Below, piece by piece: positions 1 through 38,944 of a DNA stretch of 38,944 nucleotides (the first letter of the stretch is position 1; each line of letters opens with the position of its first letter). The position numbers were made by a program, and so were the translations under genes. A model generated the notes under the pieces. The model was not told the DNA's origin. It searched no databases and worked only from the letters and a program-made list of their open reading frames with translations. The stretch is from Desulfocapsa sp. (GTDB taxonomy: Bacteria; Desulfobacterota; Desulfobulbia; Desulfobulbales; Desulfocapsaceae): the NCBI GenBank assembly GCA_029932055.1, contig JAOZQU010000008.1:1-38944 (forward strand). The letters run 5' to 3'.

Positions 1-481
1 AGCGTTCGAGAAAGGGGATGTCGAAAGATTTACCATTATAGGTAACAAGTATTTCATATTTCCAGATATCATTTTCAAAGTCATCGAGGTTTTGGCCGTT
101 CACATAACAATGTACCTCATGGCCATCATATAGAGCAATGGTGGTGATTTCCGAATTTTGTCCAAGGCCTGTGGTCTCAATATCTAGATAAGCTGTGTTA
201 TCCCGAAAATGAGAGAAAAGACGCCATTGCTCATTGGCAGGTAATCGCCGGCTATAGAAGTCAGGGCCTTTGGCCAGGTTCTCTGCGGAAGAGTGCAGCA
301 GCCTTGAAAGTTCTGGAAGAGAACTGTTCGGCAGTTTTACCGGTGGATTATCCTGCCATTGGGACCAGCGATGGATCCCTGCCTGCCAGAGTTTTTCTTC
401 GGTCTTTGTGCCAATTCCAGGAAGGTGGATAAAACTGTGGGTGAGCATGGAGAGTACCAATAAAAAAAGCCTGCTATCCAT
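1..481 (-). CDS. Ribonuclease H-like / YprB-type 3'-5' exonuclease with N-terminal HhH-like segment, truncated by the window start
   Basis: Manual reverse-strand translation from ATG at 481: MDSRLFLLVLSMLTHSFIHLPGIGTKTEEKLWQAGIHRWDQW...AYLDIETTGLGQNSEITTIALYDG...YNGKSFDIPFLE. DxETTG exonuclease motif and LPGIGTKTEEKLW HhH-like motif. Open to the window edge, so absent from the ORF track. Confidence 0.75.
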   Translation of the reverse strand, partial: MDSRLFLLVLSMLTHSFIHLPGIGTKTEEKLWQAGIHRWSQWQDNPPVKLPNSSLPELSRLLHSSAENLAKGPDFYSRRLPANEQWRLFSHFRDNTAYLDIETTGLGQNSEITTIALYDGHEVHCYVNGQNLDDFENDIWKYEILVTYNGKSFDIPFLER

Positions 482-661
482 TTTGGGGAAAGCAGGCAGA
501 ATATATGAAAAATATATGTAAAACAGGAAGAAATGAAGTTTCTGAGAACTTCATTTCTTCCTGTGTTGTGCGGTGATCAAGGAAATTTTTTAACAGTAGA
601 GGAAACTATTTACCAAAATCGCAAAAGGGATGCAATCTTTTTTTAGCGACGTTATCCGATT

Positions 662-943
662 TTATTTGTAGAGACAGAGATAACTCGTTTCTGTCTCTAT
701 GCGCACACCAAATTTTACTCCTTTTGCCACCTCAAAACTTTCTCCAGCCTGAAAGGTTTTCCAATCATTGCTGTCTGGCAGTTTTATGTCCATACTGCCG
801 GAAACAACAGTCATGATTTCAATGGAATCAGTTCCAAATTCATACTCGCCAACGGCCATGACGCCAATTGTGGCAGGTTTATTTTCACTGCTAAAGGCAA
901 TTGATTTTACTTTGCCGTCGAAATATTCATTGCTTTTAAACAT
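662..943 (-). CDS. ppnP: Pyrimidine/purine nucleoside phosphorylase PpnP (YaiE/DUF1255 family)
   Basis: 93 aa cupin-like protein; KSIAFSS...TIGVMAVGEYEFGTDSIEIMTVVSGSMDIKLP...FQAGESFEVAKGVKFGVRIE is characteristic of the family. Confidence 0.88.
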   Translation of the reverse strand: MFKSNEYFDGKVKSIAFSSENKPATIGVMAVGEYEFGTDSIEIMTVVSGSMDIKLPDSNDWKTFQAGESFEVAKGVKFGVRIETETSYLCLYK

Positions 944-993
944 ACTTTTTCCTTTTTATTTAAATGGTTATAGTTTCAGCAGGAGTTGCATAT

Positions 994-1407
994 TTAATAA
1001 CGGACTTTTTTACGAGCGGTTTTCAACTGTCCGCGTTGTTTTTTTCCTTCAAGCCGTTTTTTTCTTGCGGTTTTTCCAGGGCGCGTAGGACGACGTTTTT
1101 TGCGTTGCTGAGTGGTTTGGATAATAATTTCTTTCAAGCGTTGCAGGGCGTCTTCCTTATTCTTTTCCTGACTTCGGTATTGCTGCGCCTTGAGAACAAG
1201 AATCCCATCTTTACTTATCCTATGATCTTGGAGTGCTAAAAGTCTATTTTTAATAATTTCCGGCAGAGAAGAGGCGCGAATGTCAAAGCGCAGATGTACA
1301 GCCGAAGCGACTTTGTTGACATTCTGTCCACCTGCTCCCTGGGCACGGATAAATTTAAGCTCGATTTCCTGGGCCTGAATACTTACACTGTTTGAAATAT
1401 GAAACAT
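994..1407 (-). CDS. arfB: Alternative ribosome-rescue factor ArfB (YaeJ), peptidyl-tRNA hydrolase
   Basis: RAQGAGGQNVNKVASAVHLRFDI GGQ-motif domain plus a basic C-terminal tail (RKKRRPTRPGKTARKKRLEGKKQRGQLKTARKKVRY). Confidence 0.9.
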   Translation of the reverse strand: MFHISNSVSIQAQEIELKFIRAQGAGGQNVNKVASAVHLRFDIRASSLPEIIKNRLLALQDHRISKDGILVLKAQQYRSQEKNKEDALQRLKEIIIQTTQQRKKRRPTRPGKTARKKRLEGKKQRGQLKTARKKVRY

Positions 1408-1442
1408 GGGCTCTTTGTTCCGCTGAAAATTGAATCTTTCTT

Positions 1443-1982
1443 ATGAATACGACAAAAAAAAATAATAAAAAAAGCAACATTGTCCTGATTGGTATGGCCG
1501 GTGCCGGAAAAAGTACTGTTGGAAAAGAGCTTGCCCACATGTCCAATCTTGGCTTTGTTGATGTCGATACCTTGATAGAGGAAGACCGGAAGACTCCCTT
1601 ACAGAACTTACTAAACGATTTGGGGGCTCAGGGCTTTCGAAATGTAGAAGAGAAAATGCTTTTGTCCCTGGCGTATCATAATCATGTTATTGCAACCGGT
1701 GGCAGTGCCATTTACAGCGAGGCTGGTATCAAACACCTGAAAGAATCAAGTGTCCTGGTGTATCTCGATGTGGCTCTGCCGCTTTTGAAGCAGCGTGTTG
1801 GAGATTTCAGTTCTCGCGGCTTTGTGAAAACAGGCAATCAGAGTTTTGATCAAGTATTTGCAGAACGTCAACCTCTGTATGTACAATATGCTGATCTGGT
1901 GTTTGATTGCACTGATTGTTCTGTTACTGATATCTGCAAAGCGATCCGGAAAAAGGTTACAGCTACCTTCTATCATTTCTAA
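1443..1982 (+). CDS. Shikimate kinase
   Basis: P-loop IVLIGMAGAGKSTVGKELA, FVDVDTLIEE, ATGGSAIYSE; 179 aa. Confidence 0.85.
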   Translation: MNTTKKNNKKSNIVLIGMAGAGKSTVGKELAHMSNLGFVDVDTLIEEDRKTPLQNLLNDLGAQGFRNVEEKMLLSLAYHNHVIATGGSAIYSEAGIKHLKESSVLVYLDVALPLLKQRVGDFSSRGFVKTGNQSFDQVFAERQPLYVQYADLVFDCTDCSVTDICKAIRKKVTATFYHF

Positions 1983-2003
1983 ATGAGATATGCTAGGGTG
2001 TTT

Positions 2004-2062
2004 AGTTCTTTACAGATTGTTCTTTTCGTTTTTTTTCAAAGAAAACAATCTGCTAAGGTACT
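2004..2062. repeat. Dispersed bulged-hairpin repeat, copy A (left stem part)
   Basis: AGTTCTTTACAGATTGTT...AACAATCTGCTAAGGTACT imperfect inverted repeat, same architecture as copies at 36769 and 37539; may also serve as the shikimate kinase terminator. Confidence 0.7.
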
Positions 2063-2320
2063 TTCACCCCCCAAGGGGGGAGCCGTCAAGCTAAGCGTTA
2101 GTCATTAGTCGTTAACAATTGATTATTAATTATTTGTGCCGTTATTTCAACAAATTGCAAAATAATACTTTTATTAATAATCAATGATCAATTGATAACG
2201 GTTAATTATTAATGTTTTGAATTCGTCATTTTGTGCCATCACTTCATTTAGTTAAAAACTATTTGCAGACAAGGCAAATCTCTTAGCTTGACGGCTATGC
2301 CCCCAAGGGGGTACTGAAAA
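2062..2320. mobile_element. MITE-like element with ~35-bp imperfect inverted-repeat ends, no ORF
   Basis: Left TTTCACCCCCCAAGGGGGGAGCCGTCAAGCTAAG (2062-2095) versus right CTTAGCTTGACGGCTATGCCCCCAAGGGGGTACTGAAAA (2282-2320), reverse complementary; inner nested AT-rich IR GTTAACAATTGATTATTAAT / ATTAATAATCAATGATCAATTGATAAC. Exact ends uncertain. Confidence 0.6.
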
Positions 2321-2323
2321 GAG

Positions 2324-2362
2324 TCCAGTGAACTTAACTGTTTTCGGTTGCACCGGGTTAGC
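2324..2362. repeat. Dispersed repeat, copy A (tail segment)
   Basis: TCCAGTGAACTTAACTGTTTTCGGTTGCACCGGGTTAGC closely matches 36848-36886 TCCAGTGAACTGAATTGTTTCTGGTTGAACCGGGTTGCG. Confidence 0.75.
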
Positions 2363-2413
2363 TTTTGAAAAAAGATTGTATAAAGATAATAAAAAAAAAT
2401 AGAGGATATTTTT

Positions 2414-2842
2414 ATGGAACAGGCAAAAAAAGGTGACAAAGTACAAGTGAATTATAAGGGATATCTGGAAGATGGGACAATATTTGACTCATCTGAAGGA
2501 AAAGATCCACTTGATGTAACTCTTGGAACAGGAAAGGTTATTCCCGGATTTGAAGCAGCCCTTACTGGCATGGAAGTGGGTGAAAAAAAGACCGTGAATA
2601 TTCCAATGGAGCAGGCTTATGGCGTCCACAATGCGGAAATGGTAATGCAGATACCCAAGGAACAGATACCACCAGATTTAAAACCTGAGATCGGGCAGAA
2701 GCTTCAGGTAGGTGGTCCTAACGGGGAGGCAATGATGGTGGAGGTTATTGATCTCACGGACGAATTTATTATTCTGGATGCAAATCCGCCACTTGCTGGT
2801 AAAGACCTTACTTTTGATCTGGAGTTGGTCGCAATCGCATAA
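2414..2842 (+). CDS. FKBP-type peptidyl-prolyl cis-trans isomerase (SlyD-like)
   Basis: VQVNYKGYLEDGTIFDSSEGKDPLDVTLGTGKVIPGFEAALTGMEVGEKKTVNIPMEQAYG; 142 aa. Confidence 0.92.
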   Translation: MEQAKKGDKVQVNYKGYLEDGTIFDSSEGKDPLDVTLGTGKVIPGFEAALTGMEVGEKKTVNIPMEQAYGVHNAEMVMQIPKEQIPPDLKPEIGQKLQVGGPNGEAMMVEVIDLTDEFIILDANPPLAGKDLTFDLELVAIA

Positions 2843-2860
2843 TCAGCGCTTTTAACTTCA

Positions 2861-2920
2861 AACATCGTTCGCTTCCTCATTCGCTGTTCATTGTTGAGTG
2901 TTGAGCGTTCGATGTTCATT
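2861..2920. repeat. Short-word repeat / inverted repeat between convergent genes
   Basis: AACATCGTTCG...GTTCATTGTTGAGTGTTGAGCGTTCGATGTTCATTTTTTT; AACATCG/CGATGTT inverted ends plus iterated GTTGAG/GTTCA words followed by a T-run. Confidence 0.45.
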
Positions 2921-4157
2921 TTTTTCCAGCAGAACATCCTGCCAGCCAACCGGTAGAAAACGCAGCCTGCAGATTATAGCCGCCGGTATTCCCGTTTAGA
3001 TCCAAAATCTCCCCGGCAAGAAAGAGTCCCTGAACGATTTTTGATTCCATGCTTCTTGGATCAACTTCTTTGAGATTCACTCCCCCGGCAGTGACAATGG
3101 CTTCGCTAAAAGAGCGATGTCCACTTACTTCCAGACGTGAATCTTTCAGCCATTGCAGCAGTTTTTTACGTTCTTTTTTTGAGATTTCGCCGCCTGGACG
3201 ATCGGCCGGTATCTCTGTCTGTTGCAGACAGAGTGGGACAAGTTGAGCCGGCAGTAAACCGCGTAAGATTTCGGCAAATATTTCCCTGTATCGTTTCTCA
3301 AAGTCCCGAATCAGTCGTGCTTCAAGTTTTTGCAGGCTAAGAGCTGGTTTGAGATCGAGCGCCAGAGCAACTTTCTTTCCTTCACGAAGTCCATCTACAG
3401 CATCGCCACTGAGAGTAAGGATAATCGGACCGCTTACGCCATATTTGAGAAAATGTATTTCTCCAAAGAGTTTTCGTTTTTGTTTTCCATTTATAAAGAG
3501 CCGCACTTCCACGTTGCGAAGCTCCAGGCCAGCAAGTTCCGGGTGAATACCACCTGCGATTTCAAGGGGAACAAGGGCTGGGCGGATAGGGATAATAGTG
3601 TGGCCTGCGTGTTTGGCCAATTGGTACCCATCACCAGTGGAACCAGTGGCAGGGTAGGAAGCTCCTCCTGTGGCCAGGATTACTGCATCACAGGCAATTT
3701 TGCCCTGCCTGGTGACCACTCCCTGTAGCTTATTGTCATGGATAATCAAACTCTTCACCGGGCTGTTGTCACGGATTACCACTTGTAAGGCAGACAGCCA
3801 GGAAAGAAAAACTTTCAGAATATCGGGAGCTTTTCCACTTGTCGGGAAGTATCTGCCGCCCCGTTCAAGTGTAACTTTTAATCCGTTTTTTTCGAAGAAA
3901 GTGACCAGCTCAGGGGCAAAAAAATGGGAAAAGACTTGTCGTAAAAAACGTCCGTTTTTGCCGAAATGATCTATGAAGTCTTCAAGCCTTGCATTATTTG
4001 TCAGGTTGCAGCGTCCTTTGCCGGTGATGCATATTTTCCGTCCCGGACGTTTCATCTTTTCCAGAAGAATCACTTGTGCACCACATAAGGCTGCCTGTCC
4101 TGCTGCCATGAGGCCGGAAGCGCCACCACCAATGACCACCACTGTCTTTTTACTCAT
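2916..4157 (-). CDS. NAD(P)/FAD-dependent flavoprotein, HI0933/YhiN (BaiN) family
   Basis: VVVIGGGASGLMAAGQAALCGAQVILLEKMKRPGRKICITGKGRCNLTN...TAGGVNLKEVDPRSMESKIVQGLFLAGEILDLNGNTGGYNLQAAFSTGWLAG. ORF extends to 4208; MSKKTVVVIGG at 4157 is the likely start. Confidence 0.9.
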   Translation of the reverse strand: MSKKTVVVIGGGASGLMAAGQAALCGAQVILLEKMKRPGRKICITGKGRCNLTNNARLEDFIDHFGKNGRFLRQVFSHFFAPELVTFFEKNGLKVTLERGGRYFPTSGKAPDILKVFLSWLSALQVVIRDNSPVKSLIIHDNKLQGVVTRQGKIACDAVILATGGASYPATGSTGDGYQLAKHAGHTIIPIRPALVPLEIAGGIHPELAGLELRNVEVRLFINGKQKRKLFGEIHFLKYGVSGPIILTLSGDAVDGLREGKKVALALDLKPALSLQKLEARLIRDFEKRYREIFAEILRGLLPAQLVPLCLQQTEIPADRPGGEISKKERKKLLQWLKDSRLEVSGHRSFSEAIVTAGGVNLKEVDPRSMESKIVQGLFLAGEILDLNGNTGGYNLQAAFSTGWLAGCSAGKK

Positions 4158-4182
4158 AGTTTCTGTTTTCCTTGTGCTGTTT

Positions 4183-5694
4183 TCACTCATGTAACATGAG
4201 TGGCGCATGGTTGGATGTGAAGAAGGGCGGATCCCGCTGCAGGATAGGACGAATTACCGGATGTGCTTTAAATTCAGTTGCCAGAAAATTGCGAACTTCT
4301 TTTCGATTCCATCCTAAAGGGTGTTGGAAATCGGAATAGAGGCCTAAGTCCGCGGTTGAAAAATCCCGGAGTTCCAGTGTGTGGCTTTCTGCACTGTGCC
4401 GTGGAAGGTTGAACACTGCCAGATTCAGAAAGGTGATCGCAGCTGCATTGCGGACGGTAAAATCAAGGGTTTGTCTTGCTTCGACAATGGATTCTGCGGG
4501 AGTGCCGAAAAGGAGGTATACGTATGTTGCAATCCCAGCCTGTTTGAGTGCAGTCAAAGATTCTTCTACTAATTGCAGATGAATCCCTTTATCCATGGCA
4601 TCAAGCACATTTTGGGAACCTGATTCAATACCAATTTTTAACATAACACAACCGGATTTTCTCAGGTCTTTACAAAAAAATAGGCTTCTGAGTTCCTGGC
4701 TGATCCTGGCAAAGCCATACCATTCGGTTCCAACGGGTTCCCGGATCAGACGTTTCATAAGGGATGGTGCCACGGCATTGTCGAGAAAGTGAATCAAGCG
4801 AGGCTGGTACTCATCAGTCAGCATATGGAGGTCTTCCATTATCTGCTCAGAGGAGAGTTTTATGTATGGGTTGCCTTCTGCCTTTTCGGGACAAAAGGAA
4901 CAGCGATTCCAGTAACAACCGGTAGATGCACTATAGGGTAGGATCAGTCCGGGCGCTAGATATTTATCCAGAGGTAAGTCCGTGAAATCCGGTGCCTGGT
5001 GGCTGTGAGCTGTTTTATCGCCAAGGATTTTCAAGAGTGGCGTTTCACCTGGCCCTGCGACTAAATGTTCAAAAAGTTCTGAGAATGGATTTATCCATGC
5101 AGGGCTTCGCAGCCATGATGTGACTAGCCCTCCACCAGCAACAATTTTAAATGATGGATATTCTTTTTTTATTAGCCCCGCAAGGACAAAGACGGGAATC
5201 GCCTGGCTGAGATAGTTGAGGGAAATCCCAATCCATGGGTCATTTTGTAGGGATAGAAGTTTTGTTAACTGTTGTTGGAAAAATGGACAAAAGATGTTGC
5301 TGGCGTATTCGTCTGCTGCCTGGAGAAGATCACTACTTTTGTGTGGGGAGAGTTTTGTATCCTGATAATCAGCAAGACTGATATTAATATCAGTTGTAAT
5401 ACAACTTTGAGCCAGCGCCCGGTTCACATCTCTTGCTGCTCTCTGATAGCGGTCATTGTTGGTATACAGTTTCCGGCTTCTCAGTGCCTGAGTGTTGGCT
5501 TGAATGTTTTTCCAGGCCCTTTTACTCCAGGTATCCACAGGAGATTGCTTCTGCTCCAGTAAATAAAGTTGTCCATCCAGGTTAGCATCCCAGAGGGTGC
5601 ATTTTTGATTGTTGCCGCGTAAGAATCCTGCGAGGCGTGCGATTCCTGCTGGTGGCTCACAGGCTTTGGCAAGTGGTGGGAAGATCAGGAGCAT
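4183..5694 (-). CDS. B12-binding-type radical SAM protein
   Basis: N-terminal MLLIFPPLAKACEPPAGIARLAGFLR, GGGLVTSW, then STGCYWNRCSFCPEKAEGNPY (radical SAM cysteine motif) and LKIGIESGSQNVLDAMDKG. Confidence 0.88.
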   Translation of the reverse strand: MLLIFPPLAKACEPPAGIARLAGFLRGNNQKCTLWDANLDGQLYLLEQKQSPVDTWSKRAWKNIQANTQALRSRKLYTNNDRYQRAARDVNRALAQSCITTDINISLADYQDTKLSPHKSSDLLQAADEYASNIFCPFFQQQLTKLLSLQNDPWIGISLNYLSQAIPVFVLAGLIKKEYPSFKIVAGGGLVTSWLRSPAWINPFSELFEHLVAGPGETPLLKILGDKTAHSHQAPDFTDLPLDKYLAPGLILPYSASTGCYWNRCSFCPEKAEGNPYIKLSSEQIMEDLHMLTDEYQPRLIHFLDNAVAPSLMKRLIREPVGTEWYGFARISQELRSLFFCKDLRKSGCVMLKIGIESGSQNVLDAMDKGIHLQLVEESLTALKQAGIATYVYLLFGTPAESIVEARQTLDFTVRNAAAITFLNLAVFNLPRHSAESHTLELRDFSTADLGLYSDFQHPLGWNRKEVRNFLATEFKAHPVIRPILQRDPPFFTSNHAPLMLHE

Positions 5695-5870
5695 TAGCTA
5701 ATAGATGCTTTCTTTTAATTTATGAGCTTTCATTTTCCAACGGTAGCATACTTTACTGAGCAATCACAGCGCTAACATTAATGGTAAAAGGGATGACAAA
5801 AGTAAGGAGTGCTGTTAGATTTACCAGGATCGTAATTGTTTTGGATGTTCAATTTATGTGGAGGCAAAAT

Positions 5871-6800
5871 ATGCTTATTTTTATGAGGAAATTAACTCCT
5901 TTTTTTCTTGTCTTTTTTACTCTCTGTTTTGTTGAGGCAGGTATCATGGCAGATTATGCCGATGCCCGTTCCAGAGGCGGTGGACGATCTTTTCGTTCTA
6001 CACCCACAAGAAAAGCGCCCGTAACTCAAAAGAAACAGCCCCAGGCCGGACAACAGAAATCAGGCTTTGGCCGTGGCATGATGGGTGGTCTGCTCGGTGG
6101 TGCCTTGGGTGGGATGCTGCTTGGCAGTATGTTTGGAATGGGGGGCTCGGGTATGGGTATACTTCCCATACTTCTGCTTGGCGTGGCAGGATATTTTTTG
6201 TATAAACGATTTAAGAAGTCTGGTCCTCCGGGAGCGGCGCCAACCGGGTATCAACCTCCTCTTCGGGATAATACTTTGGGTGGGAATAGTTCTGCTGCTC
6301 CTTCCGGATTTACTCCACCTCCACCACCTCCACCATCCGAGCCGGTACAGTCCACCTTGGAAGAAGGGCTGGATCTTCTCCGTATTGCTGATCCTGATTT
6401 TGATGTGGATTACTTTATGGAAGTGGCTTCAGATGTGTTTTTCAAAGTTCAGGCGGGGTGGATGCGACGCGATCTTTCTTCTTATGGCCATCTTTTAGGG
6501 GAGCAGCTTGCCTCAGAATATGAAAAGCAGTTTGCCGAGATGGAAGCCAAGGGAGAGATTAATAAACTTGAGAATATCTCCATCCGTAATGTTAAAATGG
6601 TGGCTGCCGGGTCTGAAAGCGGGGAGGATTTTGTCACAGTTCTTTTCACTGCCAATCTGCTTGACTATACTGTAAATGACAAGAGCGGAGACTTGATTTC
6701 GGGAAGTATGACAGAGCCTGTGAAATTTGCTGAAGAGTGGAGCTGGGCTCGTCCTCTTGGTACACAGGAATGGAAACTGGAAGGAATTAAGGAAGTTTGA
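5871..6800 (+). CDS. Tim44-like domain membrane protein with Gly-rich TM segment
   Basis: MLIFMRKLTPFFLVFFTLCFVEAGIMADYADARSRGGGRSF...GMMGGLLGGALGGMLLGSMFGMGGSGMGILPILLLGVAGYFLYKRF, then the Tim44-like domain. Start chosen at 5871 after GTGGAGG; ORF track start is 5781. Confidence 0.82.
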   Translation: MLIFMRKLTPFFLVFFTLCFVEAGIMADYADARSRGGGRSFRSTPTRKAPVTQKKQPQAGQQKSGFGRGMMGGLLGGALGGMLLGSMFGMGGSGMGILPILLLGVAGYFLYKRFKKSGPPGAAPTGYQPPLRDNTLGGNSSAAPSGFTPPPPPPPSEPVQSTLEEGLDLLRIADPDFDVDYFMEVASDVFFKVQAGWMRRDLSSYGHLLGEQLASEYEKQFAEMEAKGEINKLENISIRNVKMVAAGSESGEDFVTVLFTANLLDYTVNDKSGDLISGSMTEPVKFAEEWSWARPLGTQEWKLEGIKEV

Positions 6801-6808
6801 TTAGTGTA

Positions 6809-6863
6809 ATCCTTCTTCTAATAAAGCTATGACCTATGGGGTCTGTTTTTTAGAAGAAGGATT
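6809..6863. terminator. Bidirectional intrinsic-terminator-like stem-loop between convergent genes
   Basis: Perfect 14-bp inverted repeat AATCCTTCTTCTAA (6809-6822) / TTAGAAGAAGGATT (6850-6863) with an inner GACC/GGTC stem. Confidence 0.7.
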
Positions 6864-6885
6864 AACCATTGTTCCGGGAAACTCA

Positions 6886-9297
6886 TCAATAAGTTTTTTC
6901 TTCCGGGGCAACGGGAAAAAAGAGTTTGAAAATCGTTCCCTCACCGTGCTTGCTCTCCACATGGATAGCACCGCCGATGCCCTGCATGATTCCATAGACC
7001 ATTGCCAGGCCAAGCCCAGAACCCTTGCCAATTTCCTTGGTGGTATAAAAGGGGTCAAACATTCTTTCCCGTACCTCCTCAGTCATACCTGTTCCTGTAT
7101 CCACCACTGTAAGCAGGACATATTCGCCTGCGTTAATTGTCAACTCTGATTGAAGTTGTTTTGTTTCTTTTTTCGGTATTAAGTTTGTGGAAATGGTTAT
7201 GGTACCACCACTGGGCATTGCATCACGTGCGTTGAGACACAGGTTGAGAATAATCTGCTGTAATTCTGTTGAATCACCTTTAATCAGGGGAAGGTCGTTT
7301 GCTTGATTGAGTTCTACCTGGATTGATTTCGGCAATGAACCTTGGACAAGAGAGAGGGAGTCGGCAATGATTGTGTTAAGCGATGTAGATGCGTTTATCG
7401 AGGGTTTACTCTGTCGGCTGAAGGCAAGCATTTTCTTCACAAGATCAGCTGCTCTGAGGGATGATTTTTCTATAATAGTGGTATAGTCTTGCAGTTTTGG
7501 GTTGTCAGACAGCCCTATCTGGAGCATGGCTGTATAGCCAAGAATCCCTGTCAGTATATTGTTGAAGTCATGGGCAATTCCACCCGCCATTGTCCCGACG
7601 GATTCTAGCTTTTGCGTCTGCAGCAGCTTTTTCTCCATATTTTTTTTATCCGTCAGATCCGTCACAATAGCCAGGCACCCTGAAAAGGAATCTTCGTGCT
7701 TAATGGGAACGCTACTTAAGAGTACTGTTTTGTCCTCCCCGGAGGCATCTTCTAACTGCACCTCTCTTTTTGATGCTTTTCCTTTTAAATTGTCTTCGAT
7801 ACTTTTCAGCAGAAGATCTTTATCATCTTTTTTCACCAACCGGGAAATATTCATACCTGTCAGTTCGCCATACCCAAGCATATCAATCAGCCGTTTGTTG
7901 GCAAATTGTATATTTCCTTCTTTGTTGAGTACCCATATTCCTTCATTAACATTTTCAACAATTTCTCTGTAACGCTCTTCCGATTTTCGTAACTGTTTAT
8001 ATAGGTTTGCATTGTCAAGGGCCATAGCAATATGGTTGGCAAAGCCCTTTAGGAAATTTTTATCCGTGTTATGAACAAAATCCTGGTTTTTGCTATTGTC
8101 TCCCACCATAATTCCGATTATTTCTCCCCGTACATTCAGGGGAACCAAAATAAAGGCTTTAGGGTGAAGGGTTTTTAATAATTGATTTTCGGGATTCAGT
8201 GATAGAGCATTAACATTTTCGACAAAAACCGGATCTTTACTGTGGGCACTTCTGGCAATGATGTTATCCATTTTATTCAATGGAATTTCATAGCCTTTAA
8301 ACTGAGCAATAAGCTTTTTATCGATTCCAACGGCATGAATAAGGGCCAGGCTCGAATTATCTTTGTTTGCCAGAAAGATACCGGCCCTATCCAGATCGGC
8401 AACGTCCACCAATTTTGAGACGATGACATCCAGAAGATCGTCCAGTTTCAAGGTGGATAAAATGGCCGAACTCGATTCCTGAAGAGTGGTCATTTCTGCT
8501 ACTTTTCTTTCCAGACGTCTGTTTAAGGTGTTTATATTTTGATATTTTTCCTTTAACAGCACCTTGTCACGTTCAAGCTCGCTGATGGTTTCCCGGATGA
8601 CCTTTCCTGGCGTAAGTACTTTGAATAAAAAAGATTTTATTCGGCTTGGAGGTTGCCATTTTAGGTGGTATTCGCAGTAATCGTCACCATCAAAATAGTT
8701 TTTGGTTTCAATCAGCTCGGCTGGTGGGCATTCCCAAATAGTGGGGATAGCTTGGTAAATTCCTTTGTTATAAAAACAAAAATCTCTGTTCAGCGGGATA
8801 TCCTTGTTCCAATGTAGCCTGATTATTGATGAAGTTTTAGTGAGATTGACAATCTCAACGGTCTTTGTCCTGTTGAAATGGTCATTTATTTTCTGCAGTT
8901 TTTTTATGACATGACCTGGATTGCCTAGGCTGTAAATGAAAATCTTTTGAATGTATCTATATCTGCGTTTCAGGACAGAATTAAAGCCAATATGATAGGC
9001 GGCATCTACATCATTTAATATGTTTTTTGCATTGGTAAAAAGTTTGATCATGAGACTGGAGGGAAGCCAGTTATTTGGATCTGACAAAAAAGCTTCAGGG
9101 TCTTGCACCCCCTTCATTTCCGGCATGAGTTGTTCATACAGCATGGGAAGCATCTCTGGTGCCCGCTCTTTCACATACTCAATAACAGCCAGAGAATTCA
9201 TACAATTAACGTGATGTTGCTCTTGGGGAAATGGAGAAGGACTAATGGAATTGGTCTGACATTCCGAGGAAGGTGTATGTAATATCGGTATGTTCAT
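6886..9297 (-). CDS. Sensor histidine kinase: novel N-terminal sensor (possibly V4R/HNOB-like) - coiled coil - GAF - PAS - HisKA - HATPase
   Basis: [23 protein letters not shown]-box, NLCLNARDAMPSGG N-box, DTGTGMTEEVRERMFDPFYTTKEIGKGSGLGLAMVYGI G-boxes; GAF and PAS (YREIVENVNEGIWVLNKEGNIQFAN). No receiver domain. Confidence 0.9.
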   Translation of the reverse strand: MNIPILHTPSSECQTNSISPSPFPQEQHHVNCMNSLAVIEYVKERAPEMLPMLYEQLMPEMKGVQDPEAFLSDPNNWLPSSLMIKLFTNAKNILNDVDAAYHIGFNSVLKRRYRYIQKIFIYSLGNPGHVIKKLQKINDHFNRTKTVEIVNLTKTSSIIRLHWNKDIPLNRDFCFYNKGIYQAIPTIWECPPAELIETKNYFDGDDYCEYHLKWQPPSRIKSFLFKVLTPGKVIRETISELERDKVLLKEKYQNINTLNRRLERKVAEMTTLQESSSAILSTLKLDDLLDVIVSKLVDVADLDRAGIFLANKDNSSLALIHAVGIDKKLIAQFKGYEIPLNKMDNIIARSAHSKDPVFVENVNALSLNPENQLLKTLHPKAFILVPLNVRGEIIGIMVGDNSKNQDFVHNTDKNFLKGFANHIAMALDNANLYKQLRKSEERYREIVENVNEGIWVLNKEGNIQFANKRLIDMLGYGELTGMNISRLVKKDDKDLLLKSIEDNLKGKASKREVQLEDASGEDKTVLLSSVPIKHEDSFSGCLAIVTDLTDKKNMEKKLLQTQKLESVGTMAGGIAHDFNNILTGILGYTAMLQIGLSDNPKLQDYTTIIEKSSLRAADLVKKMLAFSRQSKPSINASTSLNTIIADSLSLVQGSLPKSIQVELNQANDLPLIKGDSTELQQIILNLCLNARDAMPSGGTITISTNLIPKKETKQLQSELTINAGEYVLLTVVDTGTGMTEEVRERMFDPFYTTKEIGKGSGLGLAMVYGIMQGIGGAIHVESKHGEGTIFKLFFPVAPEEKTY

Positions 9298-9386
9298 CGG
9301 AAAATAATAATTGAAATCAATATTAAGGCGTCTACAATACTAAGTGTACGATCTCGGTAAACGGGAAAAAAGCCGGGACTTTTTTT

Positions 9387-9512
9387 AGTACCTTAGAAAT
9401 CATTTTAAGTGAAGGAAAACAATAGATAAGCACCCTAATACCGGTAATGAACGGTAAGCCAGTATAAGTACCAGGGTATAAACTCCAATTTTGAAATGAT
9501 TTCCAACGTACT
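9387..9512. repeat. Dispersed bulged-hairpin repeat, copy B
   Basis: AGTACCTTAGAAATCATTT...AAATGATTTCCAACGTACT imperfect inverted repeat; interior CCCTAATACCGGTAATGAACGGTAAGCCAGTATAAGT (9433-9469) matches the reverse complement of 37593-37630. Confidence 0.65.
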
Positions 9513-9638
9513 GAAATAATTGTTTAAGGCTGTACTGTTTCTAACATTCTGTAAATAGAGAAGTATGTGTATCTCTTTGTATTTTTGTGTGTTTTGTGAA
9601 ACAATAAATTAATGCGTGAACAGTTGATTTTTACAATA

Positions 9639-9653
9639 GTCTGCTGAGCAGAC
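9639..9653. repeat. 15-bp palindrome
   Basis: GTCTGCTGAGCAGAC perfect 7+1+7 palindrome in the intergenic region upstream of the acyltransferase gene. Confidence 0.5.
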
Positions 9654-9780
9654 AGAAAAGCAAAAAAATTACACAAATCGGCTATAGCGCTACATATTAC
9701 TATAAAGTACACGTTAATTAAGTCAACAAATAGCGCTGAAGTAGCCTATTTATTAATTATTCAGTATAGGAGAATATCTC

Positions 9781-10767
9781 GTGAAAATGGCATCCCACTT
9801 TCCAAGTATCGGACTCAGTCAATTTTTTCAACTTCCACTTAACGTCTGGATAACTCGTACCAGTCCACTCTCAATTCTAAGATTATATCTTTATTTACTT
9901 GGTGTTTTTTATTTTGTTCTGCAGGGAAAAGATAGGGTGAAGATTTTTTCTTCTCTGAATTTTATATTGCGGCACAGGCTGACCTTTGTACATTTCTGTA
10001 GAAACGTACTACAAGCCTTTGGTGGCATCTTTGAGCACTATCTTGAAAAATTATTAATGGGACATCGAAATTTTGCTCAAATGCAGAATTTTCTTGGTAA
10101 GAGACTCACGGTAGAAAACAGGCATGTTCTGGATCAGGCTGCCAAGCAGGGCAAAGGGGGGATCCTTGTTACCGGACATTTTGGAGCGGTTGAGTATCTT
10201 CCCCTAGCTCTTTCACTCAGCGGCTATAAAATTGCCATGATTGTAAAATTTAAAACTGAGGCATTGCGTAGACAGCTTATGAAAAGGGCAGCGGAATTGG
10301 ATATTATACTGATTGATGCTGAGCAGAATAAAGTGGTTTTCAAGGCTCTGGATGCTATCAAACAGGGACGACTCCTTATTACTGAATGCGATGAGTTTTC
10401 CAAGTGGATACGTCACAAGAGTGAAAAAGTATCTGTCTTTGGTAACCGTGTCTCGCGGGACAAAACCCTTGATCTCTTTTATCGTAAAGCCAAGGTTCCG
10501 GCAATGTTGGGGTTGATGAAGCGGCGAAATGGTGGTTATGTACTGTCGATTACTTCTTTGGCAAATGGTAGTGAGAAGGTATCACTTGCGAAAAAAGCCT
10601 GGGATTGTCTTGAAGAGCAGATACTTGCAGAGCCCTATCAGTGGTACCAGTGGAAAGACGCTGCTGTTGAGCTTGCCCCCTTTATTGAAAATGGAAGAAT
10701 GAATGAAAATTATCAACCTCAGGGTGTACCGGCTGAAGATACCGCTTTCGCTGGCAATTACTCATAA
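9781..10767 (+). CDS. LpxL/HtrB-like lysophospholipid acyltransferase family protein
   Basis: GGILVTGHFGAVEYLPLALSLSGYKIAMIVKFKTEALRRQLMKRAAELDIILIDAEQ...LLITECDEFSKW: HxxxxE-type acyltransferase motif. GTG start preceded by AGGAGA. Confidence 0.78.
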   Translation: MKMASHFPSIGLSQFFQLPLNVWITRTSPLSILRLYLYLLGVFYFVLQGKDRVKIFSSLNFILRHRLTFVHFCRNVLQAFGGIFEHYLEKLLMGHRNFAQMQNFLGKRLTVENRHVLDQAAKQGKGGILVTGHFGAVEYLPLALSLSGYKIAMIVKFKTEALRRQLMKRAAELDIILIDAEQNKVVFKALDAIKQGRLLITECDEFSKWIRHKSEKVSVFGNRVSRDKTLDLFYRKAKVPAMLGLMKRRNGGYVLSITSLANGSEKVSLAKKAWDCLEEQILAEPYQWYQWKDAAVELAPFIENGRMNENYQPQGVPAEDTAFAGNYS

Positions 10768-11836
10768 TCTCGCAAATATGCAGCAAAGCGAGGCAATTTT
10801 AGTCATCGCTGAATCTGATAATGGATTTACAGGCCTTGGTGAGGGCACTCCCCGGCAGTATGTTACAGAAGAATCATTGCCGGGATGTGTTGATGCTGCC
10901 ATTAAAATAGGCAGACAACTCACTAATAGAGAGTGGGATGATAGTTTCGGCTTAAATCAGCTTCTTGATTCTGTCTCCATGCAACCCCTGGTTCAGCAGA
11001 ATCCATCTGCCTGGTGTGCTGTGGAACTTGCCTGTCTTGATCTGTTTGCAACGAGCAGGCAGATTCCACTCTGGCGCCTTTTTGCCGACACTCCCGTCAA
11101 CGAATATTTTACCCATTCAGCAGTTATTCCGCTTTTATCCACCCGGAGCCTTGATACTTTTCTGCCAGTTATTAAATCCATGGATATGGAATTTGTGAAG
11201 GTTAAAGTGTCAACTCTTCAGGAAGGTATCAAATATGTCTCTTATATCAGGGCGGCCTTGGGGCCGAAACCGGATCTACGAATTGATGCCAACGGTGCTT
11301 TTTCAGCAAATACAGCCATAGAATTTATACATGCTGCAGATTCTATAGGGATAAGCAGTTTTGAGCAGCCGGTGGCCAAAGAAAATCTGGGAGGGTTGAA
11401 ACAGGTAACAGAGCTGGGAACAATTGCAACCATTGCTGATGAATCCATGTGCAATATGAGCGATATGGACAATCTTATCCGGAACCGGGGATGCTCTGGA
11501 TTTAACGTAAGGGTGTCAAAATGCGGTGGATTTAGAGAAAGCTTAAAGCTCTGGAAGCATGCCCTGAACAACGGCTTTTTCTGTCAGTTGGGATGTCATG
11601 TGGGGGAGACAGGGGTTCTTGCTGCTGCCGGCCGTCATTTAGCTGCTCTTTGCAGTAAGATCAGGTATCTTGAAGGAGGTTATGCTGGTTTTACTCTTGA
11701 GTCTGATATTTGCAATGAAGAAATAAGTTTTGGTTATCAGGGTAAAGCTGGACTGCTGGATGGTTCTGGGCTTGGCGTAACCATCAATAGTGAAGTACTT
11801 GATAAATGGGGAAAACTTGTCGGGGATCTATCCTGA
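10703..11836 (+). CDS. Enolase-superfamily protein (mandelate racemase/muconate lactonizing enzyme; dipeptide-epimerase-like)
   Basis: GLGEGTPRQYVTEE, FVKVKVS (KxK), LRIDANGAFSANTAIEF, FEQPV, ADESMCN, NVRVSKCGGFRES, GCHVGETGVLAAAGRHLA. Confidence 0.88.
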   Translation: MKIINLRVYRLKIPLSLAITHNLANMQQSEAILVIAESDNGFTGLGEGTPRQYVTEESLPGCVDAAIKIGRQLTNREWDDSFGLNQLLDSVSMQPLVQQNPSAWCAVELACLDLFATSRQIPLWRLFADTPVNEYFTHSAVIPLLSTRSLDTFLPVIKSMDMEFVKVKVSTLQEGIKYVSYIRAALGPKPDLRIDANGAFSANTAIEFIHAADSIGISSFEQPVAKENLGGLKQVTELGTIATIADESMCNMSDMDNLIRNRGCSGFNVRVSKCGGFRESLKLWKHALNNGFFCQLGCHVGETGVLAAAGRHLAALCSKIRYLEGGYAGFTLESDICNEEISFGYQGKAGLLDGSGLGVTINSEVLDKWGKLVGDLS

Positions 11837-11872
11837 CGCATAAACATGTGCATCCCCCTCTAAAATGTGAAT

Positions 11873-12370
11873 TTATTTTTCCAACATCTTCGGGTAGCTG
11901 AAAAAAACAAGGTCACCTTTTTTTTTCTTTACATCCTGCCAGGTATCAACCTCAAAATTCAGAACCACAATTCCGCAGGTCGGCACATTGAGTATACTCA
12001 GATTTCCAAGTATATTCGCAAGCACGGTAAAGCCGGTATTATGACCAACCATGATTGCCTGATCGTATCGGTCATCAAGAGAGTGGATACAGTCTATCAG
12101 CCCTTCAGGGCCGGCGTTGTATATTGCTTCCAGATACTCAATCCGCTTTTTGGGATAGTTAAGCTCTTTTGCCAAATGGAGAGCTGTTTTTCGGGCTCTT
12201 TTGGCTGGGCTGGACACGATCAGATCCGGGTGGATTTCATGGCTGACCAGGAGCTTGCCCATTCGTGGAGCATCTCTTTTTCCGCGTTTATTCAAGGGGC
12301 GATCAAAGTCGGCAAGGCTTGGATCCTTCCAGCTTGACTTGGCGTGGCGGCATATCAGGAGTTGCTTCAT
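11873..12370 (-). CDS. sixA: SixA-type phosphohistidine phosphatase
   Basis: LLICRHAKSSWKDPSLADFDRPLNKRGKRDAPRMGKLL, RHG motif; AIMVGHNTGFTVLANIL. Confidence 0.92.
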   Translation of the reverse strand: MKQLLICRHAKSSWKDPSLADFDRPLNKRGKRDAPRMGKLLVSHEIHPDLIVSSPAKRARKTALHLAKELNYPKKRIEYLEAIYNAGPEGLIDCIHSLDDRYDQAIMVGHNTGFTVLANILGNLSILNVPTCGIVVLNFEVDTWQDVKKKKGDLVFFSYPKMLEK

Positions 12371-13914
12371 TACTGCCTCGGTTGGTTGAACAGTTTGTTA
12401 AACAGGGCAACGTTTTTTTTGTTGCTGAACCGGTTAAAAGTTACGAAAAAATCTTTTCGTACCCGGTGCTGTTCATGGTAGAGATTGGTCAGCAGTCCAC
12501 CAATAGCCGTGGCAAGCTCAAAATTTTTGCGAGATCCAGGCCGCAAACCATCCAGATAGTTGTGCAGCATGTCCTGCTGCACGGAAAGGTCATTGAAAGT
12601 TCCAAGATTGTTTTGTAACTGTTTGAGTTGTTTGATGATCTTGTCCATGTCGTTTTTCGGGAAAAGGCAGGCGAAAAATTCCAGACTGTAGCGCAGCTTT
12701 TTTCCTTGGATACGAAGACGGTGCAGATTTTCGTCCGGAGTTGCCGGAGTGATCGCCATGCCGTCTTTCATGATTTTTTTATAGCGGCGAACGATAGTTT
12801 TCCGGGCAAGATCAATCACCGGCATCTCAGCATTGGCAGCAGCTGTACCATCCTTCTCCAGATAGTGTCGCCACTCATTTATGATTTGCTTGTAACGTGA
12901 GCCCTTGAGTGCTCTGGCCAGCTTTTTTTGTTCCTCATCCCGGCGCCTGGCAAGATCCGTGAAAAATGTATGCAGCGCTGTCTGCAGGGGAGGAGGCAGC
13001 CTGGACTTGTAATTTTCCTCATAGAGCAGGTAAACATCAAGGTCACGAGTGGGGCCGGTTATGCTGCCAAGGTGAGCAAATTCAGCCTTGAAATGGTCGG
13101 TAACTTCAGGAGGAAGAACATTTTTTATCTGAGTTAGGCCCGAACGGGTTCTGCGTATTGCAACCCGGAAATCATGGAGAAATTCCGAGTCAAGATCCTT
13201 GAGTATTCCCTCCTCATTACAAAGCATGGTGGCAAGCAGCTGTTTATAGATCATTACCGCCGCCTTCTTCGCTGTGAGGTTCGGATTCAGCTGAATAGAA
13301 AATTTTGAATTGTAATCACCTGGGGTGTGACCGGAGCTTCGCAGTCTTTCTTTAAAGTCATGCCGGGGAGAAGCTTGATCGACAATACCGTGGGAATGGA
13401 GGAGATTACGAATGGATTGTTTCTGTTTGTCATAGCCACGAATTTCCTGCAGTTTTACACTACGCAGGACGTTTTCTGTTCCATTTACCTGGTGACGCTC
13501 AAACAAAAGGATGCCAACGGTTTTGGCATCCTTGTTCAAGACACGGATTAGGGTTGTCTCTGATTCCAGGGTCGCCAGCGGTAATAATGCCCTGACGTCC
13601 AGTATTGACTCAAGCGAGGTGCGCAGCTGACCTGCAGGGAAATCCCAGGAGAAAATTTTTTGACCGGGACTTGGGCCGTTTGTCAATTCTATGGTTTCTT
13701 TACTGTCAGTCTGCGTCAGAAGCCACATGTCTGTCGAATGTTGAAGGTGAATGCCACGCCGGTGCAGTCGCCAGTCAAAGGTGTCAAAGTAGGTGAAGAT
13801 TCCCTCTTGCAGTTGTCCAACCTCAAAAGCAAATTTTGAAGCAATCACGTCCAGCAGCGAGTTAAAATTTATGGATTGGGGTATATACCAGATATTGTGC
13901 TCCCGTTCCTTCAT
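12370..13914 (-). CDS. CYTH-like + CHAD domain protein
   Basis: DSEFLHDFRVAIRRTRSGLTQIKNVLP and ENLHRLRIQGKKLRYSLEFFACLFP CHAD His/Arg/Lys helices; N-terminal CYTH-like segment. Overlaps the sixA start by 1 nt. Confidence 0.88.
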   Translation of the reverse strand: MKEREHNIWYIPQSINFNSLLDVIASKFAFEVGQLQEGIFTYFDTFDWRLHRRGIHLQHSTDMWLLTQTDSKETIELTNGPSPGQKIFSWDFPAGQLRTSLESILDVRALLPLATLESETTLIRVLNKDAKTVGILLFERHQVNGTENVLRSVKLQEIRGYDKQKQSIRNLLHSHGIVDQASPRHDFKERLRSSGHTPGDYNSKFSIQLNPNLTAKKAAVMIYKQLLATMLCNEEGILKDLDSEFLHDFRVAIRRTRSGLTQIKNVLPPEVTDHFKAEFAHLGSITGPTRDLDVYLLYEENYKSRLPPPLQTALHTFFTDLARRRDEEQKKLARALKGSRYKQIINEWRHYLEKDGTAAANAEMPVIDLARKTIVRRYKKIMKDGMAITPATPDENLHRLRIQGKKLRYSLEFFACLFPKNDMDKIIKQLKQLQNNLGTFNDLSVQQDMLHNYLDGLRPGSRKNFELATAIGGLLTNLYHEQHRVRKDFFVTFNRFSNKKNVALFNKLFNQPRQ

Positions 13915-14248
13915 TTAGTTTTCTCCTGATCGAATTTTCCGGAGTTCAGTCACACTCGTTTTTGATAGCGGCATATCAACGCTGCCGATTTCATATGATT
14001 TCAGCATTTGATCTTCTCGAATGAATTGATATTTACAGTCTGCAGTCGAACTCCAGATTGTAAATACAACAACTGGAAGGACAATAACATCTTTCTTTTA
14101 TTATTAGCTGATAAAAATCATTATTTTATAGAATTTTCAGACAAAGTAGTCTTACTAAGATTATAGAATGAGAATGATAAAGAATGATTTCGAATTTTAA
14201 TTTCCAGCGGCTTGGAATTCGCGGAACTTTTCGTAAATAAACTTAAAT

Positions 14249-14992
14249 ATGAAATTGAAAATAATAACCATGAAAAGTACATTGCAAATTCGACAAATAC
14301 TGTTGCTATGGCTCATTTTATCTGCGGTTGTTATGAGCGGTTGTAGCATTCGGGAAACGACCGAACAGCTGCAATCCAGGCTATATGAACAGCAACTGGA
14401 GGAGGAGAATAGAGAACTGATCCTGGAGGTGGAGAAACTGCAACAGAAATTGCTCAGAAAGCAGGCTGAAATCAATCAACTTGTGCTCTCCAGGCAACAC
14501 GTCACGCAAGAAGTTGTCCGTATTAAAGCAAAGTTACGGACTCACAGCAGTAAGGCAGGAACAGTTGCTAATATTGCTGAAGTAAGAGCTGTACTGAAAT
14601 CTGTTGCCGAAAAGCGATTAAATGATAAGCAGCAAAAATCCGTGCATGATACGGAACGGATAATCGCCATGAGCGTTGAAGCACTGGGAGAGGAAGATAT
14701 TGATAGTGCATTTCGCCTGTCAAATAGAGCGCAGCAACTGATTCAACCAATTCGGATATTGCAGCGGGATATAAAAGATGGATCAAAAGTCGCATTTATT
14801 GTTCCACAGACGATGAAAGTTCTAAAGAGCTGCAATGTCCGAATGGAGCCCGGTATGACAAAGGTACTGTTTACGTTGGAGAGAGCAACAGAGGTAAAGG
14901 CTCTGGCTTATGCTAAAAAGTGGATTCAGATTGAAACGGATGATAATCGGAACGGTTGGATATATTACCAGTTATTGGAAGTTGTACAGTAG
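14249..14992 (+). CDS. Lipoprotein with coiled coil and C-terminal SH3-like domain
   Basis: Signal peptide with lipobox LSAVVMSGC; LQSRLYEQQLEEENRELILEVEKLQQKLLRKQ coiled coil; VRMEPGMTKVLFTLERATEVKALAYAKKWIQIETDDNRNGWIYYQLLE SH3-type fold. Confidence 0.72.
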   Translation: MKLKIITMKSTLQIRQILLLWLILSAVVMSGCSIRETTEQLQSRLYEQQLEEENRELILEVEKLQQKLLRKQAEINQLVLSRQHVTQEVVRIKAKLRTHSSKAGTVANIAEVRAVLKSVAEKRLNDKQQKSVHDTERIIAMSVEALGEEDIDSAFRLSNRAQQLIQPIRILQRDIKDGSKVAFIVPQTMKVLKSCNVRMEPGMTKVLFTLERATEVKALAYAKKWIQIETDDNRNGWIYYQLLEVVQ

Positions 14993-15019
14993 CTGTCCCT
15001 TTTTGAAATGAGAAATAAC

Positions 15020-15478
15020 ATGAAAGAATTACGAAGAAAAGATCGTGCCATCGCGGAAGAGGAAGCAATGGCTTTATTAAACAAGGCAGAATATGGAGTA
15101 CTGTCAACAGTCGATGAAAGTGGACAACCCTATGGTGTTCCTCTGAATTATTGTGTCATTGGTCACTGTTTATATTTTCATTCTACTGTTGAAGGACACA
15201 AGATTGATAACATCAGGAAAAATTTATTAGTCTCGTTTTGTGTAGTTGGAAATACCGAGCTGTTAGCTGATCAATTTGGCACAAAGTATGAAAGTGTAAT
15301 AGTTTCAGGAAAGGTTGAAGAAGTATTTGATACAAATAAACAGATTGGTCTGGAAGGACTTCTGCATAAGTACTCGGCAGAGTTTTTTGACAAAGGGATA
15401 AAATATATTGAAAGCTTAAGAGAAAAAACCAGAGTGTTCAAGATTAGCATTAATACGTTAACCGGGAAGGCGCGTTAG
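15020..15478 (+). CDS. Pyridoxamine 5'-phosphate oxidase-like FMN-binding protein (NimA-like)
   Basis: EEAMALLNKAEYGVLSTVDESGQPYGVPLNYCVIGHCLYFHSTVEGHKIDNIRKNLLVSFCVVG. ORF from 15008; ATG at 15020 likely. Confidence 0.86.
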   Translation: MKELRRKDRAIAEEEAMALLNKAEYGVLSTVDESGQPYGVPLNYCVIGHCLYFHSTVEGHKIDNIRKNLLVSFCVVGNTELLADQFGTKYESVIVSGKVEEVFDTNKQIGLEGLLHKYSAEFFDKGIKYIESLREKTRVFKISINTLTGKAR

Positions 15479-15491
15479 TAAATATTCGGCT

Positions 15492-15574
15492 AGCACCCCA
15501 TTTTCATCCGATTCGCCTTAATCACATATGACTCAATATAGTTCTTAAGGCGACTCGAACGAACTTGGGGCACT
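15492..15574. repeat. Imperfect 30-bp-arm inverted repeat (hairpin element)
   Basis: AGCACCCCATTTTCATCCGATTCGCCTTAA versus reverse complement of TTAAGGCGACTCGAACGAACTTGGGGCACT (AGTGCCCCAAGTTCGTTCGAGTCGCCTTAA). Confidence 0.65.
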
Positions 15575-15663
15575 ATCCAAATATTTACAAATGATGGGTT
15601 CTAGCACTAATTTAGCTCTAACCCTAATGCTTATGTGTTTTAAGTAGTAGACGGAAGTAATTC

Positions 15664-17070
15664 ATGAAAATATTTCCTGATTGTCTGTATACATTTTTTT
15701 TGTGGATTTTTACTGCCACACTTGTCTCCGGCTGCTTTTATAAAGTGCCTGTGCCGGTACAGGAAAGTCCTCCGTCTTTTCCGGAGAACTGGAGCAACAG
15801 CCATCTTCGCGAACCGGTTTCAGGGATCTGGTTACCTGTCCAATATCGCAATCTCCTCATGCAACTTATAGATGAGGGAATACGGAATAATCAGCAATTG
15901 AAAGCTCAGGCTGCACGTGTTGATATGGCAGTGCAGAATGCTTTGATTGCGGGAGCTGATGCGGTCCCCCAGTTATCTGCTTTTCTGCGGGGCGGCCGAC
16001 AGCGCAGTCAAAGCACTCGGGACAGTTTTGATGTGGGGCTGGATCTCGGCTGGGAACTTGATCTTTTAGGGAAACTGGATGATCGCGAGCAGGCAGCTCT
16101 CTTTGAGGCTTCAATGAGTGTTGAGAACTGGCGGGAAATCCGTCTGAGTCTGGTTGCTGAGATAGCAGGACAGTGGTTTACGCTCCTTGAGAATTATCAG
16201 CAGTTAGCGCTTATCCAGCAAAGAGAGCAGAATCTCAGCCAAAATCTGCAAATCATCGAAGAAGGATATACGATGGGGATCAGCCCATCCCTTGATCTTC
16301 ATCTGGCCAGGGCCGATTTCTCAGCAATCCTTGCAAGAGTTGTTGCCAGAGAGCAGGAAATGCGGACACAGATCCGCAGGATGGAATATCTCCTGGGCAG
16401 GTATCCTGAGACAGAGCTTGTTGCAGCAGGAACGCTCCCTCGTGAAATGGTTGACATTCCGGCTGGAATTCCCGCAAATATTCTTACTCGCCGCCCGGAT
16501 ATCCTTGCCGCCGGTCATACATTGGCTGCTGCCAATCTTCGGGTGGCTGAGGCCTATAAAAATCGTTTTCCCAGTCTCCGTCTCACGGGAAGTTATGGTA
16601 GCAGCACAGACTCTCTGAACCGGCTTATTAGCAGCGACTCTGTGGTCTGGTCTCTCTTTGCCGGATTGACAACACCTCTTCTCGATGGTGGACGATTGGC
16701 GGCAATGCAGGAAAAAAATATGGCCGGGGCAAGAGTTGCTGCTGCACTCTATACAGATACAGTTCTTTTGGCCTTTGTGGAAGTCGAAAACAGCCTTGAA
16801 GCCGAGCAGCGTCTTAAACAGCAGCAACACCTGCTTGAACGTGCATCAGAAGATTCAGCCAGTGCCGAGGAACTCGCCTTTGAACAGTATCAGAATGGTC
16901 TCGTTAACTTTGTAACGGTTTTGGAGTCCGAACGTCGGGCCTTTGATGCAAAAAGCACAGTGCTTGCCATATACAACGAACGCATGCAAAATCGCATTCG
17001 GCTCTTTCTCGCTCTTGGTGGTGATTTTCCACCCACAGACAGTGAGCCGCCATTTCCTCATTTACCATAG
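15664..17070 (+). CDS. RND efflux outer-membrane lipoprotein (NodT/OprM, TolC superfamily)
   Basis: Lipobox LVSGC; DVGLDLGWELDLLGKLDD, GIPANILTRRPDILAAGHTLAAANLRVAEAYKNRFPSLRLTGSYG. Confidence 0.9.
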   Translation: MKIFPDCLYTFFLWIFTATLVSGCFYKVPVPVQESPPSFPENWSNSHLREPVSGIWLPVQYRNLLMQLIDEGIRNNQQLKAQAARVDMAVQNALIAGADAVPQLSAFLRGGRQRSQSTRDSFDVGLDLGWELDLLGKLDDREQAALFEASMSVENWREIRLSLVAEIAGQWFTLLENYQQLALIQQREQNLSQNLQIIEEGYTMGISPSLDLHLARADFSAILARVVAREQEMRTQIRRMEYLLGRYPETELVAAGTLPREMVDIPAGIPANILTRRPDILAAGHTLAAANLRVAEAYKNRFPSLRLTGSYGSSTDSLNRLISSDSVVWSLFAGLTTPLLDGGRLAAMQEKNMAGARVAAALYTDTVLLAFVEVENSLEAEQRLKQQQHLLERASEDSASAEELAFEQYQNGLVNFVTVLESERRAFDAKSTVLAIYNERMQNRIRLFLALGGDFPPTDSEPPFPHLP

Positions 17071-17076
17071 CTTCCC

Positions 17077-18282
17077 ATGTCAGATACTATTCCCCATAAA
17101 AGTCCCGGCAGGAGAATCGTTAATATTGTCCTGCCCTTTTTTATCCTGGCAATGGCCATAGCTATTGGCAGGTATCTTTTTCTTAATCCACCAGAAGAAA
17201 AAAAACGAAACGCCCCCAAACGGCCAGTAATAAGCGTTGAAACAATGCATCTGGAAGCGCGGGAATATCAGGTGAAGATTAACGGTTTCGGCACAGTACA
17301 ACCAGGAAGTAAAGGATCGGTTGTAAGTCAGATACAGGGTGTTATAACAGAGCTTGGCGACAATATTCAGGATGGCTCTTTTTTTATGAAGGGTGAATTG
17401 CTTTTCAAAATTGATGATCGCGATTATCTGGCAGCGCTGAAAATTACCGAGGCATCTCTCAGTGAAGCCAAGGCAAAGCTTGTAGAGGAAGAAGCACGAT
17501 CCGATCAGGCCATGCGCAATTGGCAACGTCTTGGGAAAGGTGGTGAGGCCAGTGATCTTGTACTCCGCAAGCCTTACCTGGCAACTGCCCAGGCTGCTGT
17601 TCTCAGTGCTGAGGCGAAAAAGGAACAGGCGCAGCTGGCTCTGGAGCGCACTCGTCTCCTTGCTCCCTATACCGGACGTGTACTTGAAAAGATAGTAGAT
17701 ATCGGACAGTTTGTAAGTGTGGGCAGTAAACTGGCGGAGATCTATGCAACTCATAATTTTGAGGTTCGAATTCCACTCAATCAGCGTCAACAGGAGCTTC
17801 TGGACTTGCCGGAACAATTTCTCCCCATTTCTTCGCAAAGAGGATCTGAAGTCGAAATAAGCAGTGGACAGGGAGCGAAAGAAAAAAAATGGCGAGGCCG
17901 GGTGTTAAGAACTGAGGCTATCCTTGATCCCAAGAACCAGCAGTTGTTCGTGGTGGTGCGTATCAGCAAATCTTCTGAGCAGCAGGAAGGCAGCATTCAA
18001 CTGCCTAAGATTGGTCAATTTGTCCGGGTTGCAATCCAGGGCAAAACCTTTGATAAAGTTTTTCTTATTCCTTCTCACACTCTCTATACCAATAACGAAG
18101 TGATCATTCTCCATGATGGAAAACTTGCAAGACGTCAGGTTTCCGTTATCAACAGGGGTGAACACTACGCTGTCATTGATTCGGGACTTGTTCCAGGCGA
18201 ACAACTGGTAACAACTCCATTGGGAGGTATAACCACTGGAACTGAAGCCAGGCAAGTGGGTCGGAAAGGGCGAGAACACTGA
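17077..18282 (+). CDS. RND periplasmic adaptor (HlyD/MFP family)
   Basis: FGTVQPGSKGSVVSQIQGVITELGDNIQDGSFFMKGELLFKIDDRDY...RLLAPYTGRVLEKIVDIGQFVSVGSKLAEIYA. Confidence 0.92.
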   Translation: MSDTIPHKSPGRRIVNIVLPFFILAMAIAIGRYLFLNPPEEKKRNAPKRPVISVETMHLEAREYQVKINGFGTVQPGSKGSVVSQIQGVITELGDNIQDGSFFMKGELLFKIDDRDYLAALKITEASLSEAKAKLVEEEARSDQAMRNWQRLGKGGEASDLVLRKPYLATAQAAVLSAEAKKEQAQLALERTRLLAPYTGRVLEKIVDIGQFVSVGSKLAEIYATHNFEVRIPLNQRQQELLDLPEQFLPISSQRGSEVEISSGQGAKEKKWRGRVLRTEAILDPKNQQLFVVVRISKSSEQQEGSIQLPKIGQFVRVAIQGKTFDKVFLIPSHTLYTNNEVIILHDGKLARRQVSVINRGEHYAVIDSGLVPGEQLVTTPLGGITTGTEARQVGRKGREH

Positions 18283-21200
18283 TGCCCAAGCTCATTGAAT
18301 GGTTTATCCGCAACCATGTGGCCGCAAATCTCCTCATGATTCTTATTGTTTTTCTGGGATTGCGCGCAACCATTGTCTCCATTCCCCTTGAGGTTTTTCC
18401 TGCCTTTGAGCTCGATGTTATCAACATTCAGGTAGTCCTTCCCGGGGCAACTCCGGAAGAGGCTGAAGAGACACTTGCTGTACGAGTGGAAGAAGCTGTC
18501 TACGATCTTGAAGGCATTGAACAGTTGATTTCCAGATCTTCGGAAGGCGGTACCACTGTTTCAGTAGAAGTGGATGCTCAGTATGATCTTCGTGAGTTAT
18601 TAAGTGATGTCAAGACCCGGGTAGATGCTATAAACACCTTTCCTGCTGATGCGGAACGTCCTCTGGTCAGCCAGGCGCAACGAAAGCGTGAGGTGATCAG
18701 TGTAGTGTTGTCAGGTGAGGTGGATGACAAAGAGTTGCGGGCACTGGGGACGAAAATCCGGGATGAGCTGCTGCTGCTTCCCGGAATAACCCAGGTTTTT
18801 CTTGAGTCGGTATCTCCTTTTGAAATATCCATAGAGATTTCGGAACAGACCCTGCGTCGCTACAACCTGACCATGGCCCAGGTTGCCGCTGCAGTAAAGC
18901 AAAGCTCGGTTGATCTGTCCGGCGGTGTCATCAAGACCAGGGGCGGAGAGATTCTCCTGCGATCCAAGGGACAGGCCTACTCAACCGAAGAGTTTGCTGC
19001 TATTCCCGTTCGTACGCCCAGTGATGGTACCCGGATTCTTCTAGGTGATATTGCGAACATTAGAGATGGATTTGATCAGACACCCATCAAGGTTCGTTTC
19101 AATAAACAAAATGCACTTCTCATCGAGGTGTACCGCATTGGTGAACAGAACGCCATTCAGGTAGCAAAACAGATAAAAACATACATTGAAGACAAACGTT
19201 CGACTCTGCCCTCCGGTGTCCATATTAACTACTGGAAAGATCGTTCCCGCATAGTTAAGGCTCGTCTGCAGACCTTGGCTAACAGCGCCATGCAAGGAGG
19301 CTTGCTGGTGGCCATCCTGCTTTCACTGTTTCTTCGGCCGGCCATTGCTTTTTGGGTTTGTATAGGGATTCCTGTCAGTTTTCTGGGTGGTCTCTGGGCC
19401 ATGCCCTATCAGGGAGTGACCCTCAATCTTATCTCACTTTTTGCCTTTATCACTGTGCTCGGTATTCTGGTGGACGATGCCATAGTTACAGGAGAAAATA
19501 TCTACACCCATTTACAAAAAGGAACAGATCCTCTAGAGGCCGCAATAACAGGGACAAAAGAGGTCTCTATCCCAGTGACATTCGGCGTGTTAACCACCAT
19601 GGCCGCCTTTTATCCGCTCACCATGATTGCAGGGGTTCGCGGACAACTCTTTGCCCAGATACCGGCCATTGTGATTCCGGTGCTCTTTTTTTCTCTGGTT
19701 GAATCCAAACTGATCCTTCCTGCCCATCTAAAACATCTTAAACGGCAAAAAGAAGAAAGCGTCGGCATGCTTTCCAGGTTGCAGCAAAGAATTGCGACTG
19801 GCTTTGAACAGGCTGTTTTTCGATTTTACCGTCCTTTCCTTGATCGCTGCCTGAGAACTCCTTGGATCACCCTTGCTCTTGCCACTGCTACCTTGATTAT
19901 TGTGCTTTCCGTGGTGTTCAGTGGTTGGACACGCTTTGTTTTTTTTCCAAGGGTGCCCAGTGAAACCGTGCGGGTAAGTCTCACCATGCCTGCCGGTACA
20001 GCCTTTCATATCACTGACAACGCAATTGAACACATTGTGACCCAGGCCGTAAAGCTCAGGGGAAAATACAATGATCCTGCCAGTGGGAAAAGTGTTATTA
20101 AAAATATCCTTTCCACCACCGGCTCATCGGGTGGTACTTCTTCGGGCCAGACCAACAGAGGCAGGGTACTTTTGGAACTGGAGCCACCTGAATCACGTCA
20201 TATTGCCATTAAAAGTACTGATCTGGTAAAAGAATGGCGGAAAATGATCGGCCGTATTGCCGGTATGGAAAGTCTGACCATGCGGGCGGAAATCGGCAGG
20301 GGCGGCTCTCCCATTGATGTGCAGCTTACCGGACAGGAGTTTTCGACACTGAAACAGGTTGCGACCAGTGTGAAAAAGAAACTTTCCGAGTTCCCGGCAG
20401 TTTTTGATATTGAAGATAGTCTTGCCCAGGGAAAACAGGAGTTACAGCTGCAGATAAAACCCGAGGCTCAAGCGCTTGGTCTCAGTTTGGCTGATCTGGC
20501 CAGACAAGTACGTCAGGCCTTTTTCGGGTATGAGGTTCAACGTATCTTAAGGGGGCGGGATGATGTTCGGGTCTATATCCGCTACCCGGAAGAGGAGAGG
20601 AATTCTCTCTATAATCTGGATTCCATGCTCATTCGAACTGCAGATGGTGCCGAAGTTCCTTTTATCGAAGTTGCGGATCTGGTGGCCAGCCAGAGCCCAT
20701 CAAGGATCACCCGCATTGATCAGCGCAGATCCTTGAATATTACGGCTGATGTGGATAAGCAAAAGGCTAACATCGAGGCCATAAAGAGGGACATCAGCCG
20801 TTCCATGGATGAACTCCTTTTACGTTTTCCAACTATTCGCTACACCATTGAGGGTGAAGCAAAAGAACAGCGTCAGTCTTTCAAGGGGCTGAAGAGTGGT
20901 CTGATCCTGGTACTTTTTGTTATTTACGGGCTCCTGGCAATTCCGTTTCGCTCCTACTGGCAACCGCTCATTGTTATGTCTATGATTCCGTTTGGAGCAG
21001 TCGGCGCTGTTGCTGGTCACTGGCTCATGGGCAAACCACTGACCATCATGAGCCTTATGGGTATGCTTGCCCTCACCGGGGTGGTGGTCAATGACAGCCT
21101 GGTGCTGGTGGATTATATCAACAGAAAACGACGGGCAGGTGTGCCATTATCCACAGCTGTAAGCCAGGCCGGAGTCGCCAGATTCAGAGCAGTTGTGCTC

Positions 21201-21395
21201 ACCTCTCTTACGACTTTTGCTGGGCTCGCACCATTGATATTTGAAAAATCAACACAGGCACAATTCCTGATTCCCATGGCCATCTCGCTAGGTTTCGGGA
21301 TTATGTTTGCCACAATTTGTACTCTAGTGCTACTCCCTGTGAATTATCTGCTCTTTACCAGATTTGGACAGATATCAGTCAGACTGTTTAGGTGA
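18282..21395 (+). CDS. RND efflux permease (AcrB/HAE1-like)
   Basis: 1037 aa; VVLPGATPEEAEETLAVRVEEAVYDLEGIEQL, GILVDDAIVTGENIYTHLQKG, LTGVVVNDSLVLVDYIN. TGATG overlap with the adaptor. Confidence 0.95.
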   Translation: MPKLIEWFIRNHVAANLLMILIVFLGLRATIVSIPLEVFPAFELDVINIQVVLPGATPEEAEETLAVRVEEAVYDLEGIEQLISRSSEGGTTVSVEVDAQYDLRELLSDVKTRVDAINTFPADAERPLVSQAQRKREVISVVLSGEVDDKELRALGTKIRDELLLLPGITQVFLESVSPFEISIEISEQTLRRYNLTMAQVAAAVKQSSVDLSGGVIKTRGGEILLRSKGQAYSTEEFAAIPVRTPSDGTRILLGDIANIRDGFDQTPIKVRFNKQNALLIEVYRIGEQNAIQVAKQIKTYIEDKRSTLPSGVHINYWKDRSRIVKARLQTLANSAMQGGLLVAILLSLFLRPAIAFWVCIGIPVSFLGGLWAMPYQGVTLNLISLFAFITVLGILVDDAIVTGENIYTHLQKGTDPLEAAITGTKEVSIPVTFGVLTTMAAFYPLTMIAGVRGQLFAQIPAIVIPVLFFSLVESKLILPAHLKHLKRQKEESVGMLSRLQQRIATGFEQAVFRFYRPFLDRCLRTPWITLALATATLIIVLSVVFSGWTRFVFFPRVPSETVRVSLTMPAGTAFHITDNAIEHIVTQAVKLRGKYNDPASGKSVIKNILSTTGSSGGTSSGQTNRGRVLLELEPPESRHIAIKSTDLVKEWRKMIGRIAGMESLTMRAEIGRGGSPIDVQLTGQEFSTLKQVATSVKKKLSEFPAVFDIEDSLAQGKQELQLQIKPEAQALGLSLADLARQVRQAFFGYEVQRILRGRDDVRVYIRYPEEERNSLYNLDSMLIRTADGAEVPFIEVADLVASQSPSRITRIDQRRSLNITADVDKQKANIEAIKRDISRSMDELLLRFPTIRYTIEGEAKEQRQSFKGLKSGLILVLFVIYGLLAIPFRSYWQPLIVMSMIPFGAVGAVAGHWLMGKPLTIMSLMGMLALTGVVVNDSLVLVDYINRKRRAGVPLSTAVSQAGVARFRAVVLTSLTTFAGLAPLIFEKSTQAQFLIPMAISLGFGIMFATICTLVLLPVNYLLFTRFGQISVRLFR

Positions 21396-23084
21396 ACCAT
21401 GTTCATCTCGGTGTTTTTTCATTTTTTCTTTGGTCTTCGTTGAGGTGGAGAGTACCGCGCGGTTTCTGCCATTTCGTTTTGCTTCATAAAGTGCTTTATC
21501 CGCCTTACCGATCAAACGCCCATCTTGCATATCAATGTCATTGTTGATTGTGGCCACACCGATACTGACGGTAACTTTGATTGTTTTTCCATCTGCAGTG
21601 ACCTCGTTCTGCTCCACTGCTTGTCGGATACGTTCTGCCGTCTGCAGAGCTTCCTGTTCCTTGATGTCATCCAGAATAATTAGGAATTCTTCACCACCAT
21701 AGCGTCCTGCAGTGTCAATTGAACGTAACATCTCACTGAATAGTTTTCCAATACTGATCAACACTGCATCACCGGCTAGATGACCATAGCAATCATTGAC
21801 TTGTTTGAAGTGATCAAGATCTGCCATCAGAATTGTGAAAGGGGTTTGGTGGCGGGCATAGCGTTTAATGTGCAGTGCAAACATCTCCATTAAACGTTTG
21901 CGATTAGAGAGGCCCGTGAGTGCATCTACTGTTGAGAGCTTTTCTAATTCGTCATGGTTTTTTCGGAGACGGACCACCATATCATTAAAAACCGATATGG
22001 TAAAACCAAGTTCATCTCTGTTTTGAACAGGCAGTTTTACATTCAGATCACCATCAGCCACCTGAATGGCGCCGTTAATCAACTTCTTTAAAGGTGAAAG
22101 GATACTGTAAGAGAGTATGAATGCGGCTATCCCAACGACTGATAACAGTATTGCAAGAATTGAAAGGGTGATGTTTTTTAATGCCAGTACCTCGGCAAAG
22201 ACCTGCGTGTAATTTTTCTCCATTACAATGCCCCATGGGAGATGTGGCAGCGGGGTAAAGAGACCCACGACCTTTGTGCCATTAGCATTCATATAGGTGG
22301 ATAGTTCCATGGGCGTGTCGTACAATTTCTTAAACCTGTTGCGGTCAGGTGACATCATTGGCTCCGGTTTTTGTATCATTTTCCCGGAGATGAGGAATGA
22401 GCCGTCTTTATTGAGAAGCGAGAGGTGAGTAGATTCCGAAAGGGCGATGGAGTTGATTACCGAATCCAGCCATTTAATGCTGAATTCTGTTGCCAGAAGC
22501 CCGAGAAAGCCTTGCTCATGCGAAAATATGGGCGTTGCAATCAAAAATGTGGGTTCGGTCGACAGGTCGCCACTATCTGTCTCTCCGATGATCATTTTGT
22601 TTTGCTGAAGTTGTTCCTGCCAGTTGTCAGGAAGTGTTATGCCTGCTGTGGTTTCGTGGCTTTGGGCAACCGGAAATCCGATATTGTCAAGCACCTGCAG
22701 CCGCTGGTACTCCTGGAATTGGGATTGAACTAGTACAAGATATTCAGCAATTACCTTGCTTGCTGTTGTCAGTTGTTCGGCTGCATTTTTTTCGTCGGAT
22801 TGTTTTGCGTGGATGACGTGCTCTAAGTTTTCAGAAATTACAAATGAGTTGGAGAATACCCTCATATTATAGGCACTCTCTTTGAACCAGAGTTTTGCTT
22901 CACTCTGGGCCTGGTTAATTGTGCTATGCAGTTCCAACTCAGCCTTTCCCTGCAATAGTTTTTTTGTCTGGGCATAGAAAAGCCATCCCAAGCCCAGCGA
23001 GGGAGTAAGGGTAACAATGAGGGCAAAGACAAGGATTCGGTTTCTGATACCAAATGTTGTGATTTTATGATCGAAATCTGTCAT
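21375..23084 (-). CDS. Cache-HAMP-GGDEF diguanylate cyclase
   Basis: Two TM segments around a Cache-like periplasmic domain; HAMP (LKKLINGAIQVADGDLNVKLPVQNRDELG); DALTGLSNRKRL...AGRYGGEEFLIILDD. Confidence 0.93.
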   Translation of the reverse strand: MTDFDHKITTFGIRNRILVFALIVTLTPSLGLGWLFYAQTKKLLQGKAELELHSTINQAQSEAKLWFKESAYNMRVFSNSFVISENLEHVIHAKQSDEKNAAEQLTTASKVIAEYLVLVQSQFQEYQRLQVLDNIGFPVAQSHETTAGITLPDNWQEQLQQNKMIIGETDSGDLSTEPTFLIATPIFSHEQGFLGLLATEFSIKWLDSVINSIALSESTHLSLLNKDGSFLISGKMIQKPEPMMSPDRNRFKKLYDTPMELSTYMNANGTKVVGLFTPLPHLPWGIVMEKNYTQVFAEVLALKNITLSILAILLSVVGIAAFILSYSILSPLKKLINGAIQVADGDLNVKLPVQNRDELGFTISVFNDMVVRLRKNHDELEKLSTVDALTGLSNRKRLMEMFALHIKRYARHQTPFTILMADLDHFKQVNDCYGHLAGDAVLISIGKLFSEMLRSIDTAGRYGGEEFLIILDDIKEQEALQTAERIRQAVEQNEVTADGKTIKVTVSIGVATINNDIDMQDGRLIGKADKALYEAKRNGRNRAVLSTSTKTKEKMKKHRDEHGSPKQSD

Positions 23085-23211
23085 GGACTCTCTGGGTTAC
23101 AGTGAAAAGTGGTGCCTTTTTAAATAGAGTAGTCCGAAATTTTTTTTAAAACCAATTATGCATTTAAAAAAGAGGATCATGAGCCCATTTTTTTATGTTT
23201 TTAAGTATTGT

Positions 23212-23847
23212 TTAAAAAAAAGGTTTTGAGGAAAATGCTATGACTTGTCCGTTACGCGGATGGAGGACGGAGAGAAAACTCGCATGCAAAAACATCTGGC
23301 CCCCTTCTTCACCTCGACCGTATAAGGTGTCACCCACAATGGGAACACCGAGTCCCAGTGGATGAGCCGCATGAACGCGCAGCTGGTGGGTTCGTCCGGT
23401 TAACGGGCAAAAGAGAACTCGTGTTGTGTTTTTCTTTTTTTCTGTTGTTCTCCAATGGGTGATCCCCATCTTTCCCTGTTTCGGGTCATAGATCTGTAAA
23501 GGACGATTTTCCGTATCCAACCTGAACGGCAGTTCGATCAGGCCTTTTTCTTTTTCAAGCAGTCCGTCAAGCAGGGCGATATATTCTTTTTTTACCTGAC
23601 GCTGTTCAAATTGTATTGAAAGCTTGCGGTGGGTTTCTTTGTTTCTGGCAAGAAGCATGATTCCTGAGGTGTACATGTCCAGACGATGTACAGCCGGCTG
23701 TTTGATACAGTCTGGATAAAGCGTTTTAACCCGGTTGACTACACAATCCTGCTTATCCGGGCCGCGGCCCGGGACTGCAAGAAGGCCACCGGGCTTGTCC
23801 ACCACCAGAAAGTCCGGATCAATGTGGAGAAAAGTCAGTTCTTGCAT
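23212..23847 (-). CDS. RluA-family pseudouridine synthase
   Basis: DFLVVDKPGGLLAVPG, AVHRLDMYTSGIMLLARNKE, CPLTGRTHQLRVHAAHPLGLGVPIVGDTLYG. Confidence 0.92.
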   Translation of the reverse strand: MQELTFLHIDPDFLVVDKPGGLLAVPGRGPDKQDCVVNRVKTLYPDCIKQPAVHRLDMYTSGIMLLARNKETHRKLSIQFEQRQVKKEYIALLDGLLEKEKGLIELPFRLDTENRPLQIYDPKQGKMGITHWRTTEKKKNTTRVLFCPLTGRTHQLRVHAAHPLGLGVPIVGDTLYGRGEEGGQMFLHASFLSVLHPRNGQVIAFSSKPFF

Positions 23848-24608
23848 CTGTCTTCCTTTGTCTCAAGGCCACAGAGAAGAAAGCCAAGGATTGGACCACA
23901 CTTATCTTGGCAGGCAGGATAAAATAATCCCTCATGTCTAGTGGCTGATTTATTCGTCCTGCCCCAATAGAATTCGGCTAATCCCAGGGGCTGCAAGCCA
24001 CGAATGGCCGCATAATTAAGAAGTTTAGGAGCGCAGCAGTCTCCAGTGCCGGTGGGGATTCCTTTTCCCTCTGGAAAAAGATCAAACAGGGAACATTGTT
24101 TTCCTCTAAAATTATGTAGTTTGTAGAGGGCATGAATGTTTTTCATCAGTTGCCGGGAGAGGTTTTTTCTTTTTTGGAGAAGATTTTTGCGGGTGCCTGC
24201 ACTGATTGATACATTGTCCGCCTCCCTGCCCAGAGCTTTGATCTGTTTTTCTTGTGGGTTGTTGAGACGATAAAATTTTTGTACATCAAAGAGAGGGGAC
24301 ACCCAGCCTTTAATCTCCCATATGCCATTGTATTGGCCGGAAAAGGATTTCAGAACTACTTCTTTGCCATCCCGCGTACGGCAGACAAGGACACCAAACA
24401 TTTTTCCCCTTGCCTTGCCATAGAGATAGTCTGTTTGTAACTCTTGGGGGGGGATGGTTGAATCACTGTCAAGGTTGATATGTTTTTTCTTCTCCAGTTG
24501 CCCCATGAGTATTTTAGCAGCATGTAATGCGGGTTCCAGGGCCAGGCTATGAGTATCGCCACAGGAACTGCAAAAAGCATTCGTGATCTTCGGGCTGAGC
24601 ATACTCAT
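23835..24608 (-). CDS. Uncharacterised Cys-rich conserved protein overlapping the RluA-type gene
   Basis: 257 aa with clustered motifs FCSSCGDTHSLALEP, PTGTGDCCAPKLLNYA, LAEFYWG, GLFYPACQDKCGPILGFLLCG. Overlaps the RluA-family gene by 13 nt and the MBL gene by 4 nt. Confidence 0.72.
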   Translation of the reverse strand: MSMLSPKITNAFCSSCGDTHSLALEPALHAAKILMGQLEKKKHINLDSDSTIPPQELQTDYLYGKARGKMFGVLVCRTRDGKEVVLKSFSGQYNGIWEIKGWVSPLFDVQKFYRLNNPQEKQIKALGREADNVSISAGTRKNLLQKRKNLSRQLMKNIHALYKLHNFRGKQCSLFDLFPEGKGIPTGTGDCCAPKLLNYAAIRGLQPLGLAEFYWGRTNKSATRHEGLFYPACQDKCGPILGFLLCGLETKEDRCKN

Positions 24609-25456
24609 GGAATGTGTATTCTGGTTCCAACAGGTGCAAAACGAAATCTGCTGCCGAATATCCGTGCAAGCTGGGCTGCCCGTTCAAGGCCGGTGCAGTG
24701 AGCCGCTGCAAGGCACTGAATATCAAAGGCGTGCAAAGCGTCCACTGTGGCTGCAAATTGTTCATCATCGGCAAAACCGAGGTGGGTTCCCCCAATCACC
24801 GTGTGTATTGGACGATCCGAAAGCTGCTGCTGCACATGATTGAGTATGTTGATGATTCCTGCATGGGCACAGCCAAGGATAATAATCAGTCCCTGTTTGC
24901 TGTCTATGATCAGGGTCTGGTCATCTATATGAGGATCCTGTTGAAGCTTCCCGGTCTTGTCTGCACGCAGAAGCCGGGGATCCTGTTTTTCATAGGAGGT
25001 ATTGCGGGGAATCTCTCCACTTAAATAGATGCCTTCTGCAATGGCACAGAAATTCTTGTTAAAACAAAAATGTGCCCCAAGGGATTCCAGAGAGCTTTTT
25101 GAATGAAGAATTCCTATCTCTCTGTCATTGTTTTTATCACTGTGGCAGCAGCGGTAGCCAAATCCTTGTTCATGGATATGAACATCTATGTTACCTGTCA
25201 ACGGCAGAACAAGTGGCAGGCCGGAACAGTGGTCATAATGCCCGTGACTGAGGACAATCTTGTCGAGCCGGCTAAGATCAAACCCCAGCAAATCACAGTT
25301 GCTGATAATCCCTAATCCCTGTCCTGTATCAAAGAGGATACGCACTGAAGGCGTTGCTATGCCAACCGCCCATCCGTGTTCTCCGATGAGACCGGTTGGG
25401 CCGCCCACACTGTTTTCACAGAGAACTGTTAGGTCGATATCTGTTTGTTGTAACAT
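24605..25456 (-). CDS. MBL-fold metallo-hydrolase
   Basis: KIVLSHGHYDHCSGLPLVL (HxHxDH-type motif), ILGCAHAGIINIL, IGGTHLGF. Confidence 0.9.
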   Translation of the reverse strand: MLQQTDIDLTVLCENSVGGPTGLIGEHGWAVGIATPSVRILFDTGQGLGIISNCDLLGFDLSRLDKIVLSHGHYDHCSGLPLVLPLTGNIDVHIHEQGFGYRCCHSDKNNDREIGILHSKSSLESLGAHFCFNKNFCAIAEGIYLSGEIPRNTSYEKQDPRLLRADKTGKLQQDPHIDDQTLIIDSKQGLIIILGCAHAGIINILNHVQQQLSDRPIHTVIGGTHLGFADDEQFAATVDALHAFDIQCLAAAHCTGLERAAQLARIFGSRFRFAPVGTRIHIP

Positions 25457-25488
25457 TTTTCTCCTCTTGCAAAATGAACGTTATTCTT

Positions 25489-25583
25489 TTTTACGGGTAA
25501 CTATTCAGCGTGTTATTGTTAAGGCATATTACTTCATAAAATCCAGTGTCAGCAAAATTACGCTGAATAGTTACTTTTACGGG
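25489..25583. mobile_element. Miniature inverted-repeat element with candidate 9-bp target-site duplication
   Basis: TTTTACGGG (25489-25497) - TAACTATTCAGCGT (25498-25511) - 48 nt - ACGCTGAATAGTTA (25560-25573) - C - TTTTACGGG (25575-25583): perfect 14-bp inverted repeat, perfect 9-bp direct repeat. Confidence 0.65.
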
Positions 25584-26459
25584 AAAGAAGCTGGGATAAG
25601 ATCATGCCAGCCAGCATCAGGCAGCACCCAAAGAGCCCCCGCAGTGGAATGATTTCTGCCAGAAATACGAATCCACCGATAACGGCAAAAACAGATTCCA
25701 GGCTGAGAATGATGGCTGCATGGCCGGGATGAGCCCTTTTCTGGGCCACTATCTGTAACGTGTAGGCGATTCCCACGGAGAATATTCCTGTGTAGAGAGA
25801 GGATAGGGAACAGCGTACCCCGAATTCCGGATAGGGTAATTATATCCCATTTAAGTGCTGCCAGCCAGCTGAAGACGGAGCAAAAGAAAAAATTGATAGA
25901 AGGAGAGGCGTATCACATCGATTTTTTGTGAAAACCAGGAGATTAACTGAACGTGGATGGCCCAGAAGAGTGCACTGATGAGCACAAGCACATCTCCTTT
26001 TGAGGTATTGAGGTCGTCGTTGACACTTAAGAAGTACATGCCGATTACAGCAAGTGTGGCACCAATCGAGGTGCCGCGACCTGTTTTTTGTTTCCAGAAA
26101 AGTCCCAATATGGGGACGAGAATGACATAGAGGCCGGTAATAAAGCCTGCCTTACCCGCTGTTGTGTCGACAATCCCGATTTGCTGAAAGGATGAACCGA
26201 AGAAAAGAGCCAGGCCAAGGCAGAGGCCACCTGTAAGTCCGGGCAGGGAAAGGAATGACGGCAGGGAATATGTTTGTTTACGTCTAGTGAACGCTATGAC
26301 CGGCAAGAGGGATGTCGCACCAATTCCAAAACGAACAGCATTAAAGGTGAAGGGTGAAACATGTTCCATGCCCTGACGCTGGGCAACAAAGGATAATCCC
26401 CAGATCATGGCTGTTATGAGAAGGAGCAGATTGGCCTGCCAGTTGTTTGTTGTCTGCAC
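25558..26459 (-). pseudogene. EamA/DMT-family transporter disrupted by two apparent frameshifts
   Basis: ORF 25851-26459 encodes the N-terminal part (NWQANLLLLITAMIWGLSFVAQRQGMEHVSPFTFNAVRFGIG); ORF 25558-25776 encodes the C-terminal part (GIAYTLQIVAQKRAHPGHAAIILSLESVFAVIGGFVFLAE). The bridge YQFFFCSVFSWLAALKWDIITLSGIRGTLFPIL is in a third frame; shifts lie near A6 (25887-25892) and the AG repeat (25794-25801) on the + strand. Confidence 0.82.
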
Positions 26460-26711
26460 TGTATAGATTCCGCCTTAGGGATCACGCAAAAAAAAATTAA
26501 GATTCTGGCACCTCATATTTCTTAATTTATTTTTGAGTGAACCCTTTAAAATTGAAGCCGCTAATTTACTCATTCCTTTTCAGATTGGCGATTGAAATAT
26601 GAAATGCAAACCGGGAATTTCAATATAATCCTTCTTTTCATAGGTTAGGAAAACTGGTATTGTCCATTTCTTAATCGTATTCCAACACAATAATTACTAT
26701 CCACTGACTTC

Positions 26712-28346
26712 ATGAAATCCTTGTGGCGCATCCCCGATTTTCTTGACCTCGAATATTTTTTCATCCAGGATAAACAACTGGAAGAAGAAGAGGGGGCAGT
26801 TGCACTACGGGATCGGGATCGTAAGTTTTATCTGGATCAGATTGCGCAGGAACTTGATGAAGGCGCGGAGCCTGACCATGTGTGGTTGATCCACCGCTGG
26901 CTGAAGGAACGTCGAAGCAGAGATAATGAGAAAACTCCGGGGGGACAGGCTTTGCTGCCCGGTCGGATGTGGTATGAGCTGTACGGCCTTTTCTGGTCTA
27001 TTTTTTCTTTTCTGGCCATGGCAGCAGGAGCAGGGCTTGCCTATTCTTTTCTCACCTATTCCGGCAAACAGCCGGTAAATGTCTCACTCTTTTTTTTAGT
27101 GTTTGTGGGCTTTCAGGTCCTTTTTCTTTTTTCTCTTCTCCTGGCCTGGATCTATCGCAAAATACGTGGTCTTGATTTGCGCTCTTCTCTTCTTCTTTCT
27201 CTTGTCAATAAGGGTTTGAACAGTTTCCTTTTTAAGATCAGAAAATATGGACTGGATAGCATGGGTGGTGTGCGCAGATCACAATTTGCAGCCGCCCTTG
27301 CTGCTGTGCGTGCTCGTGGTAACGGCTATGGAGCGCTTTTTTTCTGGCCTCTGTTTCTCCTTTTTCAGCTCTTTGGTATTGCATTTAACTTTGGAGTTCT
27401 GGGAGCGGTTCTTGTTAAAGTGGCAAGTTCGGATCTGGCATTTGGCTGGCAGTCCACAATTCAACTTTCGTCACAATTTGTTTCAAAGATAGTGCAATGG
27501 CTGGCTTTGCCATGGGCCTGGTTACTGGGCAGCACAAGTTATCCCAGCTTGAATCAGATTGAAGGAAGTCGAATGATCTTAAAAGATGGTTTTTATCATC
27601 TGGCAAGTGAAGATCTTGTTTCCTGGTGGCCTTTTCTCTGTCTGGCGATTTGTTGCTACTGTCTGCTACCTCGAATACTCCTGTTTGTGGCCGGTTCTTT
27701 TGAACGTAACCGGGCCCTTGCCCGTATCTCTTTTAATCGTGCTGACCATAATCAGTTGTTGCACCGACTTCTCACACCACGGTTGGAGACCAGTATATGC
27801 AAAGAGGTAGCGAATGAGCCAGCCGTAGAGAGAGAGCCTTATACCCCTCAACCGGAAAGCTCAGCCTCCGGGGAAGAAGAGGTGGTGCAAAAAATTCTTT
27901 TGAAAAAAGACACCATTGCAGTAAATGGAAAGCTGCTGGCACTTATCCCCGATGAACTCTTTGATGACTGCGATTCAGTAGAGCTTGATCAGCTCTGTCA
28001 GAAGGCTTTTGGCTACAAAGTTGACAGGAGTCTACGAATTAATGAGGAATACATCGATAACAGTATGTTTATCAAGCATCTGCAACAGGATAATGATGTG
28101 GCTTGCCCGCCCCTGCTCATTTTGCAGGAGGCCTGGCAGCCTCCCATCCAGGAGATGTTGAGATTTTTACGGGAATTACGCGCACATTGTAATTATGAAA
28201 CACATATTATTGTGGCGCTTGTTGGCAAGCCGAAGCCGGATACACTCTTTACCGGGGTTACAGAAAATGATCTGAAAATCTGGCAGCAGAAGATCGCCAC
28301 ACTCATTGATCCCTGTCTACAGCTTAGTCCTTTAGTGGATGTATGA
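26712..28346 (+). CDS. DUF2868 domain membrane protein
   Basis: 544 aa with TM segments, VNKGLNSFLFKIRKYGLDSMGGVRRSQFAAALAAVRARG, directly overlapping a GTPase/DUF3482 gene as usual for this family. Confidence 0.78.
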   Translation: MKSLWRIPDFLDLEYFFIQDKQLEEEEGAVALRDRDRKFYLDQIAQELDEGAEPDHVWLIHRWLKERRSRDNEKTPGGQALLPGRMWYELYGLFWSIFSFLAMAAGAGLAYSFLTYSGKQPVNVSLFFLVFVGFQVLFLFSLLLAWIYRKIRGLDLRSSLLLSLVNKGLNSFLFKIRKYGLDSMGGVRRSQFAAALAAVRARGNGYGALFFWPLFLLFQLFGIAFNFGVLGAVLVKVASSDLAFGWQSTIQLSSQFVSKIVQWLALPWAWLLGSTSYPSLNQIEGSRMILKDGFYHLASEDLVSWWPFLCLAICCYCLLPRILLFVAGSFERNRALARISFNRADHNQLLHRLLTPRLETSICKEVANEPAVEREPYTPQPESSASGEEEVVQKILLKKDTIAVNGKLLALIPDELFDDCDSVELDQLCQKAFGYKVDRSLRINEEYIDNSMFIKHLQQDNDVACPPLLILQEAWQPPIQEMLRFLRELRAHCNYETHIIVALVGKPKPDTLFTGVTENDLKIWQQKIATLIDPCLQLSPLVDV

Positions 28347-29767
28347 TGAAAGAACAGAAAATTCCTGAATTTGCAGTGGTCGGCCATCCTAACGAAGGTA
28401 AATCCTCAGTACTTTCCACATTGGCAGAAGATGATTCTGTTCGCATCAGTTCAATGCCGGGAGAAACCAGAGAGTGCCAGTCTTTTCCTGTTACCATTGA
28501 TGGTCAGGAGATAATCCGTTTTATCGATACTCCCGGCTTTCAAAATCCACGAAAAACTTTACAATGGATGCAGAATTACACGGGCAGCGACGAGACCCTG
28601 ATTCGTGATTTTATTAATGCCCATAAAGACGATCCCGATTTTCGTGATGACTGTCGTCTGCTCCAACCTCTGCTTCGAGGGGCCGGTATTATTTTTGTGG
28701 TGGATGGTTCAAGGCCACTCCGTAATATGGATAAGGCAGAGATGGAGATTCTGCGGCTCACTGGATGTCCGCGCATGGCCATCATTAACTGCAAAGAGGA
28801 GGAAACTGCCTGGCTTGGTAAGTGGCAGTCTGAATTTAGAAAACATTTCAATTCGATACGTCTTTTTAATTCCTGTCAGGCAACGTATAAAGAGCGTATA
28901 GAACTCCTTGAGAGTTTGAAGAGTATTGATCAGGATTTGCAGCCTGTACTGGATAAGGTCGTCACTGCCTTCAAACAGGATTGGCAGGAACGTAATAATC
29001 AGGTGGTGGAATTGTTACTTGATTTTTTGCAGGAGGGGCTAGGGTACAGCCAGGCAATTCCAGTTAAATCCGGTGTTGATGAAGAAATACTGAAGATCAA
29101 GCTGCATGAGAAATACGAAAAATTTCTTCGCACCCGGGAAAAAAAATGTCAGGAGCAGATGCGGGCCCTGTATAAGCACAATATTTTTAATTTGGAATTG
29201 CCACCCCAGTCAATTTTACAGGAAGACCTGTTTTCCGAGAAAACCTGGGAGTTTCTGGGACTGAATTCTTCCCAGCTTATTATGGCCGGGGCTTTGAGTG
29301 GTGCAGCTGTGGGGGCAGGTGTTGATGTGGCTGCTGCCGGTCTCTCTTTTGGTATCTTTTCAACTATTGGTGGAATTGTGGGCGCAGCAGGGACTGCTCT
29401 CAAAGGTAAGGACTTCCTGTCCGGGACACGCCTTCTTGGTATGCGCCTTGATGAGCAGCTGCTGCAGGTAGGACCGGTGAAGAACATTCAACTTCTCTTT
29501 GTGTTGCTTGATCGCCAACTCCTTTTTTATAATCATATTATTAACTGGGCGCATGGTCGTCGAGATTACGATAATCAAGTATCGAATGCAGAAAATCTTC
29601 CCGCCAGGGTTGGCTATACCACAGACTGGAACAGGAGGGAGCGCACGATCTGTGATCGTTTTTTTAAATCCCTGCAGAACGCTGAGCAATCGGATGAAAC
29701 GGAAAGTCGTGCAGATTTTGCCAATCTGCTGCAAAGCACTTTGCGAAAAATCTACTCGGGAAAATAG
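28343..29767 (+). CDS. GTPase/DUF3482 domain protein
   Basis: G1 VVGHPNEGKSSVLSTL, G3 DTPGFQNP, Gly/Ala-rich membrane helix MAGALSGAAVGAGVDVAAAGLSFGIFSTIGGIVGAAGTALKG. ATGA overlap with the upstream gene. Confidence 0.85.
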   Translation: MMKEQKIPEFAVVGHPNEGKSSVLSTLAEDDSVRISSMPGETRECQSFPVTIDGQEIIRFIDTPGFQNPRKTLQWMQNYTGSDETLIRDFINAHKDDPDFRDDCRLLQPLLRGAGIIFVVDGSRPLRNMDKAEMEILRLTGCPRMAIINCKEEETAWLGKWQSEFRKHFNSIRLFNSCQATYKERIELLESLKSIDQDLQPVLDKVVTAFKQDWQERNNQVVELLLDFLQEGLGYSQAIPVKSGVDEEILKIKLHEKYEKFLRTREKKCQEQMRALYKHNIFNLELPPQSILQEDLFSEKTWEFLGLNSSQLIMAGALSGAAVGAGVDVAAAGLSFGIFSTIGGIVGAAGTALKGKDFLSGTRLLGMRLDEQLLQVGPVKNIQLLFVLLDRQLLFYNHIINWAHGRRDYDNQVSNAENLPARVGYTTDWNRRERTICDRFFKSLQNAEQSDETESRADFANLLQSTLRKIYSGK

Positions 29768-30042
29768 GCTGATCAAGAGTTACCATTATTGTATGTGCTT
29801 ATGATTTGGTCTCTCAAATTACCCGGCAACTGATCCTGTACAGATTGTATGTTGTGTTTTTGCTAACTTTTGATCTGTAAGTTTAGCAGGGCTTTATATT
29901 CTCCAGCCGATCAGCAGTAATCCGTAAACCTTCTTTCCAGTCACAAGTACTCGACTACCTTCGTGTTTTTAAAAAATTACCAAATTAATACCATTTGACA
30001 TACACTTACGGTTCAGTATAATAAAAGCTGACGATCATAATT

Positions 30043-30083
30043 TTTTGTCATTTCATCTGGTTTAGCAAAACCAAATGACAAAA
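30043..30083. repeat. Hairpin upstream of the binding-protein/kinase pair
   Basis: TTTTGTCATTTcatctGGTTTagcaAAACCAAATGACAAAA; stem with one asymmetric bulge, ~70-110 nt before the likely start at 30152. Confidence 0.55.
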
Positions 30084-30151
30084 TGAGCTCTTCATTGCGC
30101 TTCCAATCCGATTTTGAGTGGTCATCAAATAATAAGCAAGGAGCGTGTTAT

Positions 30152-31270
30152 ATGAAATTTCCGCTGCCGTCTTTAAGTCGTTTGTTATTCTCCTGTTGTG
30201 TTCTGTTTCTTTTCCTTTCCTGCAATCAGCAACAAGCATCGATAAAAATTGGTCTGTCAATTAACCTCAGTGGTCGTGGAGGGGAGGCCGGGGAAGATAT
30301 TCGGGACGGGGCACTTCTTGCTGTGGAAGAAATCAACAGCTCCGGCGGGGTTAATGGTCGCCCTCTTGAATTGCTGATTCGTGATGATCAAAATAGTGAC
30401 GAAGGGATTAAAAATGCGGATGAATCGCTTATAAACGAGGGAGTTGTGGCAATTATCGGCCATAGTTATTCTTCAAACACCCTCAAGGCACATCCTTATG
30501 TTATTTCCAGGAACACGCTGCTTATAACTGCCTTTACTGCCACCAGTCAATTGAGCGGCCAGGATGATCTTTTTTTTCGTACTTCTGTTGACTGCGCCAT
30601 TTATGGTAAGAAGATGGCAGTTTTACTGCAAAAAAAGGATATTCATTCCATAGTTTTTCTTATGGATATGACCAATGCCGCCTTTGTTCAGGATTACGCA
30701 AGCAGTGTAAAAAAATATTTTGCAGGCTCAGCCTCTGACGTGCAATTTGAGTCCCGGGAGCAAGCCGACTGGGCACAGATAATGGATGGGTTGCTGAGTT
30801 CGCCGTCGGATGCGATTATTCTGCTTACCGAGGCAACTATGACCGGAGTGGCCCTGCAAAAACTTAAGGCTGCCGGCTACACTGGAAACTGTATTGCCAG
30901 TATCTGGGCCCAGACTCCGGGACTGATGCGTCACGCTGGAAACAGTGCTGAAGGCGTCAGTCTGGTCACTTATATTGATCCGGATAATACTATTCCTGCC
31001 TATCGTACATTTTCTCAGGAGATGAAGAAAAAATTTCATAAAAATGCGACAGCCAGATCCACAAGATCCTATGAGATAGTCATGATTCTGGCTGATGCTT
31101 TAAGGCGGTGTACTCATATCAACAGCAGTGAGCTTAAAAAGGCTTTGTTGGCAGGAGATTATGATACACTCATGGGGCACCTGCAATTTGACCGATACGG
31201 TGATGTGATACGGCCTGTATATGAAGTTGTTGTGCGCGGAAAACAGTTCCGTAATAACGGAGAACTTTAA
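30152..31270 (+). CDS. Branched-chain-amino-acid-type (LivK-like) periplasmic binding lipoprotein
   Basis: Lipobox LFLFLSC; IKIGLSINLSGRGGEAGEDIRDGALLAVEEINSSGGVNGRPLELLIRDDQNSDEG; VVAIIGHSYSSNT. ATG 30152 after AAGGAG; ORF track start 30083. Confidence 0.88.
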   Translation: MKFPLPSLSRLLFSCCVLFLFLSCNQQQASIKIGLSINLSGRGGEAGEDIRDGALLAVEEINSSGGVNGRPLELLIRDDQNSDEGIKNADESLINEGVVAIIGHSYSSNTLKAHPYVISRNTLLITAFTATSQLSGQDDLFFRTSVDCAIYGKKMAVLLQKKDIHSIVFLMDMTNAAFVQDYASSVKKYFAGSASDVQFESREQADWAQIMDGLLSSPSDAIILLTEATMTGVALQKLKAAGYTGNCIASIWAQTPGLMRHAGNSAEGVSLVTYIDPDNTIPAYRTFSQEMKKKFHKNATARSTRSYEIVMILADALRRCTHINSSELKKALLAGDYDTLMGHLQFDRYGDVIRPVYEVVVRGKQFRNNGEL

Positions 31271-34192
31271 GTGACACAGCAATCCCTGCAAAAAAAAATT
31301 AACCTGTCTCTCTCTATTGTTGCGCTTGCAGCGTTTCTTGCTATTTCTCTGCTGACTGTTGTTGTGGAATACCGAAAGATTCGTCTCGAATATTCTACAG
31401 CCATGCATGCCAGGATTAATGTGGCCAGTGTCCTTATGCAGGACGCACTCTTTCACACCGATGGCATTGTACGGTCGATAGTGCAATCACATGGAGATAA
31501 CCTGCAAGAGTTATTAGCTTACCTTGGGAAATCACACTATTTTGATTTTTATGGAGATAGTTTTTACGTCCTTGATCCCCATGGCAAGGTTATACAAATT
31601 TCTAAGCCTTACTGCGATTATAAAGGCCTTGATTTCAGCACTATGCTTGCAGGTAAATCAGGCCGGGAAAGACAGGTGCAGCATCGCTATCAATCTTTAT
31701 TGACAAAACGTTCTGTAGTGACCATTCAGTATCTCCTTAGGGATGGTTATGTATTGATAGTGGAGCGCAGCCTGGAAAATTTTATTCCACTCATGAGCAG
31801 CTTCGAGGCAGGAAAGCTGTTTGAAAAAGAGATTTTTTTTGTGTTGTCAAGCACAGGACAAGCCTTGTACCATCCCAACCGTTCTTTTATGGACACCCGT
31901 CACAACATTGCTTTTGATCTAAAAGATCGTTCCTCTTCCGATAAGAGTGGGCTTTTTACTTTTGTGTACCAAAAAGAAAAATTTATAGCCTTACATAAGC
32001 AATTTGCAGAACCTTCTGACTGGAATATGTACTATTGTATTCCAACGTCGGTGATGAATGGCTCAATACAAAAAATTCTTTTTTTTCAATTTGCTTTTCT
32101 TCTGCTTTTTTTCCTTTTTTTGTTTCTGACCCTGCGTATTGTTTTTAGTAGATATTTTTCCGGGCCGGTGAACACTATTGTTGAAGCTCTGAAGAACTCC
32201 GGTGAGGGAAACAGTCTTGTCTTCTCCCCTGAGATGTCAGGCGGTATTGTTGAGTTTAATACCATTATGGGCGCGATAGTATCTAGAGATACGGAAATAA
32301 CCAACACATCTGAACGGTTTCAGGTAGTGCTCGATAGCCTGGACGCTGTTGTTTATGTGGCTGATATGGAGACCTATGAGCTTCTTTTTATGAACAGCCA
32401 TGTACGAAAACTCTGTGGTAACTCCATCGGGCGAAAATGTTACCAGACTCTACAACAGGGACAGGATGAACCCTGTAGCTTTTGTACCAACAAGCTGCTG
32501 CTTGATTCAGAAGGAAAACCTGCGGGTGTCCATGTGTGGGAATTTCAGAATACCAGGGACGGACATTGGTACGAATGTCGGGATCAGGCTATTCGCTGGA
32601 CTGACGGCAGGCTTGTGCGCATGGAAATTGCCACGGATATAAGTACAAGAAAAAATGCTGAGAAGGCTCTTCAGGCTGAGAAAGAGCGATTGAACGTAAC
32701 TTTGCGCTCCATTGGCGATGGTGTTATCACAACAGATATCAAAGGCAGGGTTGTTTTTTTAAATAAGGTGGCAGAGGAACTTTGTGGCTGGACTAACGAA
32801 GAAGCAGTAGGCGAACAAGCCAGTACAATTTTTAACATCATCAATGAGAAGACAGGTCAGAAATGTGCCAGTCCGGTGCAACGGGTAATAGAACTCGGAA
32901 GAATCATAGGTCTTGCTAACCACACAGCCCTCATTGCCAAAGATGGATCTATACGTACCATTGCCGACAGTGGTGCTCCCATCAGAAATGATAAAAGTGA
33001 AATAATAGGGGTGGTTCTGGTCTTCCGGGATGTGACCCATGAGAAAAAGATAGAGGAAGAGCTGCTCAAAGTGAGAAAACTCGAAGCTGTCGGAGTGCTG
33101 GCAGGTGGAATAGCCCATGATTTTAACAATATTCTTTCTGCAATTCTTGGGAATATAGAACTTGCCGCTTATGGGGTTGCAAAAGAGGATGCAAGGACAA
33201 TTGCTTTACTTTCAGATGCCGGCAAGGCAACCAGACGCGCTGCAAAACTTACCGAGCAGTTGCTTACTTTTTCAAAAGGCGGAGATCCGCTCAGAGAGGT
33301 AACGTCCCTGCCTGAACTTATCTCTGAATCCGCAGAATTTGTTCTCCATGGCAGTCAGGTTGCCTGCAAATACAGTTATCCTGAAGATCTCTGGATGGTT
33401 GATGTGGATGGCGGACAGATTGGTCAGGTTATTCAAAATATTACTCTGAACGCCAAGCATGCCATGCCGGAAGGCGGTACTGTAACGATCCAATGTACAA
33501 ACGTCCGGGATGCTGCCTCCGAGGCATTTCTCAGTGTGGATAAGGGTGATTATGTCCGCATTACTATTCAAGATACGGGCGTCGGTATCCCTAAAGAAAT
33601 AATAGACAAGATTTTTGACCCATATTTTACGACTAAACAGCAAGGCAGTGGACTTGGTCTGGCAATCTGCCATTCAATAATCAACAAACATGACGGCTAT
33701 CTCACCGTTGATTCCAGGCCGGGAAAGGGGACAACATTCACTTTATTCCTGCCTGCAATACGTTCCAAAGAGAGTAGGAATGATATCATAGAAAAATCAA
33801 AGGATGCACCGGTAGTTAAGGCAGCCAGGGTTATGGTCATGGATGATGAAAAAATGATCCGTGATGTGGCTTCGGCTCAGCTTGCCATCCTTGGTCATGA
33901 AGCAATTCCTGTAATCGATGGTGTTCAGGCGATCAACAAGTATCAGGAATTACTGGATGGTGGCACTACTGTTGATATCGTGATTATGGATCTGACTATT
34001 CCCGGCGGTATGGGTGGTCAGGAGGCGGCAGAAAAATTGTTGAAGATTGATCCCGCTGCAAAAATCATTGTTGCAAGCGGATATTCCAATGATCCGGCAA
34101 TGGCCAACTACCGGGAATATGGGTTTTCTGCTGCTATTGCCAAGCCTTTTGATCTGCAGCAACTGAGCAATGCCATAACCTCCGTCCTTTGA
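31271..34192 (+). CDS. Hybrid sensor histidine kinase (Cache-PAS-PAS-HisKA-HATPase-REC)
   Basis: [73 protein letters not shown]-terminal [21 protein letters not shown]...[18 protein letters not shown] start immediately after the upstream TAA. Confidence 0.92.
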
Positions 34193-34216
34193 TTATTTCT
34201 TGTGATTTAAAGAGGT

Positions 34217-34522
34217 TCACTCAGGTGGTGGATATTTTATCGCATTAAGCTGCATTTTTTCCCGGGCGCAGGTAAGCGGATCAAGGTCAAATTTGTCAGC
34301 AAGCATGGTAAGGTATATCATTATGTCACCCACCTCTTCTGCGATATGTTTTCTGGTGCTCTCGTCCACGTCCCGGCTTTTTTCTCCCTCCATCCATTGA
34401 AAGATTTCAGTTAGTTCTGCTGTTTCCACGCTTAGGGCCATGGCAAGGTTTTTTGGGGTGTGGAACTGCTGCCATTTTCTGATTGACGCAAATTCACGAA
34501 GGGCTGTTCTCAAATTTTCCAT
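34217..34522 (-). CDS. MazG-like nucleotide pyrophosphohydrolase
   Basis: MENLRTALREFASIRKWQQFHTPKNLAMALSVETAELTEIFQWM...IAEEVGDIMIYLTMLADKFDLD: EExxE...ExxD MazG signature. ORF extends to 34681; start uncertain (34522, 34600 or 34681). Confidence 0.85.
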   Translation of the reverse strand: MENLRTALREFASIRKWQQFHTPKNLAMALSVETAELTEIFQWMEGEKSRDVDESTRKHIAEEVGDIMIYLTMLADKFDLDPLTCAREKMQLNAIKYPPPE

Positions 34523-34650
34523 GGGAGTAAAGTGTTTCTGTTGGTATTTCTTGTCGGATTCTGGTAGTTTTTTCTGTTTTATGTAATCCCAAGGTACCAT
34601 TGCAGCACTAAAGCGCAATGGACTTTTCCTCTCAGCCCATAGAGATACAG

Positions 34651-36756
34651 ATGAAAAATATATTCCGTGCATGTTTGACATCCATTTTGCTTGTCAGCGT
34701 CCTGTTGGTAACCGGATCTTTTGCAAAGTCAGATGCTGCGCATCCAATCGATGTTTCGCGTAATAAACTGATTGGCTATATGCTCAGCAAACAGTTGCCG
34801 GTGATGCATTTCAGTGACAAAGTCATGAATGATGATCTGGCCTTTGCTGCCTTTGATCTCTATCTTAAACAGCTTGATTATCAGAAACGTTTCCTGCTTC
34901 AGTCTGATGTTGATAAATTGTCGTTTTTTGCTCCTGCCATAGATAATAATCTCCTGAAGGGAAAGATTGTTCTGCCGGATGTGGGGTATAAAATTTTGAC
35001 TGATCGGATTGGGGAAGTAGAGAAGCTGACAAAAGATATATTGTCTGCTGGTTTTGATTATAACCGGATCGAAAGCTATGAAACAGATCCTGAAAAGTTG
35101 AAGTATGCCACAACTCTTGCCGATTTGAGGGAGCGTTGGCGTAAGATCATGAAAGGTCATATTATTTCCCGTTACCTTGATCTTGTTGAGGAACAGGAAA
35201 AGAATGAAGAAGAGAAAAAAAGTGATAAGGGGCTGTGGACAGAAGCAGAAGAAAAGGTTGCCAAACGGAATAAAAATTTTTTCAATCGGATGCATCAAGA
35301 AACCGGCCAGGATCATTATGATCGCTACTTCAACGCCATCACCAGAGCTTTTGATCCACATACCAATTATATGCCTCCTGCAAATAAGGAAGATTTTGAT
35401 ATCCACATGCGGGGCAGTCTTGAAGGAATTGGAGCTCTGCTTCGTGAAGAGGATGGCTATATCAAAGTGGTGAGTATTATTCCCGGTTCTGCTTCTGCAC
35501 GACAAGGTCTCCTGCAGGCTGAGGATATTATTCTTGAAGTAGGCCAGGGAGCAGCGGAACCAGTCGAAATTACCGATATGCGTCTGCGTGATGCGGTTCG
35601 ATTGATTCGTGGTCCTAAAGGTTCCGAGGTTCGTTTGACTGTGAAAAAACCGGATGGGGTCAAAGTGGTGATCGCCATTCAGCGTGATGTGGTGCAGATC
35701 GAGGAAACTTTTGTGAAGTCCATGTTGCTTGAAGGCCCCACTGGATCGAAAATCGGCTATGTGATGATCCCAAGTTTTTATCGTGACTTTGAAAAAACCC
35801 GTAACGGCTCAAACGCCAGAAACTCCACTGATGACACGAGAAAGGCCATTGAAGAATTGAAAAAAGAGGACATTTCCGGATTAATTCTTGATCTTCGTAA
35901 CAATGGTGGCGGTTCACTTATGGATGCTGTGGATACCACCGGATTATTTGTCAAGGTTGGGCCTGTGGTTCAGGTGAAGAACAGTTATGGGAATAAACGG
36001 GTGCTGAGTGACGACGATTCGTCCATCACCTGGGGTGGTCCACTTCTGGTATTAGTGAATCAGTTTTCAGCTTCGGCTTCTGAAATTCTGGCTGCTGCTC
36101 TCCAGGATTATGGCCGGGCAGTAATTGTTGGTGGAGCCCATACTCACGGCAAGGGAACTGTGCAGACACTTATTGATATGAATGAGAATATCCCCTTGTT
36201 GCATCTCAAAAAATATGATGATCTAGGCGCATTAAAGGTGACTATTCAGAAATTCTACCGTGTTAACGGCGGTTCTACACAATATAAAGGGGTAGAGCCT
36301 GATATAGTGTTGCCAAGTCTCTTCCAGCATCTTGAGTCCGGTGAACAGTATCTGGATAATTCTTTACCCTGGGATCAGGTGGATCCTATTCCCATGGGCA
36401 AAAATGGATCAACTCCAATGAATCTTGATTTTCTAATAAAAAAATCTGCAGACAGGGTGAAACTCGATGATGGTCTGCAGGTCATTGCCGATGAGGCAAA
36501 AAAGGCAACAGAACGTTCCAAGAAGACAACGATGTCATTACAACTTTCCGACATGAAGGCGAAGCGGAAAGAAGCGCAGGTTGCACGGGATAAAATAGGG
36601 GCACATTATCTGAAGTACCGTGAAGAACAGGGGGCAGACGGGGAAGAAGGGCACAAGGCAAGACCTGACGAGGAAAAGGATAAGGATAAATGGAAAGAAG
36701 AGGTTAAGGAAGATCCTTATATAAATGAGTCTCTTTTTATACTCAGCGACATGTGA
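34651..36756 (+). CDS. prc: Carboxy-terminal processing protease (Prc/Tsp, S41 family, PDZ)
   Basis: Signal peptide MKNIFRACLTSILLVSVLLVTGSFA; FDPHTNYMPPANKEDF; PDZ GSLEGIGALLREEDGYIKVVSIIPGSASARQGLLQAEDIILEVGQG; LILDLRNNGGGSL; NQFSASASEILAAALQDYGRAVIVG. ORF track start 34618. Confidence 0.93.
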   Translation: MKNIFRACLTSILLVSVLLVTGSFAKSDAAHPIDVSRNKLIGYMLSKQLPVMHFSDKVMNDDLAFAAFDLYLKQLDYQKRFLLQSDVDKLSFFAPAIDNNLLKGKIVLPDVGYKILTDRIGEVEKLTKDILSAGFDYNRIESYETDPEKLKYATTLADLRERWRKIMKGHIISRYLDLVEEQEKNEEEKKSDKGLWTEAEEKVAKRNKNFFNRMHQETGQDHYDRYFNAITRAFDPHTNYMPPANKEDFDIHMRGSLEGIGALLREEDGYIKVVSIIPGSASARQGLLQAEDIILEVGQGAAEPVEITDMRLRDAVRLIRGPKGSEVRLTVKKPDGVKVVIAIQRDVVQIEETFVKSMLLEGPTGSKIGYVMIPSFYRDFEKTRNGSNARNSTDDTRKAIEELKKEDISGLILDLRNNGGGSLMDAVDTTGLFVKVGPVVQVKNSYGNKRVLSDDDSSITWGGPLLVLVNQFSASASEILAAALQDYGRAVIVGGAHTHGKGTVQTLIDMNENIPLLHLKKYDDLGALKVTIQKFYRVNGGSTQYKGVEPDIVLPSLFQHLESGEQYLDNSLPWDQVDPIPMGKNGSTPMNLDFLIKKSADRVKLDDGLQVIADEAKKATERSKKTTMSLQLSDMKAKRKEAQVARDKIGAHYLKYREEQGADGEEGHKARPDEEKDKDKWKEEVKEDPYINESLFILSDM

Positions 36757-36768
36757 GTTTGGGCTTTT

Positions 36769-36886
36769 AGTGCCTTACAGAATATTTTCTCGGAGTCTCG
36801 TACTTCGCTTACCTGTTTTTGGGGAATATATTCTGATAAGGCACTTATCCAGTGAACTGAATTGTTTCTGGTTGAACCGGGTTGCG
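36769..36886. repeat. Dispersed bulged-hairpin repeat, copy C (stem plus tail)
   Basis: AGTGCCTTACAGAATATTTTC...GAATATATTCTGATAAGGCACT (36769-36845), then tail TCCAGTGAACTGAATTGTTTCTGGTTGAACCGGGTTGCG matching copy A. Confidence 0.75.
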
Positions 36887-37003
36887 AAAGAATCCGGTTT
36901 ATAATTTTCTTGATTAACATGTGAAAAAATGCTAAGTCTCGATGTGATTATGAATGGTCATTCATTCATTCAATATGTATTTAACAAAGGGACTGGCTAT
37001 TAG

Positions 37004-37540
37004 ATGGATCTTGATGAGGCATTTCGTAATTACGAAGATAAGATAGTAAAGCAATGGGTTGACTATACCTTATCCAGTTACAAGTCATCCACATTTTTTA
37101 AAAAAGCGCCTGATAAGTTTGCTAATCCTGTGGGAGGGAATACCCGCGAGGCTTTGGGCGAACTCTTTAAGTTGCTTGCAAAAAATGCTGATCCCATAGA
37201 ATTTGTTGCACCGCTTGATCAGATCATGCGTATTCGCTCCATTCAGGAGTTTTCCGCATCTGAAGCAGTTGCACCCATTCATGCCGTCAAACACATTACC
37301 CGAGAAATTTTAGCCAAGGATTCTGAGCGAAAGCATTTCATTGCTGATCTCTATGATTTTGAATTTGCTGTTGACCTGGCAGTCCTTGCAGCCTTTGACT
37401 TGTACATGCAATGCCGTGAGCAGTTGTACAAAGTCAGGATAAAAGAAATTAAAACCGGCACCATCATTCTTACCGACAGCAAGTGTCCGTCGAATTTGCT
37501 GAAAAAAGATAAAGATGACCCTGTAAATTTTCCAATTTAG
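37004..37540 (+). CDS. RsbRD N-terminal-domain-like protein upstream of dsrM
   Basis: DLDEAFRNYEDKIVKQWVDYTLSSYKSSTFFKKAPDKFANPVGGNTREALGELFKLLAKN...FIADLYDFEFAVDLAVLAAFDLYMQCREQLYKVRIKEIK. Confidence 0.78.
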   Translation: MDLDEAFRNYEDKIVKQWVDYTLSSYKSSTFFKKAPDKFANPVGGNTREALGELFKLLAKNADPIEFVAPLDQIMRIRSIQEFSASEAVAPIHAVKHITREILAKDSERKHFIADLYDFEFAVDLAVLAAFDLYMQCREQLYKVRIKEIKTGTIILTDSKCPSNLLKKDKDDPVNFPI

Positions 37541-37630
37541 TACCTTACAGAATGATTTCTTGTTTTTTCCAAAGAAATTATTCTGATAAGACACTTATAC
37601 CGGCTTACTTACCGTTTACCGGTGTTAGGG
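37539..37630. repeat. Dispersed bulged-hairpin repeat, copy D
   Basis: AGTACCTTACAGAATGATTTCTTG...AAAGAAATTATTCTGATAAGACACT (37539-37595), followed by ATACCGGCTTACTTACCGTTTACCGGTGTTAGGG shared (inverted) with copy B. First bases overlap the upstream TAG stop codon. Confidence 0.75.
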
Positions 37631-37653
37631 ATTTACAGAAAATCAATAGTGAT

Positions 37654-37667
37654 GGTTTCTAGAAACC
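37654..37667. promoter_or_regulatory. 14-bp perfect palindrome upstream of dsrM (candidate operator)
   Basis: GGTTTCTAGAAACC in the ~280-nt leader between the RsbRD-like gene and dsrM. Confidence 0.35.
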
Positions 37668-37824
37668 CGATTTGCCAACTGGAATTGTAAAAAAATCCAG
37701 CAACAAAGCAGATGAAGAGTTTTTACGATTCCATCAAGAGTAATTAACAGGTTTCTGTACCGGGGCTGGGGAAATTTCCGGGGTGGGAGCCCACACTGTT
37801 CAATTTGAAGCGAGGTTAGAAGAA

Positions 37825-38856
37825 ATGAAGTATGCCTTCTCATTCCTGGCAGTCTTAGCGCTGGTTTTTATCGCGTGGCTAGGATCCATGATACCAGGCA
37901 TGCAATACCTTTTTGGTGTTGCTATCCCGTATCTAGCGATCATGATCTTCCTGGGTGGCTTTATCTACAGAGTAGTGCAATGGGCTAAATCGCCTGTGCC
38001 GTTTTCCATTCCGACCACTTGTGGTCAGGGAAAATCTCTGGATTTTATCAAACAGGATAAGCTTGACTGTCCAACCAAGACATCAGAAGTTATTGCCAGG
38101 ATGTGCCTGGAAATTTTTGCATTCAGGTCTCTGTTTCGGAACACTAAGTCCGAGCTGCATGAGGGACCGAAAATCACCTATGAGTCATCGCGGTGGCTCT
38201 GGATGGCCTCTCTGCTCTTTCACTATTCTTTCCTGGTGATTGTTATCAGGCATATGCGTCTGTTCTTGAATCCTGTTCCCGAGTGCTTGCAGTTTTTGGA
38301 TTTTCTGGATGCCGGTGCTATGCTGCAGGTGGGAGCTCCATTGCTCTACGCATCTGATCTTGCAATTCTTGCCGGTGTACTTTTTCTTTTTGGCCGTCGT
38401 CTGGTTAATCGCAATGTGCGTTACCTTTCACTTGCTAATGATTATTTTCCGCTCTTCCTTATTTTTGCCATCGCTGTCAGCGGTATGCTGATGCGTTACG
38501 TTTTTCGTACAAACATTGATATTGTAACCATTAAAGAGCTGCTGGTTGGGCTGGTAACCTTATCCCCGGTAATCAACGCCGAGATTGGTTCCATTTTCTA
38601 TATCCATGTTTTCCTGGTTTCCACTCTGCTTGTCTACTTCCCATTCAGTAAGTTGATGCATATGGGTGGTGTCTTCATGAGTCCCACCAGAAATATGGCA
38701 AATAACAGTCGTGCCAAGCGACACATTAATCCATGGAATGATCCTACCATTAAACCTCACTCTTATGCAGGATATGAGGATGACTTCAGAGAGTTCATGG
38801 TTGAGGCCGGTCTCCCTGTTGAAAAGGAATTGCCTCCCAAGAAGGACGAGGAATAA
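37825..38856 (+). CDS. dsrM: Sulfite reduction-associated membrane complex protein DsrM
   Basis: MKYAFSFLAVLALVFIAWLGSMIPGMQYLFGVAIPYLAIMIFLGGFIYRVVQWAKSPVPFSIPTTCGQGKSLDFI; NarI-like multi-TM protein, RHMRLFLNP, SKLMHMGGVFMSPTRNMANNSR. ORF track start 37783; ATG at 37825 fits family start. Confidence 0.93.
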   Translation: MKYAFSFLAVLALVFIAWLGSMIPGMQYLFGVAIPYLAIMIFLGGFIYRVVQWAKSPVPFSIPTTCGQGKSLDFIKQDKLDCPTKTSEVIARMCLEIFAFRSLFRNTKSELHEGPKITYESSRWLWMASLLFHYSFLVIVIRHMRLFLNPVPECLQFLDFLDAGAMLQVGAPLLYASDLAILAGVLFLFGRRLVNRNVRYLSLANDYFPLFLIFAIAVSGMLMRYVFRTNIDIVTIKELLVGLVTLSPVINAEIGSIFYIHVFLVSTLLVYFPFSKLMHMGGVFMSPTRNMANNSRAKRHINPWNDPTIKPHSYAGYEDDFREFMVEAGLPVEKELPPKKDEE

Positions 38857-38894
38857 CAGGATTGTTGATCCAAATTATATAAGGATATAGAATA

Positions 38895-38944
38895 ATGGCA
38901 CTTGCAAAATTAGAACAATTATCAAAAAGCGTAGTGCAGGGTCC
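38895..38944 (+). CDS. dsrK: DsrK N-terminus, truncated by the window end
   Basis: ATG at 38895 after AAGGATAT: MALAKLEQLSKSVVQGP; position immediately after dsrM as in dsrMKJOP operons. Confidence 0.72.
   Translation, partial: MALAKLEQLSKSVVQG

What the first reader, a model, noticed from the sequence alone, without database searches (positions are those of the whole stretch)
36769..37630. Dispersed bulged-hairpin repeat family with covarying stems (copies A, B, C, D)
Four intergenic loci (2004-2062, 9387-9512, 36769-36845, 37539-37595) share AGT(R)CCTTA-CAGAAT... / ...ATTCTG-N-TAAGG(Y)ACT. Each predicted stem has an extra base at the same place (TTA^CAG), and arm differences tend to be compensated: AGTGCC/GGCACT in C, CAGATTGTT/AACAATCTG in A, GAAATCATTT/AAATGATTTC in B. 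Pairing is therefore preserved while sequence changes, which suggests selection on a hairpin (RNA element, REP-like or transposase-recognised DNA) rather than simple duplication. Loops differ completely.
Basis: seen in the sequence. Interest (0 to 1): 0.75.

Follow-up and report, generated by a model that had tools for sequence, protein, structure and literature searches.

The report
TTAG-targeting two-hairpin mobile repeat
The hairpins are copies of a short, gene-less mobile DNA element that has spread through the genomes of a group of sulfur bacteria by inserting at the four-letter sequence TTAG (often the stop signal of a gene); which enzyme moves it is not known.

Summary
The hairpin (H1) is the left part of a dispersed element, usually 88-98 bp: TTAG, H1 (9-bp outer stem, bulge on the 3' arm, about 14-bp inner stem, T-rich loop), CTTAT, a short G+C-rich hairpin (H2, sequence variable), TTAG. 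A covariance model gives 67 matches in this genome at E<=0.001 and members in 24 of 38 genomes of the relatives set (most of the genus; named hits are Desulfocapsa-type MAGs), plus other families of the phylum. Covariation is real: arms pair with their own partner, not with swapped ones (0/5000 permutations). It is mobile DNA: at two sites a relative has an empty site with a single TTAG; element D is absent from the rsbRD-dsrM gap of the congeners examined; seven right ends run straight into another left end, sharing one TTAG; 15 of 83 copies start exactly on a TAG stop codon. No consistent terminal inverted repeats, so a DDE-type MITE is unlikely. The anatomy fits a palindrome-associated (PATE/REP-like) element moved in trans as single-stranded DNA by a Y1/HUH transposase, but no cognate enzyme was found (none of 32 Y1 loci carries H1; no tnpB above cut-off). 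A new, TTAG-tagged variant of a known kind.

The parts
37537..37628 (+). Copy D, complete element TTAG-H1-CTTAT-H2-TTAG
   Evidence: CM match 37536-37598, 83.7 bits; tail compared with other copies; absent at this place in congeners
37539..37595 (+). H1 hairpin of copy D; bulged A at 37586
37599..37623 (+). H2 hairpin of copy D (ACCGGCTTACTTACCGTTTACCGGT)
   Evidence: sequence; DNA fold pairs CCGG arms
37538..37540 (+). TAG stop codon of the rsbRD-like ORF 37004-37540, lying inside the left TTAG of copy D
36767..36885 (+). Copy C, complete element with an H1 loop insert; right TTAG decayed to TTGC
   Evidence: CM match 36766-36845, 47.9 bits; alignment of copies
36790..36815 (+). Loop insert of copy C (TCGGAGTCTCGTACTTCGCTTACCTG), recurring in H1 and H2 loops of other copies; borders approximate
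2002..2361 (+). Copy A, whole element TTAG ... TTAG, with a nested module between H1 and its tail
   Evidence: CM match 2001-2065, 70.5 bits; tail 2324-2359 repeats the tail of copy C at 86% (D15)
2066..2323 (.). Nested inverted-repeat module in copy A (borders approximate)
   Evidence: read
9385..9513 (+). Copy B: diverged H1 arms with an inverted partial H1/H2 copy in the loop
   Evidence: (I5); not found by the model

Best explanation
Each copy is a non-autonomous mobile DNA element (usually 88-98 bp) with the plan TTAG-H1-CTTAT-H2-TTAG. Shown here: it is dispersed; its presence differs between related genomes; TTAG stands once at empty sites and at both ends of filled sites; and H1 stays folded through compensatory change. 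Inferred, not shown: a Y1/HUH single-strand transposase supplied in trans recognises the folded hairpins on one strand, cuts at TTAG at both ends and moves that strand into another TTAG exposed as single-stranded DNA; the constant CTTAT before H2 may act like the guide tetranucleotide of IS200/IS605 elements. Gene ends are frequent residences because TTAG contains a TAG stop codon, and insertion behind it leaves the protein intact.
For: Empty sites: own C382 copy against G018, 164 nt at 84% without a gap, GATGATTAC-element-TTAGAGTAAAGG versus GATGGTTAGAGTAAAGG; own C223 copy (L015) against G003, TTAG once; at the L066 site G004 and G010 hold the TTAG stop codon without the element; site D is empty in the congeners aligned. 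Seven of 51 scored right ends run straight into another left end with one shared TTAG. Right end TTAG in 42 of 51, left end TTAG in 80 of 88, though the model favours it. Fifteen of 83 left TTAGs are the exact stop codon of an ORF of at least 100 codons, against at most 3 at any other offset within 60 nt. H1 pairing kept by double changes. H2 sequence is unrelated between families while TTAG, H1 and CTTAT stay, so the right end is recognisable by shape rather than by an inverted repeat. The target is not palindromic and has a fixed orientation to the element. Literature: TnpA_REP needs its tetranucleotide and stem bulge, and IS608 cleavage sites are chosen by tetranucleotides 5' of the hairpins (PMC8266576).
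Against: No Y1 or tnpB gene is flanked by H1: 32 Y1 loci scanned, no tnpB over cut-off. The Y1 proteins of this genome are the HTH/DnaA-C type, and two of their genes are flanked by different repeats, GGGGTCAGG. G016 has 5 matches and no Y1 hit, but is only 76% complete. At two further sites (L051, L057) the relatives do not show TTAG at the junction. The empty sites come from other species, not from strains of one species. Excision, circles and cleavage were not observed.
Confidence: 0.62

Rival explanations
1. A classical MITE: terminal inverted repeats recognised by a DDE transposase acting in trans, with a 4-bp TTAG target duplication.
For: TTAG at both ends with one TTAG at the empty site equals a 4-bp duplication; H1 by itself looks like a pair of inverted repeats.
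Against: The two ends of the whole element are not inverted repeats: left TACCTTAC or TGCCTTAC, right CACCGGTG, AACCGGG, GGGGTG or CCCGCA. The target is non-palindromic and always in one orientation. H2 changes freely between families while the plan is kept.
Confidence: 0.2
2. A cis-acting RNA or transcription element at gene ends (terminator, mRNA-stabilising 3' hairpin), selected for its fold.
For: Frequent position directly at stop codons; very stable, covarying hairpin. REPs can be transcribed and may act as RNA elements (PMC3733652).
Against: Of 22 own copies scored, about 13 have the left gene reading towards the element and 9 away from it; no U tract after H1; no Rfam match; absent at the same gene end in relatives. 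At most a secondary use.
Confidence: 0.08
3. attC-like, gene-less integron cassettes: folded single-strand sites with extrahelical bases inserted by an integron integrase.
For: Hairpin with extrahelical bases; right end GTTAG resembles the GTTRRRY core (own knowledge).
Against: The R''/L''/L'/R' box layout is absent; the base before the left TTAG is T 57, A 21, G 8, C 2, not a fixed G; copies are scattered singly rather than in arrays.
Confidence: 0.03
4. No active transposition: old repeats spread by replication slippage or recombination, with covariation produced by quasi-palindrome correction.
For: Palindromes can be perfected by template switching (own knowledge), and some copies are perfect. 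Related rows can exceed shuffles without structure, as the tool warns.
Against: Clean insertions at a fixed target, tandem copies sharing the target, and the bulge kept in many copies.
Confidence: 0.05

Closest known systems
PATEs, palindrome-associated transposable elements (Haloquadratum walsbyi, PMC3119063)
   Same: Too short for a gene; no terminal inverted repeats; palindromes near both ends; short fixed target oligonucleotide at the 5' end and a conserved terminal oligonucleotide; other small repeats inserted into the palindromes
   Different: PATEs share palindromes with IS605-type transposons of the same or related genomes; none was found here. Here the terminal oligonucleotide equals the target (TTAG), and H1 directly abuts it
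REP / REPIN / BIME repeats mobilised by RAYT (TnpA_REP) (PMC3733652, PMC6006769, PMC8266576)
   Same: Tetranucleotide directly 5' of a hairpin; bulge in the stem; high copy number; intergenic; the tag often supplies a TAG stop codon (PMC3733652)
   Different: Tag TTAG rather than GTAG/GTGG or CGTC; longer stem; second hairpin followed by the tag in direct, not inverted, orientation; no Y1 gene flanked by it
IS200/IS605 family ends (IS608, ISDra2)
   Same: Two hairpins on one strand, tetranucleotide target, imperfect stems, a tetranucleotide 5' of the right hairpin
   Different: No tnpA or tnpB inside; no spacer between target and left hairpin; both cleavage tetranucleotides would be TTAG
MITEs of DDE insertion sequences
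   Same: Short, non-coding, dispersed, a 4-nt sequence repeated at both ends
   Different: No matching terminal inverted repeats; non-palindromic, oriented target
Integron attC sites
   Same: Folded single strand with extrahelical bases; right end GTTAG
   Different: No box layout, no array, no fixed G before the left TTAG

Membership tests
PATE | No terminal inverted repeats, palindromes near both ends, too short for a transposase | tested here: met
   Copies aligned with flanks; folds
PATE | Insertion 3' of a short fixed target oligonucleotide, no further target duplication | tested here: met
   Empty sites with one TTAG; TTAG tags. Indistinguishable from a 4-bp duplication because the end is also TTAG
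PATE | Palindromes shared with an IS605-type transposon | tested here: not met
   No H1 at 32 Y1 loci; no tnpB over cut-off in 38 genomes
REP | GTAG/GTGG or CGTC tag at the foot of a 20-50 nt palindrome | tested here: not met
   Tag is TTAG in 80 of 88; H1 alone is 52-59 nt
REP | Flanks a RAYT gene (REPtron) | tested here: not met
   two own RAYT genes are flanked by GGGGTCAG repeats instead
REP | High-copy, intergenic, tag often forms a TAG stop codon | tested here: met
IS200/IS605-type single-strand mobility | Strand-specific cleavage and single-strand circle intermediate | not testable with these tools
   Needs biochemistry or junction reads
DDE MITE | Terminal inverted repeats matching a transposon | tested here: not met
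   Element ends compared by eye across families
Integron attC | Paired R and L boxes with GTTRRRY core | tested here: not met
   Sequence of copies; base before the left TTAG not fixed. Judged by eye
Rfam RNA family | Score at or above a family's gathering threshold | tested here: not met

The most novel reading that the evidence does not exclude
The element belongs to a single-strand transposition system with an unrecognised enzyme: TTAG-tagged hairpin pairs spread in genomes that hold no IS200-type TnpA or TnpB and whose Y1 proteins seem to have other cognate repeats, with CTTAT before H2 as the guide for the TTAG target.
Probability: 0.25. Interest if true: 0.75.

Novelty: new variant of a known kind. 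Interest (0 to 1): 0.5.

Why it matters
It defines a TTAG-targeted, two-hairpin mobile repeat that I did not find described, with members in several families of one phylum. Many copies lie at contig ends, so it may help explain why such draft genomes are fragmented. It gives a natural set of filled and empty gene ends (including between rsbRD and dsrM), and it leaves a concrete, testable question: which enzyme moves it. If a Y1 protein does, a short system with a TTAG target would be a useful comparison to IS608 and ISDra2.

Tried and rejected
Y1_Tnp genes as carriers: 32 loci scanned by pattern, by covariance model and for perfect 10-bp hairpins; nothing matching. tnpB as carrier: no match over cut-off. 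Empty sites by comparing held loci with each other: none, probably for want of overlap; solved with joined flanks. Intrinsic terminator: no U tract after H1 on either strand. attC: no box layout. Rfam: only chance matches. Literature: no paper with Desulfocapsa plus repeat plus hairpin or Desulfocapsa plus MITE; Desulfobulbaceae plus REP gave one microscopy review; Desulfobacterota plus miniature inverted-repeat gave one integron review. Only open-licence papers were searched.

Full report
What is there. The window is contig C262 of a 3.77 Mb draft genome of 407 contigs. Searching the genome with copy C gave 59 blast pieces, and lining up the copies showed that the hairpin is only the left part of a larger unit: TTAG; H1, a long hairpin with a 9-bp outer stem, a bulged base on the 3' arm, an inner stem of about 14 bp and a T-rich loop; the constant CTTAT; H2, a short G+C-rich hairpin; and a final TTAG. 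Two H2 types are common here, CCAGTGAACTGAATTGTTTCCGGTTGAACCGGG and GCCGGCTTACCGTTCATCACCGGTG. Two H1 subfamilies exist, one with a single-base bulge and one with a 3-nt internal loop. Clean copies are 88-101 bp, mostly 88-98; copies with loop inserts or nested modules are longer. In the window, D is complete (37537-37628), C is complete with a loop insert and a decayed right end, A carries a nested inverted-repeat module between H1 and its tail (2002-2361), and B is a diverged copy that the model does not find.

Copy number and spread. A covariance model from nine clean copies gives 67 matches at E up to 0.001 in this genome, and 88 up to E 1 with many sites counted on both strands, so distinct sites are fewer than the matches; on the other hand only the best of about 2,900 candidates were scored. 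The count is therefore rough, a few dozen or more. Of the 38 genomes of the relatives set (own included) 24 have matches, most of the same genus, with 125 matches in G006, 40 in G023 and 34 in G029 of another family. An exact H2 pattern names Desulfocapsa sp. and related MAGs. In a phylum sample of 198 genomes 12 match at E up to 1e-6, with the same plan but wholly different H2, for example GCACTTATTTGCGGGC...GCCCGCATTAG.

Selection on pairing. On an alignment made without structure, 94.8% of outer-stem cells of 60 copies pair; five of nine pairs have double changes (40 A-U against 14 G-C at one pair); 0 of 500 shuffles reach this. Arms bind their own partner at -24.5 kcal/mol on average against -17.0 when swapped, 0 of 5000 permutations. 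These controls do not remove relatedness, the copies were found with a structure model, and palindrome correction by template switching could contribute. Single-strand DNA folds of five elements have z-scores from -5.5 to -9.8.

Mobility and target. With flanks joined across the element, G018 aligns without a gap to the own C382 copy: filled GATGATTAC-element-TTAGAGTAAAGGAG, empty GATGGTTAGAGTAAAGGAG. G003 gives a second site where TTAG stands once without the element. At the L066 site G004 and G010 have the TTAG stop codon without the element. At L057 the element is absent from G003 but the junction does not read TTAG, and at L051 relatives show TTAA or a gap there. Site D lacks the element in all congeners whose gene pair could be aligned. 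Seven of 51 scored right ends are followed at once by another left end, with a single TTAG between. In 15 of 83 copies the TAG of the left TTAG is the stop codon of an open frame of at least 100 codons, while no other offset within 60 nt has more than 3. Di Nocera et al. report the same habit for GTAG REPs (PMC3733652).

Mechanism. The element has two hairpins on one strand, a non-palindromic target in fixed orientation and no consistent inverted terminal repeats. That is how IS200/IS605-type (Y1, HUH) single-strand substrates look; E. coli TnpA_REP needs the tetranucleotide and the bulge, and IS608 selects its cleavage sites with a tetranucleotide 5' of each hairpin (PMC8266576). By analogy TTAG before H1 and CTTAT before H2 would be recognition or guide positions; this is inference. 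The enzyme was not found. The Y1 genes of this genome are HTH/DnaA-C types; two of them are flanked by GGGGTCAGG repeats, which fit the GGGG[AT][CG]A[CG] consensus reported for subclass 2.1 (PMC6006769). No H1 lies at any of 32 Y1 loci, and no tnpB exceeds its cut-off.

Comparison. The closest kind is the PATE of Haloquadratum (PMC3119063), including small repeats that insert into the palindromes. Its link to an IS605-type transposon was tested and not met, and the REP tag and REPtron tests were not met either. It is therefore filed as a TTAG-tagged, PATE/REP-like variant without a known mover, not as a member of either family.

Noticed in passing
window 37690-37745: A repeat of about 50-60 nt (GAGTTTTTACGATTCCATCAAG) upstream of dsrM with many near copies in same-genus genomes, above all G018 and G005.
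   Followed up: no
window 15475-15591: Another long imperfect hairpin (47-nt arms, 79% complementary) that begins with TTAG exactly at the TAG stop codon of a PNPOx-like ORF; possibly a second TTAG-headed family.
   Followed up: partly
window 2066-2323: Inverted-repeat module of about 250 nt (CCCCCAAGGGGGGAGCCGTCAAGCTAAG...CTTAGCTTGACGGC...CCCCCAAGGGGG) nested in copy A; related modules sit at the H2 position in L072, L056 and L065.
   Followed up: partly
L055, L143 and window 36790-36815: An insert of about 20-26 nt (CGGAGTC...ACGCTTACC) replaces TTG in the loops of both H1 and H2, like the small repeats that hit PATE palindromes in Haloquadratum.
   Followed up: partly
L044, L045 (G000 contigs C135 and C289): Y1 transposase genes with C-terminal HTH flanked by GGGGTCAGGTCTTG repeats; the one on C289 has an in-frame stop.
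   Followed up: partly
L079, L087, L103, L112 and other bin10051 contigs: A third internal type (TTAGTGCCTTACTCCTGAAAAGCTGTAATAAAAAAC...CAAGGCACTTATGCCGG...TTAG) uses the same ends and often sits at contig ends.
   Followed up: no
window 26477-26545: Inverted repeat with 26-nt arms, 88% complementary, between an EamA-type gene and a DUF2868 gene.
   Followed up: no
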